Notes under the pieces: generated by a model
Database searches by the model: none
What the model was told of the DNA's origin: nothing
The model's input: only the letters and a program-made list of their open reading frames with translations
Shown: one piece after another, positions 1 to 64,000 of the stretch
Layout: each line of letters opens with the position of its first letter
How positions within the stretch are numbered: position 1 is the stretch's first letter
NCBI RefSeq assembly: GCF_023074835.1
Contig: NZ_JALLGW010000001.1
Coordinates: 1,302,001-1,366,000, forward strand
DNA length: 64,000 nucleotides
Direction of reading: 5' to 3'
From: Halomarina salina
Lineage (GTDB): Archaea; Halobacteriota; Halobacteria; Halobacteriales; Haloarculaceae
Made by a program: the position numbers and the translations under genes

Positions 1-393
1 CTCGAACTCCTCCTCGAAGTACTGCGCGAGCGTCGGGTTCGCCATGAGACGCTCGTCGTCGGCACGTTCGGTGAACCACTTCTCTGCCATCCCCGTGTCG
101 GTGAAGCCGATGGTCCCCGAGAACTCCTCGCGCTCGGTGAACATCAGGTCGGAGACGGCCTCCCACGGGTGGGCGAGGTCGGTCGCCTCGGCGACGGCCG
201 TCTCGGAGGTCGAGAGCGGGCGTTCGATGCCGCCCGGTGCGGGGCGGCCGGTGGACTCGTCGGGCGTCGCGTCGGCGCTCCAGAAGGCGCGTCGATACGA
301 CGGCGGCAGGTCGCCCGGGTCGAGTTCGCGGTTCTCGCTGTAGACGTGCGCTGTCAACAGCAGTTCGACGACGTCGAGCGCCGGGGCGGTCAT
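1..393 (-). CDS. Unrecognised protein, N-terminal 131 residues (gene runs out of the window)
   Basis: Reads leftward from an ATG at 393 and is still open at base 1, so only the N-terminus is visible. The sequence is acidic and soluble-looking, with no signal peptide or membrane segment. It starts MTAPALDVVELLLTAH and contains the segments ELDPGDLPPSYRRAFWSAD and PWEAVSDLMFTEREEF. I do not recognise the family. It lies 95 bases downstream of the Agl23-like gene on the same strand, so the two could be co-transcribed, but nothing in the visible part suggests a shared job. Frame and codon use match the neighbouring genes, so I believe it is real. Confidence 0.6.
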   Translation of the reverse strand, partial: MTAPALDVVELLLTAHVYSENRELDPGDLPPSYRRAFWSADATPDESTGRPAPGGIERPLSTSETAVAEATDLAHPWEAVSDLMFTEREEFSGTIGFTDTGMAEKWFTERADDERLMANPTLAQYFEEEFE

Positions 394-488
394 TTCCCGG
401 AGAGTTACGTCTTGACCGCAATAAGACCGTCGGAGAGCGCCTGTCCTGCCGCCCGCACCGAACTCCTACACGTCGGCCGCAGCCGCCC

Positions 489-2456
489 TCAGCCGTACAC
501 CGGGTCGTCGAGCGACGGATGCCCCGACGACGCACTCAGCGACCCGTCCCCCGACGACGGGTCGAGTGCGTCGAAGACGCGCGACTCGACGTCGGCGTAC
601 TGCTGCCAGTCCTCCCGGACGAAGACGACGAACTCGCTGGAGTAGCCGTAGCGCTCGAACGTGTGCTTCTCGTAGCCGTCGAGGTACTGCTCGATGTCCG
701 AGGCGTTCCCGCCGTCGTTGCCCGACCGGTTGGCCAGCGTGATGACGACGGGCGGGAGCGCCGACGGGTCGGTACGGCCGACGTCGTTCGCGCGGTGGCG
801 ACTGGTGACGCTGACGCCCGGCGAGCCCCGCCCCTCGGCGTACTGCTGTTGCTCGATGTACCACGCCATCGGGAGGCGGTCGAACCACTTCCCCGTGTTC
901 CCCGGCTGGTTCGCCTGCGACTCCCGCGCCATGAAGAACTCCTTGCCGAAGTAGAGGACGTCCGTCCCCGCGTTCTCCCGAGTGATGGTCGCCACCTCGC
1001 CGTTCAGCAGCGTCTTCATGTCGCCCGTCGACGACTGGGCGTACTGGACGAGCTGGTTGTTCGTCGACTCGTGTTCGGGGACGTACACCTGCGTCCCGGT
1101 GGCGTAGCCGACCTGTGCGACGACGAGCAGGCAGACGATGGCGGCCAGGGCGACGCCCTCCCGGTCGTCGTCCGCGAACGCCTCCGCGCCCCAGCGAGCC
1201 ACCAGCGCGAGGCCGACGGCGGCGGGGATGGCGAGGGCGACGACGGCGTGGACGGCCGCCCAGGGTGCCTTGATGTCCGTGGCGATGGGGTAGCCGAGCA
1301 CCGAGAAGACGCCCCAGAACACCCCGAGCATGACGAGCGGCCGCGGGCCGCCCCCGCGGTACCGGTCGGCGAGGGTTCCGACCACCGCGAGCGCGGACAC
1401 CGCCAGCGCGCCCGCCTCCATCGTCTTCAGGTAGTGTTCGAGGTACGGCAGGAACGGGTGGTCGTGGCTCTTCCCCCACTGGTTGGCGAACGACTCCCAC
1501 GCGCCGAACGTCGCCTCGTCGAGGACGGCGACGAACGGGCCGGGGTCGCCGCCCACGAGCGACCCGAGCGACGAGTACAGGTCGAGGCCGCCGGCGCTGT
1601 ACGGCGGCCCGTACCCGCCGCCACGTGGCGCGTAGAAGAACACGATGACGACGAAGAACCAGAGGACGAGTCCGACTGCGACGACGAGTGCCCGGCCGCC
1701 CCACCGGTCGATTCCTCCGAATCGGTGCCGGATTCGCTCGTCGTCGTCTTCGCTGATTCCGGCCACGCCGCGGCCGAGTCGAGCGAGCGTCTCCCGCGCC
1801 CGGACGCCGCGAGCGCGGTCCCTGAGGAGCATCGCGTCGAGGAGGAGGACGCCTGCGGCGAGCCAGCAGACGGGGTAGAGCAGCGCGTTCTCCTTCGCGG
1901 TCAGCGCGAGCGCCATCGTCCCGACGGCGACGAACAGCCAGCGAACGCGGCGCGTGTCGTACGCGCGGACGAACCCGCCCAGCGCCACGAGCATGAACGC
2001 CGCGACGAGCACGTCGCTGCGCATGAACCGCGAGTAGTAGAGCAACAGCGGGTTGAACGCGAGCAGAGCGGCCAGCGCGACGATTTCGGAGTCGCGAAGG
2101 CGCGTCCTGAAGAGGAGCGCCGCGAGCGGCATCGTGGCCCCGACCAGCGCGACGACGAGGCGCGCCGAGAAGTCCGTCGGGCCGAGCAGCGTGAACAGCC
2201 AGCCGTCGACGATGGGGAGGAACGGCCCGTGGATGATGGCCCGGTACTCGAACGTCCCCGTCTCGGCGAACCGGAGCGTCCAGTACGCGACCCGCGCCTC
2301 GTCCTGGTGGGCGATGCGGTTCCCGAGCCAGACGAGGCGCGCGACCAGTCCCACGACCACGATGAGGCCGACGGCGAGGAGCGCCGCGTTCGCGGGCAGT
2401 CGGTCCGTGATGGCTCCGTAGCGGTTCTCCCGGGTCGTCGCGGTGTCCGTCGCCAT
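489..2456 (-). CDS. Flippase-associated membrane protein of the Agl23 / TIGR03663 family
   Basis: A 655-residue polytopic membrane protein. Hydrophobic segments begin near residue 27 (LLAVGLIVVVGLVARLVWL), and many more follow across the first 430 residues. A hydrophilic outward-facing C-terminal domain occupies roughly 480-655. The acidic motif NRIAHQDEARVAYW near residues 46-59 is where GT-C glycosyltransferases of the PMT/family-39 type carry their catalytic acidic residues. Known from the family: haloarchaeal Agl23-type proteins are associated with lipid-linked glycan handling in S-layer N-glycosylation. The exact reaction here is inference. No other agl genes are visible nearby. The start at 2456 gives a short cytoplasmic tail before the first helix, as expected. 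Confidence 0.8.
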   Translation of the reverse strand: MATDTATTRENRYGAITDRLPANAALLAVGLIVVVGLVARLVWLGNRIAHQDEARVAYWTLRFAETGTFEYRAIIHGPFLPIVDGWLFTLLGPTDFSARLVVALVGATMPLAALLFRTRLRDSEIVALAALLAFNPLLLYYSRFMRSDVLVAAFMLVALGGFVRAYDTRRVRWLFVAVGTMALALTAKENALLYPVCWLAAGVLLLDAMLLRDRARGVRARETLARLGRGVAGISEDDDERIRHRFGGIDRWGGRALVVAVGLVLWFFVVIVFFYAPRGGGYGPPYSAGGLDLYSSLGSLVGGDPGPFVAVLDEATFGAWESFANQWGKSHDHPFLPYLEHYLKTMEAGALAVSALAVVGTLADRYRGGGPRPLVMLGVFWGVFSVLGYPIATDIKAPWAAVHAVVALAIPAAVGLALVARWGAEAFADDDREGVALAAIVCLLVVAQVGYATGTQVYVPEHESTNNQLVQYAQSSTGDMKTLLNGEVATITRENAGTDVLYFGKEFFMARESQANQPGNTGKWFDRLPMAWYIEQQQYAEGRGSPGVSVTSRHRANDVGRTDPSALPPVVITLANRSGNDGGNASDIEQYLDGYEKHTFERYGYSSEFVVFVREDWQQYADVESRVFDALDPSSGDGSLSASSGHPSLDDPVYG

Positions 2457-2754
2457 CGTCAGGGGTCACCTCGTGGGAGGGCCGGGGCGACAGCGGAGGG
2501 GACGTCTATCATGCCAGACCGTTTCACTCACCTCGGCAAGAATCCTTCTACATACCGTGGGTGCTCGGTTCGGCCGTCGCTGCGCGGACGCGACTCGTCT
2601 GCGCCGCGCCGACTGCTCGCTAACCGACCGGGTACCGACCCGGTTGCTACGAAGAAAGCTATACGTGGCATCGGACCGATAGCTCCGCCATCGAGACTGT
2701 CGGATGCCCGTGACGGCGGTCCTCGTGAGCGACCGACCAGTCGACAGCCCCTCT

Positions 2755-2961
2755 ATGGCAGACAGAAACCGAGCGCTGCTCCTCTCGACCGTCAGCACCC
2801 TCGTCATGCTCCCCTGGTTGCTCGACGGCGTCGTCGACACCAGCGAGTTCGGACTGCTGGTCCCCGGCGTGCAACTCGTCGGCGGGCTGGTGATGGTCGC
2901 TATCTCGCTCTCCCTCTTCCGGGACGCCTTCGCGGACGACTCGTCGCGCTCCGAGCGCTGA
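2755..2961 (+). CDS. Small two-helix membrane protein
   Basis: A 68-residue protein with two hydrophobic stretches (ALLLSTVSTLVMLPWLL and LVPGVQLVGGLVMVAISLSL) and a short charged C-terminus. I chose the ATG at 2755 over the in-frame ATG at 2704, because the extra 17 residues (MPVTAVLVSDRPVDSPS) look non-coding and a TATA-like AGCTATACG lies near 2657-2667. It is divergent from the Agl23-like gene and precedes the thiolase by 74 bases. Function unknown. Confidence 0.55.
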   Translation: MADRNRALLLSTVSTLVMLPWLLDGVVDTSEFGLLVPGVQLVGGLVMVAISLSLFRDAFADDSSRSER

Positions 2962-3003
2962 GTCCCGAGTAAACTCCGGACGAAACAGCCGGAGTTCTGC
3001 CGC

Positions 3004-3011
3004 AATTTAAG
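3004..3011 (+). promoter_or_regulatory. TATA-like box of the thiolase gene
   Basis: AATTTAAG is centred about 28 bases before the thiolase ATG at 3036. In haloarchaea transcription starts about 26-28 bases after the TATA centre, so the mRNA should begin at or next to the start codon (leaderless). This supports the chosen start. Confidence 0.55.
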
Positions 3012-3035
3012 TGTGAGACTCGCCTGCATTCCGGT

Positions 3036-4169
3036 ATGGCCGACACGACACCCGTCGTCGTCAGAGCGTATCGAACTCCCTTCGGGAAGGAAGACGGCGC
3101 GTTCGCCGACGTGCGAAGCGAGGACCTGTCGATCCCGCTCATCGACGAGATTCTGGCCGACACCGGACTCTCCGGTGACGACGTCGACGACCTGATGTGG
3201 GGCTGTGCCCAGCAGCGAGAGGAGCAGGGCAACAACATGGCGCGCATCATCGCGCTCCTGTCGGACCTCGGCGAGTCGGTGCCGGGGACGACCATCAACC
3301 GCTGGTGCGCGTCGTCGGCGCAGGCCGTCGCCGGAGCGAGCGACGCGATTCGGGCGGGCCAGCGCGACGCCATCATCGCCGGCGGCGTCGAGAACATGTC
3401 GCGGGTCAAGATGGGCGCGAACACCCAGATGCACCCGCGGATGAACGAGGACTACAACCTCGCGGCGCTCCAGATGGGGATGACCGCCGAGGAGGTCGCC
3501 GAGCGCTACGACGTCTCCCGCGAGGACCAGGACGACTACGCGTTCCGGAGCCACCAGCGCGCCAGCGAGGCGACCACGTCCGGTCGCTTCGACGACGAGA
3601 TCGTCCCCGTCGAGACCGAGGAGGGCACCGTCTCCGAGGACGAGGGCATCCGTCACGACGTCTCCCGGGAGAAGATGGACGAACTGCCGACCATCTTCAA
3701 GTCCGACGGGAGCGTCACGCCCGGCAACGCCTCCCAGATCACGGACGGCGCGAGTGCCCTTCTCGTCACGAGCAAGGCGTTCGCCGAGGACCACGACCTG
3801 GAGGTGCTGGCCGAAATCGGTAACAACAGCGTCGCTGGCGTCGAGCCCGAGGTGATGGGCATCGGTCCCATCCCGGCCGTCGAGGACCTGCTGGAGCGCT
3901 CCGGCCGCGACATCGAGGACTACGACCTCGTCGAACTGAACGAGGCGTTCGCCAGCCAGTGTCTCTACTGCCAGCGCGAACTCGGCATCGACGACGAGAA
4001 GTACAACGTCAACGGCGGCGCTATCGCGCTGGGCCACCCGCTCGGCGCGACCGGTGCCCGCCTCCCGGTCACGCTCGTCCACGAGATGATCAAGCGCGAC
4101 GCCGAACGCGGCATCGCCACCGAGTGCGTCGGCTTCGGGCAGGGCATGGCCATCGAGTTCAGCCGGTAA
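3036..4169 (+). CDS. Thiolase (acetyl-CoA acetyltransferase / 3-ketoacyl-CoA thiolase family)
   Basis: A 377-residue thiolase, close to the normal length of about 390. The nucleophile is Cys91 in [13 protein letters not shown]. The C-terminal half keeps the ELNEAFASQ motif, the catalytic His in [17 protein letters not shown] and the acid/base Cys in [11 protein letters not shown]. The family catalyses reversible thiolytic cleavage of 3-ketoacyl-CoA or condensation of two acyl-CoAs. Sequence alone does not decide between beta-oxidation and acetoacetyl-CoA formation. It has its own promoter box at 3004-3011. It precedes the R2-like oxidase on the same strand, but with a 247-base gap, so co-transcription is uncertain. 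Confidence 0.92.
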
Positions 4170-4416
4170 GGCCTCGCTCCGACGCCTGCGCTGTCGCTCG
4201 CGACGACGACCATCACCGCCCTTCTTCGAGCGAGACCGTCGAGCGCCACCGACTGCACCACCCGCCGTCGAGCGCCACCGACGACCGACACGATTTTGTC
4301 ACCACTGGTGGCTGAAACATCAATGCCCGACCGATTCACGTAAAAACGGCCTCGAATGCGCGGCGACCCACTCAATCACGGCCCCTGCGAGGTGTCGGGA
4401 TGGTGCGTGACCACAC

Positions 4417-5358
4417 ATGACGAAAGTAGAGGACGCCACGCGGAACCTCCGACTCGACCGGGACGCGAAGGCACAGCAGTTCTTCGAACACGGCGTCTAC
4501 AACCACTGGGACCCCTACCACGACATCGCCCAGGAGACCATCGAACGGGACCGTCAGACACTCGTCGACTACGACATCACCGAGGAGGAGTTCGAGGAAC
4601 TGATGCTCGCGCTGGCGCTGTTCGGGGCCGGTGAGGAGGCCGTCACCGAGGACGTCGCCCCGCTGCTGCTCGCCCTCGACGACGTCGACAAGCAGATGTT
4701 CGTCGCCTCGCAGATATACGACGAGGCGAAGCACACGCAGTTCTTCGACCGAATCTGGCGCGAGATTATCGTCCCCGCCGCGGAGGCCCACGGCTTCGAC
4801 GTGACATACCCGACGAACCAGCGCTTCTTCAACGACGAGTACGTCGAACTGTTCGACCGGACGGAGACGGCGATGGAGCGCCTCCTGACCGACGACACGC
4901 CCGAGAACCGCGTGAAGGCGTACTGTCACTACCACCTGGTCGTCGAGAGCGTCCTCGCCCAGACGGGCTACTACGGCCTCCAGTCGGCGCTGAGCGACCG
5001 CGGCGACGACATCGCTGTCGGGGACTTCCCGAACTCCGAGAGCGTCGTCACCGGTATCGGCTACATCCGCGCCGACGAGGGCCGTCACGTCGGGTTCGGG
5101 ATGCACGAGATTCGGACCCACGTCCACGACGACGGCGTGGACGAGCAGGTCGTCCACGACACGCTGATGGACCTGATGCCGCTCGTGGCGAACACGCTCA
5201 GTCGGTTCGGCGCGGCCGTCGACCCCGTCGCCCTCGTCGACTACTCGCGCACCAGGTTCACCCGTCGGATGGAGGTGCTCACGGACGCGGAGGCGGAGAT
5301 TCCCGACATCGAGACCCTCGTCGACCTCGACACCCAGGACTCCATGGCCGCCGACTGA
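4417..5358 (+). CDS. R2-like ligand-binding oxidase (R2lox)
   Basis: A 313-residue ferritin-like di-metal protein related to the ribonucleotide reductase small subunit but of the R2lox type. All six expected metal ligands are present: Glu73 (AGEEAVTEDV), Glu103 and His106 (YDEAKHTQFF), Glu177 (VVESVLAQTGYY), and Glu221 and His224 (ADEGRHVGFG). In characterised R2lox proteins a Val three residues after the first ligand and a Tyr five before the fourth form a Tyr-Val ether cross-link. Here these are Val76 and Tyr172. Known members bind Mn/Fe and a fatty-acid-like ligand. The cellular role is not established. No RNR large subunit lies next to it. The real RNR pair is at 33.8-37.4 kb. Confidence 0.85.
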   Translation: MTKVEDATRNLRLDRDAKAQQFFEHGVYNHWDPYHDIAQETIERDRQTLVDYDITEEEFEELMLALALFGAGEEAVTEDVAPLLLALDDVDKQMFVASQIYDEAKHTQFFDRIWREIIVPAAEAHGFDVTYPTNQRFFNDEYVELFDRTETAMERLLTDDTPENRVKAYCHYHLVVESVLAQTGYYGLQSALSDRGDDIAVGDFPNSESVVTGIGYIRADEGRHVGFGMHEIRTHVHDDGVDEQVVHDTLMDLMPLVANTLSRFGAAVDPVALVDYSRTRFTRRMEVLTDAEAEIPDIETLVDLDTQDSMAAD

Positions 5359-5501
5359 CCGCTCGACGGTCCTCCTTCGACCGACGCGCACCGCTCCGCT
5401 ACCGCTTCGGCACCGCTGCTCGCGTCGGCCCTCCCGTCCACTGGCGGAGTGGGGCGTGTCGGAACGAAACGCCGAACTACGTCGGCCGAGAGACGATAGC
5501 C

Positions 5502-6725
5502 GTGCAGCAGTCCCTCCTCGACCCGGCGCGACGACCCGTCTCGCGGCGCGCGTTGCTCGCCGGGACGGCCACGGTCGCGTCCAGCGCGCTCGCAGGCTGC
5601 GCCGCGCTCGGGAGCGACGACCCCGTCGAGACGTACCGGAGCAGCCCCGACTGGCGGTTCGCGCGCCACGACACGTACAACAGCGGACACGCTCCCGTCG
5701 AACTCGGCAGTCCCGACGAGCGCTGGCGACTCTCCCTCGACGGGGCCGTGCGGACGGTGACGCTGGTCGGCCCCGACGGGTTCGTCGGCACCTCGGCCAG
5801 TGCCGAAGACGGCCGTTCGTGGGTCGGGAACGTCGGCCTGGGCGACGGCACGCGCTCGTGGACTCGCCCCGCCGACGGGCGTCCGCTCGGCACCGCCTAC
5901 ACCCACGACACGCTGTACGTCGCCACGCGCTCGGACGCCGCCAGCGGCGTCGCCACGGCGTACGTCCCCGAGGACGGGGAACTCCGGTGGCACGAGGACC
6001 TCCGCGCGGCGAGCGGCGCGCCCGTGGTCGGCGGCGGACTCGCGTACTTCCCGACCGACACCGGCCTCCGCGCCTGGTCGTCCGGCGAGGGGACCGAGCG
6101 CTGGCGACTGGCGTCGTCGGCCGCGACGTTCGCCCCCGCACTCACCACGGACGGCCTGTTCGTCGCGGCCGCGGACGGCCCCCTCGGCGCGTTCGACGCC
6201 GACGTGGTCGACGAACTCCTCTCCGACGCGGACGCGCCCACCCGTCGGTGGCGCTCGGACGTCGCCGCCGTCACGCCACCGGTGACGACGGACGAACGGG
6301 TCCTCGTCGGCACCGCGGCCGACGAACTCCGGGGGTTCTCCCACGAGGGCGACCCGGTCTGGACCGAGTCGCTGCCCGGCCGCCCCGCGCCGCCCGTCGA
6401 CGCCGACGGGACTGCGGTCGTCGCCACCACGGCGTCCGACGGGGTGGCGATTCGAGCGCTCGACGTGGGTTCCGGCGACCGGCGGTGGGAGCGCTCGCTC
6501 GACGGGTCGCTCGCCGCTCCGCCCGTCGCCACCGACGACGCGGTGGTGCTCCCGGTGACCGGCGGCGAGAACGGCGAGCGACACTCGATTCGGGCGCTCG
6601 CGGTGACGGACGGGTCGTCGCTGTGGGAGCGCCCGCTTCCGTCCCCGGCGAGCGCCATCGCGGTCAGCGACGACGCACTGGTCGTCGGCACCGAGCGGCA
6701 CCTCCTCGCGTTCGGGTCGGAGTAG
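5502..6725 (+). CDS. Tat-exported lipoprotein with PQQ-like (BamB-type) beta-propeller
   Basis: A 407-residue protein beginning at a GTG. The N-terminus holds a twin-arginine signal (PVSRRALLAGTATVASSAL) ending in the lipobox LAGC, so it is predicted to be exported folded and anchored by lipid. The rest is built of repeated four-strand blades with W, G and D at regular spacing (for example ELRWHEDLRAASGAPVVGG and LFVAAADGPLGAFDADVV), typical of PQQ-type beta-propellers. These often act as scaffolds or binding platforms. No PQQ-dehydrogenase catalytic domain is attached. It is followed after 57 bases by the BtrH-like gene on the same strand. Ligand unknown. Confidence 0.8.
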   Translation: MQQSLLDPARRPVSRRALLAGTATVASSALAGCAALGSDDPVETYRSSPDWRFARHDTYNSGHAPVELGSPDERWRLSLDGAVRTVTLVGPDGFVGTSASAEDGRSWVGNVGLGDGTRSWTRPADGRPLGTAYTHDTLYVATRSDAASGVATAYVPEDGELRWHEDLRAASGAPVVGGGLAYFPTDTGLRAWSSGEGTERWRLASSAATFAPALTTDGLFVAAADGPLGAFDADVVDELLSDADAPTRRWRSDVAAVTPPVTTDERVLVGTAADELRGFSHEGDPVWTESLPGRPAPPVDADGTAVVATTASDGVAIRALDVGSGDRRWERSLDGSLAAPPVATDDAVVLPVTGGENGERHSIRALAVTDGSSLWERPLPSPASAIAVSDDALVVGTERHLLAFGSE

Positions 6726-6782
6726 ACGGACGACTGGAGGAAGGGACGGAACCGTTATCGGCCGCCCGCGACAGCCTCCGAT

Positions 6783-7781
6783 ATGAAACTCTCCGGCTAC
6801 GACCACGCCACCGGTCGGCACTGTGGCTCGACGTCGTTGGCGAACCTCGCGCGGTTCTACGACTGGGGGCTGGACGAGGAGACCTGCTTCGGCCTCGCCT
6901 CCGGTCTCGGCTTCACCTTCTTCGAACTCGACGACTCGCCGCACCGCGCGTTCATCGGCCGCCCGCTCTCGCTCGAACGGGCGTTCTTCCACACGCTCCA
7001 GATTCCTCACGAGGAACACGAGGGCGGCGACTGGGACGAGACGTGGGCGGACGTCCGCGCTCGCCTCGACGACGGCCACCCGGTGCTGCTGTTCGCGGAC
7101 ATCTACGACCTCGACTACTTCGACACCGACACCCACTTCGCACCTCACTCGCTGCTCGCGGTGGGCTACGACGACGAGGGCGTCTACCTCTCCGACAGCG
7201 AGTTCGAGGAGGTGCAGCACCTCCCGACTGACCGCCTCCGCGCTGCCATGTCCTCGCGGGCGTTCGTCCCCCTGAAGAACCGCTACCTCACGGTCACGGA
7301 CCCCGAACTCGGCACCGACCTCGACGTCGCTATCGAGGAAGCGACCGTCGAGATGGCCCGCTCGATGCTCCGCCCCGGCGGCGGTCGGTTCGACCCCGGT
7401 CCGGTCGGCGTCCACGGCCTCGCGGGCATCCAGCGCCTCGTCTCCGACATGGCGTCGTGGACGCAGCTCCCCGACCCGGCGTGGACGGTCCGCTTCGCCT
7501 ACCAGAACGTCGAACGGCGCGGGACGGGCGGCGGCGCGTTCCGCGGCCTCCAGCGCGACTTCTTCCGGACCGTCGACCACCCGTTCGGCGACGAGGTCAC
7601 CGAGGAGATGGCGGCTATCGCCGACGACTGGTCGGCCGTGGGCGCGACGCTGAAGGACGCCAGCGAGGCCGACGACGGCGGGGAACTGCGCGACGGCATC
7701 GACACGGCGGCGGGGGAGATTCGACAGCTCGCCGACCGCGAGGCGCGGCTCTACCAGTCGATCCTCGACGCGACGAACTGA
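6783..7781 (+). CDS. BtrH N-terminal / DUF4872 domain protein
   Basis: A 332-residue soluble protein. The N-terminal half resembles BtrH and the papain-like C39 fold: Cys14 in GRHCGSTSLANLARF, then a His in APHSLLAVGYDDEGVYLSD, a plausible Cys-His pair. The C-terminal half (about 170-330) is helical and acidic, as in DUF4872. In butirosin biosynthesis BtrH transfers an acyl group from a carrier protein to an aminoglycoside. No such pathway genes, carrier protein or ligase are visible here, so the substrate is unknown. A TATA-like GTTATCGG about 25-30 bases upstream supports the ATG at 6783. Confidence 0.75.
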   Translation: MKLSGYDHATGRHCGSTSLANLARFYDWGLDEETCFGLASGLGFTFFELDDSPHRAFIGRPLSLERAFFHTLQIPHEEHEGGDWDETWADVRARLDDGHPVLLFADIYDLDYFDTDTHFAPHSLLAVGYDDEGVYLSDSEFEEVQHLPTDRLRAAMSSRAFVPLKNRYLTVTDPELGTDLDVAIEEATVEMARSMLRPGGGRFDPGPVGVHGLAGIQRLVSDMASWTQLPDPAWTVRFAYQNVERRGTGGGAFRGLQRDFFRTVDHPFGDEVTEEMAAIADDWSAVGATLKDASEADDGGELRDGIDTAAGEIRQLADREARLYQSILDATN

Positions 7782-7818
7782 GCGCTCGACCGAGAGAGGC
7801 GCTGTTCTGTGGTACTCG

Positions 7819-8250
7819 CTACTCCCGTCCGCCGCCGGTCCAGGGGTTCTGTCCCGGCGCGCCGGCCGTCTTGTAGACGCCGCGAGCGGTCGCGACGGCC
7901 GTCCCCTCGCCGTCCTCGACGTCGACGGTGACGGTGGCGACGTTGTTCCCGTTGCGGGTCACCTCGGCCTCCGCGACCAACCGCTCGCCCGTCGCCGGCG
8001 CGAGGTAGTCGATGCGCATGTCGATGGTCGGCGTCACCGTCTCGTTGAGGTCGACGACCGCCGCACCCCCGATTGTGTCCGCGAGCGAGTAGGCGACCCC
8101 ACCGTGGGCGATCATGCTGCCCGGATTCGAGGAGTGCTCGTCGCGCAGGTCCACGTGGCCGACCGCGTGGCCGTCGCCCACCTCGTCGAGTTCGATGCCG
8201 AGGTGGTTGGCGAACGGAATCGAGTCGAAGAAGGCGTCGACGATGCTCAT
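7819..8250 (-). CDS. PaaI-family hotdog thioesterase
   Basis: A 143-residue single hotdog domain. The signature segment runs HSSNPGSMIAHGGVAYSLAD, matching the PaaI pattern of a substrate-binding loop followed by GG-x-x-x-S-L-A-D on the central helix. Family members hydrolyse acyl-CoA or aryl-CoA thioesters in the cytoplasm, usually as tetramers. The C-terminal 20 residues are Gly/Pro-rich and probably disordered. It sits 88 bases after the antiporter start region's 3' neighbour on the same strand. No functional link is obvious. Substrate unknown. Confidence 0.85.
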   Translation of the reverse strand: MSIVDAFFDSIPFANHLGIELDEVGDGHAVGHVDLRDEHSSNPGSMIAHGGVAYSLADTIGGAAVVDLNETVTPTIDMRIDYLAPATGERLVAEAEVTRNGNNVATVTVDVEDGEGTAVATARGVYKTAGAPGQNPWTGGGRE

Positions 8251-8338
8251 ACCCGGTGCTCGACCGGTGTGCGCAAGGGCGTGTCGGAACGCCGGAAAAC
8301 GATGGACGGGTTGTCCTCGGTCGGGGCGCTCGCCAGCC

Positions 8339-10255
8339 TCACTCGGGGTGGCAGAACGTCATCGCCTCGCGGACGGAGTTCCGGTCACCGATGATGGTGA
8401 TGCGGTCACCGTACTCGAGTTCGTAGTCGGCGTCGGGCACCTGCACGTCCCCGTCGCGCGCGACCAGCGCGATGAGACAGCCTCCCGGAAGCTCCGGCCC
8501 GACCTCCCGGACCGACCGGCCGACCAGCTCCTCGGAGGTGACCTCTATCTCCTGGACGTCGCCCGTCTCGCCGATACCGGAGGTCCACTTCGCCAGCGCG
8601 GGGCGTTCGATGAGGTTGTCGATGGACTGCGCGGTGGCGGTGGTGGGGGCGACGGTCCGGACCCCGAGGTCCTCGAACGCGTCGACGTTGTTCGCGTTGT
8701 TCACGCGCGAGATGACCGTCTCGACGTCGAACCGCGAACTGGCGAGCTGGGCGACCAGCAGGTTCACGTCGTCGTCGCCGGTCGCGGCGACGAGCGTGGT
8801 GGCCTTCCCGGCCCCCGCCGACTGTAGCACGTCGATGTCCGTGCCGTCACCCTGGAGCACCGTGTGGCCCTCGTTGCGGGCGATTTCGAGCATCTCGACG
8901 TCCTCTTCGACGATGACGACGTTCTCTCCACGGTCTTCGAGGCGGTCCGCGAGCGCACGGCCCACGGTACCGGATCCGATGATGATTGCACGCATTGGTA
9001 TGATATCGAGGTATTCGGCGATGTAGCGGGCGAGGCCGGCCTCGAACACGACCGTCGCCATGATGACCAGGAAGACGGTGCCGACGAGCAGCGTGGCGGC
9101 CGCGTCGAGCTGTGCCGCTTCGGCCGCGGTGCCCGCGATGTCGCCGGCTCTGATGCCCTCCGCCTCCGCTCGCAGTTCGACCGCGAACAGCGTCGCCACG
9201 GACGCCGGGATGATACCGCGCGGGCCGACGAAGCTCATGAACAGCTTCTCGCCCGTCGTGAATCGTTGACCGACGGTCGAGACGAACACGAGCAGCGGCC
9301 GGATGACGAGCGCGACGACGGCGACGACGACGAGTCCGCCGATGCCGAGGTCGATGACCTCCTGTGGCTGGAGCAACGCGGCCAGCGCGATGAACACGAA
9401 CGACAGGACGATGAGCGTCACGTCGCCCTTGAAGTCGGTGATGTCCTCCTCGTAGGGCAGGTCGACGTTGCCGAGCAGGATACCCGCGGTGGCGACGGCG
9501 GGCAGTCCGGCCTCGGTGGCGAAGTAGTCCGCCGCCCCGTAGGCGACGAGCGCGCCCGCCAGAACGAGCAGCCGGGCGTTCTGCGGGGCGTTCTGGGGCG
9601 AGAGGTCGACGTACCGGATGGCGTAGTACAGCACCCCGGCGACGAAGACGCCGACCAGCATGCCGATGCCGAGCCGTTCGACGAACCCGGCGACGATGCC
9701 CCCTTCGCTGGCGTGCCCGATGACCACCTCGAAGACGACGATGGCGATGATGGCCGCCGTGACGTCGTTGACGATGCCCTCCGTCTCCAGGGCCGCCTCG
9801 ACGCGGTCGCGGGCCGGGACGACCTCCAGGATGGGCGCGATGACCGTCGGCCCGGTGGCGACGAGCAACGCACCGATGAGGAACGAGATGTCCCACGCCG
9901 CGTCGAGTGCGTATCTCACGACGATGGCCGTCCCGACGAGCGCGATGACCGCGCCGACGGTGACGAGTCTGATGGTCTCGCGCGGCGCCTCCCGGAGTTT
10001 GTCGATCTTGAGGTGGAACGCCCCCTCGAAGACGATGATGGCGACCGACAGGCCGACGATGGCCGACAGGCCCTCGCCGAACGTCGCCTGCGAGACGATG
10101 GGTTCCTCGAGGACGAACCCCGAGATGGGTCCGAGTATCAGCCCCGCGACGATGAGGAAGATGATACTCGGGATACGGAAGCGGTCGCCGAGCACTTGCG
10201 AGACGACGCCGAGTGCGATGATACCGGCGACGAGAGGGATGAGTTCACTGGCCAC
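8339..10255 (-). CDS. CPA1-type cation:proton antiporter with C-terminal RCK (TrkA-N/TrkA-C) domains
   Basis: The first about 400 residues are 12-13 membrane helices of the NhaP/CPA1 class, including VGPRGIIPASVATLFAVEL near the end of the membrane part. They are followed by a Rossmann TrkA-N domain (IIGSGTVGRALADRLEDRG) and a TrkA-C domain ending at the C-terminus. Such proteins exchange Na+ or K+ for protons. The RCK part senses nucleotide or ion state. I start at the GTG at 10255 (VASELIPLVAGIIALG, 638 residues), because an upstream in-frame ATG at 10360 would add 35 Arg-rich residues unlike a membrane protein N-terminus. No partner subunits are nearby. Confidence 0.9.
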   Translation of the reverse strand: MASELIPLVAGIIALGVVSQVLGDRFRIPSIIFLIVAGLILGPISGFVLEEPIVSQATFGEGLSAIVGLSVAIIVFEGAFHLKIDKLREAPRETIRLVTVGAVIALVGTAIVVRYALDAAWDISFLIGALLVATGPTVIAPILEVVPARDRVEAALETEGIVNDVTAAIIAIVVFEVVIGHASEGGIVAGFVERLGIGMLVGVFVAGVLYYAIRYVDLSPQNAPQNARLLVLAGALVAYGAADYFATEAGLPAVATAGILLGNVDLPYEEDITDFKGDVTLIVLSFVFIALAALLQPQEVIDLGIGGLVVVAVVALVIRPLLVFVSTVGQRFTTGEKLFMSFVGPRGIIPASVATLFAVELRAEAEGIRAGDIAGTAAEAAQLDAAATLLVGTVFLVIMATVVFEAGLARYIAEYLDIIPMRAIIIGSGTVGRALADRLEDRGENVVIVEEDVEMLEIARNEGHTVLQGDGTDIDVLQSAGAGKATTLVAATGDDDVNLLVAQLASSRFDVETVISRVNNANNVDAFEDLGVRTVAPTTATAQSIDNLIERPALAKWTSGIGETGDVQEIEVTSEELVGRSVREVGPELPGGCLIALVARDGDVQVPDADYELEYGDRITIIGDRNSVREAMTFCHPE

Positions 10256-10522
10256 TGTTGCGGGTCCTCGCCGGGGACGTGGGGCGCGACTACTAAACTC
10301 CCACCGGTTCCGTCGAGCGATTTCGACCCACTGCCGACGACAGAGTGGTCGAACGTCCACCGACAGTACGGACTGCCCCCGTTCTGTCGTCCCATCGCCC
10401 GTGAAATATCCCCTCGAACAGTCGACTCGTTGGCATGCTCCTCACGGGGCGTTCCACTTCCCGCTCGGTTGTACGAGGGTCTCACTCGCTCCGTCCGTGA
10501 CTGGCGGTCACGAGAGGTACGG

Positions 10523-11434
10523 TCACTCCTCGCGCTGGTCCAGGTAGACCAACACACCGTCGACGTTGAGTCGCGTCTCCAGTTCCGACTGCTCCTCGCC
10601 CCACAGGTCGGCCGTGTCGGCCCGTTCGACGAAGTGGTCCGCGACCGCGTCGTCGTCGTCGAGGCGTTCGCGGGCCGCGCGAATCGACTCGACCCACGCC
10701 TCGATGGTCTCGGCGTACTCGTCGAGGCGGTCGGCCGTCGGTGCGGGGCCGAAGTGACCGTAGAGGAGCGTCTCGGGGTCGATGTCGCGGATGGTCTCGA
10801 CGTCCGCGAGCACCTGTTCGAGGTCGAAGTTGACGGGCGGACTCGTCGGCTGGACCTCGTCGCGACTCGGGGCGTAGATGCCCGCCGCGTCGGCGGTGAA
10901 CACCGCGTCGTTGGTCGGGTCGTGGTAGACGACCTGGTGTGGGGCGTGACCCGGTGCGTGGTGGACGCGGAGTTCGTGGTCGCCGAGGTCGACCACGTCG
11001 CCGTCGGTGACGACGGTCAGTCGCTCCTCGTCGATGGGGAGCGGGTCGGCGTAGTGCTGCCAGCGCGCGCCGACGACCTGTTTCGTCCCCGCGACGAGGC
11101 GCTCGGGGTCGGCGAGGTGCCGTGCGCCGCGTTCGTGGACGGTGACGGTCGCGTTCTCGCACTCGCGAGCGAGGTAGCCCGCGCCGCCCGCGTGGTCGAG
11201 GTGGACGTGCGTCACCGCGATTACGGCGAGGTCCTCCGGGGCGATGCCCACCTCGGCCATCGCGTCGAATATCAGCTCGCGGTTCGCGCCGGTGCCGGGG
11301 TCGACGACGGCCGGGCGCTCCGCGTCGAGGATGTAGACGCTGCCGTACTCGGGCGTCCCGTACAGTCCCACGTCGACGTAGTAGAGGTCCTCACAGCCGC
11401 CCGTCTCGACTTCGCGGAGGTCGCCGATTGCCAT
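10523..11434 (-). CDS. MBL-fold metallo-hydrolase
   Basis: A 303-residue metallo-beta-lactamase-fold protein. The zinc-binding HxHxDH motif is THVHLDHAGG at residues 75-84 (His76, His78, Asp80, His81). Further ligands are in HHAPGHAPHQVV, FTADAAG and LLYGHFGPAP. The C-terminal 70 residues are helical and acidic. This layout resembles glyoxalase-II-like and other thiolester or ester hydrolases, but the substrate cannot be told. A TATA-like ACTTTTCAC lies about 27 bases before the ATG in the gene's direction, supporting a leaderless mRNA. It is separated from serS by a 640-base repeat-rich gap. Confidence 0.85.
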   Translation of the reverse strand: MAIGDLREVETGGCEDLYYVDVGLYGTPEYGSVYILDAERPAVVDPGTGANRELIFDAMAEVGIAPEDLAVIAVTHVHLDHAGGAGYLARECENATVTVHERGARHLADPERLVAGTKQVVGARWQHYADPLPIDEERLTVVTDGDVVDLGDHELRVHHAPGHAPHQVVYHDPTNDAVFTADAAGIYAPSRDEVQPTSPPVNFDLEQVLADVETIRDIDPETLLYGHFGPAPTADRLDEYAETIEAWVESIRAARERLDDDDAVADHFVERADTADLWGEEQSELETRLNVDGVLVYLDQREE

Positions 11435-11523
11435 ACGTGGGTCTTGCTTGTGGCCGTGAAAAGTCAGTCGCCTCTAGCAGTGTGGGTCATCACTGGTCGA
11501 GTCGTTTTCGACGGCAACGCTGT

Positions 11524-11967
11524 GACTACCTCGAAAGCCCTCAACGGGAGGACTCGCGCGCCCCACGCTGCGCGCGCTCCCTCGCCATGCTCGGTCGCGT
11601 GCTTGCGGGGTCGGGCATAGTCCTCCCGGTTCGCCCTTTCAGTCCACCAGGGCCAGCACCGCGCCTACCGTTCCCGTCGGCCGCGCCTGAACGCGCGGCC
11701 AGCCGTGGTGCTGGGCCGGGAGCACGTCCGCGAACGAAGTGAGCGGCGTGCGACCCGGGGAAGGGCAGGGCTGCCGTGTCCGGGTGTTCCCGCGAGCGAA
11801 GCGAGGGGGAACTCGCTGGACGAGTGGAACGAGTCCAGCGTGGGACTGAAAGGGGCCGGCGTCTCGACGCTGGCGCGGACGGGTGAGCACCGCAGGGAGC
11901 GAAGCGACCGAGGAGCGCGCCCGCCGCACCGAGTCGAGATGCCGGGGGCTTTCGAGTTGTTCGCAAC
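11524..11967. repeat. Compound inverted-repeat cassette with CTCGAAAG ends
   Basis: The gap between the MBL gene and serS holds no gene but three hairpin-forming units in a row. Unit 1: box GACTACCTCGAAAGCCC (11524-11540), arm CGGGAGGACT (11545-11554) pairing with AGTCCTCCCG (11619-11628). Unit 2: GCCCTTTCAGTCCAC (11633-11647) against GTGGGACTGAAAGGGGC (11840-11856). Unit 3: CCGGCGTCTCGAC (11856-11868) against GTCGAGATGCCGG (11933-11945, one G-T pair), closed by the outer box CTTTCGAGTTGTTCGCAAC (11949-11967). GCGAGCGAAGCGAG-type short palindromes fill the interior. The same boxes recur at 42.1 kb and 49.5 kb. Codon-like periodicity is absent. Confidence 0.7.
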
Positions 11968-12073
11968 CACTCCGTGTAGAGCGCCACCCGAACGACCGAC
12001 ACGCGCTCCAGACACTGCTAGTCCCGACCACGGATGCGACACGCCTTTTGCCGGACCGGCAGAACCCGAGACT

Positions 12074-13456
12074 ATGCTCAGCAGACAGTTCGTCCGGGAG
12101 AACCCCGACGTGGTCCGCGAGGCGCTCCAGAACAAGGGCGTCGACGACGTGGACCTCGACCACGTCCTGACGGTCGACGAGGAGTGGCGAGAGCTCAAGG
12201 CGCGCGGCGACGACCTGCGCCACGAGCGCAACGAGGTGAGCCAGCGCATCGGCGAACTCAAACGCGAGGGCGACGACGAGGCCGCCCAGGAGGCCATCGA
12301 CCGGTCGAGCACGCTGAAAGACGAACTGGAGACCGTCGAGGACCGCGCCGACGAACTGGAGGGCGAACTGGAGGCGGCACTCCTCGAACTACCGATGATT
12401 CCGGACGACTCGGTGCCCGTGGGGGCGACCGAGGAGGAGAACGTCGAGCGCCGACGCGAGGGGTTCGACGACCTGCGCGCGGTGCCCGACGACGTGGTCC
12501 CCCACTACGACGTCGGCGAGGACCTCGACATCCTCGACTTCGACCGCGGCGCGAAGGTGACCGGCGGCGGCTTCTACTTCTGCAAGGGCGACGGCGCGCG
12601 CCTCGAACACGCCCTCGTCCAGTTCTTCCTCGACGTCCACCGCGAGCAGGGCTACGTGGACGTGTTCCCGCCGGTCCCGGTCAACTCGCGGTCGATGACC
12701 GGGACGGGCCAGTTCCCGAAGTTCGTCGACGACGCCTACCGCCTCGGCGAGGCGAACACCGAGGCGTACGACGACTCGGACCTCTGGCTCTGCCCCACCG
12801 CGGAGGTGTCGGTGACGAACATGTACCGCGACGAGATACTGCTGGACGACGACCTGCCCCTCAAACACCAGGCGTACTCGCCGAACTTCCGGCGGGAGGC
12901 GGGCGAACACGGGACCGAGACCAGAGGAATCGTCCGCGTCCACCAGTTCAACAAGGTCGAGATGGTGCAGTTCGTCCGGCCCGACGAGAGCTACGAGCGC
13001 TTCGAGGAACTGCTCGACGACGCCGAGGAGGTGCTCCGACGACTGGACCTGCCCTACCGTATCCTGGAGATGTGTACGGGCGACCTCGGGTTCACGCAGT
13101 CGAAGAAGTACGACATCGAGGTGTGGGCACCCGCGAACGACGAGGACGACGGCCCCGAGGAGGGCGGCCGGTGGCTCGAGGTCTCGTCGGTGTCGAACTT
13201 CGAGGACTTTCAAGCGCGTCGTGCGGGCATCCAGTACCGCCCCGAACGCCACGAGAGCGCCGAGTACCTCCACACGCTCAACGGGTCGGGGCTGGCCCTG
13301 CCGCGCGTGATGGTCGCCATCCTGGAGTACTACCAGAACGACGACGGCACGGTGACGGTTCCCGAAGCGCTCCGGCCGTACATGGGCGGCCAGGAGGTCA
13401 TCGAGGGCCACGAACCGGTCGGCGAGAGCGCGCTGGGCAGCGGCGAACGCGAGTAG
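12074..13456 (+). CDS. serS: Seryl-tRNA synthetase
   Basis: A 460-residue class II aminoacyl-tRNA synthetase charging tRNA-Ser. The N-terminal about 110 residues form the tRNA-binding coiled-coil arm (rich in E, R and L from residue 35). Motif 2 is FRREAGEHGTETRGIVRVHQ and motif 3 is GSGLALPRVMVAILEYY. Length is close to the bacterial/haloarchaeal type, not the rare methanogen type. The ATG at 12074 is preferred over in-frame upstream codons, because those lie in the repeat cassette and a TATA-like CTTTTGCC is centred about 27 bases upstream. The same gene is followed by a small conserved unknown gene. Confidence 0.96.
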   Translation: MLSRQFVRENPDVVREALQNKGVDDVDLDHVLTVDEEWRELKARGDDLRHERNEVSQRIGELKREGDDEAAQEAIDRSSTLKDELETVEDRADELEGELEAALLELPMIPDDSVPVGATEEENVERRREGFDDLRAVPDDVVPHYDVGEDLDILDFDRGAKVTGGGFYFCKGDGARLEHALVQFFLDVHREQGYVDVFPPVPVNSRSMTGTGQFPKFVDDAYRLGEANTEAYDDSDLWLCPTAEVSVTNMYRDEILLDDDLPLKHQAYSPNFRREAGEHGTETRGIVRVHQFNKVEMVQFVRPDESYERFEELLDDAEEVLRRLDLPYRILEMCTGDLGFTQSKKYDIEVWAPANDEDDGPEEGGRWLEVSSVSNFEDFQARRAGIQYRPERHESAEYLHTLNGSGLALPRVMVAILEYYQNDDGTVTVPEALRPYMGGQEVIEGHEPVGESALGSGERE

Positions 13457-13598
13457 TCGAACGACGGTGCGCGGTCGTGAGGGGAGCGCTCCGGAGCGCA
13501 ACGTACCGCTATTACGAACGGTTAAGCGACGGACGGGGGAGCACTCCTCCAGCGACGTGACCGACTCCCGATGGTCGGTCGCCGCTGTGACTCCCACC

Positions 13599-14021
13599 AT
13601 GTCGACATCGCACGACGCGACGGCGGACGGGGAATCGGTGTACGTCGAGTACGTGCTCGGCGTCCGAATCGTCGAACTGGACCGGACGGCCCCGGACGGC
13701 CCGCGCTATCGCTTCGAGGCCCCACAGCACCAGGGCATCGCGTTCGAAACCTCCGAGATGGCGACGCTGTACGCCGACGTCTACTTCGACGTCAACGGGT
13801 TCGAGGAGGCCGGGACGGGCGACCGCGGGGTTCCGCCGGAGATAATTCAGGCCGGCCGGGATACGCTCGCGGCGTACATGCTCACCCAACCGTACGCCGA
13901 CACGAACTGGGTGGCGTCGTTCTACGGCGTGAAACCCGAGCGCGTCGACCGGTACGTCTCGTGGGTCCGGGAGCGCGCCGAGGAGATCCGCACCGGCGCT
14001 GCCGAGCGGGGGATGGAGTAA
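13599..14021 (+). CDS. Conserved acidic protein of unknown function
   Basis: A 140-residue soluble protein. The first half looks like a beta-rich domain (YVEYVLGVRIVELDRTAP, then FEAPQHQGIAFETSEMATLY). The second half is helical (PPEIIQAGRDTLAAYMLTQP, WVASFYGVKPERVDRYVSWV). No catalytic motif is visible and I do not recognise a named family. A TATA-like GGTTAAG near 13519-13526 would give a leader of about 50 bases. That leader contains a GACCGAC/GTCGGTC hairpin (13561-13582 region) just before the ATG at 13599. Just upstream, 13486-13499 is a perfect palindrome, GCGCTCCGGAGCGC, possibly the end of the serS transcript. Confidence 0.6.
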   Translation: MSTSHDATADGESVYVEYVLGVRIVELDRTAPDGPRYRFEAPQHQGIAFETSEMATLYADVYFDVNGFEEAGTGDRGVPPEIIQAGRDTLAAYMLTQPYADTNWVASFYGVKPERVDRYVSWVRERAEEIRTGAAERGME

Positions 14022-14362
14022 CCCCCGACGTGGGGTGGCTTCGCCACGGAATCGCTTCACATCACGGTGGGTTCTGACCGGTTCGATACTCACCACCGCT
14101 GGATGCCGTTTTGCCGTCGTTCGTGACCTGTAGCCCTCCGTCTCTCCAAACCAGGTCGACCACCTGTTGTGCGCCCATCGTCCGCACCGAACTCGTCCGA
14201 GACCGTCCGCTGGATGCGGGTTCGACGTACTCGACGCTCTCCGAAACTGACCAGTTGGGGAACGTAGCCCAACGTCGTCTCCGGTCGGAGTCGGAGCGAT
14301 TCGTGCAGCGCTATATCCCCATTACAAATCTACTTTTACCGAATCTGCGGGGGTCCACGTGC
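14022..14362. other. 341-base intergenic region with two hairpins and a promoter
   Basis: Directly after the stop at 14021 come two short hairpins, CCCC/GGGG around 14022-14034 and GTGGC-TTC-GCCAC at 14035-14047, which may end the upstream transcript. The right end is AT-rich and holds the promoter of the PhoX-like gene (TACTTTTACC at 14331-14340, centred about 28 bases before its ATG). In between I see no convincing gene. A 38-codon minus-strand frame (14062-14178, starting MGAQQVVDLVWRDGG) reads like protein but has mixed third-position bases, so I do not call it. Confidence 0.4.
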
Positions 14363-16549
14363 ATGGTCGAGTTCACTCGACGGAACCTGATGAAGACGTC
14401 AGTCGCGGCCTCGCTCGGGGCGAGCGTGGTCGGGGCGGCGCACGCACAGTCGGACGAGGACGTGGACACCCCTCACGCACCCATCGTCAAGGACGGGACG
14501 CTGGAGCGGTTCGCGTGGACGGCACTCGGGGCGGAGGTCACCGGGCCGGAGGTGACGAAGAGCGGATCGCTGTTCTTCAGCGTCCAGCACCCGAGCCGGG
14601 GGAACCCGGCCCCGTTCAACAAGGGCGGTATCGGCTACGTGAGCGGCTACGACTTCACCGAGGACAGCGAGTTCGACACGGTCGGCATCCCGAACACGAA
14701 GGAGAAGCAGGGCCAGGTGCGGGTCGGCAGCGGCGAGTTCACCGTCCTCGCACAGGAGGGCGACAACATCGGGGACGACCACGACCTCGGCTACCCGGTC
14801 ACGCCCGACGGCCTCTCGGTCAGCGAGTACGAGGGCTCGCGGTACGGCAACTTCGGCTACAACCCGGACTGCAACCGGTTCGTCCCGACGAACGACGAGG
14901 AGACGGAGGGCTACCTGTTCACCAACTTCGAGCAGAGCCCCGGCGACGTCTCCCAGATTCCCGTCTCGCGTGACGACGACGGCGAGTGGTCGGCGGACAT
15001 GGAGAACGCCCAGAACCTCTCCGACACCGACGCCCTCCGCGAACTCGGCGGGACCCGCATCAACTGCTACGGCGACACCAGCCCGTGGAACACCTACCTC
15101 TCCGCCGAGGAGGAGTACTCCCACACGCGGGTCGGCCCGTACGTCAAGACCAGCGAGTTCGGCGAGAACGAGGGGCCGAACCAGCGCGGCGGAGCGCAGT
15201 TCTACAACCGCCCGAACCCGACCGGCATCGCCGCGGCCGTCTCGGAGTACTACGGCGAGGACGCGTGGTACCCGCAGGGCACCTTCGCGCTGGCGGGCCT
15301 CGAACTGCAGGCGTACTACCTGGGCGCGGCGGCGGTCGGGCAGGGCGACGACGCGACGCCCATCGAGGGGCCGTACCCCAACCCGTACCGCTACGGCTAC
15401 ATCGTCGACTTCCGGGACTCCGACACCGAGGAGCCGGAGGCGACGAAGTATTACTGCATGGGTCGGGCCGCGTGGGAGTGCCCGGACTTCCAGGCCGACG
15501 GGCAGACCGTCTACCTCTCCTCCGACGGCGAGAACAAGGGGCTGTACAAGTTCGTCGCCGACGAGCCGATTCCGAGCTACGACGACCCGATGGACGTCGA
15601 GGGGACGCTCCACGCCGCGAAGGTGACGAACCAGGACGCCGCCGCTGGCAAGCCGCCCGCCGAGGCCGACCTCGAACTGGAGTGGCTGGCGCTCAGCAGG
15701 GCGAGCAACCGCGAGGTCGCCGAGTGGATCGCCCAGTACGACGGTATCGACCAGGTCGACTACCTCGACTCCCACGCCGACACCGACTGGCGGGAGGACA
15801 TGGAGGCTGCCATCGAGGAGGCTGACCGAGAAGTGGTCGAGAACGGCAACGCCGACTACGTCTCGGACGAGGAGATTACGGAGTGGGCCGAACTGTGGAG
15901 CGAGGACCCCGAGTCGACGGTCGACGACCGTGGTCGCCCCGAACTCCGCAAGGTACCGTTCCTGGAGACCCGCGCCGCGGCCAAGGAGATCGGTGCGACC
16001 GTCGAGTTCCGCAAGAGCGAGGGCATCGACAGCAAGGACGACGCCGGTCCGGGCGACTACATCTACCTCGGCATCTCCGAGGTCAACACCGGGATGAGCG
16101 ACGACGTGGGCGACATCCAGGTCGACCGCGTCGACGGTGGCCTGGTCTACCGCGCCGTCATCGAGGAGGACTACGACATCTCCACGCTCGAACCGGTCAT
16201 CGTCGGCCCGGACGCGACCGACACGGCCGACGTGGCGAACAGCGCGCTCGTCAACGTCGACAACGTGTTCGTGATGAACGACGGCCGCGTGCTCTGCTGT
16301 GAGGACGCCGACCAGTTCGGCCGGTCGTACCCCAACGACTGCCTCTACGTCTACACGCCCGACGAGGCGACCGTCGACGAGGGCAGCGACGACGTGGACA
16401 ACGACGGTGACGGCCACGTCGACGAGGACGACGAGTCGATGCCCGGTCCGGCGAACGACGACCTGGACAACGACGGCGACGGCGCGGTCGACGAGGACGA
16501 CGAGTTCGGCTACGAGGGCGACGACGGCGAGGACGGAGACGAGGAGTGA
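14363..16549 (+). CDS. Tat-exported PhoX-like (DUF839) phosphatase-family protein with Asp-rich C-terminal repeats
   Basis: A 728-residue protein. The Tat signal TRRNLMKTSVAASLGASVVG is followed by AHA, a likely cleavage site. The body matches the PhoX/DUF839 beta-propeller. The segment NCYGDTSPWNTYLSAEE corresponds to the conserved PhoX site around the metal cluster. PhoX enzymes are Ca/Fe-dependent alkaline phosphatases, so the pst operon 13 kb away may act downstream, but activity is not proven by sequence. The last about 60 residues carry two near-identical DNDGDGxVDEDDE repeats (bases 16396-16434 and 16465-16503), like thrombospondin-type-3/EF-hand calcium loops. The ATG at 14363 fits the Tat signal and the promoter spacing. 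Confidence 0.8.
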   Translation: MVEFTRRNLMKTSVAASLGASVVGAAHAQSDEDVDTPHAPIVKDGTLERFAWTALGAEVTGPEVTKSGSLFFSVQHPSRGNPAPFNKGGIGYVSGYDFTEDSEFDTVGIPNTKEKQGQVRVGSGEFTVLAQEGDNIGDDHDLGYPVTPDGLSVSEYEGSRYGNFGYNPDCNRFVPTNDEETEGYLFTNFEQSPGDVSQIPVSRDDDGEWSADMENAQNLSDTDALRELGGTRINCYGDTSPWNTYLSAEEEYSHTRVGPYVKTSEFGENEGPNQRGGAQFYNRPNPTGIAAAVSEYYGEDAWYPQGTFALAGLELQAYYLGAAAVGQGDDATPIEGPYPNPYRYGYIVDFRDSDTEEPEATKYYCMGRAAWECPDFQADGQTVYLSSDGENKGLYKFVADEPIPSYDDPMDVEGTLHAAKVTNQDAAAGKPPAEADLELEWLALSRASNREVAEWIAQYDGIDQVDYLDSHADTDWREDMEAAIEEADREVVENGNADYVSDEEITEWAELWSEDPESTVDDRGRPELRKVPFLETRAAAKEIGATVEFRKSEGIDSKDDAGPGDYIYLGISEVNTGMSDDVGDIQVDRVDGGLVYRAVIEEDYDISTLEPVIVGPDATDTADVANSALVNVDNVFVMNDGRVLCCEDADQFGRSYPNDCLYVYTPDEATVDEGSDDVDNDGDGHVDEDDESMPGPANDDLDNDGDGAVDEDDEFGYEGDDGEDGDEE

Positions 16550-16722
16550 CGGCACTTCACTGAGCGATTCCCCCGCGGGCTTCCGGCTCCCGCGTCCCCG
16601 CGGTCTGCCACCCATCCTCCGTCTCTCTCCCGAGCCGACCCGACGGTGAGGAGCGACAGCACACCACAGCGACGCTGTCTGCAGGGGCCAGCGATTAGTG
16701 CGTGCCCGCTGTCGAACCGACG

Positions 16723-17508
16723 ATGAACGCAACCTCGACGGTGAAGGCCGTCGTCGGCGTCGCTCGGGACCGGAACCTGACGCTGCTCGCGGCGGGGTTC
16801 GCCTACTACGCATTCGCCTCGGCCATCCCGCTGGTCGTCCTGTTCCTGATTATCGGGTCGATAGTCGGCGGCGAGGCGTTCACCTCGTTCGTCATCGAGC
16901 AGGTGGGGTCGTTCCTCTCGGGGAGCGGCGAGGAGGTCGTCCAGCAGGCGCTGTCGAGCGGTGCCGGACGGACCGGTGCGGGCATCGTCGGGTTCCTCCT
17001 GGTGCTCTGGAGCGCCATCAAGGTCGTCCGCGGCCTCGACGTGGCGTTCGCGGAGATATACGCGACCACGGAGGACCCGTCGTTACTCGACCAGGTCAGG
17101 GACGGTATCGTCACCCTGGTCGGCGTCGTGTTCGCCATCGCGCTGATGGTCGCCGTGGGTGCCGTACTCCGTGGGGCGGCCCTGTCGATGCTCCCCTACC
17201 CGAACCTCGTCGGTGCGCTGGCGTTGCTCGCCGGACTCACCGTCGGGTTGCTCCCCATCTACTACGTGCTGCCGGAGACGGAGATGACGGTCCGACGGGC
17301 GCTTCCTGGCGCGGCGTTCGCCGCCGTAGGCTGGCTCGTCCTCCAGTTCGTCTTCCAGGCGTACCTCGCCGGGTCCGGGAAGTACGCCGCGTACGGGTTC
17401 CTCGGCGCGGTGTTGCTGTTCGTCACCTTCCTCTACTTCGCGGGTATCCTGCTGCTCGTCGGAACGACGCTCAACTACGTCCTCGGTCCGCGGCCGGTCC
17501 GGGCCTGA
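16723..17508 (+). CDS. YihY/BrkB-family membrane protein
   Basis: A 261-residue integral membrane protein with about six helices (for example AGFAYYAFASAIPLVVLFLI near residue 25 and FLGAVLLFVTFLYFAGILLL near the C-terminus). The pattern of paired helices with a conserved Y-x-LPE loop (IYYVLPETEMTVRRALPG) fits the YihY/UPF0761 family. That family was once called ribonuclease BN, which is not supported. Its function is unknown. The ATG at 16723 is chosen over a GTG at 16702, because a TATA-like GATTAG near 16693 places the transcript start at 16723. It converges with the formyltransferase gene. Confidence 0.85.
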   Translation: MNATSTVKAVVGVARDRNLTLLAAGFAYYAFASAIPLVVLFLIIGSIVGGEAFTSFVIEQVGSFLSGSGEEVVQQALSSGAGRTGAGIVGFLLVLWSAIKVVRGLDVAFAEIYATTEDPSLLDQVRDGIVTLVGVVFAIALMVAVGAVLRGAALSMLPYPNLVGALALLAGLTVGLLPIYYVLPETEMTVRRALPGAAFAAVGWLVLQFVFQAYLAGSGKYAAYGFLGAVLLFVTFLYFAGILLLVGTTLNYVLGPRPVRA

Positions 17509-17552
17509 GGCGACGGACGCAGTCCCGTCGCTGACCGACGCGCCCCGCCGAC

Positions 17553-18338
17553 CTACGCTCCTTCGAGGAAGTGCCCCCACGCATTCTTGACGGCGAACGT
17601 CAGGACCGGACGACCCTTCGGGAGCGTGTAGAGGTCGCCGAGGTGGTCCGGTTCCCGGACCGTCCCGTCCCTGAGCGACTGGACGGCGGTGGCGAGCATG
17701 TCCTCCGACTCCTCGAGCAGTCGCCGCTTGACGGCCTCCCACGTCCTGAGGTCGCAGATGTCGACGGTCTTCGACGCGGCGACGCCGCCGCCGTCGAGCG
17801 TCTCGGTCAGCTGTTGAACCGTGATGCCCGCGGTCTGCCGGCCGTGGACGAACTCCCAGAACCCCATCGGCTGGCCGCGGTACTCGGTGAGGTCGCCGTG
17901 GTGGTAGCTCAGCACGCCGTGGTCGAGTTCGGAGAGGACGGGACCGACGAGGAAGCCGAAGCCGAACCTGATGGCCACGTCGACGTCGTCGCAGAACTCG
18001 TCGACCGTCTCCGCCGGAATCCGCTGTTTCCACCCGTCGACGATGGTCGGGTGGACCGACAGCTCCCGCACCGCGTCGCGGTCGACGAGCGTGTCGATAT
18101 CGACGTAGCCACGCTCGCGGCCGGTCTCGACCAGCAGGTTGTTCAGCGTGGCGACGGCCGCCCACTCGCGGAGTTCGACGGCCCGCCGGAGCGTCTCCAG
18201 GGCCGTCGCGTCGTTCTCGTACTCGTTGTAGACGATAGCGGTCACCTCGACGTCGTCGTCGGCATCGAGGAGGTACGCGAGCGCCGCGGCCTGCCAGTCC
18301 CGGACCCGCGGGCCGTTCAGGAGGAGTGCGACGTCCAT
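17553..18338 (-). CDS. Formyltransferase-family protein
   Basis: A 261-residue protein of the 10-formyl-tetrahydrofolate-dependent formyltransferase fold. The catalytic region reads LSYHHGDLTEYRGQPMGFWE (about residues 142-161), with the conserved His and the YRG motif, then GITVQQLTETLDGGGV with the conserved Asp. In methionyl-tRNA and GAR formyltransferases the residue two before the His is Asn. Here it is Ser, so the active site is a variant. It lacks the C-terminal tRNA-binding domain of Fmt, and its partner gene is a polysaccharide deacetylase. I therefore infer an amino-sugar substrate. Its ATG begins one base after the stop of that partner, so the two are one operon. Confidence 0.75.
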   Translation of the reverse strand: MDVALLLNGPRVRDWQAAALAYLLDADDDVEVTAIVYNEYENDATALETLRRAVELREWAAVATLNNLLVETGRERGYVDIDTLVDRDAVRELSVHPTIVDGWKQRIPAETVDEFCDDVDVAIRFGFGFLVGPVLSELDHGVLSYHHGDLTEYRGQPMGFWEFVHGRQTAGITVQQLTETLDGGGVAASKTVDICDLRTWEAVKRRLLEESEDMLATAVQSLRDGTVREPDHLGDLYTLPKGRPVLTFAVKNAWGHFLEGA

Positions 18339-18339
18339 C

Positions 18340-19269
18340 TCACTCCACCACCAGTTCCTCGGGGAGGTCCCGCATCGTCCGGATGCGCAACTCGTCTTCC
18401 GGGACGGTCGAGAGGTACTCCAGGTACGCGTCGAGCACCTCGAACTGGTGTGCGTTGCTGAGGTCGAACAGGTGACACCAGAGGTGGAGCGCCGTCCCCG
18501 ACTCGATGGCGCGCCGCGTCGAGCGAATCAGGTAGAACAGGTGCACCCGCTTGCGCAGGTCGAGTGGGAACGGTCGGAACGCGGGATGCGAGCGCTCTCG
18601 CTGGCCGACCGGGAGCGACCGCGCGGTCAGCGACGGGTACGTCGTGCAGTACGTCTCCAGGACGCCGTCGACGACGCGCGGCTCCCACTGCGGGTGGGGC
18701 GCGGCCGTCAGTTCCCAGAACCGCCCGAGTCGGGACGACGACTCCCTCGTCTTGGCGTACCGGGCGGTCCGAATCCCGTTGCGCCGCAGGACGTGGTTCT
18801 CGGGCTGGGAGTGCCGCGGCGGGACGAACGAGGTGACCGGGCCGTCGAGCGCCCCGTGGAGGTCCTGGACGCGTTCGAGTTCGACGTCGACGAGGCCCTC
18901 GGCGGCCCGCCGACAGAGGAGGTGGGAGAAGGTGTGAGTACACAGTTCGTGGTCGACCCGCGACGCCAGGATGCGGTCGGCCATGTCGGGGGCGTAGAAC
19001 AGCGGGTCCTCCTCGACGCCGGTGCCGGGGTCGGCGTCGTACCAGCCCGGCTCGTACGGCCCCTCGTGCGTCCCTCGACAGCGGTCGAGCAGGAGGTGGC
19101 CGACGATGTCGAACGACATGGGCACACCGCAGCGCTCGGTCGCCGACAGCAGCCGTTCGAGGTACGCCCGCTCGGGCGTGCCGTCGTCCGAGAGGTGGTC
19201 GTCTTTCGGCATGTCGTGGACGCCCCACCCGAGTTCCACTTCGACGCTCATGGTCAACACGCCCGTCAT
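18340..19269 (-). CDS. Polysaccharide deacetylase-family protein (NodB-like)
   Basis: A 309-residue protein of the NodB/polysaccharide deacetylase fold. The metal-binding HxxxH motif is [13 protein letters not shown], the next conserved barrel strand is [14 protein letters not shown], and a C-terminal His strand is [11 protein letters not shown]. At the position of the usual catalytic Asp pair the protein has [10 protein letters not shown], so one or both Asp are Glu. Family members remove N- or O-acyl groups from sugars using a divalent metal. No signal peptide is seen, so it should act in the cytoplasm. The ATG at 19269 is used because the upstream extension to 19365 is Arg/Ser-rich. It is first in the operon with the formyltransferase. 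Confidence 0.78.
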
Positions 19270-19445
19270 GGCTCCTCCGACCCGGTATCGGATGGGCGAA
19301 CGGCTCGTCGCCACCCCTCGTTTCGACGCGTGAGTCTCACTATCATCTGAACGACATGACAACACTAGCTCACTTATTCTTGTCGCCAGCTCCGGTCGCT
19401 TCGGTCGCGCTTCACCGAGAATGTCGGGTGAGGGGGCTACTCGTG

Positions 19446-19820
19446 TCAGTGCGTGTACGTTCGCAGGTGGGCGAGGTGGCCCTCTTCCACGGCGAACACG
19501 TCGACGAAGCCGAACCAGACGCTCCCGTCGGCACGGCGAAGTCGGCCGCGGACCGCCACCTCCGTGCCTCCGGACGCGGAATCGTCACTACTCGTCTCGT
19601 CTGCTGCTTCGCCGTCGAGGACGTACACCGCGTCCAGGTCGTGGCTGGTGTCGGTCTCCGGGCGTTCCTCGCGCATGAACCGGACGAACCGGTCGCCGCC
19701 CTCGATGGACTGGTCCGGCCGGTCGTGGGCGAATCCGGGCGCGAGCAGGTCCGCCAGCGCGTCGTAGTCGGCGTCGTCGATGACGCGATAGTACTCGCGG
19801 GCGAGAGCGACGGCGTCCAT
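19446..19820 (-). CDS. SnoaL/NTF2-like small protein
   Basis: A 124-residue alpha+beta cone-fold protein. The N-terminus ([20 protein letters not shown]) and the strand [20 protein letters not shown] near the C-terminus are the typical ends of NTF2/SnoaL-like proteins, which bind small ligands or act as isomerases, hydrolases or dehydratases. No catalytic set can be assigned. A Ser/Asp/Glu-rich insertion near residues 75-88 is unusual. The gene diverges from tsr3. A TATA-like box on its strand at about 19842-19850 lies 27 bases from the ATG, giving a leaderless transcript. Confidence 0.7.
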
Positions 19821-19931
19821 GTCCGGACCTCGGCGCTCGGACACAATAACGGCGGTGACACGCGACGAGCGGGCGCGGACCGTCTGACCGTCGAGCGCGT
19901 CGCTTTTGCCGACCCGCCGGGTAGAGAGCGC

Positions 19932-20453
19932 GTGGACCTGCACGTCCGGTACGAGGGCGACGACGACCCGACGAAGTGCAGCGCCCGGAAACTGGCGCGC
20001 TTCGACCTCGCCGCGTTGCACCGCTCGGCGCGAGCGACGCCGACCGGCATCGTGCTGAACCCGTTCGCCGAACAGGCGCTCGCGCCGGGGGACGCGAACC
20101 CTCCCGATGGCGACGGCTTCGACGCGCTCGTCGCCCTCGACTGCTCGTGGGAGACGGCCGAACGCGAGGCGTTCGACCTGCGTGGCCGTCACCGCGCGCT
20201 CCCGTTCCTCGTCGCGGCCAACCCCGTCAACTACGGGACGCCGTTCCAGTTGAACACCGTCGAGGCGTTCGCGGGCGCGCTCTGCATCCTCGGCGACCGC
20301 GAGCACGCCGAGGCCATCCTCTCGAAGTTCCGCTGGGGGCACACGTTCCTCGAACTCAACGAGGAACCGCTCCGGCGCTACGCGGACTGTACGAACTCGG
20401 AGGAGGTGGTCGCCGTCCAGCAGGAGTACCTCGACGCCGGCGAGGGGGCGTAA
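19932..20453 (+). CDS. tsr3: 16S rRNA aminocarboxypropyltransferase Tsr3
   Basis: A 173-residue protein matching Tsr3 (DUF367 plus RLI-like N-terminal segment). The N-terminal [18 protein letters not shown], the central [14 protein letters not shown] and the [19 protein letters not shown] segment are family hallmarks. The family transfers the aminocarboxypropyl group from S-adenosylmethionine to a modified uridine in the small-subunit rRNA during late ribosome maturation. In archaea the acceptor is the equivalent hypermodified position. The GTG start at 19932 gives the normal family length and lies about 26 bases after a CTTTTGCC TATA-like box. It precedes the MFS transporter by 73 bases, with a separate promoter in between. 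Confidence 0.9.
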
Positions 20454-20526
20454 CCGTCGAACGGGCCGTGACTGCGGCCGACCCCGCCGACCAACGTTTA
20501 TCACTCGCGTCGTCGTGTCACGTCGC

Positions 20527-21807
20527 GTGCAGCTGGTCGAGTTCGCCCGCGACGGGGACTGGTCGGTCGTCGCCGGCGCGGGGCTGTTCGTCGCGCTCGC
20601 GGCTGGCGGGTACTACTACAACATCACGTTCGTCCAGCTGGGTCTCGTCGACCTCGGGACGACGGTGGTGGGACTCGACGGCGACACCGTCTCGACCTGG
20701 ATGGCAGGGTTCGCGCTGCTCACCGTCGCCGTCGCGGTGGCGACCGGGTGGACGATGGACCGCCGGGGCTGGAGTCGGTCGGTCCTCACGAAACTCCGTC
20801 TCGTGACGCTCACCGTCGCCGCGCAGTTGCTGCTCGTGGTCGTCGCACCGCTGGTCCGCTCGCCCGCCGGGTTCGGCGCACTCGTCGTCTGGTGTTCGCT
20901 GTCGCTCGGCGTCGCCGTCCCCGCGACGTTCGCGCTCGCGGTCGATCTCGTCCCGGTGCCCGACCGCGGGGCCGTCGGGGCGGCGGCGACGGCCGGCGCG
21001 TTCGGCATCGGCGCGGTGTACCCGCTGGAGTGGGACGTCGTCGCGTTCAGTCGGGTGATGGCCGTCGCCATCGTGCCTGCGCTCGTCGTCCTCGGAACGC
21101 TGGCGGTCCGGGAGAACGCGCTGGTCGCGCGGTGGGACCGCCAGCGGGAACGGTTCGGCGTCGGCAGATTCCGCCGAACCGAGGACGTCACGACCAGGAC
21201 CTTGACGTTCTGGGTGCTCGTCCTGCTGCTGTTCGGAGCGTTCTTCGTCGACAGTCTGGGGTTCCTGCGCATCGTCGAGACGCCGTCGCTGGTCGGCGGG
21301 TCGTGGCAGTCGCCCGACGTCGGTGTCCGGGTGGCCATCGCCGCCAGCCACGTCGCCGGGGCGATAGCCGCCGCGGTCCTCTATCGGAACTTCGGGCGTA
21401 CCTGGCTGTTCTGCTGGGTGTTCGGGACGTTCGCCGTCACGCACCTGCTGTACACGTTCGCCGTCCGGTTCGACACGGGCGGGTCGGTGCTGGCGATGCC
21501 GCTGTTCTACGCGCTGGCGGTGAGCCTCTACACGACGTTCAACTTCGCGCTGTGGGCGGATCTCTCGACGCCCGCGGACGTGGGGCTCCACACCGCCGTC
21601 GGCGTCGGCGTTGCCGGGTGGACGGCGACGTTCCTCAGCACGGCGCTGGCGCTCTCCTTCGAGGCGCGCGGCGTCACGCTGCTCGCGCATCTCGAACTGG
21701 TGAACGCGCTGGCCGTGGTGCTGACGCTCGTCGTCGGCACGCTGCTGTACGTCCGGTGGGCACTGGCGGGCCGGGAGCGGGACCGGAGACGGGAGGTGCG
21801 ACAGTGA
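20527..21807 (+). CDS. MFS-like transporter
   Basis: A protein of about 426 residues with 12 predicted membrane helices in two halves, split by a cytoplasmic loop near residues 200-220 (RWDRQRERFGVGRFRRTEDV). The segment TGWTMDRRGWSRSVLTK between helices 2 and 3 is like the MFS A-motif loop. The substrate is unknown. Two in-frame GTG codons are possible, at 20515 and 20527. The TATA-like GTTTAT is centred near 20499, which places the transcript start at about 20526, so I prefer 20527. Its stop overlaps the GTG of the next gene (GTGA), so the two are translationally coupled. Confidence 0.75.
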   Translation: MQLVEFARDGDWSVVAGAGLFVALAAGGYYYNITFVQLGLVDLGTTVVGLDGDTVSTWMAGFALLTVAVAVATGWTMDRRGWSRSVLTKLRLVTLTVAAQLLLVVVAPLVRSPAGFGALVVWCSLSLGVAVPATFALAVDLVPVPDRGAVGAAATAGAFGIGAVYPLEWDVVAFSRVMAVAIVPALVVLGTLAVRENALVARWDRQRERFGVGRFRRTEDVTTRTLTFWVLVLLLFGAFFVDSLGFLRIVETPSLVGGSWQSPDVGVRVAIAASHVAGAIAAAVLYRNFGRTWLFCWVFGTFAVTHLLYTFAVRFDTGGSVLAMPLFYALAVSLYTTFNFALWADLSTPADVGLHTAVGVGVAGWTATFLSTALALSFEARGVTLLAHLELVNALAVVLTLVVGTLLYVRWALAGRERDRRREVRQ

Positions 21808-22655
21808 ACCTCACTCCCGTCACCGTGTTGCTCGTCGTCGCCGTCCTGCTGGCGGCGGCCGCGGGCGGCGAGGACGTCGATTCGATGCGCGTCGTCCTCG
21901 ACGAAGAACACGTCCTCGACGGCCCGACCGAGACGGTGCTCGTCGCCGGCGGGGCGGTGACGACGGACGGGCCGGTCGACGGGTCGGTGTACGTCGCCGA
22001 CGGCAGCGTCGACGTCGCCAGCACCGTCCGCGGCGACGTGGTGGTGCTGGGCGGCGACGTCCGAATCGCCCCGTCCGCTACGGTCACCGGAACGGTGCAG
22101 GCCATCGGCGGGGACGTCACCGTCGCGGAGGGGGCGTCGGTCGGGAGCGTCGAGCGCGGCGTCCCCGCCGAGGAGGCGGGGACGAGTCCGGTCGGCTTCG
22201 CCCTCCAGACGCTCGTGCTGGCCGCTGTAGGAGCGCTCCTCGCCGACAGACGGCCGCGACTGCTCGGCACCGTCGGGGACGCCGCCACCACCCATCCACT
22301 CGTCAGCGGCGTCGTGGGAGCGCTGTCGACGCTCGCCGCCCTCGCGATGACCGTCCTGCTGGCGTTCACCGTCGTCTTACTCCCGGTGAGCGTGCTGGCG
22401 GTCCTCGTCGGGGCCGTCGTCGTCGGCTACGCCGTCGCCGTGTTCGGTGCCCTGCTCGGACGGCGACTCCCCGTCGACAGCCGACCGGTCGCGGCGGCGG
22501 CGGGCGTCGTCGGCGTCGAGGCACTGCTCGTCGTCCTCCCGCGTGTCCCCGTCGTCGGGTCGCTCGCGGCGCTGGCGCTCCTCGCGGTCGGCGTCGGCGC
22601 GGTCCTGGTAACGGGGTTCGGGCTCCGGCGGTTCGAACCGCCAGCCCTGGAGTGA
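21804..22655 (+). CDS. Membrane protein with bactofilin-like beta-helix segment
   Basis: A 283-residue protein. A hydrophobic N-terminal helix (VTVLLVVAVLLAAAAGG) acts as signal or anchor. Residues about 30-120 show short repeats of the bactofilin kind (VYVADGSVDVASTVRGDVVV, then VLGGDVRIAPSATVTGTVQA), which form a polymerising right-handed beta-helix. Residues about 130-275 hold four or five membrane helices. In this arrangement the beta-helix faces outward. The family is often annotated as polymer-forming. Co-transcription with the MFS transporter (GTGA overlap) suggests a shared membrane or envelope task, but neither substrate nor partner is visible. Confidence 0.7.
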   Translation: MNLTPVTVLLVVAVLLAAAAGGEDVDSMRVVLDEEHVLDGPTETVLVAGGAVTTDGPVDGSVYVADGSVDVASTVRGDVVVLGGDVRIAPSATVTGTVQAIGGDVTVAEGASVGSVERGVPAEEAGTSPVGFALQTLVLAAVGALLADRRPRLLGTVGDAATTHPLVSGVVGALSTLAALAMTVLLAFTVVLLPVSVLAVLVGAVVVGYAVAVFGALLGRRLPVDSRPVAAAAGVVGVEALLVVLPRVPVVGSLAALALLAVGVGAVLVTGFGLRRFEPPALE

Positions 22656-22692
22656 GTCGGCGGTACGTGGCGTCCACCGTCCGTGGCGGCGC

Positions 22693-23151
22693 TCAGGCGT
22701 GGGAGTCGGCGATGGCGGTCAACCGGTCCCGGACGGTCCACGGCGGCGCGATGTCGTCGAGGTCGGTCTCCAGTTCGAGGGCTGCGAGCGCCTCGCGACC
22801 GGCGGTCGTGTCGGGCCGCGAGAGCGCGTGGTAGACGTACGAGAGGCGCAACAGTGCGCGAGCGCGTTCGACGTCGGTGTCCCCGTGAACGCGGAACACG
22901 GTCCGGCCCGAGGCGGGGACGAGCGGGTCGGGCGTCGTCCAGTCCGCCTCCACCAGCGGGTCGTGGAGTGCGCGGCCGAACGTCACCGTCACCTGCCCGC
23001 CGAACGTCGCCGTCCCGACCTCGCGGGTGCCCAGCGAGAAGACGCGGCCACCGGCGCGACCCGGTTCGACCGTCACGCCGGGCCACCTGCTCACCTCGTC
23101 GACGAGGGACTCCATGCGGAGGGACGTGTCTGATTCGGTACGAGAACTCAT
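22693..23151 (-). CDS. Luciferase-domain (DUF5519) family protein
   Basis: A 152-residue soluble protein. It carries the DUF5519 pattern: WPGVTVEPGRAGGRVFSLG, then GTATFGGQVTVTFGRALHD, then a helical C-terminal part (ARALLRLSYVYHALSRPD). The name derives from weak similarity to fungal luciferase. No luciferase activity should be assumed. In family members the conserved G-x-R and F-G-R-x-L-H motifs suggest a small-ligand-binding fold. The gene is followed at some distance by nothing co-directional, so it appears monocistronic. Its AT-rich upstream segment (about 23160-23180) includes a TATA-like TTTAAG on the other strand reading. Confidence 0.65.
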   Translation of the reverse strand: MSSRTESDTSLRMESLVDEVSRWPGVTVEPGRAGGRVFSLGTREVGTATFGGQVTVTFGRALHDPLVEADWTTPDPLVPASGRTVFRVHGDTDVERARALLRLSYVYHALSRPDTTAGREALAALELETDLDDIAPPWTVRDRLTAIADSHA

Positions 23152-23251
23152 ACCACAACTACGTCGCGAGAGATATTTAAGCTACACTCAGAGAACGGCG
23201 GTGAGAGGGCTTCTCGGGCCGGCTCTCCGTCGTCTCGGCAGGTGCCCGCTC

Positions 23252-24286
23252 TCACCAGCGGAACCCCCGGCCGTCGCCGGGCGAGAGCGGACTGGTCGGC
23301 AGACCGTCGGGGACGTCGGGGTCGTTGTAGCCGCCGGGGGCGACGTCGTTCGGGCCGTCGGGGTAGAACACCGACGCTAACCGCTGAATCTGGCCGCGGC
23401 CCACGCCGAGTTCGAACTGGCCGCCGCCGTACAGCGTCACGTCGCGGCCGAGCGCGTACTCGACGCTGTCGAGCAGCGACTCGACGGTGCCGAACCGCGA
23501 GGGCTTGACGTTGAGCCACGACGGTTCGAACGACAGCGTCCGGATGGAGTCGACGCCGGTGATGGGCGCGTCCCAGGAGATGCGGTCGGCGGCGGCCTCG
23601 ACGATGGGCCGCGTCTCCTCGGTCAGCGCCGGGTCCTCGATGGTCGCCTCGGGGAAGCCGTCGACGACACGCTCGTAGAGGTCGGCGTCGGGGTCCTGGT
23701 CGACCTCCGTCCCGTGGTACTGACCCTTCAGGTCGAGGATGCGGATGGGGTACTCCGCGAGGTCCGCGACCAGTGCGTCGTCCCACTCGCTGGTCGGGTC
23801 GAGTTTGAACTCGGTGTCCGGGTACGCGTCGAGGATGGCGTCGAGCCGGTCGGTGCTCGGGTCCTCGCCCAGGCGCGTCGAGACGACGAACCGCATCGCC
23901 TGGCTCTCGCGGTCGAGGGCGCTCGCGAGGTCGGTGTCGGCCTGCCGGAGTGTCAGATCGAGCGCCGCGCTCTCGAACGCCCAGCGGCGGTAGTGGTGGG
24001 ACGCCTCTCGCTCGGGCGGTTCGGGGAACAGGTCGAGGTCGGAGAGGTGCTCGGAGAACGACGCCAGCGTGTACTCGCCCGCGAGGTCCAGGTCGTGCCC
24101 GACCAGTCGCTCGTGGTCCTCGGTGTCGTAGGTGACGTCCTCGCCCAGTCCCGTCTCCCCGTCGCCCGACAGCGAGACGGTGGTCGTCGTCCGGTCGAAC
24201 CCAGAGGAGGTGGCGCGTTCCTGCGTCGAGCGCTCGTGACCCTCGATACGCAACGACAGGTCGGCGAGACGGTCGTACAACGGCAT
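23252..24286 (-). CDS. Enolase-superfamily protein (mandelate racemase/muconate lactonising type)
   Basis: A 344-residue protein with the two-domain enolase-superfamily layout: an N-terminal capping domain (1-110), then a TIM barrel. Barrel-strand residues are visible in order: a Lys in TEFKLDPTSEWDD, an Asp in RILDLKGQYHG, a Glu in ATIEDPALTEE, and a Lys in WLNVKPSRFGTVESLLDSV. The last resembles the catalytic Lys strand of o-succinylbenzoate synthase and N-acylamino-acid racemase. The substrate is not decided by this context, and no menaquinone genes are nearby. It diverges from L40e. A TTAACG box about 27 bases upstream of the ATG supports a leaderless start. Confidence 0.72.
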   Translation of the reverse strand: MPLYDRLADLSLRIEGHERSTQERATSSGFDRTTTTVSLSGDGETGLGEDVTYDTEDHERLVGHDLDLAGEYTLASFSEHLSDLDLFPEPPEREASHHYRRWAFESAALDLTLRQADTDLASALDRESQAMRFVVSTRLGEDPSTDRLDAILDAYPDTEFKLDPTSEWDDALVADLAEYPIRILDLKGQYHGTEVDQDPDADLYERVVDGFPEATIEDPALTEETRPIVEAAADRISWDAPITGVDSIRTLSFEPSWLNVKPSRFGTVESLLDSVEYALGRDVTLYGGGQFELGVGRGQIQRLASVFYPDGPNDVAPGGYNDPDVPDGLPTSPLSPGDGRGFRW

Positions 24287-24371
24287 ATGCCCACAACGCG
24301 ACCCGTGGCCTTAACGCTCATCGCCGTCCGCTACTCGCAATCCTTAACCGCGCCGGCCCAGAGAACCGAAC

Positions 24372-24521
24372 ATGGCCAGTTTCGAGGAAGCGGAAAACCG
24401 GATGCTCAACAAGATGATCTGTATGCGGTGTAACGCCCGCAACTCGCCCGAGGCGAACAAGTGCCGCAAGTGCGGCTACAAGAACCTCCGCCCGAAGGCG
24501 AAAGAGCGCCGCGCGGTCTAA
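24372..24521 (+). CDS. rpl40e: Ribosomal protein L40e
   Basis: A 49-residue ribosomal protein of the large subunit. It is a C4 zinc ribbon: Cys17 and Cys20 ([10 protein letters not shown]), Cys31 and Cys34 ([11 protein letters not shown]), ending in the basic tail [10 protein letters not shown]. It is much more basic than its neighbours, as expected for an rRNA-binding protein. A CCTTAACC box centred about 26 bases upstream supports the ATG at 24372 and a leaderless mRNA. It stands alone with its own promoter. A strong GC hairpin lies 20 bases downstream of the stop. Confidence 0.95.
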
Positions 24522-24540
24522 ACCCACCTTTTATCCACGC

Positions 24541-24675
24541 GCCGGGGTCGCTCCGCGACCCCGGCAGTGTAAAAGCTGGACCAAAAGGATTCCCTCACCC
24601 TCGCAGTCGCTACGCTCCCTTGAGGGATTCGGTCACCCCGCTCGCTCACTGCGTTCGCTCGCGGCAGGGTAACTA
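24541..24675. repeat. Hairpin-rich intergenic cassette after L40e
   Basis: The 263-base gap between L40e and the phoU-like gene holds no gene. It starts with a perfect 10-bp hairpin, GCCGGGGTCG / CGACCCCGGC (24541-24565, five-base loop). Next come the AT-richer GTGTAAAAGCTGGACCAAAA and a 7-bp TCCCTCA/TGAGGGA inverted repeat (24591-24597 with 24621-24627). Short GCTCGC/GCGTTCGCTCGCGG tracts follow. The first hairpin may mark the end of the L40e transcript. The remainder resembles the repeat interiors at 11.5, 42.1 and 49.5 kb but lacks their CTCGAAAG ends. Confidence 0.5.
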
Positions 24676-24784
24676 GGCGTAGATAACTCGGTCGAGCATG
24701 AGGATTCTGCCTCCGAGCTATCGGTGAATACAGTGGCACTCAGTTCGAGCGCTGACGATTCGTCGGCGTTCGCTTTCCACATAG

Positions 24785-25768
24785 CTACGACGACCCGTCC
24801 CAGTAGGCCGCCTCGACTGCGACGTCGGCCACGCCGGTCGCGGCCGCGACCGTACGGTGGAGGCTGCCGGTCGCGCGGGCGGCCGTCGTCGCCGACGTGC
24901 GCTCCGGGACGGTGGGAACGCGGTCGGCCAGTCGCTCGCAGGTCGCGGCCGCCCGGTGGGCACGCTGGCGGTCCGCCATCTCGACGGGGAGCGCGGTCCT
25001 GACCGTCGTCTCGAGCACCGACCGCGACTCGCGGGAGAGGTCCCCGAACGCCGCCGCCCAGCCCTCGGGCGGCGCGTCCGTCTCGGCGGCGAGGGCGACG
25101 AGCGTCGCGGCGGCCCTCGCGACCGCCTGGAGGTGGCCGGCGACCCGTCGGGACGCCCAGACGGTGTACCGCGAGCGAATCGCGTCGTCAGTGTACGAGC
25201 AGGGGCGGGCGGCCCGACTCGCGTAGCGGTCGACGAGCGCGAGTTTGGCCGCGATGTCGGCCCCGTCGTCGACCATCAACTCGGCCGTCTCCGGGTCGCC
25301 CTCGACGAACGCGTCGGTCGCGTGGCGGTGCATCGACTGGACCGACTGGTGCATCCCGGAGACGACGCGGTCGACGGGGAGTCGGTCCATGTCCAGCAGC
25401 ACCTGCAGTCGAAGCTCCGTCGGCGACTCCTCGACCGTCTCCAGTCCGCGGAGGCCGCGCGATGCCTCCGCGGCGGCGTGCGTGCAGTCCCCGTCCAGTC
25501 CGCCGTCGTCGACGAGCGTGAACTCGTCGTAGCCGAGGCGGTACAGCGCTCGGACAGTCCGGGCGACGGAGGACGGGTCACACGAGCGAACGTCGACGCG
25601 TCGGCCGTCGTCGCTGGTCGGGTTCGGGTCGACGACGAGACGTCCGTCGTCGTCCGGTCGGAGCGTGAGCCGCTCGCCCACCTCGATGCCCTGCTCGGCC
25701 GCCCACTCCTTCGGCAGCGACACGGTGAACGTGGACCCGCCGCTGAGCTGGACCTTTCGCTGGACCAT
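24785..25768 (-). CDS. PhoU-like phosphate-signalling protein with N-terminal AbrB/SpoVT domain
   Basis: A 327-residue protein. Residues 1-45 form an AbrB/SpoVT-type swapped-hairpin DNA-binding domain (QRKVQLSGGSTFTVSLPKEW, then an LTLRPDDDGRLVV strand). Residues from about 110 are helical bundles of the PhoU type (MHQSVQSMHRHATDAFVEGD). PhoU proteins report Pst transporter state and repress phosphate genes. The fused DNA-binding domain suggests this archaeal version may bind DNA directly, which is inference. Its ATG overlaps the pstB stop by one base (TAATG), so it is the last gene of the pst operon. Confidence 0.85.
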   Translation of the reverse strand: MVQRKVQLSGGSTFTVSLPKEWAAEQGIEVGERLTLRPDDDGRLVVDPNPTSDDGRRVDVRSCDPSSVARTVRALYRLGYDEFTLVDDGGLDGDCTHAAAEASRGLRGLETVEESPTELRLQVLLDMDRLPVDRVVSGMHQSVQSMHRHATDAFVEGDPETAELMVDDGADIAAKLALVDRYASRAARPCSYTDDAIRSRYTVWASRRVAGHLQAVARAAATLVALAAETDAPPEGWAAAFGDLSRESRSVLETTVRTALPVEMADRQRAHRAAATCERLADRVPTVPERTSATTAARATGSLHRTVAAATGVADVAVEAAYWDGSS

Positions 25769-26757
25769 TACCCGAACTTCCCCGAGATGTAGTCCTCGAC
25801 GCGCTGGCTCTCGGGGTTCTCGAATATCTTCTCGGTGTCGTCGTACTCGACGAGTTCGCCGCCGGTGAGGAAGACGGCCGTCTGGTCGGAGATGCGGGCG
25901 GCCTGCTGCATGTTGTGCGTGACGACGACGACCGTGTACTCCCGAGCCAGGTCCTCGACGAGGTCCTCTATCTTCGAGGTGGCGATGGGGTCGAGCGCCG
26001 AGGCGGGTTCGTCCATCAGGATGACCTCCGGGTCGGTGGCGAGACACCGGGCGATGCAGAGGCGCTGCTGTTGCCCGCCGGAGAGGCCGAGCGCGTTGTC
26101 GCCGAGGCGGTCGCTCACCTCCTCCCAGAGCGCGGCGCGCCGGAGCGAGCGCTCGACGAGTTCGTCCTCGCTCTCCGAGTCGTCGTCGCCCAGCAGCCGC
26201 GACAGGAGGCCGGTGTCGATGTCGCCGTGCTTCCGCGGCCCGTACGAGACGTTGTCGCGGATGGACTTCGGGAACGGGTTCGGCGACTGGAACACCATGC
26301 CGACCCGTTTGCGGAGTTCGACGAGGTTCGTGTCGTCGTCGTAGACGTTCTGGCCGTCGAGTTCGACGCTGCCGTCGACGCGAGCGGTCTTGATACGGTC
26401 GTTCATCCGGTTGAGACACCGGAGGTACGTCGACTTCCCGCAGCCCGACGGCCCGATGAGCGCGGTGACGCTCCGCTCTGGAATCTCCATCGAGACGCCC
26501 TTGAGCGCGTGTTCGTCGCCGTAGTAGACGTCGAGGTCGGTGACCGAGAGTTTCGACTCCCCGGCGAACTCGTACGTGACCCACTCGGGACGGGTCCGTT
26601 CGTCCGTCTCGCCGGCGACCGTCTGCTCGGTCGCGTCGCCGGTTCGGCTCGTGGACTTACTCTGTGTGGTGGTCGCCGTCGCCGTCGACGGTGACGCGTC
26701 GGGCCGGTTCCCGCCCTGTTCTCGCTCGGTCTCCGAATCGTTCGTCGTCTCAGTCAT
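25768..26757 (-). CDS. pstB: Phosphate ABC transporter ATP-binding protein PstB
   Basis: A 329-residue ABC ATPase. Walker A is [19 protein letters not shown], the signature is [16 protein letters not shown], and Walker B is [13 protein letters not shown], followed by the switch His in [12 protein letters not shown]. This motif set, especially CLNRMND, is specific to PstB. It powers phosphate import with PstC/PstA. The first about 75 residues are a Thr/Ser/Glu-rich extension absent from bacterial PstB. It also has an acidic loop near 170 ([15 protein letters not shown]). It overlaps the pstA end by eight bases and the phoU-like start by one. Confidence 0.95.
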
Positions 26758-28339
26758 GGGATAGTTTCCGTCTGAAGTACGTTCTGGTGGCGATGCCGAC
26801 GACGTAGAACGACAGGACGACGAGCAACAGCACGAACGCCGTCGCCCAGCCGAACGCCATCCCGTCGTCGATGTTGGGAGAGCTGAGCCCGGCCGTGATG
26901 GCCGCGTACAGCTGGTAGGGGAGCGCCGAGGAGGGCTGGAACAGCGCCGGGTTGGCGATGTCGATGAACGGCGGCGACGTCACGACGCTCACGTCGAACC
27001 CCGAGATGACGCTCGGCGCGTTGCGCTTCGAGGGGAAAATCTCTCCGGCGGTGACGAGCAACAGCGGGGCGGTCTCCCCGGCGATGCGACCGACACCGAG
27101 GATGACGCCCGTCACGACCCCCGGCATCGCGGCTGGCAGGACCACGCTCCGGATGGTCTGCCACCGCGAGACGCCCAGCGCGGCGCTCGCGTCGCGGTAC
27201 TCGTCGGGGACCGCCTTCATCGCCTCGCGGCTCGTGATGAGCACCAGCGGCAGGAGCATGAAGCTGAGGACGAGGATGCCCGCCAGCAGCGACTTCCGGT
27301 TGGCGAGTCGCGGGACGAGGAACGCGTAGCCGAACAGCCCGAACACGACGCTCGGGGTGCTCCAGAGACCGTTGGTGGCGACCTCGACCAGTTGCGTGAA
27401 CCGACCCTGCTCGGCGTACTCCGTGAGGAAGATGGCCGCACCGACGGCCATCGGGACGGCGAGCACGACGGAGCCGACGACCAGCCAGACCGTCCCCATC
27501 ATCGCCGGGAAGATGCCGGCCGAGTCGGCGAGGAGCGAGACGCCGCTGGTGAGGAACGGCCACTCGATGCCGACGTCCGGTCCGACGTCGAACCCCTGGA
27601 ACGCCCGCGGTGCGCCCTTCATCGTGACGAACGCGAGCAGGGAGAGCAACACGGTGAGGACGAGCCCCGCGAGCAGCCAGATGAGCAGGAACGCCGCGCG
27701 CTCGCGTCCCTGGCTTCCGAATCCGCCGTTGGCCTTCGCGGCGGCCCAGGACGTGACCACGCTGACGGTGACGGTCACGACGGGGACCACGACCGGTGCG
27801 GTGAACGACGCCTGGAGGTCCGGCGGCGACCACGTCCAGCCGGCCCCGATGACGCCGGTCAGGAAGACGACCCCGGCGAACAGCGACAGCGCGCCCGCGG
27901 GCAGCGTCGACCCGATGTCTTCGGGGGTGAGTACGGTGACCACGGCGGCGACCAGGCCACAGGCGAGCGCGGCTGGCAGCCAGCCGACCAGTCCGAGGCC
28001 GACCGTCTGCGAGGCGACGAGTCCCCCGACGGTCGCCCAGAGTACGCCGAACACGGCTGCAGTGACGAGTCCGGCGCTCCGGTCGTGGGACGTCGTCACC
28101 ACGCCGCTCGCCGAGGCGACGCCGAGGAGGACGACCGCACCGCCGAGGACGGTGAGGAGTCCCCCGAACAGCGTCGGTGCCGCGACGCCGGCGACGCCGT
28201 CGTCGAACGGCACCAGTTCGGCGAGCACGACGAGACACAGCGCGAAGGTGAGGACGCTCAGGCCGACGGCGGCCGCCGCGGCCGTCTCGTACCCCGACGT
28301 GTCCGAACCGACCAGTCTGCTCCGCGTGTCGGTGCTCAC
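26750..28339 (-). CDS. pstA: Phosphate ABC transporter permease PstA, N-terminally extended
   Basis: A 529-residue permease. The C-terminal about 290 residues are the normal PstA domain with six helices and the coupling loop ([20 protein letters not shown]). The first about 240 residues add some six more hydrophobic segments (for example [19 protein letters not shown]) not present in bacterial PstA of about 290 residues. The extension has no recognisable motif. The GTG at 28339 overlaps the pstC stop (GTGA), showing translational coupling. It forms the membrane channel for phosphate together with PstC. Confidence 0.9.
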
Positions 28340-29418
28340 TCGTTCCCACCCAGTTTCCGCTGCATCCGCGCCTCGATGTACTGGGAGGCGATGCTCAGAC
28401 ACATCACGGTGACGAACAGGACGACGCCGGCCGCGAACAGCGCGCTCTCGTGGAGCGGGCGACCGGCGGCGCTCCCGTACTGACTCGCGATGGTCGCGGT
28501 CAGCGTGATGGTGTTGCCGAACACGTCGTACAGCGGGTCGGGGAACGCGGGAATCTTCCCGAGGATGACCGTCGCGGCCATCGTCTCGCCGATGGCGCGC
28601 CCGACGCCGAGCAGTATCGCGGCGGACAGCCCCGAGAGCGCCGTCGGCAGCGTGACGCTCTTCATCGTCTGCCAGTCGGTCGTCCCGAGCGCGAGCGACC
28701 CGCTCTTCATCGACTCGGGCACGCTCGCGATGGCGTCCTCGCCGACGGAGACGACCGTCGGCAGCGCCATGAAGCCGATGACGACGCCAGCGAGGAACAG
28801 GCTCCCCTGCCCGGGCAGTCGCAACGTCTTCGTCAGGTAGGGGTTGAGGACGGTGAACCCGATGAAGCCGTAGACGATAGAGGGGATGCCCGCGAGCACT
28901 TCGACGGCCGGCTTGATGATATCTCGGACCGACCGGGGTGCTATCTCGCCGATGAACAGCGCTCCGGCGACGCCGAACGGGGCGGCGATGGCCGTGGCGA
29001 TGAGCGTCGTCACGACCGTCCCCCAGATCAGCGGTAACAGGCTGTAGACGCCGGCTCCCGGCTCCCAGAGCGGGGATTGCATCCGCGTGAGTATGTCCGG
29101 GCCCATGTGGGAGATGGCCGGAATCGATTCGACGACGATGTAGACGGTGATCAATCCGAGGATGCCGACCGTCGACACCGTCGCGACGAACGTCAGCGTC
29201 CGGGCGGTCTCTGCCTGCCGTGTGACCCAGCCGTAGGCCATGACGACGACGAACCCGAACAGCAACGGGAACGTGTACGGCATCGACAGCAGGAAGCTCG
29301 CGAACGCCCCGGCGAGACAGACGAGCCCGACCGCGCTGACCGCTACGCCACCTCTCGTCGCGTTGTCGAGTACCCCCGTCACCCCCGATGATTGATTCGT
29401 TTCTGGAACTTCTGACAT
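28336..29418 (-). CDS. pstC: Phosphate ABC transporter permease PstC
   Basis: A 360-residue permease with about eight hydrophobic segments. The conserved core includes IWGTVVTTLIATAIAAPFGV and the coupling region VGEDAIASVPESMKSGSLAL followed by LGTTDWQTMKSVTLP, typical of PstC. It pairs with PstA in the inner-membrane phosphate channel. The N-terminal cytoplasmic tail of about 25 residues is acidic. The gene lies 46 bases after pstS and overlaps pstA by four bases. The whole set pstS-pstC-pstA-pstB-phoU-like is therefore very likely one transcript. Confidence 0.94.
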   Translation of the reverse strand: MSEVPETNQSSGVTGVLDNATRGGVAVSAVGLVCLAGAFASFLLSMPYTFPLLFGFVVVMAYGWVTRQAETARTLTFVATVSTVGILGLITVYIVVESIPAISHMGPDILTRMQSPLWEPGAGVYSLLPLIWGTVVTTLIATAIAAPFGVAGALFIGEIAPRSVRDIIKPAVEVLAGIPSIVYGFIGFTVLNPYLTKTLRLPGQGSLFLAGVVIGFMALPTVVSVGEDAIASVPESMKSGSLALGTTDWQTMKSVTLPTALSGLSAAILLGVGRAIGETMAATVILGKIPAFPDPLYDVFGNTITLTATIASQYGSAAGRPLHESALFAAGVVLFVTVMCLSIASQYIEARMQRKLGGNE

Positions 29419-29464
29419 TGTTGGAAAAACTGCGAGGTCTGTGGTCCGACGCGGACCGCGGGCC

Positions 29465-30670
29465 TCAGTTCGACTGCGAGGCGAGCTTGCTCCGCTGTTC
29501 TTCGATCTCGCTGGAGGGGAGCGGGAAGTAGTTGTTCCCCTCGACGAAGATCTTCTGACCCATCTCGCTGTAGATGAAGTTGAGGAACGCGGACTCGCGC
29601 TCGTCCGTGTCCTTCCACGTGTACATGTGGAGGTCGCGGTTCAGGGGGTACTCGGCGGCACCGAGGCCGGGGTCCTCGCCGAGTTCGTACGTGGTCCCGT
29701 CGAACGTCAGCGCCACCGCCGGCACCTGGTCGGTGACGAACGCGAGCGCCATGTACGCGATGGCGTTGTCGGACTGCGCGACGGTCGTCTGGACCTGCTG
29801 GTTCTGCCCCTGGCGCGTGTCGACGCCGGGCATCTCCGCGTCCTCGGCACCGAGCATGTTGGTGCGGAACGCGGTGTCGGTGCCCGACCCCGTGGCGCGG
29901 CCGACGGCGTAGATCTCCTTGTCGTCGCCGCTGTAGCTGTCGACCTCCGACCAGTTCGTTATCTCGCCGCGGTAGATGGCACGCACGGTATCCGCGTCGA
30001 GTTCGGTCACGCCGGCGTCGTAGATGGCCTTGCTGACGACGATGGGCTGGCCGTCGCGGCCGACGACGTGGTCGACGAAGTTGCCGAGCACCTCCTCGCT
30101 GGCGTCGGGGAGTTCGGCCTCGACCGGCGCGCTGGCGTCCCCGAAGTCGACCTGCTGGTTCTTCAGGGCCGTCACGCCCGTCCCGGAGTGACTGAGACCG
30201 ACCGTGACCGGGAACGGCGGGTTCGAGACCTCGCCGGTCGTCTCGAACCCGTAGAGGCTCGCCCAGTAGTCGGCGAGGTTCTTGTCGGTCTGGATGTTCG
30301 ACCAGCCGGGGACCGACCCCTCGCTGTTCTTGCCCCAGTACTCGCCGTCGTCCGGCGGTGCGTTGGAGTTCCAGTAGGACGCGGCGGTGTTGGCGATGGG
30401 GTAGACCGTGGAAGAGCCCTCCGCGGAGAGGCGGGAGGCTTCCGCGCCGCTCTCGGTGCCCGACTCCGTGTTCCCCTCTGCGGGGGCGTCGGTCCCTTCA
30501 CCGCTGGTGGTTCCGGCGGTGTCGCCGCTCGTCGAGTCGGCCGTCGTCCCGTCGCCGTTCCCGTCCCCGCCGGTGCAGCCGGCGAGGCTGGCGAGGCCTG
30601 CTGCACTGGCGGTGATGATGAACCGCCGTCGCGATGCGTCCGTCCCTGGACCGTCCGAGTCTGGCGTCAT
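29465..30670 (-). CDS. pstS: Phosphate-binding lipoprotein PstS
   Basis: A 401-residue extracytoplasmic binding protein. The Tat-type signal SRRRFIITASAAGLASLAGC ends in a lipobox, so it is lipid-anchored. A Thr/Ser/Gly/Asp-rich linker (about residues 30-75) separates the anchor from the binding domain, which starts SRLSAEGSSTVYPIA. The motif GSSTVYPIA and VGRATGSGTDTAFR are the phosphate-contacting loops of PstS. I chose the ATG at 30670, because the extension to 30694 breaks the signal layout. It is first in the pst operon and diverges from uvrB, with the regulatory region between. Confidence 0.94.
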   Translation of the reverse strand: MTPDSDGPGTDASRRRFIITASAAGLASLAGCTGGDGNGDGTTADSTSGDTAGTTSGEGTDAPAEGNTESGTESGAEASRLSAEGSSTVYPIANTAASYWNSNAPPDDGEYWGKNSEGSVPGWSNIQTDKNLADYWASLYGFETTGEVSNPPFPVTVGLSHSGTGVTALKNQQVDFGDASAPVEAELPDASEEVLGNFVDHVVGRDGQPIVVSKAIYDAGVTELDADTVRAIYRGEITNWSEVDSYSGDDKEIYAVGRATGSGTDTAFRTNMLGAEDAEMPGVDTRQGQNQQVQTTVAQSDNAIAYMALAFVTDQVPAVALTFDGTTYELGEDPGLGAAEYPLNRDLHMYTWKDTDERESAFLNFIYSEMGQKIFVEGNNYFPLPSSEIEEQRSKLASQSN

Positions 30671-31021
30671 GCAGGCGGGAAAACAGGGTTCCACACAAAG
30701 GAGGCTGCTATGAAGCGACTGTACGGGTACCTGTCGCTCGGTGGGTCTGTGCAGTCGTCAGAACCGTACGCCCAGGAAACACGAAACTATAGCACTACTG
30801 AGGAGTACGAAGGCGTCCGGACCGCCCTCCCGAGACTTGCGGGCGAGTATCGAGAGTGACCGGTGATTGGGGTCGTCGACGTCGGACGAGCGGGGCTGGC
30901 GAGAGGGTTCGCGACGAGAGTGGCGTACAGTGGAGGTGCGGAACGTGCGAGCGAGGCCGCTTCCCTCCACTTCCACTCCGCTGGCGTGCGCCTCAAGTAC
31001 GTCCGTCTCCTGATTCGACCA
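30671..31021. other. Divergent pstS/uvrB intergenic region
   Basis: This 351-base region must hold the promoters of the pst operon (leftward) and uvrB (rightward). No single TATA box stands out. On the pst strand, CTATAG near 30786-30791 and TTCATAG near 30709-30715 are the best candidates. On the plus strand a 49-codon frame at 30710-30859 has a strong Shine-Dalgarno match and is listed separately. The right half (30860-31021) shows nothing I can interpret. Confidence 0.35.
30710..30859 (+). CDS. Candidate 49-residue small protein in the pst control region
   Basis: An ATG at 30710 is preceded by AAAGGAGG (30697-30704) at five bases, one of the best Shine-Dalgarno matches in this window. The frame encodes MKRLYGYLSLGGSVQ and continues for 49 residues to a TGA at 30859. 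The composition (YSTTEEYEGVRTALPRLAGE) is plausible but not strongly acidic, and I recognise no family. It lies antisense to the likely pstS promoter, so the match could be chance. Treat it as a candidate only. Confidence 0.25.
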   Translation: MKRLYGYLSLGGSVQSSEPYAQETRNYSTTEEYEGVRTALPRLAGEYRE

Positions 31022-33076
<2,055 letters not shown>

Positions 33077-33097
33077 GGGGTCGACCGAGCAGGCTCG

Positions 33098-33577
33098 TCA
33101 GTCCTCGCCGTCGTCGCCGTCGTCACCGTCGTCCGCGCTGCTCTCCTGGTTCCCGTCTCCGCCGTCGCCGTCGCTGTTCTCGCCGCCGTCGCCGTCGCTG
33201 TCCTCGCCGCCGTCGGTCGCGGCCTCGGCCGACCTGATGTCCTCCTCGTCGAGTTCACCGTCGCCGTCGTAGCCGTCGTCGAGCAGTTGCTCGCGAGGCG
33301 TCGTCCCCTTGTCGTCGACGTACATGTCGGCGTACCCCTTCTCCATGCGGATGCCGTGCCACTTCACGCCCCACTCGGTGAGGTGGGCGACCGTCTTGTT
33401 GGCGGCCTCCCACGGCCGGGCCGTCCAGACGACGATGGTGTGGCCGGCGTCGTACTGCTGGTTCACCCAGTGGACCATCTCCTCGTCCGGGTTCGGGTCG
33501 TCCGTCGTGCGGTCGTCCTCTTTCCCCTCGGTCAGCGTCGCGTCGAAGTCGACCGCGATGTGCTTCTGCTCGCTCAT
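33098..33577 (-). CDS. Small HAD-superfamily protein with acidic low-complexity tail
   Basis: A 159-residue protein. Residues 1-95 form a minimal HAD-like fold: motif I is AVDFDATLTEG near residue 10, motif II is IVVWTARPWEAAN, and motif III/IV is KGYADMYVDDKG. This resembles the short HAD proteins often found with capsule or polynucleotide-phosphatase genes. The substrate is unknown. Residues from about 110 are an Asp/Gly/Ser/Glu tail encoded by repeated GCC/GTC-type triplets on the plus strand (33098-33220). This tail is likely disordered and may vary in length between strains. I chose the ATG at 33577, since the upstream extension to 33655 is basic and unlike the rest. Confidence 0.7.
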   Translation of the reverse strand: MSEQKHIAVDFDATLTEGKEDDRTTDDPNPDEEMVHWVNQQYDAGHTIVVWTARPWEAANKTVAHLTEWGVKWHGIRMEKGYADMYVDDKGTTPREQLLDDGYDGDGELDEEDIRSAEAATDGGEDSDGDGGENSDGDGGDGNQESSADDGDDGDDGED

Positions 33578-33671
33578 CTTCTGTCGAGTGCCTCTCTCGG
33601 CCCGTACATGAGTCTGGGGCAGGCGTAGCGTGCAACTGGTTCCGCCCACGCTCAACCGAGCCCGTCCACTA

Positions 33672-33716
33672 AGACAAATTAAGTTGTACTACTCCAACCA
33701 AGCTTGGCAAACTTTA
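33672..33716. promoter_or_regulatory. AT-rich control region upstream of the ribonucleotide reductase operon
   Basis: A local drop in GC content holds ACAAATTAAGTTG (33674-33686), a perfect 10-bp palindrome CCAAGCTTGG (33698-33707) and AACTTTATGG (33709-33718). The last is a plausible TATA box that would give a leader of about 60 bases before the nrdA ATG at 33803. The palindrome just upstream is a possible operator. It does not match the bacterial NrdR box, so any regulator is unknown. Confidence 0.35.
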
Positions 33717-33802
33717 TGGACGGTCACGGGCAGGAGGGAGACACGGCAGACGCCGTCTCGGTGTCGAGAGACCGCCGGAGACGGCCAGTGGCGACACTAC
33801 CC

Positions 33803-36304
33803 ATGAGTCAACACACCACCGACACCGACGAACGCGACGAACTGCGCTCGGTCATCGACCGGGCACGTACCGACCACGAGGCGGTCGTCGACGACACGGC
33901 GGCCGCCGAACTCGTCGACGCCGTGGAGCGGAACCTCCCGAGGGACGCGGACGCGGAGACGCGAGACGACGCCCTCGTCGATGCCGCGAGCGCTCGCATC
34001 GAGCGGGACCCGGCCTACGAGCGAATCGCGGCGCGGGTCGCCCGCTGGCGCTACTACCGTCGCCTGCTCGGCGAGGTCCCAGAGGACGACGCGGCGCTCG
34101 CCGCCGCCTACGGCGAGTCGTTCCGAAGCCACGTCGAACGCGGTATCGCGGCCGAACGCCTCGACCCCCGGATGGACGAGTTCGACCTCGGTGTGCTGGC
34201 CGACACGCTCCGGCCCGAACTCGACGAGCGACTGGGGTACGTGGCGATGGAGACGCTCGTCCAGCGGTACTTCCTGCGCGTCGACGACGAGCCCTCCGAA
34301 CTCCCGCAGGTGTTCTGGATGCGCGTGGCGATGGGCCTCGCGCTGGCGGAGGACGACCCGACGGAGCGCGCCGTCGAGTTCTACGAGGCGATGGCCCGTC
34401 TTCGGTTCGTCCCGTCGACGCCGACGCTGTTCCACGCCGGGACGACCCACCCACAGCTCTCGTCGTGCTACCTGACGACGGTCCCCGACGACCTCGACGC
34501 CATCTTCGACGCCTACGGCGAGCACGCGAACCTCTCGAAGTGGTCGGGCGGCCTCGGCACCGACTGGACGCCGATTCGCGCCTCGGGGGCGACCATCGAG
34601 TCGACGGGCGTCGACTCCACCGGCGTCGTCCCGTTCCTGAAGATATCGAACGACGTGACCGCCGCCATCAACCGCTCTGGGAAGCGCCGCGGCGCGGCGT
34701 GCGCCTACCTGGAGTGCTGGCACCTCGACTTCCCGGCGTTCCTCGACCTGCGGCGCAACACCGGCGACGAGCGCCGTCGCACCCACGACATGAACACCGC
34801 GGCGTGGATTCCCGACCTGTTCGTCCAGCGGGTGCGAGACGACGGCGAGTGGACGCTGTTCTCGCCCGACGAGGTGCCCGACCTCCACGAGACGTACGGC
34901 AGCGAGTTCGTCGAACGCTACGAGGCGTACGAGGAGCAGGCCGACGCGGGCGACATCGAGCAGTTCGAGCGGGTCGACGCCGCCGACCTCTGGCGGACGA
35001 TGCTTACGCGCCTGTTCGAGACGGGGCACCCGTGGCTCACGTTCAAGGACGCCTGCAACGTCCGCTCGCCGCAGGACCACGCGGGCGTCGTCCGCTCGTC
35101 GAACCTCTGTACCGAGATCACGCTCAACACGTCGTCCGAGGAGACGGCGGTCTGCAACCTCGGGTCGATCGACCTCTCGCGGCACGTCGTTCCGGCCAGC
35201 GAGGACGACGAACCGGCCGGAGCGGTCGGCGACGCTTCGCCGACCCTCGACCGCGAGCGCCTCGCCGACACCGTCGAGACCGCGATGCGGATGCTCGACA
35301 ACGTCGTCGACCTGAACTTCTACCCGAGCGAGAAGGCCGAGCACTCGAACATGCGCCACCGACCGGTCGGCCTCGGTGTGATGGGGTTCCACGACGCGCT
35401 GACGGACCTCGGCGTCCCGATGGCGAGCGAGGAGGCGGTCGACGTCGCGGGCGAGCTGCAGGAGCGGGTCGCCTACCACGCGATTCTGAACTCCTCCCGA
35501 CTGGCCCGCGAGCGCGGCAGCTACGAGAGCTACGAGGGCTCGAAGTGGGACCGCGGCGTCTTCCCGCAGGACACCATCGAGCGACTCGAAGCCGAACGCG
35601 GCGAGTCGGTCGCCGTCGACCCCGAGGAGTCTCTCGACTGGTCGGCGGTCCGGGAACACGTCGCCGACCACGGGATGCGCAACTCGAACACGATGGCCGT
35701 CGCGCCGACCGCCACCATCTCGACCATCGCCGGGACGACACCCTCGGTCGAACCGCGCTACTCGAACCTCTACGTCAAGTCGAACATGTCCGGCGAGTTC
35801 ACGATGCTCAACGAGCGGCTCGTCGCGGACCTGAAACGCGAGGGCCTGTGGGGCGACGGCATCGTCGACCGGCTGAAGTACCACGACGGGTCGATACAGG
35901 AGCTATCGGAGCTCCCCGCGTCGGTTCGGGAACTGCACCGGGGGGCGTTCGAGATAGACCCGCGCCACCAGATCCGCGTCGCCGCCCAGCGCGGCGTCTG
36001 GATCGACCAGAGCCAGTCGCTCAACGTCTTCTTCCCCGGAACAGATGGTTCGGTCCTCGACGACGTCTACCAGCGCGCCTGGGAGTCGGGGCTGAAGACG
36101 ACATACTACCTGCGGACGCTCGGCGCGAGCCAGATAGAGAAGTCGACGCTCGACCTCTCGGAGTACGACGACACGCAGTTCCGGGGCACCGGGCCGGGGG
36201 CGGACGGGGACTCGTCTGCCGCCAGCGACGACGCCGACGCGAGCGACGAGTCGGGGAGCGACCTGCCGAGCGTCGAGGACCCGACCTGCGACGCCTGCCA
36301 GTAG
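33803..36304 (+). CDS. nrdA: Class I ribonucleotide reductase large subunit, without ATP cone
   Basis: An 833-residue catalytic subunit that reduces ribonucleoside diphosphates. Expected active-site residues are present: Cys222 (SSCYLTTVPDDL), Cys436 within NLCTEITL (the thiyl Cys flanked by the Asn and Glu), Cys451 (CNLGSIDL) and the radical-relay pair Tyr768-Tyr769 (TTYYLRTLGASQIEKS). A terminal CDAC pair can receive electrons. The N-terminus lacks the usual ATP-cone domain with its V-x-K-R-D-G motif. The N-terminal about 90 residues go straight into the helical domain. It starts 57 bases before nrdB. The ATG at 33803 is preferred over 33716. Confidence 0.93.
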   Translation: MSQHTTDTDERDELRSVIDRARTDHEAVVDDTAAAELVDAVERNLPRDADAETRDDALVDAASARIERDPAYERIAARVARWRYYRRLLGEVPEDDAALAAAYGESFRSHVERGIAAERLDPRMDEFDLGVLADTLRPELDERLGYVAMETLVQRYFLRVDDEPSELPQVFWMRVAMGLALAEDDPTERAVEFYEAMARLRFVPSTPTLFHAGTTHPQLSSCYLTTVPDDLDAIFDAYGEHANLSKWSGGLGTDWTPIRASGATIESTGVDSTGVVPFLKISNDVTAAINRSGKRRGAACAYLECWHLDFPAFLDLRRNTGDERRRTHDMNTAAWIPDLFVQRVRDDGEWTLFSPDEVPDLHETYGSEFVERYEAYEEQADAGDIEQFERVDAADLWRTMLTRLFETGHPWLTFKDACNVRSPQDHAGVVRSSNLCTEITLNTSSEETAVCNLGSIDLSRHVVPASEDDEPAGAVGDASPTLDRERLADTVETAMRMLDNVVDLNFYPSEKAEHSNMRHRPVGLGVMGFHDALTDLGVPMASEEAVDVAGELQERVAYHAILNSSRLARERGSYESYEGSKWDRGVFPQDTIERLEAERGESVAVDPEESLDWSAVREHVADHGMRNSNTMAVAPTATISTIAGTTPSVEPRYSNLYVKSNMSGEFTMLNERLVADLKREGLWGDGIVDRLKYHDGSIQELSELPASVRELHRGAFEIDPRHQIRVAAQRGVWIDQSQSLNVFFPGTDGSVLDDVYQRAWESGLKTTYYLRTLGASQIEKSTLDLSEYDDTQFRGTGPGADGDSSAASDDADASDESGSDLPSVEDPTCDACQ

Positions 36305-36361
36305 CGACGCCCGACCAGCACAGCCACCGACCACCACGCAGCACCTCACACCACCGCACAC

Positions 36362-37354
36362 ATGCCGATTCTCGACACCGACGGAACCCACGACCCGAAC
36401 AAGATACTGCCCATCGACTACGACTGGGCGCGCGAGTACTACCAGGCGGGCGTCGCCAACAACTGGACGCCCGAGGAGATTCCGATGGGCGACGACGTCG
36501 ACCAGTGGACGGGCGACGCCCTCTCGGACGCGGAGCGCCGACTCGTCGAGTGGAACCTCGGCTTCTTCTCGACGGCCGAGTCGCTGACGGCGAACAACGT
36601 CGTCCTCGCCGTCTACGACCACGTCACCGCTCCGGAGTGTCGCCAGTACCTCCTCCGACAGGCCTACGAGGAGGCTATCCACACGGACACGTTCATCTAC
36701 TGCTGCGACTCGCTCGGATTCGACCCCGACCACCTCTACGGGATGTACGACCGCATCCCCGCCATCGAGGCGAAGGACGACTTCGTCGTGGACCTGACCC
36801 GAGCGGTCGACGACCCGTCGTTCACCGTCGAGACGACCGCCGACGTGCGCGAACTGCTCCGTGACCTCGTCGGCTTCTACGTCGTGATGGAGGGCGTGTT
36901 CTTCTACGCCGGGTTCGCGATGATGCTCGCGCTGAAACGCCAGGGGAAGATGGTCGGCGTCGGCGAGCAGTTCGAGTACATCATGCGCGACGAGTCGCTG
37001 CACGTCAACTTCGGCGTCGACCTCGTCGGGCAGATTCGCGCCGAACACCCCGACGCCTGGACCCCCGAGTTCGGCGAGGAGGTCGTCGACCTCGTCACGG
37101 ACGCCGTCGACCTCGAACGGGTCTACGCCCGCGAGGCGTGCCCGCCGGACGTGATGGGGATGCACCCCGAGAGCTTCGAGGAGTACGTCGAGTACGTCGC
37201 CGACCGCCGCCTCGGACAGCTCGACCTCCCCGAGCAGTACGGGACGGACAACCCGTTCCCGTGGCTCTCGGAGTCGGTCGACCTCAACAAGGAGAAGAAC
37301 TTCTTCGAGACGAAGGTCACGGAGTACCAGAGCGGAGGGTCCCTGGAGTGGTGA
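36362..37354 (+). CDS. nrdB: Ribonucleotide reductase small subunit, class Ic type (Phe at radical site)
   Basis: A 330-residue di-metal R2 protein that generates the radical for NrdA. Metal ligands in order are Glu73 (FFSTAESLTANN), Glu104 and His107 (YEEAIHTDTFIYC), Glu177 (VVMEGVFFYAG), and Glu211 and His214 (MRDESLHVNFG). In standard class Ia R2 the first ligand is Asp and a radical Tyr sits four residues after the first His. Here they are Glu73 and Phe111. Chlamydia trachomatis NrdB, the type member of class Ic with a Mn/Fe cofactor, has the same two changes. The C-terminus (KVTEYQSGGSLEW) keeps the relay Tyr. The TGA stop overlaps the next gene (GTGA). Confidence 0.93.
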   Translation: MPILDTDGTHDPNKILPIDYDWAREYYQAGVANNWTPEEIPMGDDVDQWTGDALSDAERRLVEWNLGFFSTAESLTANNVVLAVYDHVTAPECRQYLLRQAYEEAIHTDTFIYCCDSLGFDPDHLYGMYDRIPAIEAKDDFVVDLTRAVDDPSFTVETTADVRELLRDLVGFYVVMEGVFFYAGFAMMLALKRQGKMVGVGEQFEYIMRDESLHVNFGVDLVGQIRAEHPDAWTPEFGEEVVDLVTDAVDLERVYAREACPPDVMGMHPESFEEYVEYVADRRLGQLDLPEQYGTDNPFPWLSESVDLNKEKNFFETKVTEYQSGGSLEW

Positions 37355-37875
37355 GCGCCGACGGTCGAGGAGACGGCGGCCGGGGAGCGAACCTCGCGGC
37401 GGTACCCGAGACAGCGACGCTGCTCGACTCGTACACCGAGATGAGCGAGATACTGATGCCCAACCACACGAACAACCTCGGCCGGGCACTCGGCGGGTCG
37501 GTGCTCCACTGGATGGACATCTGCGGGGCCATCGCGGCACGGCGGTTCGCCCGCCGACAGGTCGTCACCGTGTCGATGGACCACGTCGACTTCCTCGCGC
37601 CCATCACGCTCGGCGACGTCGTCACCGTCGAGGGGTACGTCTTCGAGACGGGCAGAGCGAGCATGGACGTGCGCGTGACCGTCCGCGCCGAGCGCCCGGC
37701 AGCAGGAGAGCGCCGTGCCACCGCAACCTCGTTTTTCACGTTCGTGGCGCTCGACGCCGAGGAGTCACCCGTCGAGGTGCCGCGTCTCGACTGTCCGGAC
37801 GAGCGCCAGCGAGCGCTCAGGGACCGGGCACTGGACCAGCGGACGGCGCGACGGCGGGACCTCGCCGTGGAGTAG
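37351..37875 (+). CDS. Acyl-CoA thioesterase (hotdog, YciA/BACH-like)
   Basis: A 174-residue hotdog protein. The catalytic region is PNHTNNLGRALGGSVLHWMD (Asn/Asp-type acyl-CoA thioesterases), followed by a VVTVSMDHVDFLAPITLGDV strand pair typical of cytoplasmic medium/long-chain acyl-CoA hydrolases. The GTG at 37351 overlaps the nrdB stop by four bases. An internal ATG at 37441 would remove a family-conserved strand, so I keep the GTG. Why a thioesterase is coupled to the reductase operon is unclear; it may simply be convenient expression. The C-terminal 30 residues are Arg-rich and helical. Confidence 0.82.
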   Translation: MSADGRGDGGRGANLAAVPETATLLDSYTEMSEILMPNHTNNLGRALGGSVLHWMDICGAIAARRFARRQVVTVSMDHVDFLAPITLGDVVTVEGYVFETGRASMDVRVTVRAERPAAGERRATATSFFTFVALDAEESPVEVPRLDCPDERQRALRDRALDQRTARRRDLAVE

Positions 37876-37890
37876 CGTCGGGACCGCGAC

Positions 37891-39195
37891 TCAGTTCGAT
37901 TCGGTCTCGGTCGTCTTCTCGACTGCCTCGTCGACCTCCTCCTCTATCTCGATGGTCGTCATCTCGACGTCGGACTCGATGCCCGCGGCGATGTCCTCGA
38001 CGTCGTTCAGGCCGAGCATCTCGGTCGTCTCGGCGTCGAACTCGTTCGAGTCGAGCGAAACGGGCATCCCGAGGTCGCTGCCCGAGAGGTGCTTGCCGTA
38101 GCGACCGAGCAGCGACGTGAGTTCCTGGGGCAGGACGTACGTCGTCGACGGCGACTTGCCGATGTCGGTCAGCGTGTCGAACCCCTTGTCGATGATGGCG
38201 CGTTCGCCCATCGACTCGGCGCTCTTCGCGCGGAGGACGGTGGAGATGGCGTCACCCTGCGCTTCGAGGACCTGCGCCTGCTTCTCACCCTGCGCGCGGA
38301 TGATGTTCGAGGTCTTCTCCCCCTGTGCTCGCTCGACGGCGCTGACGCGTTCACCCTGAGCCTCCAGAATCATGGCGCGGCGGTGGCGCTCGGCGCTGGA
38401 CTGCTGTTCCATCGCGTCCACGACGTCGCCGCTGGGCATCACCTCGCGGACCTCGACGGCCTCCACCTCGACGCCCCAGCGGTCGGTCGGCTCCTGCAAC
38501 TCCTCGCGGATGAACCGGTTGATGTCCTCGCGGCGGGAGAGCGTCTCGTCGAGTTCCATGTCGCCGATGGCCGCCCGGAGCGTCGTCTGGGCGAGGTACG
38601 ACGTCGCGCGGCGGTAGTGGTCGACGCCGAGGAACGCGCGTTCGGCGTCGACGACGCGGACGTAGACGACGGCGTCGGCGGTGACGGGCGAGTTGTCGCG
38701 CGTGATGGCCTCCTGCCGGGGCACGTCGAGCGTCTCCGTGCGCATGTCGAACTGGTAGGTCCTGGAGATGAGCGGGGGGACGAAGTGGAGGCCGGGGTCG
38801 AGGAGGCCCTGGTTCGCGCCGAACACCGTCAGCGCGCGCTTCTCGTACGCCTGCACGATCTCGATGGAGTCGATGAGGAGGGCGAGGGCGGCGAGGACGA
38901 GGGCGATGCCGAGCGCCGCGAGTCCCGAGACGGGGAGGACGTCTGCGAGACCGGCCGCGGCGACGACACCCGCCACCACGAGGAGGTAGCGACTCCAGCG
39001 CGGGACGGGGCGGTCGCCGCCGTCGCCGAACCCGGTGCCGAGGTCCGTCGACCCGGACGTCGACCCGTACGAACGCGAAGACGAGGACTGCGCGGAGGCG
39101 GACCTGGAGGAGGAGGACTGGCGTTCCTGCAGGCTCTCTCCCTCGGCCACCATCTGGCCGAGTTTGTAGAAGAGGCTGTCGCGGGACCCACTCAT
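37891..39195 (-). CDS. Stomatin-like SPFH/band 7 membrane protein
   Basis: A 434-residue protein. A Ser-rich cytoplasmic N-terminus is followed by two close hydrophobic segments (about 75-115: YLLVVAGVVAAAGLADVLPV, then ALVLAALALLIDSIEI). Next is a full SPFH domain (AYEKRALTVFGANQGLLDPG, then RATSYLAQTTLRAAIGDMEL). After it comes a coiled coil built of repeated EAQGE/RAQGEK units. Stomatins oligomerise on membranes and organise or protect protein complexes. It is downstream of the flavoprotein gene by 24 bases, so the two form an operon. The acidic C-terminus ends EEVDEAVEKTTETESN. Confidence 0.9.
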   Translation of the reverse strand: MSGSRDSLFYKLGQMVAEGESLQERQSSSSRSASAQSSSSRSYGSTSGSTDLGTGFGDGGDRPVPRWSRYLLVVAGVVAAAGLADVLPVSGLAALGIALVLAALALLIDSIEIVQAYEKRALTVFGANQGLLDPGLHFVPPLISRTYQFDMRTETLDVPRQEAITRDNSPVTADAVVYVRVVDAERAFLGVDHYRRATSYLAQTTLRAAIGDMELDETLSRREDINRFIREELQEPTDRWGVEVEAVEVREVMPSGDVVDAMEQQSSAERHRRAMILEAQGERVSAVERAQGEKTSNIIRAQGEKQAQVLEAQGDAISTVLRAKSAESMGERAIIDKGFDTLTDIGKSPSTTYVLPQELTSLLGRYGKHLSGSDLGMPVSLDSNEFDAETTEMLGLNDVEDIAAGIESDVEMTTIEIEEEVDEAVEKTTETESN

Positions 39196-39219
39196 ACCCT
39201 GACTTTCGTTGACGTACAC

Positions 39220-39822
39220 CTAAGCGTTTCGCGCCGTCGAGTCGTCGCGTCGCCCGAGTCGTCGCCCCACCGTTACGTCTCGGGGCGTATCGAAGTCGTG
39301 GAACGGTGCGCGCTCGACCGTCGAGAGGACGTCGAGGGCGGCGGCGGCCCCGTCGCCCGCCGAGATGACCGCCTGCACCTTGTCCTTGCGCGTCAGCCAC
39401 CCGACGGCGTAGACATCCTCGACGCTGGTCCGGCCGTTCCGGTCGACGAGGACCGTCCCGTCGTGGTCGAGTTCGCAGCGCAGTTGTGCGGCGAGTTCGC
39501 GGGCCTGACCCGTCGCGAGGACGAGGTAGTCGGCGGCGTAGGTGCCCGTCTCGGTGACGACCACGAACTCCTCGCCGTCGTCCTCTACCTCGACGACCCG
39601 TTCGTCGTGCCGGTGGACGCCGACCGCGTCGGCCTGCTCGCGGGCGGCGTGCAGAAACGCTTCGCCATCCACCGAGTCGATGCCGAGGTAGTTGAGCAGG
39701 TGCGCGAACCGGAGCGCCGTCTCGCCCTGGTCGAAGAGACTCGTTTCGAGGCCGTTCTTCGCGGTGAACAGCGCCGCCGACAGCCCGCCCGGTCCACCTC
39801 CCACGACGACCACGTGCGACAT
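39220..39822 (-). CDS. FAD-dependent oxidoreductase, thioredoxin-reductase-like, short
   Basis: A 200-residue flavoprotein. The FAD-binding Rossmann motif is VVVVGGGPGGLSAALFTAKN at the N-terminus, and the second FAD motif is TSVEDVYAVGWLTRKDKVQA. The NADPH domain and the CxxC redox pair of thioredoxin reductase are missing. It is therefore a single-domain relative whose electron acceptor is unknown. The ATG at 39822 is fixed by a TATA-like CTTATG centred 26-27 bases upstream. It forms an operon with the stomatin-like gene and diverges from the DsrE gene. Confidence 0.82.
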   Translation of the reverse strand: MSHVVVVGGGPGGLSAALFTAKNGLETSLFDQGETALRFAHLLNYLGIDSVDGEAFLHAAREQADAVGVHRHDERVVEVEDDGEEFVVVTETGTYAADYLVLATGQARELAAQLRCELDHDGTVLVDRNGRTSVEDVYAVGWLTRKDKVQAVISAGDGAAAALDVLSTVERAPFHDFDTPRDVTVGRRLGRRDDSTARNA

Positions 39823-39845
39823 GCGTGAGGTTCGGTACCGTCGAG

Positions 39846-39851
39846 CATAAG
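39846..39851. promoter_or_regulatory. Shared TATA-like element of two divergent genes
   Basis: CATAAG on the plus strand reads CTTATG on the minus strand. Its centre (39848.5) is 26.5 bases from the first base of the leftward ATG (39822) and 26.5 bases from that of the rightward ATG (39875). No other AT-rich element lies in the 52-base gap, so one element appears to drive both leaderless genes. Confidence 0.5.
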
Positions 39852-39874
39852 CCCGCGCTCGACGTGTCTCGGTC

Positions 39875-40213
39875 ATGGACGTCGTGTTCCACAGTTCGAG
39901 TGGCGACAGCGCCGACCACAGCCACGTCCTCGCCAACGTCCGGAACCTGCTCGACGACGACACCGTCGCTCTCGACGAACTCGCCGTGGTCCTCAACGGC
40001 GAGGCGGTCCGCGCGGTGGTCGCGGGGAGTTTCGTCGCGGACGACGTCGCGACACTCGCCGACGACGTGCGGTTTATCGCCTGCTCGAACTCGCTGGCGA
40101 CGCGGGACATCGACCCAGGCACGCTGGTCGAGGGCGTCGAACGCGGGAGTTCGGGCGTCGGGACGGTGGCGAAACTGCAGGGCGCGGGCTACCACTACGT
40201 GAAGGTGCCGTAG
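39875..40213 (+). CDS. DsrE-family protein
   Basis: A 112-residue single-domain protein of the DsrE/TusD fold. It opens MDVVFHSSSGDSADHSHVLA, with helical and strand segments VVLNGEAVRAVVAG and DDVRFIACSNSLATRDIDPG. In sulfur relay proteins a conserved Cys carries persulfide; here the only candidate is the Cys in FIACSNSL, which is the usual location. Family roles range from sulfur transfer to unknown. It converges with uvrC and shares its promoter element with the flavoprotein, so a redox or sulfur link is possible but unproven. Confidence 0.8.
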   Translation: MDVVFHSSSGDSADHSHVLANVRNLLDDDTVALDELAVVLNGEAVRAVVAGSFVADDVATLADDVRFIACSNSLATRDIDPGTLVEGVERGSSGVGTVAKLQGAGYHYVKVP

Positions 40214-40229
40214 GGAGACGAGAGAACTG

Positions 40230-41984
40230 CTACAGCCGCTTCTTGAGCGTCTCCGCCGTCTTCGCGCCGACGCCGGGGACGCTCGTCAGGTCGTCGTGAC
40301 TCGCCGAGCGGACGTTCTCGACGCTCCCGAACCGTCGGAGGAGTCGCTGTCGCGTCTCCGGTCCGACGCCGGGGACGTCGTCGAGGACCGTCTTCACCTC
40401 GTCGCGGACCTGCTGGTGGTACTGGACGGCGAAGCGGTGGGCCTCGTCGCGAACCCGCTGGAGCAGGTGGAGGTGGCTGGCGTCGCTCGGCCAGTCGAAC
40501 TCGCCGTCGGGCGTTATCACCAGCTCCTCGCGCTTGGCGAGGCCGACGGCAGGGACGTCCCACCCGGCGTCCGCGAGCGCCTCGCGCGCCGCGTCGAGTT
40601 GTCCCCGCCCGCCGTCGATGAGCAGGAGGTCGGGCGTCGGACGCTCGTCTCGGCCCTCCACGGCGCGGGTCGCCCGCCACGAGACGAGGTCGTACATGTT
40701 CGCGTAGTCGTCGTTGACCTGTTCGAGGCGCTTGCGGCGGTAGTCGGACTTCTCGGGTGACCCGCCGACGAAGGTGACGTCCGACCCGACGACGGCCTTC
40801 CCCTGGGCGTGGCTCACGTCGAACCCCTCGATGCGCTCGACGGGGCCGAGGGCCGGGAACGAGCCGCGAAGCGCGTCGCGCAGGTCGCGGGCCTCGTCGC
40901 GCATCCCGACCGCGGTCCGGGCGTTCTTCAGCGCGAGGTCGACGAGCGTCGCCTCGCGGCCCGTGCCGGGCACCCGGACGGCGACGCCCTCGCGTTCGAG
41001 CCAGTCGGTGACCTCCTCGCCGTCCGGCCGCTCCGGCAGGAGGAGCGCGTCGGGCAACTCCCGCTCGGCGTAGTACTGCGGGACGAACGCCGAGAGCACC
41101 GTCGCCACCGCCTCGTCGGCGTCCGGGGCGTCCATGACGTGGCGCTCCCGGTCGACCAGCTGGCCGCGCTCGCTGCGCAGGCGGGCGACGGTCGCCCGGT
41201 CACCCTCGACGGCCACCCCGAGCACGTCGACGGTCCGCTCGCCGCCGCCGGGACCGCTGACGGCCGCGCTCGCACCACCGTGGAACGCCTCGACGGCTTC
41301 GAGGCGGTCCCTGATGTTCGCCGCTCGCTCGAAGTTCTCCTCCTCGGCGGCCTCCTCCATCGCCCGCCGGAGCGGGTCGGCGAGCACGCCCGTCTCGCCC
41401 TCGAAGAAGCGGTTCACGGACTCCACGTCCGCGAGGTAGTCCGCCTCCCCGATTTCGCCCGTACACGGCGCGGTGCAGAGGCCGATGTCGTGGTCGAGAC
41501 ACGGCCGCTCGCGCCCGCTGAACTTGTGGTCCGAACAGCCCCGGACGCCGTACGTCTCCCGGAGCGCCTTCACGACCACGTCGACGCGGCCCTTGTCGGT
41601 GTAGGGGCCGTAGACGGTCGCCGAGTCGTTCGGGTCCCGGGTCACCTCGATGCGCGGGAACTCGTGGTCCGTGAGCTGAACGAGCGGGTAGGACTTGTCG
41701 TCCTTCAGGCGGACGTTGTAGCGGGGCTGGTGGCGCTTGATGAGGTTCGCTTCGAGGAGGAGCGCCTGCGTCTCCGTGTCCGTCATCGCGAAGTCGACGC
41801 TCGCCGCGCTCTCGACCATCCGGCGAATCCGCATCGAGCGCGGGTCGGCGTACGACCGGACGCGGTCGCGTAGCTCGACGGCCTTGCCGACGTAGAGTAC
41901 GGTTCCGTCGTCCTGCAGAAACTGATAGACGCCCGGTTCCCGTGGGAGGTCACCGGCGCGCCGGCGCACCGCAGTCCCGTCCAT
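40230..41984 (-). CDS. uvrC: Excinuclease ABC subunit C
   Basis: A 584-residue UvrC, which makes both incisions in nucleotide excision repair. Domains in order are a GIY-YIG nuclease ([18 protein letters not shown], residues 18-35), a Cys-rich region ([20 protein letters not shown]), a UVR domain ([19 protein letters not shown]), the RNase-H-like endonuclease ([19 protein letters not shown]), and a helix-hairpin-helix pair ending [19 protein letters not shown]. The family's usual length is 590-610. The ATG at 41984 is chosen because sequence upstream to 42077 lies in a repeat cassette. It converges with the DsrE gene. Confidence 0.97.
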
Positions 41985-42077
41985 CCGTCTCGACTCACGG
42001 GCCCGAGGGGTAAGAGGGTGACGAGTCGCTAGCAGGATTGGCGTGGGGTGAATCAGAAGGCTATGGATCCGAGGCAT

Positions 42078-42223
42078 CTGGTGACGACACCTCGAAAGCC
42101 CCCGTGTTCTCGTCGCCTACGACTCGCTGCGCGCGCTCAGTCGCTGCGCTCCCTCGCGTGCTTACGTCGTCACCAGAAGCCGTCGGCTTCTGGCTGGCTC
42201 GGCCCCTTTCGAGGTAGTCGCAG
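42078..42223. repeat. Structured repeat with CTCGAAAG/CTTTCGAG ends (copy 2)
   Basis: Between uvrC and the Nudix gene. The left part holds CTGGTGACGAC (42078-42088), an exact inverted repeat of GTCGTCACCAG (42166-42176), and the box CTCGAAAGCCCCC (42091-42103). A second hairpin AGAAGCC-GTC-GGCTTCT follows (42175-42191). The right box is CCCCTTTCGAGGTAGTCGCAG (42203-42223). The left and right boxes are themselves complementary (CTCGAAAG with CTTTCGAG), so two alternative pairings exist. The interior is filled with GCTGCGCGCGCTC-type tracts. The same boxes occur at 11.5 and 49.5 kb. Confidence 0.7.
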
Positions 42224-42300
42224 CAGTGTCTCTCACAGGTACGAATCCCCAGACTGCCAGCGGCCCAATCGCTTTGTCGAATCCACCAGTCGAGCGACGC

Positions 42301-42855
42301 ATGGACGACCCGACCGAGAATCACCGAACGAAGCCACCAGACTGGACGGTCCAGTGGTCGCGGTCGGTCGGCACCGACGCGACCACCGTCGGGTACGACC
42401 GCCTGACCAGACCGGACGGCGAGACGACGGGTCGCGGGTGGGTCGACCGTCGCCCCTCCGTCGCCGTCGTCGCGCGGTACGAGGGGCAGGTCGTGTTCGT
42501 CGAGGAGTACCGCCCGCGACTGCGCGAGACGGTGTTGACGTGTCCAATGGGCGGTGTCGAGGGCGATGAGTCGCTGGTCGAGGCGGGCCGCCGGGAACTC
42601 GGAGAGGAGACGGGGTTCACGGCCGGGAACGTCGAGCTGCTGTCCGAGCACTACCCCGTCGCGTGGCTCCGGTCGACGCGAGGTGTCGTCTTCGCCGACG
42701 ACCTCGCGCCCGGCGAGCAGCGTACGGACGACGACGAGTTCGTGGACGTCCGCCTCGTCCCCGTAGAGGACGCACTCGACCGGGCACGCGAGGGGTCGCA
42801 GACGGCGTGGACGCTCCTCCCGCTGTTGCTCGCCCGCGAGAAGGGCTTGCTGTGA
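42301..42855 (+). CDS. Nudix hydrolase
   Basis: A 184-residue Nudix protein. The Nudix box is complete: G-x5-E in GGVEGDESLV, then x7-REL-x-EE-x-G in EAGRRELGEETGF, which binds the metal for pyrophosphate-bond cleavage. The strand before it (RYEGQVVFVEEYRPRLRETV) is like ADP-ribose pyrophosphatases, but substrates vary too widely to say. The ATG at 42301 lies about 27 bases after a GCTTTG TATA-like box, and the preceding repeat cassette ends at about 42223. A small unknown gene follows 85 bases later. Confidence 0.88.
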   Translation: MDDPTENHRTKPPDWTVQWSRSVGTDATTVGYDRLTRPDGETTGRGWVDRRPSVAVVARYEGQVVFVEEYRPRLRETVLTCPMGGVEGDESLVEAGRRELGEETGFTAGNVELLSEHYPVAWLRSTRGVVFADDLAPGEQRTDDDEFVDVRLVPVEDALDRAREGSQTAWTLLPLLLAREKGLL

Positions 42856-42940
42856 GGAATCGCGTGGTCCGACGGTGTTCGGTGGGTCGCCGTCGCCGGG
42901 AGCCCACAGCTACAAACGACCGCTGTGTGTAGCGCCGAGC

Positions 42941-43246
42941 ATGAGCGAGGACGCGACGGGCGGGGGAGCGACCGACGGAGCGGACGACGAGACGGTCCAG
43001 CTGTGGCTCGCCGAACGCGACTACGACGACCGGAACCTCGTGACGCTCGTCTACGCGACGCCCGACGGCGAGCGCTACCAGCGCCACGAGCGCTCGGCAC
43101 ACCTCCTCTCCCGCCAGGGCGTCAGCGCCGCGACGGCGGCCGACCCGTCGGACCTCGAACCCGTGGACGATGAGGAGACGCGTGACCGGTACGCGGGAGA
43201 GGTCGACCGGATGCGCGAGCGCCACGACCCGGACGACGACGTCTGA
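42941..43246 (+). CDS. Small acidic protein of unknown function
   Basis: A 101-residue acidic protein. A 20-residue Gly/Asp-rich start leads into a strand-rich middle (QLWLAERDYDDRNLVTLVYA, TPDGERYQRHERSAHLL) and an Arg/Asp-rich helical end. It has no known motif and I do not recognise it. A TATA-like CTACAAACG lies 28-30 bases before the ATG. The TPDG-x-R-x-x-x-x-E turn is compact enough to be a folded domain. Its order behind a Nudix gene gives no functional hint. Confidence 0.6.
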   Translation: MSEDATGGGATDGADDETVQLWLAERDYDDRNLVTLVYATPDGERYQRHERSAHLLSRQGVSAATAADPSDLEPVDDEETRDRYAGEVDRMRERHDPDDDV

Positions 43247-43424
43247 GCGGCCCCATCTCAGTGGCCCGTCTGAGCGGCCGACCGCTGCGAAGTCCGGCGG
43301 GGACGACCCGTCGCGGTGAGCCGCCGGTCCTGTCGGAACCGTCACAGCTGTGCGCTCGAAGTAGGGATGTCAACAGTCCTCGGAGTAGCAACGGTTATGA
43401 AGAGAGACTCACAATCCTGCGCGT

Positions 43425-44396
43425 ATGCCCGCTATAGATGTCAACGGCGTCACAAAGCGATTCGGTGGCGGCGTCACGGCCCTCCGAGATCTGGACCTGA
43501 CGGTCCACGAAGGGGAGATATACGGCTTCCTCGGCCCGAACGGCGCCGGGAAGTCGACGACCATCAACATCCTGCTCGACTTCATCCGCCCCACCGAGGG
43601 GTCGGCGACGGTGCTCGGGATGGACGCGCAGGCCGACTCGAAGGCCGTCCGGCAGCGCGTCGGCGTCCTCCCCGACGCCTACCACGTCTACGACCGACTG
43701 ACGGGTCGGCAGCACGTCCAGTTCGCCATCGACTCGAAGGAGACGGGCGAGACGCCCGACGAGATGCTCCAGCGCGTCGGTATCAGCGAGGCCGCCGATC
43801 GGAAGGCCGGTGGCTACTCGAAGGGGATGACCCAGCGGCTCGTGCTCGCGATGGCGCTGGTCGGCGACCCCGACCTGCTCGTCCTCGACGAACCGTCGAC
43901 GGGGCTGGACCCGAACGGTGCCCGCGAGATGCGCCGCATCATCCAGCAGGAGAACGACCGCGGGACGACCGTGTTCTTCTCCAGCCACATCCTCGAACAG
44001 GTCGAGGCGGTCTGTGACCGCGTCGGCATCCTGCGCGACGGCGAACTCGTCGCCGAGGACACGATGGAGAACCTGCGTGCGAACGTCGGCTCCGGGTCGA
44101 CGCTCACGGTCACCGTCGATCAGCCCAACGACCGCGCGGTCGAGGCCGCGAGCAACGTCGCGGGCGTCACCGACGTGACGGTGCAGGGCACCGCCATCGT
44201 CGTCTCCATCAACGACGCCTCGAAGACGGAGGTGCTCACGGCCATCGAGAACGCTGGCTGTGAGGTCGAGGACTTCACGACCGAGAAGGCGTCGCTCGAA
44301 GAGCTGTTCGCCGCGTACACCGAGGGTGGCCGCGACGGGCTCCGCAACGGGGTGGCGACGTCCGGCCAGACGAGCGAGACGGAGGCCCAGCGATGA
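43425..44396 (+). CDS. ABC-2 type transporter ATP-binding protein
   Basis: A 323-residue ABC ATPase of the ABC-2 export/DRA class. Walker A is GPNGAGKSTTINILLDF, the signature is YSKGMTQRLVLAMALVGDP, and Walker B is LLVLDEPSTGLDPNG with switch His in FFSSHILEQVEAV. The C-terminal 100 residues form the usual accessory domain and an acidic tail. It energises the permeases that follow. A TATA-like GGTTATGA centred about 28 bases upstream supports the start. Its stop overlaps the first permease ATG (ATGA). Substrate unknown. Confidence 0.92.
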   Translation: MPAIDVNGVTKRFGGGVTALRDLDLTVHEGEIYGFLGPNGAGKSTTINILLDFIRPTEGSATVLGMDAQADSKAVRQRVGVLPDAYHVYDRLTGRQHVQFAIDSKETGETPDEMLQRVGISEAADRKAGGYSKGMTQRLVLAMALVGDPDLLVLDEPSTGLDPNGAREMRRIIQQENDRGTTVFFSSHILEQVEAVCDRVGILRDGELVAEDTMENLRANVGSGSTLTVTVDQPNDRAVEAASNVAGVTDVTVQGTAIVVSINDASKTEVLTAIENAGCEVEDFTTEKASLEELFAAYTEGGRDGLRNGVATSGQTSETEAQR

Positions 44397-45217
44397 GCTG
44401 GACCGCCGTCGCGCGCAAGGACTTCCAGGACTCCATCCGCGTCAAGTGGTTCTGGGCGCTCGCCGCGCTGTTCGTCGTCTTCGCCGGCGGGGCGGCGTAC
44501 CTCTTCGCCGAGGTGATACAGACGGGTGGCGAGGCGACGGGTCTCGGGTTCATCGCCCTCCTCAGCAGCGCGACCGGACTCCTCGTCCCCATCATCGGGC
44601 TGATGCTCGGCTACAAGACCATCGCCGGCGAACGCGAGTCGGGCAGCCTGAAGCTCCTGTTGAGTCTCCCGCACACCCGCGCGGAGGTCGTCGCCGGGAA
44701 ACTCGTCGGCCGAAGCATCGTCATCAGCATCGCCATCCTCATCGGCTACGCCGTCGCGGTCGCCATCGGCCTCGCGCTGTTCGCCGAGTTCGTGGTGACC
44801 GACTTCCTCATCTTCACCGGGCTGTCCATCCTGCTCGGGTTCGCGTGGATCGGCATCTCGCTGGGTCTGTCGACGGCGACCGCGAGTACGTCGCGCGCGG
44901 CAGCCCTCGCGTTCGGCTTCTGGATGGTGTTCGAGTTCCTCTGGGGGCTGCTCGTCTCCCTGCTCGTCTGGGCGTCCAACGGCTTCAGCGGTGGGCTGTT
45001 CATGACCTCGATGCCCGACTGGGCGCTGTTCCTCAACATCCTGCCCCCGACGGCCTCGTTCAGCAACGCCAACGGCGTCATCTCCGAGGTGCTGGGGACC
45101 AGCGGCCAGAACGCTCCCTGGTTCACCGAGCCGTGGTTCGGACTGGTCGTGCTGCTCGCCTGGATCGTCGTCCCGGTGGCGCTCGGCTTCCTCCGGTTCC
45201 GCAGCAGCGACCTCTGA
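44393..45217 (+). CDS. ABC-2 permease, first of three homologues
   Basis: A 274-residue membrane protein with six hydrophobic segments. The cytoplasmic loop YKTIAGERESGSLKLLLSLP followed by HTRAEVVAGKLVGRS is the ABC-2 permease hallmark and the contact to the ATPase. It ends GFLRFRSSDL. It shares the START-MSxxxVARKDFxD and LRFRSxD(L/I) ends with the two permeases downstream. It is translationally coupled to the ATPase by an ATGA overlap, unlike the other two, which have their own promoter-like boxes. Confidence 0.9.
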   Translation: MSWTAVARKDFQDSIRVKWFWALAALFVVFAGGAAYLFAEVIQTGGEATGLGFIALLSSATGLLVPIIGLMLGYKTIAGERESGSLKLLLSLPHTRAEVVAGKLVGRSIVISIAILIGYAVAVAIGLALFAEFVVTDFLIFTGLSILLGFAWIGISLGLSTATASTSRAAALAFGFWMVFEFLWGLLVSLLVWASNGFSGGLFMTSMPDWALFLNILPPTASFSNANGVISEVLGTSGQNAPWFTEPWFGLVVLLAWIVVPVALGFLRFRSSDL

Positions 45218-45276
45218 GCGCGGCCAATTCCCACGCCCGCAGATACGTTTTTCACGCGACGGTCCCGACCGCCGAT

Positions 45277-45324
45277 ATGATTCGAGTAGCGAACTGTCTC
45301 TCGACGGGAGGCGGCGACGGATGA
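45277..45324 (+). CDS. Candidate 15-residue leader peptide before the second permease
   Basis: The first ATG after the TATA-like CGTTTTTCA (centred about 45250, 27 bases away) opens a 15-codon frame encoding MIRVANCLSTGGGDG. Its TGA overlaps the permease ATG (ATGA at 45321-45324), and a GGGAGG Shine-Dalgarno lies inside it nine bases before that ATG. The transcript should begin at this mini-ORF. Ribosomes finishing it would terminate on the permease start. A nearly identical layout precedes the third permease. See Findings. Confidence 0.35.
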   Translation: MIRVANCLSTGGGDG

Positions 45325-46115
45325 GCGGCTGGCAGTCCGTCGCCCGGAAGGACTTCAACGACGCGCTCCGGTCGCGGCGGCTGTTGACGCTGGTCGTCGC
45401 CTTCGTCCTGTTCGTCGTCGGCACCGAGTACCTGCTCGTGGAGGTGCTCGGGGGTGACGTCACGTCCGCCGACGCGCTGGTCGGGTCGCTCGTCGGCCCG
45501 ACGGTGGTGCTCGTCCCGCTCATCGGCCTCGTGACGGGCTACCGGTCCATCGCTGGCGAGCGGGAGACGGGGAGCCACAAACTGCTGTTGAGCCTGCCGC
45601 ACTCGCGGCGCGACGTGGTCCTCGGGAAACTGCTCGGTCGGAGTCTCGTCGTCGGCGTCGCTATCGTCGCCGGGTTCGTCGCCGGGGGCCTCCTGGCGTT
45701 CGGACTCATCGGCGGGTACGAGGTGACGCCGTTCGTCCTCTACTTCCTCGTCACCCTCCTGTACGCGACGGCGTTCGTCGCGCTCGGCGTCGGTATCTCG
45801 GCGGTTACCGGGTCGACGAGCGTCGCCGTCATGGCGAGTTTCGGCGCGTTCGTCCTGTTCCAGTTCCTCTGGCTGTTCGTCGTCGGCCTCGTCCGGACCG
45901 AACTGTTCCCGAACGCCTCGGCCGCCGTGTTCGAGGTGACGCTCCGCCTCAGCCCGCTCATCTCCTACGGCGTGAGCCTCGACGCTTTCGTCATGGGCGG
46001 CGCGGGCGGCCCCGAGTTCTACCAGGGGGGCTGGTTCGCGCTGTTCGTGCTCGTCTGCTGGGTCGTCGTGCCCCCCGCGCTCGGCTACCTCAGATTCCGC
46101 AGCGTCGACCTCTGA
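45321..46115 (+). CDS. ABC-2 permease, second homologue
   Basis: A 264-residue membrane protein with six hydrophobic segments. The loop YRSIAGERETGSHKLLLSLP followed by HSRRDVVLGKLLGRS is the ABC-2 hallmark. It opens MSGWQSVARKDFNDALRSRR and closes YLRFRSVDL, almost as in the third permease, so these two are recent paralogues. It lies 103 bases after the first permease, with a TATA-like box and a leader ORF between, so it can be expressed independently. The pairing with the upstream ATPase is inferred, because no other ATPase is present. Confidence 0.9.
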   Translation: MSGWQSVARKDFNDALRSRRLLTLVVAFVLFVVGTEYLLVEVLGGDVTSADALVGSLVGPTVVLVPLIGLVTGYRSIAGERETGSHKLLLSLPHSRRDVVLGKLLGRSLVVGVAIVAGFVAGGLLAFGLIGGYEVTPFVLYFLVTLLYATAFVALGVGISAVTGSTSVAVMASFGAFVLFQFLWLFVVGLVRTELFPNASAAVFEVTLRLSPLISYGVSLDAFVMGGAGGPEFYQGGWFALFVLVCWVVVPPALGYLRFRSVDL

Positions 46116-46164
46116 ACAACTCCGACCACCTACACTTTTGCCAGGCCGGCCACCACGGTCGGGT

Positions 46165-46212
46165 ATGGTCCCCACACGAAACCGCCCCGCCAGCGGAGGT
46201 GGACGGCCGTGA
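46165..46212 (+). CDS. Candidate 15-residue leader peptide before the third permease
   Basis: A TATA-like ACTTTTGCC centred about 46137 lies 28 bases before an ATG that opens a 15-codon frame encoding MVPTRNRPASGGGRP. Its TGA overlaps the GTG of the permease (GTGA at 46209-46212), with GGAGGT inside the frame eight bases before that GTG. Length, position and overlap match the leader at 45277, but the encoded peptides differ except for the Gly run set by the Shine-Dalgarno. Confidence 0.35.
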   Translation: MVPTRNRPASGGGRP

Positions 46213-47012
46213 GTGGCTGGCAGTCGGTCGCGAAGAAGGACGTACAGGACGCCGTCCGGTCGAGACGGTTACTGGCACTCGTCGCCCTCTTCGTCCTGTT
46301 CATCGTCGTCGGTGAGTACCTCATCGCCGAGGTGTTCATCCCGTCCGGTCAGGAGGTGACCGCGGACAACGTCCTCGGAAGTCTCATCGGCGCGACGGTG
46401 CTGCTGGTTCCACTCATCGGCCTCGTCAGCGGGTACAAGGCCATCGCGGGCGAGCGCGAGAGTGGCAGTTACAAGCTGCTGCTGACGATGCCCCACTCGC
46501 GGCGCGACGTGGTCCTCGGCAAGTTCCTCGGCCGCGGCGCTATCGTCGCGACGGCCATCGTCGCTGGGTTCGTCGCCGGTGCCGTCGGCGTGTTCGTGCT
46601 CGCGGGGAGCTTCGACGTCGTTCAGTACGCGGTGTTCTTCGGCATCACCCTCCTGTACGCGCTGGCGTTCGTCGGTCTCGGCCTCGGCATCTCGGCTGCC
46701 ACCGGGTCGACCAGTATCGCCGTCATGGCCGGGTTCGGCGCGTTCGCCTTCTTCCAGTTCCTCTGGGTGTTCCTCGTCGGGCTGGTGAACGACGAACTGT
46801 TCCCGAACTCGAACCCGGAGCTCCTCGAGGCGCTGTTCCGCGTGAGCCCGCTCATCTCGTACAACCGGGCGATTTCGTCGTACGTCTCGCGGGCAGGCGC
46901 GGGCGACGCGCCGTTCTACCAGCACGGCTGGTTCGCACTCCTCGTCCTCGCGCTGTGGGCCGTCGTCCCGCTCACGCTCGGCTACCTCCGATTCCGCAGC
47001 GTCGACATTTGA
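46209..47012 (+). CDS. ABC-2 permease, third homologue
   Basis: A 267-residue membrane protein closely related to the second permease: the same N-terminal pattern (SGWQSVAKKDVQDAVRSRR), loop YKAIAGERESGSYKLLLTMP, conserved ATGSTSIAVMAGFGAFAFFQ segment and C-terminus YLRFRSVDI. Six helices are predicted. The GTG at 46209 overlaps a 15-codon leader, as for its sister gene. Three half-size permeases for one ATPase suggests alternative heterodimers, which is inference. A minus-strand gene, ligA, converges downstream. Confidence 0.9.
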   Translation: MSGWQSVAKKDVQDAVRSRRLLALVALFVLFIVVGEYLIAEVFIPSGQEVTADNVLGSLIGATVLLVPLIGLVSGYKAIAGERESGSYKLLLTMPHSRRDVVLGKFLGRGAIVATAIVAGFVAGAVGVFVLAGSFDVVQYAVFFGITLLYALAFVGLGLGISAATGSTSIAVMAGFGAFAFFQFLWVFLVGLVNDELFPNSNPELLEALFRVSPLISYNRAISSYVSRAGAGDAPFYQHGWFALLVLALWAVVPLTLGYLRFRSVDI

Positions 47013-47198
47013 GCGGGTCTCACGGCTCCGAACCTTCTTCACCGAGAACGCGGCCAGCGGCACCGTGACCTGACCATCGACACCGGACGGTCAGCGGGTG
47101 CGGGGCACACCCCCCGGCGGCGGGAGCCGTGCGACGACCCGTCCGGTGAGCGCGTGCCGTCGCCTGTTCGCCCATCCGCACGTCACCAGCAGCCTCGG

Positions 47199-49675
<2,477 letters not shown>

Positions 49676-49792
49676 TGCCGTCCTCGGGGACCACCTGGAA
49701 AACACAGACGTACCAGACCAAATGTCAAAGCAATCCTAGGCGAGGTTTGCGAGTGAGCAGACGTTTATCCGCTCGCCGTCCAACCCCCCACC

Positions 49793-50965
49793 ATGTCCGA
49801 CGACTTCCTGCTGCTCAACCCCGGTCCCGTGCCGCTGTCGGAACCGGTCCGAGCGGCGATGGACGCGCCGATGGTGTCCCACCGCTCGGCGGAGTTCGAA
49901 GCGACCTACGAGCGCGCACAGGACGGCCTCGACGAGATATTCACCGCCTCGACGCCCTCGGGGGAGTCGACCGGCGAGGGCACCTCGCTCATCCTCAACG
50001 GGACGGCGACGATGGGGATGGAGATGGCCGTCTCGAACCTCGTCGACCCGGACGACGAGGTGGTGTCGCTGGTCAACGGGAAGTTCGGCCGCCGGTTCGC
50101 CCGCATCGCCGAGCGCTACGCCGACGTGACGCGTGTCGAGGCCGACTGGGGCGACTCGCTCGACGTGGACGCCGTCGCGGAGGCCATCACCGACGACACC
50201 GCGCTGGTGACGCTCGTCCACAACGAGACGTCGACGGGTCTGCTCAACCCCGTCGAGGCGGTGGGCGACCTCGTCGCCGAGCACGACGCGCTGTTCGTCG
50301 TCGACGGCGTGACGAGCATCGGCGGTGACGAGTTCCGTATCGACGACTGGAACGTGGACGTCGCCGTCACGGACGGGCAGAAGGCGCTCGCCGCACCGCC
50401 GGGTATCAGCGCCGTGTTCGTCACCGACCGCGCCGCCGAGCAGGCGGACGGCGAGCGCGGGCCGTTCTACTCCGACGTGGAGTGGCACCTCCGGAAGGCC
50501 GACCAGCACCAGACGCCGTTCACGAGCGCCGTCCCGCTGTTCCGGTCGCTCGCGGTGGCCGTCGAGGAGATCCACGACGAGGGGATGCCCAACCGCATCG
50601 AGCGTCACCGCCGCCAGTCGGAGGCGTTCCGCGAGGGGTTCGCGGCGCTGGGGCTGGAGGGGTTCCCGGAGGTGAGCGGTCCGACCGAACTGTCGAACAC
50701 GCTCACCGCCATCTCGCTGCCCGAGGCGATTCGCGGCGACGAGTCGAGCGCCTTCTTCGACGCCGTGAAGGAACGCAACGTCAGCATCTCGGGCGGGCAG
50801 GCCCACCTCGGCGGCGACATCTTCCGCGTGAGCAACATGGGCAACCTCACCGCCGACCAGATAGCACGCGGCGTGCGGACCGTCGGCGAGGCACTCGGTG
50901 ACGTGGGCGTCGACTGCGACCCGGACGCGGGCGAGGCAGCGGTCCACGACGTGCTCGACGACTGA
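49793..50965 (+). CDS. Class V aminotransferase (alanine-glyoxylate / serine-pyruvate type)
   Basis: A 390-residue PLP enzyme of the class V group. The N-terminus LLNPGPVPLSEPVRAAMDAP is the family hallmark, with the SHRSAEF loop for substrate binding. The PLP Lys is Lys197 in VTDGQKALAAPPGISAVF, with Asp171 in LFVVDGVTSIGGDE holding the pyridine ring. The family covers alanine-glyoxylate, serine-pyruvate and serine-glyoxylate aminotransferases, which cannot be told apart here. A GTTTATCC box about 27 bases upstream supports a leaderless start. The repeat cassette at 49.5 kb lies before that promoter. Confidence 0.92.
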   Translation: MSDDFLLLNPGPVPLSEPVRAAMDAPMVSHRSAEFEATYERAQDGLDEIFTASTPSGESTGEGTSLILNGTATMGMEMAVSNLVDPDDEVVSLVNGKFGRRFARIAERYADVTRVEADWGDSLDVDAVAEAITDDTALVTLVHNETSTGLLNPVEAVGDLVAEHDALFVVDGVTSIGGDEFRIDDWNVDVAVTDGQKALAAPPGISAVFVTDRAAEQADGERGPFYSDVEWHLRKADQHQTPFTSAVPLFRSLAVAVEEIHDEGMPNRIERHRRQSEAFREGFAALGLEGFPEVSGPTELSNTLTAISLPEAIRGDESSAFFDAVKERNVSISGGQAHLGGDIFRVSNMGNLTADQIARGVRTVGEALGDVGVDCDPDAGEAAVHDVLDD

Positions 50966-50970
50966 GCAGT

Positions 50971-51090
50971 TCAGTCCCTGGCGAAGGGGTCGTCCTCGCG
51001 GCACCCGTCCCACTCGCTGTCTCCAGTCGGAACGCGTAGAATCGCCGTGAACCAGTCGCTCGGCAGGTGAAGAGAGCGGTCGGAGTACAC
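50971..51090 (-). CDS. Candidate 39-residue small protein
   Basis: A minus-strand frame from a GTG at 51090 to a TGA at 50971, too short for normal calling. The C-terminal part reads LPSDWFTAILRVPTGDSEWD and then GCREDDPFARD, acidic and protein-like. About four fifths of its codons end in G or C, as in neighbouring genes. No Shine-Dalgarno or TATA box is clear and I know no family. The rest of the 307-base gap between the aminotransferase and the MFS gene shows nothing else. Confidence 0.3.
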   Translation of the reverse strand: MYSDRSLHLPSDWFTAILRVPTGDSEWDGCREDDPFARD

Positions 51091-51272
51091 GACACGAGTC
51101 GACGGCACCGACGGGTTCGACGCTCGACCGCTACGGTCAGTCCACGGCACCTGCCAAAGTCGGTTTCGAAGTCGGACGGGGCCGGTTGCGAGCGGACACG
51201 TTCGTGGGCGGACGGTTCACGAACCGTCGCTTCAGTTCGTCGCGTCTGGTCGTCGTCCTCGGGCCGTTGCTC

Positions 51273-52490
51273 TCAGGCCGTCGCACGTGGCCTGTCGAGG
51301 TCGAGTCGTGTGAGTGCTGGGAGCGCCGCCAGCGCCAGCGCGACTTCGAGGCCGCCCACGACGACGAACGCGAGGGTGTAGCTGAACTCGCTCGCCAGCA
51401 CGCCCCCGACGACGATACCGACGAGGAAGCCGAGCGACCCGACGACGTTGTACCCGCCCATGGCGACGCCCCGTTCGTCGGACCGGGCGAGGTCGGTGAC
51501 CAGCGCCATCGTCGCGGGCGCCATGAACGCCCCCGTGACGCCCGTGGCGACGAGCGCGAGCGCGGCCAGCGGGACGGTCGGCATGAACACCACGCTCACG
51601 ACGACGACGCCGTACAGCGTCGACCCGAGCGCGATGGGGATGCGCCGACCGATGCGGTCGGAGACGACGCCCATCGGGTACTGGAGGAGGGCGAACGGCG
51701 CGAAGAAACAGGCGAGGACGAGGCCCGTGGTGGCGGCGTCGAGCGCGAACTCCTCGCGGAGGTAGACGGTGCCGACGAGCGCGAAGAACCCCGCCGTGAG
51801 GCGGTCGATGAACCCGAAGGCGTAGGGGAGCGCGAACGCCGGGCGGTCGCGGGTCAGCGAGAGCGCCGCGAGCAGCGTCTCCTCGCGGTCGCCCGCCTCG
51901 GGAGCGGGCGTGTCGCCGCGGACGAGGAGGACGACGAGGCCGGCGAGGGCGAGCAGCGCGGCGGCGGCGACGACGGGTGCGAGCGGGTCGACGCCGGTGA
52001 GGCGGCCGCCGACGGGTGCGCCCATCGCGGTGCCGAGACCGATGGCGATGCCCGCGGCGCCCATGTTGCGGCCGTGACCCCCCTTCAGGTCCATCAGGGT
52101 CGTCATCGCCAGCGAGAACGCGCCGATGGTGAACGCGCCCTGGACGAACCGGACCACGAGGACGGTTCCGAACCCGGTCCCCGACGGCAGCGCGGCGAGG
52201 ACGAGGTAGCCGAGTGCGCCGCCGAGTGCCCCGGCCGTTATCAGGAGTATCCGCCGCCCGAGGCGGTCGGAGAACGCGCCCCACACGCCGGCGAACAGCA
52301 CGAACCCGGCGAACTCGCTGGCGAGGAACCACGTGCTCGCGTCGAGGTCCGTCTCCGCGCCGAGTGCCCCCACGAGGTCCGTGATGCCCGGATACAGCAA
52401 CACCTGCGCGAACAGTACCGCGAAGACGGTTCCGGCGAGGACGACGCGAGCGCGACGGGTGGACACGGTGGACGTAGGGCCTGCCCCCAT
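51273..52490 (-). CDS. MFS transporter (multidrug/small-molecule type)
   Basis: A 405-residue MFS protein with 12 helices. The A-motif loop between helices 2 and 3 reads GVWGAFSDRLGRRILLITAG, and its counterpart in the second half is YPMGVVSDRIGRRIPIALGS. The C-motif-like TGVTGAFMAPATMALVTDLA is typical of drug/H+ antiporters. The substrate cannot be read from sequence. A GTG eight codons in (VSTRRARVVLAG) is an alternative start. The gene diverges from the beta-helix surface protein. Confidence 0.88.
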   Translation of the reverse strand: MGAGPTSTVSTRRARVVLAGTVFAVLFAQVLLYPGITDLVGALGAETDLDASTWFLASEFAGFVLFAGVWGAFSDRLGRRILLITAGALGGALGYLVLAALPSGTGFGTVLVVRFVQGAFTIGAFSLAMTTLMDLKGGHGRNMGAAGIAIGLGTAMGAPVGGRLTGVDPLAPVVAAAALLALAGLVVLLVRGDTPAPEAGDREETLLAALSLTRDRPAFALPYAFGFIDRLTAGFFALVGTVYLREEFALDAATTGLVLACFFAPFALLQYPMGVVSDRIGRRIPIALGSTLYGVVVVSVVFMPTVPLAALALVATGVTGAFMAPATMALVTDLARSDERGVAMGGYNVVGSLGFLVGIVVGGVLASEFSYTLAFVVVGGLEVALALAALPALTRLDLDRPRATA

Positions 52491-52852
52491 CTAACGGCGT
52501 CGGATAGCACCCACCGGCGCCGCGATTGGGGTCGCGTGGCCCCTGGACTCGATGCACTCCTCTCCCTCACCGAGTATCTCACTCGTCTTTCAATACTTCG
52601 TGATACTCCGGGCGCAAGACGAGTGTCTCAGCGGCCGTGAGACGGATGTTCTCCCGATACTGTCATTTTTTGATGGGAACAACATACTTGAACTCGTGAA
52701 TAGTTCTACTCGAATGTAGGATTTAATCCCTGTACTTTTGTGAAAGCGGAAATTGAAGGGTGGTACTCTCTCCGAAGAATGACTATCTCGCCAGGTATTG
52801 GGACGTCTACCACAATTTATTTACCTCAGACAGCACCCGCTTGCGTCGAGAC
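52491..52852. other. AT-rich divergent region before the beta-helix surface protein
   Basis: The 362-base gap drops markedly in GC content from about 52585 on. It contains a TTTTTT run (52670-52675), ATTTAATCC near 52730 and AATTTATTTA (52814-52823). The last is the best TATA candidate for the surface protein, ending 30 bases before its ATG. No gene is seen. Such AT-rich upstream tracts are usual before strongly expressed or variably acquired surface genes. Confidence 0.4.
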
Positions 52853-55378
52853 ATGTCGGAGCGAAACAGTGCGGACGAGGAGTTCGAGAGTCACAACTAT
52901 GCGACAACCAATGACACACCATCGTCGGGCGACGACGAGAATCAAGGGGGCCGGTTCGGGAGTATCGACCGGCGACAGTACCTGAAGCTGGGGGCTGCGA
53001 CGGCGGCCGGTGCGGTCGCGTTCTCGGGGCGGTCGACGGCGGAGACGCGAGACGGCGTCTCGTTCGACCGGGTGGTGAACGCGGTCGACGACCTGGGGAT
53101 GGACCCCAACGGCAACGAAGCGATCGACAGCGAACTCGACAGCGCCTGGGGTTCCGGGACGCTCATCGAGTTCCCGCCGGGCGAGTACCTGGTGACGGAG
53201 GAGCACGGCTACTACAACGACGACAACGTCGGCATGGTCGGCACGACCGGCGACCGCTCCGACGTCGAGTTCGTCTTCCCGACGGGCTACGAGCAGCGGT
53301 TCCTGAACGTCCGGTTCGGCAGCGACTGGCTGTTCGGCGACTTCACGATCCAGCAGAGCGACGACTGGGAGACTGGCGTCGGCTGTTCGTTCGCCCCCGA
53401 CGGTGACGCGACGATCAAGAACATCGAGGTCGCCGGGAACAACCCGCGGAACACCTACCGCAGTCTCGCGCTGAACGTCTACAGTTCGGACGGCGAGCTG
53501 ACCCTCGACGGCTACGTTCGCACCGGCGCGAGCGACGTCGGCGACTACCCGAGCGGGACGCAGGCGCTACTCATCGACCCCTCCAACGAGGGGACCATCT
53601 ACATCCGGGACGCTCACATCGAGAACGCGGGCGAGAACGGCATCTACGGCAGTCGCAGCTCGGGCGAGGTCCGTATCGAAGACAGCTACTTCGCCAACAA
53701 CGACATCGCCTCGGTCCGTATCGCGGGCGACGGCTCGTACGTGAAGGACTCGACGTTCGTCGTCGACATCGACGACGCGGACAACCGTGGTGACTTCGAC
53801 AACCCACGTGCGCTGTGGATCGAGTCGGGCCCCCACGGCTACACCGGGAGCTCCGTCGAGAACTGCGACTTCATCCTGAAGTCGGCGGACCACTGTGACG
53901 GCCTCGTCCGCATCCAGCCGACGGCGGGCGACGTCGACATCGAGAACTGTCGGTTCCAGAACGAGACCCGGTTCCCGACCGTGTTCGCGGAGGAACCGGA
54001 CGACATCTCCGGAAGCGGTCCGGTCACCGTCCGGAACTGCAGCATCACCGGCGGTGCCGCGAACCCGCGACGGGCGGCCATCGAACTGATCGGCCGCGAC
54101 GGCTCGCTGGTGAGCGACTGTTGCATCTCGATGGACGGCGAGCAGAACGGCGTCACCGTCCGGAACGCGAGCAACTGTACGGTCCGTCGGTCGACCATCG
54201 ACGTGAACGGCACGGCGCTGTACACGCCCGGTTCGAGCGTCGGCACCGGCTCGCTCTCGTACAGTGGAAGCTGCCCCCTCCCGAGCGACGACGGGGCCGG
54301 CGCCGGCGGCGACGTCGGCGGCTCCCGCGGGGACTCCGAGGAGACCAGCGATTCGGAGAGCGGCGACGACGGCTCCGAGAGCAGTGACGACGGCTCGGAC
54401 GGCGGCGACGACTCGGACGACGCCGAAGCCCAGACCGCCGACACCTCCGGTGGGACGCGGCGACTGGTGCTCACGGGCGACGGGTTCGCACCGTACGAGT
54501 TCTCGGTCAGCGGCGACCTGGAGTTCGACTCCCGGTTCGGGACCGAGGACAGCATCGACGGCTCGACGGCGAGCGGCTTCCTCGTCGGCGGCACGGACGG
54601 CTACGAGTTCACCGGCGACATCACGTCGTTCGACGTCGAGGGGTCGGCGACGGTGCGCCTGGACGGCGAGACGGTCGACCCGTCCTCGCTGGGCGACGGG
54701 TCGAGCGGCGGCGATTCCGACTCCGAGTCGAGCGAGAGCGAGTCCGACGACTCCTCGAGCTCCGACGGTGGCTCGTCCGGGGGCATGCACGCCCTGACGC
54801 TGTCGGGCGACGGTCTCGCGCCGTACGAGTTCTCGGTCAGCGGCGACGTCGGCTTCGACCCGACGTTCGGGACCGAGGACCGCATCGACGGTTCGACGGT
54901 GACCGGCTTCCTCGTCGGCGGCACCGACAAGTACCAGTTCGACGGCGACATCACGTCGTTCGACGTCGAGGGGTCGGCGACGGTGCGCCTGGACGGCGAG
55001 ACGGTCGACCCGTCTTCGCTGGGTGACGGGAGTTCGGGCGGGTCGAGCGGCGACGATTCCGACTCCGAGTCGGAGGAGTCCGACTCCGAGTCGAGCGACT
55101 CCGACGACTCGTCGGGGGCCGACGGGACGCTCGGCAACGTCCTCATGCTCAACTCCGACGACTTCGCGCCGTACGACATCGAGGTCAGCGGCGACATCGC
55201 GTTCGACCCGAACTACGGTACGGAGGACTCGCTCGGCGACGGCAGCGCCAGCGGGTTCCTCGTCGGCGGCACCGACGTCTACCGGTTCTCCGGGGACATC
55301 ACCGGCTTCGAGTACGAGGGCAGCGTCGACGCGCAGCTCAACGGCGAGTCCGTCGATCCGTCCTCGCTCGGGAACTGA
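52853..55378 (+). CDS. Tat-exported right-handed beta-helix protein with three C-terminal repeat modules
   Basis: An 841-residue secreted protein. A hydrophilic lead of about 38 residues precedes the Tat signal DRRQYLKLGAATAAGAVAFS (RR at 40-41). Residues about 75-480 form a right-handed beta-helix of the pectate-lyase/parallel-repeat type (IYIRDAHIENAGENGIYGS, DVDIENCRFQNETRFPTVF), usual for polysaccharide-binding or -cleaving proteins, but no catalytic set can be assigned. A Ser/Asp/Gly linker follows, then three modules of about 83 residues (534-616, 644-726, 758-841), separated by Ser/Asp/Glu-rich spacers. No C-terminal membrane anchor is visible, so it is secreted or bound through the modules. 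The ATG at 52853 is chosen for the Tat layout. Confidence 0.82.
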   Translation: MSERNSADEEFESHNYATTNDTPSSGDDENQGGRFGSIDRRQYLKLGAATAAGAVAFSGRSTAETRDGVSFDRVVNAVDDLGMDPNGNEAIDSELDSAWGSGTLIEFPPGEYLVTEEHGYYNDDNVGMVGTTGDRSDVEFVFPTGYEQRFLNVRFGSDWLFGDFTIQQSDDWETGVGCSFAPDGDATIKNIEVAGNNPRNTYRSLALNVYSSDGELTLDGYVRTGASDVGDYPSGTQALLIDPSNEGTIYIRDAHIENAGENGIYGSRSSGEVRIEDSYFANNDIASVRIAGDGSYVKDSTFVVDIDDADNRGDFDNPRALWIESGPHGYTGSSVENCDFILKSADHCDGLVRIQPTAGDVDIENCRFQNETRFPTVFAEEPDDISGSGPVTVRNCSITGGAANPRRAAIELIGRDGSLVSDCCISMDGEQNGVTVRNASNCTVRRSTIDVNGTALYTPGSSVGTGSLSYSGSCPLPSDDGAGAGGDVGGSRGDSEETSDSESGDDGSESSDDGSDGGDDSDDAEAQTADTSGGTRRLVLTGDGFAPYEFSVSGDLEFDSRFGTEDSIDGSTASGFLVGGTDGYEFTGDITSFDVEGSATVRLDGETVDPSSLGDGSSGGDSDSESSESESDDSSSSDGGSSGGMHALTLSGDGLAPYEFSVSGDVGFDPTFGTEDRIDGSTVTGFLVGGTDKYQFDGDITSFDVEGSATVRLDGETVDPSSLGDGSSGGSSGDDSDSESEESDSESSDSDDSSGADGTLGNVLMLNSDDFAPYDIEVSGDIAFDPNYGTEDSLGDGSASGFLVGGTDVYRFSGDITGFEYEGSVDAQLNGESVDPSSLGN
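54452..55375 (+). repeat. Three tandem C-terminal modules with a near-identical internal duplication
   Basis: Modules start at 54452, 54782 and 55124. Each runs FAPYEFSVSGD (or close), then FGTED-S/R-I-D-GS, GFLVGGTD, a GDITSFDVEGSATVRLDGET-like stretch and VDPSSLG. Modules 1 and 2 share 71 identical bases (54614-54684 and 54944-55014, offset 330) and differ by only two bases over 87. Module 3 is more divergent. Serine/aspartate-rich spacers with repeated GACTCCGAGTCG-type codons lie between. I read this as recent duplication or gene conversion within the gene. Confidence 0.85.
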
Positions 55379-55555
55379 GACGCGGTCGAGACGCGGTCTC
55401 TCACTCCTCTCGCTGTTTCTCTCCGTCTTCGGTTCGCTTCCGTCCAGTGTCGACTCTCTGCCGGCTCCTCAGCCGCGTATGACAGTGATTCGCAAGACAG
55501 CAAGCGTTGCCGTAACTGTGGGTTATTTGTCTTCGAAGACGTATGCACGATAGAC

Positions 55556-56869
55556 ATGAGAAACGACGAGACCGGGCCCGGTGGGGCGGGTGACACCGCC
55601 GCTGGCTGGGGGTTCGGGACGCGCTGCGTCCACGCGGGCGAGCGCGGCGGTCCAGCCACCGACGCGGCGGCGACGCCGCTGTACCAGACCACCTCCTACG
55701 AGTTCCCGGACGCCGACACCGCGGCCGACCGGTACGCGCTGGCCGACGACGGGAACGTCTACAGTCGCGTCTCCAACCCGACGGTCGCCACGCTCGAACG
55801 CCGACTCGCCGACCTGGAGAACGGGACGGGCGCACTCTGCACCGCCTCCGGGATGGCGGCGTTCGACGCGGCGACGCTCGTCCTCGCCAGCGCGGGCGAC
55901 AACGTCGTCAGCGCCTCGTCCATCTACGGCGGCACGCACGCGTATCTCACACACACCGCCAGCAGACGGGGCATCGATGCGCGGTTCGTCGACACGCTCG
56001 ACCCGGAGGCGTACGCCGAGGCCATCGACGAGGACACCGCGTACGTCCACCTGGAGACCATCGGGAACCCGTCGCTGATAACGGCGGACATCGAGGCCGT
56101 CGCCGACGTGGCTCACGAACGCGGCGTCCCGCTGTTCGTCGACAACACGTTCGCCACGCCGGCGCTCTGTCGACCGCTCGACCACGGCGCGGACCTCGTC
56201 TGGGAGTCGACCACGAAGTGGATACACGGCGCGGGCACGACGCTCGGCGGCGTCCTCGTCGACGGGGGGACGTTCCCGTGGGGCGACTACCCCGAGAAGT
56301 TCCCCGAGGTCGGCGGCGAGAACCCGGCGTTCCATGGCGTCCGCTTCTCGGAGCGATACGGGGACAGGGCGTTCGTCGAGACGGCCCGCCAGCGCGGGAC
56401 CCGTTCGCTCGGCGACTCGCAGTCGCCGTTCGACGCCTGGGTCACCCTCCAGGGCCTCCAGACGCTCGCGCTGCGGATGGAGCGCCACTGTTCGAACGCC
56501 CAGCACGTCGCCGAGTACCTCGACGACCATCCCGACGTCGCGTGGGTGACCTACCCCGGTCTGGACGCACACGAGACGCACAGCGCCGCCACACGCTATC
56601 TCGACGGTGGCTACGGGGGAGTCGTCGCGTTCGGTCTCGAAGGCGGCTACGAGGCCGGCAAGCGCCTCTGTGAGGACGTCGAGCTGAGTCGCTTCCTCGC
56701 GAACATCGGCGACGCGAAGACGCTCGTCATCCACCCCGCCTCGACGACCCACGCGCAGTTGACCGAAGCGGAACAGCGAGCGTCGGGCGTGACGCCCGAC
56801 CTCGTGCGGCTCTCGGTGGGTATCGAGGACCCGGAGGACGTCGTGGCCGACCTGGAGGTGGCGATATGA
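55556..56869 (+). CDS. metY: O-acetylhomoserine aminocarboxypropyltransferase (O-acetylhomoserine sulfhydrylase)
   Basis: A 437-residue PLP enzyme of the Cys/Met metabolism family. The PLP Lys is Lys221 in [16 protein letters not shown]. Family landmarks include [20 protein letters not shown] and the long insertion after the Lys ([20 protein letters not shown]), which marks the OAHS sulfhydrylase group rather than cystathionine enzymes. It makes homocysteine from O-acetylhomoserine and sulfide. It overlaps the metX start (ATGA), so the pair that makes and uses O-acetylhomoserine is one operon. A GGTTATTTG box about 30 bases upstream supports the ATG. Confidence 0.93.
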
Positions 56870-58107
56870 ACGAGCGCGTCGACCTCGGGCAGTTCGAGTT
56901 CGACTGCGGCCAGTCCATCGAGCGCCTCGAACTCACCTACGAGACGTACGGCGAACGGAACGCCGACGACTCGAACGTCGTCCTCGTCTGCCACGCGCTG
57001 ACCGGGAGTCACAACGTCGCGCAGAACCCGAACCGGGCGCTGACCGACGGCGGTACCTCGCCCGCCGACCAGGCGACGGCGTGGTGGGACGACGTCGTCG
57101 GCCCCGGCAAGACCATCGACACGCGCGAGTTCTTCGTCGTCTGCGCGACGGTGCCGGGGTCGTGTTACGGCTCTTCGGGTCCCGCGAGCGTGAACCCCGA
57201 GACGGGCGAGTGTTACGGCACCGACTTCCCGCCGGTCACCGTCGGCGACTGGACGCGGTCGCAGGCCCGCCTGCTCGACCACCTCGGTATCGACCGCCTC
57301 GCGTGCGTCCTCGGCGGGTCGGTCGGCGGCATGAACGCGCTCGACTGGGCGCGACGCTACCCGGACCGCGTCGACCGCGTCGCCGCGATCGCCACCGGCG
57401 CACGTCTCGACGCCCAGTTGCTCGCGCTGGACGGCATCGCCCGTCGCGCCATCACCACCGACCCCGACTGGCAGGACGGCGACTACTACGGCACCGGCCG
57501 CGAACCCTCCGAGGGGCTGGCGCTCGCCCGGCAGCTCGCGCACGTCACCTACCTCTCGAAGGACTCGATGGACGACCGGTTCGGCCGCCGGAGCGCGACC
57601 CGCGACGAGGGGCAGGGCGCGTCGTTCGCCAGCGACCCCGGCGCGTCGTTCTTCCCGTACCGGGACGTGGAGTCGTACCTCGACTACAACGCCGACCGGT
57701 TCACCGACCGCTTCGACGCCAACGCCTACCTCTACCTCACCCGCGCGATGGACGAGTTCGACCTCGCGGCGGGCTACCGCGACCTGGCGGACGCGTTGTC
57801 CGCGTTCGACGGTGAAGCGCTCGTCCTCTCGTACACCGGCGACTGGCACTTCACGGCCGCGCAGGGCGAGCGCATCGCCGAGGCGTTCCGTTCGTCGGGC
57901 ACGAGCGTCGCCCACACCGTCGTCGACTCGGAGTACGGCCACGACGCGTTCCTCGCGCACCCGGAGACGCTCGACGCGCCGCTCCGGGACTTCCTGAGCG
58001 ACGGCGTCCGGGGCGGTGCGGTCCGCGACGACGGCGCGGAACACGCGGGCGACGACGAGCGCCCCCGGTTCGCGCCGGTCCACGCGAGTCTGTTCGGGCA
58101 GGGGTAG
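56866..58107 (+). CDS. metX: Homoserine O-acetyltransferase
   Basis: A 413-residue alpha/beta hydrolase transferring an acetyl group from acetyl-CoA to homoserine. The nucleophile is Ser152 in [18 protein letters not shown], the Asp is in [17 protein letters not shown] and the His in [35 protein letters not shown] is a MetX-specific segment. The C-terminal about 30 residues ([18 protein letters not shown]) are an acidic addition. Translationally coupled to metY by a four-base overlap. The overall path homoserine to homocysteine is therefore encoded here, while the methionine synthase is not in the window. Confidence 0.93.
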
Positions 58108-58146
58108 TTCGGCCGACCCGAAGCTCCGGAACCTGTTCTCACCGGA

Positions 58147-58404
58147 TTACCGCAAGAAGACGACCGCACCGACGCCGACCACGACGGCGGCGGCGTACGC
58201 GGGGTGACCGGCGAGCACCTCGCCGACGAGGGCGAGCGGCACCGTCTGGAGGGTCGTCCCCGGTTCGGTCACGGTCCGGACGCGTACTGCGAGCACCCAC
58301 ATCGCGGCGACGGCCATCACCGCTCCCGAGAGGACCAGCGGGCGGTCGTTCAGCCAGCCGAGGACGCCCCCGACGAGTCGACCGGGGAGGGCGACGGGGT
58401 TCAT
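58147..58404 (-). CDS. Small membrane protein with two or three helices
   Basis: An 85-residue membrane protein. Hydrophobic segments are LVLSGAVMAVAAMWVLAV, TVPLALVGEVLAGHPAY and AAAVVVGVGAVVFLR at the C-terminus. No signature motif. The ATG at 58404 is chosen because the four residues before it (MGST) add nothing and the later start leaves a natural amphipathic lead (GRLVGGVLGWLND). It sits between metX and an SDR gene with no visible link. Function unknown. Confidence 0.6.
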   Translation of the reverse strand: MNPVALPGRLVGGVLGWLNDRPLVLSGAVMAVAAMWVLAVRVRTVTEPGTTLQTVPLALVGEVLAGHPAYAAAVVVGVGAVVFLR

Positions 58405-58501
58405 GGTCGAGCCCACGATACGTAACAGTATAAGAACGCGTCAGACGGACGGCAGACGGCGTGCGGGGCGGAGATTCTCCCGTGGGGCTGCGACGAGCGA
58501 G

Positions 58502-59443
58502 TCAGGCCCGTGTCGGCACCGGGAGCGAGTAGGTGACGCCGGTGGCGTTCTCGGAGTACTCCCAGAGGCGGCGTGCGGCGTCCTGGTCGTGCGAGCGCTC
58601 GCTCGACTCGACGCGCTCGGGGCCGCCGCGCATCTCCATGAACCCGTCCGGGCCGTAGTACGCGCCGCCGACCACGTCCGGGGCCGTCGCGGCGTACAGC
58701 GTCGGGAGCACGCCCTGCTCCGCCGACTGGGCGAACAGGCGGTTGGCGAGGTTCATCAGCAGGCCGCGGAGTCGCGAGCCCTGCATCTCCGGGGCGCGGC
58801 CCTGGAGGTTCGTCGCGGCGTAGCCGGGGTGGGCCGCGACGCTCAGCGCGTCCGCGTCGCTGGCCTCGAAGCGGCGCTGGAGCTCGTAGGCGAACAGCAG
58901 GTTCGCCAGTTTGCTCTGGGCGTACGCGCCCCACTCGTCGTACTCGACCTCGCCGTGCAGGTCCCCGAAGCGCATCTTCCCGCGGGTGTGGACGCCGCTG
59001 CTGACCGTCACGACGCGAGGGTCGTCGGCCGCCAGCACCGAGTCGAGCAGGAGACCGGTGAGCGCGAAGTGGCCGAGGTGGTTGACGCCGAACTGCATCT
59101 CGAACCCGTCTTCCGTCTCGCGACGGGGGATCGCCATGATGCCCGCGTTGTTGACGAGGACGTCGAGGTCGTCGTGTCGGCGCTCGAACCGCTCGGCGAA
59201 CGAGCGAATCGAGGCGAGGTCCGCCAGGTCGAGTTCGAGCAGTTCGAGCGAGGCGTCGGGCGTCTCCTCGCGGACGCGGCTCGCGGCGTCGCGGCCGCGG
59301 TCGGTACTGCGGCAGGCGAGGACCACGTGGGCGTCCGCCGCCGCCAGCGCGCGACTCGCCTCGAAGCCGAGACCGCTGTTCGCACCCGTGACGACGACGG
59401 TCCGCCCCGACTGGTCGGGGATGCGGTCGGCGTCCCAGTTCAT
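58502..59443 (-). CDS. Short-chain dehydrogenase (retinol-dehydrogenase-like)
   Basis: A 313-residue classical-to-extended SDR. The cofactor-binding motif is VVTGANSGLGFEASRAL, then NNAGIMAIPRRE. The catalytic YxxxK is YAQSKLANLLFAYELQRRF, with a Ser in VVTVSSGVHTRGKM. The length and motif set resemble the retinol dehydrogenase/WWOX group, but substrates of haloarchaeal members are unknown. It has no co-directional neighbour within 90 bases, so it is probably monocistronic. The start at 59443 puts the NAD(P) motif at the usual distance of about 14 residues. Confidence 0.9.
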   Translation of the reverse strand: MNWDADRIPDQSGRTVVVTGANSGLGFEASRALAAADAHVVLACRSTDRGRDAASRVREETPDASLELLELDLADLASIRSFAERFERRHDDLDVLVNNAGIMAIPRRETEDGFEMQFGVNHLGHFALTGLLLDSVLAADDPRVVTVSSGVHTRGKMRFGDLHGEVEYDEWGAYAQSKLANLLFAYELQRRFEASDADALSVAAHPGYAATNLQGRAPEMQGSRLRGLLMNLANRLFAQSAEQGVLPTLYAATAPDVVGGAYYGPDGFMEMRGGPERVESSERSHDQDAARRLWEYSENATGVTYSLPVPTRA

Positions 59444-59549
59444 CGCTCACCCGTCAGTGTTCGGCGTGGCTGGAGGTCCATACGTACCGTTCGGATGGCT
59501 CGACAAATAGCGTGTCGGCCTGCGGTCCGGCCTTCCCGGCCCCGCCGAC

Positions 59550-60209
59550 TCACAGCAGGCCCCGCTCGGCGAACAGGTCGTGCAGGTCGGCCATCGACGT
59601 GACGACCGTGTCGCAGGCCGGTTCGACCGCCGGTTTCGGGTCGTAGCCGACGGCGAGGTCGGCGACCTCCAGCATCGGGAGGTCGTTCGCGCCGTCGCCG
59701 ACGGCGACCGTCTCCGACATCGACACGCCGAGGGTGTCGGCCAGGTCGCGGAGGGCGTCGTCCTTCGTCCCCTCGACGAGCGGTCCCTCCACCTCGCCGG
59801 TGAGCTTCCCGTCCGCTATCGGGAGGCGGTTGGCGACGATGCTGTCGACGGCCGCACCGTCACGGGCGAGGGCGGCCTCGACGCCCCGTTCGAACCCGCC
59901 GGTGAGGATGGCGACGTGGTGACCGGCGTCGTGGAGGGCGGCGACCACGTCCGCCGCACCGGGTCGCAACGCCACGTCGCCGAACGCGCTCTCGGCGCTC
60001 TCGGCGCTGAGTCCCTCCAGCAGGGCCGTTCGCTGGCGGAGGCTCTCCGCGTAGTCGAGTTCGTCGTTCATCGCCCGCTCGGTGATGCGGGCCATGTCAT
60101 CTGCGGCACCGACGCGCCGTCCCAGCAGGACGGTCATCTCGGAGTCTGATAGCGTACCGTCGAAGTCGAACGCGACGAGCATACGCGCCGGTTCGGCGGC
60201 GGGGGCCAT
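59550..60209 (-). CDS. serB: Phosphoserine phosphatase
   Basis: A 219-residue HAD phosphatase completing serine synthesis. Motif I is VAFDFDGTLSDSE, motif II is VAILTGGFERGVEAAL, the Lys of motif III is in GTKDDALRDL, and motif IV is AVGDGANDLPMLEVADLAVG. GDGANDLPM is typical of SerB. A start nine codons later (60182, MLVAFDFD) is possible. serA, on the opposite strand 0.7 kb away, performs the first step, so serine synthesis is encoded here except for the aminotransferase step. The HalOD1 gene lies between. Confidence 0.92.
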   Translation of the reverse strand: MAPAAEPARMLVAFDFDGTLSDSEMTVLLGRRVGAADDMARITERAMNDELDYAESLRQRTALLEGLSAESAESAFGDVALRPGAADVVAALHDAGHHVAILTGGFERGVEAALARDGAAVDSIVANRLPIADGKLTGEVEGPLVEGTKDDALRDLADTLGVSMSETVAVGDGANDLPMLEVADLAVGYDPKPAVEPACDTVVTSMADLHDLFAERGLL

Positions 60210-60312
60210 ACCTACGGCGGTCCGTGCAGTTCCTGTCGACGGGACCGGCTGCCAGCGACCGCAATCGGGACCGCCTACCGGACCGGTCTGGACAGGCCGA
60301 CGAGCGGCGCGC

Positions 60313-60711
60313 TCACCCGTCGTCCGTCGAATCCGTCTCGTCTATCGAGTCCACCAGGTCCATCGAATCCGTCGCGTCGGACGCGTCGGCGGACGTCGAC
60401 GCGGACGCTTGTGGGTCGTCGTACAGCGACACGCTGCCACTGCCGGTGATCCTGACCACCACGTCGTGGTACGAGAACGCCACCGACTCGACGTTCATCG
60501 CCCGACTCTCGTCGTCCAGCAGGTGGTCGAGCGCGTCCCAGTCGACGCGCTCGCCGAGGGGTGACTCGTGGGTCAGGTCGACGTCACGCGTGCGTTCGAT
60601 GAGGTCGACGACCGTCGTGAGCAGTTCACCCTCACCGGGGACGAACTCGCTCGTCGAGAGCGGGTCGCCGTCGAGAGGGCGTTCGGACGGGTTCGACGCA
60701 GGGCCATCCAT
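60313..60711 (-). CDS. HalOD1 output-domain protein
   Basis: A 132-residue protein whose middle (about residues 28-98) matches the HalOD1 domain: GELLTTVVDLIERTRDVDLT, then RVDWDALDHLLDDESRA, then VAFSYHDVVVRITGSGSVSL. This domain is specific to haloarchaea and is usually a presumed output module of two-component proteins, but here it stands alone. The C-terminal 35 residues are a Ser/Asp/Thr-rich tail. Function is not established. Its start lies within an AT-rich inverted repeat (60711-60726). Confidence 0.75.
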   Translation of the reverse strand: MDGPASNPSERPLDGDPLSTSEFVPGEGELLTTVVDLIERTRDVDLTHESPLGERVDWDALDHLLDDESRAMNVESVAFSYHDVVVRITGSGSVSLYDDPQASASTSADASDATDSMDLVDSIDETDSTDDG

Positions 60712-60764
60712 TCATTTCAGAATGAAGATTCTCGACACAAAGCAGTTGGCCCAAACTGATTGGG
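60711..60764. promoter_or_regulatory. Inverted repeats at the start of the HalOD1 gene
   Basis: TTCATT-TCAG-AATGAA (60711-60726) overlaps the first base of the HalOD1 ATG and is an AT-rich six-base-pair hairpin. A second repeat CCCAA-ACTGA-TTGGG is at 60750-60764. The 228-base gap to serA also contains the serA promoter box GTTATTCG (60911-60918). The repeats could be an operator or a translation-blocking hairpin, but there is no other evidence. Confidence 0.3.
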
Positions 60765-60939
60765 TATCGAAACAGTCCTGTCGGCCGAGCGGGGTCATCG
60801 ACCCTCACATCTGTGGCTCTATCGGACGACGGCTCGGTACGCCACGAGGTGGCGGCCGCGAGGTGACAGGTACCGCCCCGCCCACGCAAGGTTGGCTGGC
60901 ATCGCAAACGGTTATTCGCGGGCACCGTGAGGGTGGTGC

Positions 60940-62526
60940 ATGAAGGTACTCGTCACGGACCCCATCGCGGACGCGGGTCTGGACCGACTCCGCGAGGCGG
61001 GGTTCGACGTGGTGACGGCGTACGACGCGGAAGGCGACCGACTACACGAGGCGGTCAGCGACGCCGTGGCGCTCATCGTGCGCTCGGGCACCGAGGTGGA
61101 CGCCGAACTGCTCGACGCCGCGCCGGACCTCGTCATCGTCGGACGGGCGGGCATCGGCGTCGACAACATCGACATCGACGCCGCCACCGACCGCGGCGTC
61201 ATCGTCGCCAACGCCCCCGAGGGGAACGTCCGGGCCGCCGCCGAGCACACCGTGGCGATGGCATTCGCCGCCGCCCGCTCCATCCCGCAGGCGCACGTCC
61301 GACTCAAGGACGGCGAGTGGGCCAAGAGCGAGTTCCTCGGGACGGAACTCAACGGCAAGACCCTCGGTATCGTCGGCCTCGGCCGGGTCGGCCAGGAGGT
61401 GGCGAAGAAACTCGGCAACATCGGGATGGACCTGGTCGCGTACGACCCGTACATCAGCGAGACGCGCGCCGACCAGCTCGGGGCGGAGCTCTCGGACCTG
61501 GAGACGGTCCTCGACCGCGCGGACTTCTGTACCGTCCACACGCCGCTGACGCCCGAGACGGCGAACATGCTCGGCGAGGAGCAGCTCCAGCGACTGGAGG
61601 GCGGCTACCTCGTCAACTGCGCTCGCGGCGGCATCGTCGACGAGGAGGCGCTCGCGGCGGCCGTCGCCGACGGGACGCTCAAGGGCGCAGCTCTGGACGT
61701 GTTCGCAGACGAACCGCTCGACCCCGACTCCCCGCTGCTCGACGTGGACGAGGTGGTCGTCACGCCCCACCTCGGCGCGTCGACGGAGGCCGCCCAGGAG
61801 AACGTCGCGACCAGCACCGCCGACCAGGTCGTCGCCGCACTCAACGAGGAACCGGTCATCAACGCGCTCAACGCGCCCTCTGTCGACCGGGCCGCGTTCC
61901 CGCGCATCCGACCGTACATCGACCTCGCCGAGACCGCCGGGCGCATCGCCGTCGGCCTCTACGACGGCCGTATCAACGAGGTCGAGGTGGAGTACGCCGG
62001 CGACATCGCCGAAGAGGAGGTCGACCTCGTCACCGCGAGCGCACTTCGAGGCGTGTTCCGCCCGCTAGAGAGCCGCGTCAACACCGTCAACGCGAACCAG
62101 ATCGCCGAGGAGCGCGGCATCGATGTCACGGAGTCGAAGACCTCCCAGTCGGACGTGTTCCAGTCGCGGGTGAGCGTCATCGTCACCGACGGCGACAGCG
62201 AGGTCCGCGTCTGCGGGACGCTGTTCGCGGGCGACGACCCGCGCATCGTCCAGATCGACGGCTACCGCGTGGACGCCATCCCCCACGGCCACATGCTCGT
62301 CGCCCGCAACCACGACAAGCCCGGCGTCATCGGCCTCATCGGCACCGTCCTCGGCGACCACGACATCAACATCGCCGGGATGTTCAACGGCCGCGAGACC
62401 ATCGGCGGCGAGGCGCTCACCGTCTACTCGCTCGACAGCGAGGTCCCCGAGGACGTCGTCGACGACATCGAGTCCGACGAGCGCATCATCCGCGCGCAGT
62501 ATCTCGACCTGAACAACGAGGAGTAA
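60940..62526 (+). CDS. serA: D-3-phosphoglycerate dehydrogenase, long form with ACT domain
   Basis: A 528-residue dehydrogenase for the first committed step of serine synthesis. The NAD-binding motif is IVGLGRVGQEVAKKLGN, with the catalytic His in VTPHLGASTEAAQEN and Glu/Arg residues of D-2-hydroxyacid dehydrogenases. An intervening ASB-type domain (about 320-450) precedes the C-terminal ACT domain (RNHDKPGVIGLIGTVLGD, then INIAGMFNGRETIGGEALTV), likely the serine-sensing regulatory part. A GTTATTCG box about 27 bases upstream supports the ATG. Confidence 0.95.
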   Translation: MKVLVTDPIADAGLDRLREAGFDVVTAYDAEGDRLHEAVSDAVALIVRSGTEVDAELLDAAPDLVIVGRAGIGVDNIDIDAATDRGVIVANAPEGNVRAAAEHTVAMAFAAARSIPQAHVRLKDGEWAKSEFLGTELNGKTLGIVGLGRVGQEVAKKLGNIGMDLVAYDPYISETRADQLGAELSDLETVLDRADFCTVHTPLTPETANMLGEEQLQRLEGGYLVNCARGGIVDEEALAAAVADGTLKGAALDVFADEPLDPDSPLLDVDEVVVTPHLGASTEAAQENVATSTADQVVAALNEEPVINALNAPSVDRAAFPRIRPYIDLAETAGRIAVGLYDGRINEVEVEYAGDIAEEEVDLVTASALRGVFRPLESRVNTVNANQIAEERGIDVTESKTSQSDVFQSRVSVIVTDGDSEVRVCGTLFAGDDPRIVQIDGYRVDAIPHGHMLVARNHDKPGVIGLIGTVLGDHDINIAGMFNGRETIGGEALTVYSLDSEVPEDVVDDIESDERIIRAQYLDLNNEE

Positions 62527-62707
62527 CCCGCCTCCTCTCCACGACCGGGACTCGTTCCACTGCGAACGTTCACGTAGAAAGCGGCGACCACCGCCGTCCG
62601 TGTTCTGACGAACCGCTGCGAGCGGTCTCACGGGGCAGCACGACCTCACCCCGGAAGGGAGTTCGACACCGCCGCTCGCAGTCCGCCGCAGGTGTCGGCT
62701 GTTCGAC

Positions 62708-62959
62708 TCACTCCTCGTCGTCCCAGACGAGTTCGATACTCAACGACGCATCACAGGCGACGTCCCGATCGACGCTCTCGCTGTCTCCCTCGTCGCTCCC
62801 GTAGCTGCGGCAGCGACCGGTCTCCAGTATCTCTGCGACGTAGGCGGGCGAGCCACAGCGCGGACAGTCGAGGTAGTGGCCGTCGTCGTCCTCGTGGAGC
62901 GAGTCGGGTTCGAGTTCCATCCGGGCGGGTGCGGCGTCTCCGTCGATGTCGGTGCTCAT
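62708..62959 (-). CDS. Small zinc-ribbon-like protein
   Basis: An 83-residue acidic protein. A CPRCGSPAYVAEILETGRC segment holds a CxxC pair and a third Cys 15 residues later; a fourth candidate is the Cys in DRDVACDASLSIEL. These could bind one zinc as an incomplete ribbon. The C-terminus SIELVWDDEE is a strand plus acidic end. The start at 62959 (MSTDIDGDAAP) is preferred over the ATG at 63019, which adds a Pro-rich stretch. It lies between thrC and serA. Function unknown. Confidence 0.6.
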   Translation of the reverse strand: MSTDIDGDAAPARMELEPDSLHEDDDGHYLDCPRCGSPAYVAEILETGRCRSYGSDEGDSESVDRDVACDASLSIELVWDDEE

Positions 62960-63035
62960 GCTACTGGGGACAGCAGAACCGGGGATAGCCGTGTGGCCTG
63001 CAGGGTCACGCCGGGTCACCGACTGGACCGACGAG

Positions 63036-64000
63036 CTACGGCAGGCGACGACGGAGTCGCCCGACGATGCTCGACGACCGTCCTTCGAGGTGCGCCAGCA
63101 CCGCGTCGGTGTCGTTGGCGACCGGTTCGGGGTCGCTCCCGGCGGCCGCGGCCGCGTCGGGGTCCTTCAGCAGGTGCCCCGTCGTGAGACAGACCACGTC
63201 CTCGCCCGCGTCGACCACCTCGTCCTCGCGGAGTCGGCGGAGGCCCGCCACGCTCGCGGCGCTGGCCGGTTCGACGCCGATACCCTCGGCCGCGAGCGCC
63301 CGCTGGGCGTCGGTTATCTCGTCGTCGGAGACGGCGACGGCCGTACCGTCGGTCTCGCGGATACCCGGCAGGGCCTTCGGCGCATTGACCGGGTTGCCGA
63401 TGCGGATGGCCGTGGCGATGGTCTCCACCTCGTCCCAGCGCCGCACCTCGTCGTTACCCTCCTCGACGGCCTCGACCATCGGCGCGGCTCCCTCGGCCTG
63501 GACGCCGGTGAGTTTCGGCACGTCGCCGGGGGCGAGCGCGTCGGCTTCGACGAGTTCGCGGAACACCTTGTACAGCGCGGCGGTGTTGCCCGCGTTACCC
63601 ACCGGCAGGACGATGCGGTCGGGGAACCTGCCCTCCTCGGCGTAGAACCGTTCGAGAATCTCGTAGCCGATGGTCTTCTGACCCTCCAGTCGGAAGGGGT
63701 TCAGCGAGTTCAGCAGGTACGCCTCGTCGCGGTTCGCGAGGTCCTGCACGATGTCGAGACAGGAGTCGAAGTTCCCGTCGACCTCCAGGATGCGCGCGCC
63801 GTGGAGGGCCGCTTGTGCGACCTTCCCGGCGGCGACCTTCCCGGTGGGGAGCAGGACGAGCGTCTCCAGCCCCGCCCGCCCACCGTACGCCGCCAGTGCG
63901 GCGCTCGTGTTGCCCGTCGACGCGCAGGCGAGGCGGTCGACGCCGAGTTCCTGGGCGACGCGGACGCCCACGGTCATCCCGCGGTCCTTGAAACTCCCCG
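63036..64000 (-). CDS. thrC: Threonine synthase, N-terminus outside the window
   Basis: The C-terminal about 320 residues of a PLP threonine synthase, which converts O-phosphohomoserine to threonine. The coding frame continues to the right edge: bases 63978-64000 encode GSFKDRG, containing the PLP Lys of the SFKDRGM motif. Other landmarks are CASTGNTSAALAAYGGRAGL, the phosphate loop PVGNAGNTAALYKVFREL and VIGLxxGHLLKDPDAAAAAG-like VCLTTGHLLKDPDAAA near the C-terminus. An acidic tail ends SSSIVGRLRRRLP. It is in the same amino-acid biosynthetic region as serA and serB. Confidence 0.93.
   Translation of the reverse strand, partial: GSFKDRGMTVGVRVAQELGVDRLACASTGNTSAALAAYGGRAGLETLVLLPTGKVAAGKVAQAALHGARILEVDGNFDSCLDIVQDLANRDEAYLLNSLNPFRLEGQKTIGYEILERFYAEEGRFPDRIVLPVGNAGNTAALYKVFRELVEADALAPGDVPKLTGVQAEGAAPMVEAVEEGNDEVRRWDEVETIATAIRIGNPVNAPKALPGIRETDGTAVAVSDDEITDAQRALAAEGIGVEPASAASVAGLRRLREDEVVDAGEDVVCLTTGHLLKDPDAAAAAGSDPEPVANDTDAVLAHLEGRSSSIVGRLRRRLP

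Follow-up and report, generated by a model that had tools for sequence, protein, structure and literature searches.

Described deacetylase and acyltransferase systems

In rhizobial Nod factor synthesis, NodB de-N-acetylates GlcNAc and NodA then N-acylates the product with a fatty acyl group, while human NDST1 deacetylates heparan sulfate and subsequently N-sulfates it. Sugar N-formyltransferases of the WbkC, QdtF, FdtF and Rv3404c types, and the one proposed for haloarchaeal N-formyl-legionaminic acid, are understood to act after a sugar aminotransferase step. The ArnA/ArnD system combines a formyltransferase fold with a NodB-like fold. In the Caulobacter holdfast system, the NodB-type deacetylase HfsH acts on a precursor of the polysaccharide and works with the N-acyltransferase HfsK, a GNAT that is proposed in passages of one report to use the amines freed by HfsH (PMC5362036) and is placed outside the hfs locus in passages of another (PMC8449245).

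The locus of Halomarina salina analysed here couples a gene for a NodB-fold hydrolase (DA) to a gene for a folate-type formyltransferase (FT). It resembles HfsH/HfsK in joining a NodB-type deacetylase to an N-acyl-transferring enzyme, with the difference that FT is a coupled formyltransferase, and it resembles NodB/NodA in the proposed sequence of deacetylation followed by acylation, although the Nod system has no FT. NDST1 is one fused protein that carries out N-sulfation, whereas DA and FT are two genes for which formylation is proposed. FT has the fold of the WbkC, QdtF, FdtF and Rv3404c enzymes but carries Ser in place of the active-site Asn and has no adjoining aminotransferase gene in the window, that is, the whole 64,000-nucleotide stretch of DNA under study. 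With about even confidence, we propose that DA and FT together carry out a two-step exchange of acyl groups on a sugar of a surface glycan, in which deacetylation would be followed by formylation.

Layout of the Halomarina salina locus

The features of the locus are as follows.

17553-18338, minus strand: FT, 261 aa, second of the two genes; folate-type formyltransferase that lacks the Fmt C-terminal domain
18339, minus strand: single base that separates the stop of DA from the start of FT; the two genes often overlap in relatives
18340-19269, minus strand: DA, 309 aa, first of the two genes; NodB-fold hydrolase, probably a cytoplasmic de-N-acetylase of sugars

DA is therefore the upstream gene and FT the downstream gene, and the initial annotation was correct in placing them one base apart, as only base 18339 lies between them. 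The neighbouring genes in the window are BrkB-like, PhoX-like, SnoaL-like, Ribo_biogen_C (Tsr3-type) and MFS-like. These flanking genes are housekeeping or unrelated, so that the earlier statement that no other pathway genes accompany the pair holds for this window, and no glycan gene was found near the pair in the window. GC content and third-position GC of the pair are similar to those of the rest of the window, and composition thus gives no mark of recent foreign DNA. DA is 69% identical to a Halomarina rubra protein. A single contig of Halomarina rubra bears two DA-FT pairs separated by about 24 kb (L102; L074/L078); L078 was set aside as a copy of L074.

Conservation of the gene pair

The order was sampled in 392 genomes, of which 124 have FT relatives (E<=1e-20) and 215 have DA relatives (E<=1e-10). 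The DA matches listed split into a close group of 53 sequences (at least 200 bits) and a distant group (about 110 bits or less). FT lies within 500 bp of 32 of the 53 close DA homologues among the matches listed from the 392 genomes, which is above chance, and all 32 paired loci have DA followed by FT on the same strand; these counts are based on 67 FT matches (at least 130 bits, part of those listed) and 150 DA matches listed. With the start codons chosen in the alignment, the two genes overlap in 19 of 33 aligned pairs, where FT starts in the relatives were picked by rule and gap sizes are approximate. DA and FT distances were strongly correlated over 33 pairs (Mantel r 0.81, with 0 of 5000 permutations as high), a correlation that is partly expected from shared ancestry.

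The surroundings of the pair vary, with housekeeping genes in many loci and glycosyltransferases, flippases and sulfatase-like genes in others. Since the surroundings range from housekeeping to glycan clusters, no consistent glycan neighbourhood was found in the loci compared and no single pathway is common to them, and the pair, being kept across such differing surroundings, behaves as a portable unit. The comparison of neighbours across haloarchaea that the initial annotation had suggested gave recurrent pairing of DA with FT (32/53 listed) and varied, rather than shared, pathway surroundings. The frequent location of relatives among glycosyltransferases, flippases and sulfatase-like genes agrees with its prediction that the substrate is probably an envelope amino sugar. 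DA-FT is a real, conserved haloarchaeal module.

A DA homologue occurred in 106 of 124 FT genomes in comparison to 109 of 268 others, a difference confounded by kinship, and was missing from 18 of the 124 FT genomes at E<=1e-10. Of the 67 FT matches considered, among those listed, 35 had no close DA next to them. In one genus (L110-L112) FT occupies a housekeeping position with no adjacent DA, and all 16 FT genomes there carry some DA homologue; FT in these loci adjoins tRNA methyltransferase-like and NAC-like genes (named by eye), with no neighbouring deacetylase. In a genome from the genus to which Halobacterium belongs (L116:9445-12249), DA is directly followed by the gene that elsewhere lies 3' of FT (compare L089, L091 and L093), as if FT alone had been cleanly lost. 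Beyond the order no FT family member was detected, as the 12 matching genomes in a phylum sample of 294 (E<=1e-25) all belonged to the same order. A single contig scan of wider genomes returned four haloarchaeal loci, and no relatives were found in phages or viral contigs.

DA and FT could instead be co-expressed tailoring genes, each with its own target position or sugar on one glycan, as would be consistent with the occurrence of each gene alone in many genomes and with glycan clusters in which several such genes lie side by side. We consider this unlikely, because the coupling of DA to FT is tight, in fixed order and often with overlapping ends, across widely differing surroundings, and because the two proteins co-vary strongly. 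A two-step exchange on one sugar is the reading that we prefer to independent tailoring.

The DA protein

DA is a divergent NodB-type protein that scored 18.3 bits against PF01522, slightly below the cut-off of 23.1, and 45 of 46 members of its family matched this model (E<=0.01). Its AlphaFold model (pLDDT 95.3) has a clear NodB fold and aligned to 3rxz with Z 24.4 (rmsd 2.8 over 243) and to 3qbu with Z 23.9 (rmsd 2.9 over 240). The NodB-fold hydrolase of the initial annotation was thus borne out by structure matches and by the family-wide PF01522 result. The deacetylase part of NDST1 (8ccy) aligned to the DA model with Z 17.1 (rmsd 3.7 over 245).

Residues E12, H112, H116, R170, H262 and H266 are invariant in all 46 family members, and E10 is kept in 45, the remaining member having Asp. 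Metal and catalytic motifs of the CE4 kind are present, with H112/H116 as the H-x3-H motif, an acidic motif 1 and H266 as motif 5, an assignment to NodB/CE4 motifs that was made by eye; the motif-1 Asp of CE4-like deacetylases is Glu in the DA family. Among NCBIfam models, HfsH was matched by most members (34/46) and NodB by 10, all weakly (E<=0.01). DA of the window scored 17.7 bits against the HfsH equivalog NF050820, for which the cut-off is 400, and the likeness to HfsH is claimed as functional only. No hydrophobic segment above 1.6 was found in 56 DA sequences.

The Haloferax tailed virus 1 turret protein (8qpg chain TA, residues 202-413) aligned to the DA model with Z 18.1 (rmsd 2.7 over 204). 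This model-based match suggests that the particle of a haloarchaeal virus bears a NodB-like domain.

Exchange of DA partners

The survey of close DAs that lack a neighbouring FT covered 22 loci, which hold 23 DA copies (21 from the genome sample together with L075 and L077) and include one locus, L133, with FT two genes away. Six of these loci have an Acetyltransf_9-type GNAT within 700 bp of DA, with two neighbouring copies in L118 counted as one, and two have an ATP-grasp protein within that distance; elsewhere in the 22 loci neither was found. Partner families were assigned by Pfam, and the ATP-grasp matches were weak. Neither partner was adjacent in any of the 32 pair loci, which are the 36 loci first classed as paired minus four that hold FT alone (L081 and L110-L112). 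The resulting comparison of 8/22 with 0/32 gave a Fisher p of 0.0003, which serves as a guide only, the loci being related. FemAB-type GNATs, used to control for acyltransferases being generally present in glycan regions, were adjacent in 0/9 cases (0/1 at lone close-DA loci, 0/2 at distant-DA loci and 0/6 at FT loci). As the home-made gene caller used outside annotated records missed some genes, tblastn was used for gene-gap and partner counts, and the GNAT rates come from this locus survey and not from the 41 of about 150 listed GNAT matches that were picked by eye.

The FT family was absent (E<=1e-20) from the seven genomes with GNAT- or ATP-grasp-linked close DAs. Among 20 distant DA loci, a GNAT was adjacent in four and about 2.2 kb off in one, and plasmid loci in Natrononativus (L129) and Halorientalis also have DA beside a GNAT. 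Label changes on the DA tree numbered 13 for FT and at least four for GNAT. No adjacent FT, GNAT or ATP-grasp gene accompanied 13 of the 53 close DAs, among the matches listed. In Natronorubrum bangense an ATP-grasp gene is divergent from DA-FT and so stands beside DA together with FT, while in Haloterrigena KLK7 a GNAT stands beside FT with no DA; the partners are thus not strictly exclusive.

Five lone close DAs (L077, L123, L127, L128 and L131) lie beside a gene of about 510 aa of the alkaline-phosphatase/phosphodiesterase type, named by sequence likeness, and this gene may possibly be another recurrent DA partner.

Comparison with the Arn pathway

The initial annotation had read the pair as possibly Arn-like. 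In a full version of this reading, FT would formylate an amino sugar as protection or for editing, a transferase would use the sugar and DA would later remove the formyl group. Both proteins have likenesses to this system. The top Foldseek match of the FT model was 5j63, a likeness to the formyltransferase domain of ArnA, which hhalign aligned to FT with probability 95.8. DA falls in the NodB group that passages of PMC10967932 place nearest ArnD (3RXZ, 3QBU, 1Z7A and 3S6O), and these are four of its top five structure matches, ArnD itself aligning with Z 17.1 (rmsd 3.7 over 222). The same passages count 3RXZ and 3QBU among the nearest ArnD relatives and describe them as keeping all five active motif residues. 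The structural likeness of FT to ArnA is no greater than to Fmt or FDH, as the best matches are tied within 1 Z, with Z 16.4 for Fmt (1fmt; rmsd 3.7 over 209), Z 16.0 for the hydrolase domain of FDH (1s3i; rmsd 3.8 over 209) and Z 15.8 for ArnA (4wkg; rmsd 4.1 over 210).

Other comparisons argue against Arn membership. Gene order in all 32 paired loci is DA then FT, whereas in E. coli K-12 arnA precedes arnD. The pair is not accompanied by ArnT, and no ArnB- or ArnC-type genes were found beside it in the window. NCBIfam, which we take to include an ArnD model, gave no ArnD match for any of the 46 DA members (E<=0.01), and hhalign of DA with E. coli ArnD returned a probability of 1.9, so that neither family model nor profile places DA as an ArnD. 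Close DAs beside a GNAT or ATP-grasp gene in seven genomes without the FT family likewise speak against the Arn-like reading. A search of the genome for ArnB- or aminotransferase-type genes, as the initial annotation had proposed, was positive, with DegT aminotransferase genes on contigs C2 and C6; these lie near other formyltransferases of their own and away from DA-FT, and the pair is therefore not involved.

The order of the genes, their neighbours, the family models and the exchange of partners thus stand against Arn membership, which is not supported, and what remains is the likeness of fold. What survives of the initial annotation is the coupling of a formyltransferase to a NodB-fold hydrolase, with an envelope amino sugar as the probable substrate, while transient formylation of the Arn kind, or the editing of a formylated sugar, retains a low probability. 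If the acyl-exchange reading is right, a gene pair of a formyltransferase and a NodB-type protein should not automatically be taken as Arn-like.

The FT protein

FT matched PF00551 (Formyl_trans_N) over residues 119-218 with 43.5 bits (cut-off 26.1), a model that all 36 members of its family matched (E<=0.01), and scored 40.3 bits against the Fmt equivalog TIGR00460, well under the cut-off of 201.5. The profile search of its 261 aa gave no match to the tRNA-binding C-terminal domain of Fmt, for which a protein of this length has no room. The description of FT as a folate-type formyltransferase without a tRNA-binding domain was accordingly confirmed. The AlphaFold model had a pLDDT of 91.0, and one hydrophobic window above 1.6 was present in 2 of 39 FT sequences, with no clear membrane segment.

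The usual catalytic triad of folate-dependent formyltransferases is Asn-His-Asp. The full triad is absent from the FT family, in which His and Asp (H146 and D182) are kept in 36/36 members and Asn is substituted. In place of the Asn that ArnA and Fmt have, the alignment shows Ser in 34 of 36 members (Ser144 in FT), Arg in one and Gly in one, and the family signature is S-[YF]-H-H-G-D where Fmt and ArnA carry an Asn-x-His motif. The FDH hydrolase domain is also without Asn at the place equivalent to Ser144 (aligned row IIYH), and the membership of FT in PF00551 by profile therefore stands. Formyl transfer by FT is not certain, because Ser144 takes the place of the usual Asn. That FT is no sugar formyltransferase, and instead hydrolyses formyl-folate, transfers a different one-carbon or acyl group or uses a non-sugar substrate, would agree with this signature and with FDH, and is nevertheless improbable in view of the catalytic His and Asp in every member, the structural likeness to folate formyltransferases (Z about 16) and the glycan surroundings of many relatives.

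Proposed function

We return to the two-step acyl exchange, which draws on the observed pairing, order, co-variation, folds, kept catalytic residues and exchange of partners. DA, as a soluble NodB-fold metal hydrolase, would strip the N-acetyl group from a GlcNAc-type sugar that may be nucleotide- or lipid-linked and on the cytoplasmic side. FT would then move a formyl group from N10-formyl-tetrahydrofolate onto the amine freed by DA, forming a formamide despite its Ser, and a cell-surface glycan would thereby carry an N-formyl sugar. In this scheme DA would be the constant component, while the second enzyme (FT, GNAT or ATP-grasp) would be exchangeable and would set what the amine carries.

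By analogy with the described systems, a constant DA beside a neighbour that may be FT, a GNAT or an ATP-grasp protein is most simply read as DA freeing an amine that the neighbour modifies. The same pattern of partners could come from a DA that removes what its partner adds, although the partnerless DAs and the ATP-grasp partner fit this less well. More tentatively, and at somewhat below even confidence, we describe the locus as an N-acyl exchange cassette, in which one de-N-acetylase lineage would have been repeatedly recoupled with a formyltransferase of the Ser variant, an Acetyltransf_9-type GNAT or an ATP-grasp ligase, and would thereby switch the decoration of surface-glycan amines without a new aminotransferase-made sugar. 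If so, the cassette would be a route to N-formyl sugars from ready-made N-acetyl sugars, and this swap of acetyl for formyl would stand besides the route by aminotransferase and formyltransferase. It would also provide a genetic handle on surface-glycan variation in haloarchaea, where glycans matter for cell recognition and perhaps for virus attachment.

N-formyl sugars and related clusters in haloarchaea

N-formylated glycans of haloarchaea are already known, as passages of PMC6137143 report N-formyl-legionaminic acid as the terminal sugar of the Halorubrum PV6 N-glycan, propose a formyltransferase gene for it and describe lowered virus adsorption upon addition of sialic acid. A haloarchaeal plasmid formyltransferase has likewise been read as a sugar N-formyltransferase in passages of PMC11431627. 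The coupled DA-FT module appears to be undescribed in the literature searched, where no paper on the pair was found, a result that is not proof of its being unpublished.

In Haloarcula halobia, a different deacetylase gene overlaps that of a formyltransferase with the usual Asn motif, and this pair is a separate instance of the deacetylase and formyltransferase logic. Contig C2 of the Halomarina salina genome (L174:3434-9172) holds a nonulosonic-acid-like cluster with NeuC-like and NeuA-like proteins, named by eye. This cluster also includes two genes for formyltransferases and one deacetylase-like gene of the PIG-L type, and is possibly a second deacetylase and formyltransferase arrangement in the same genome.
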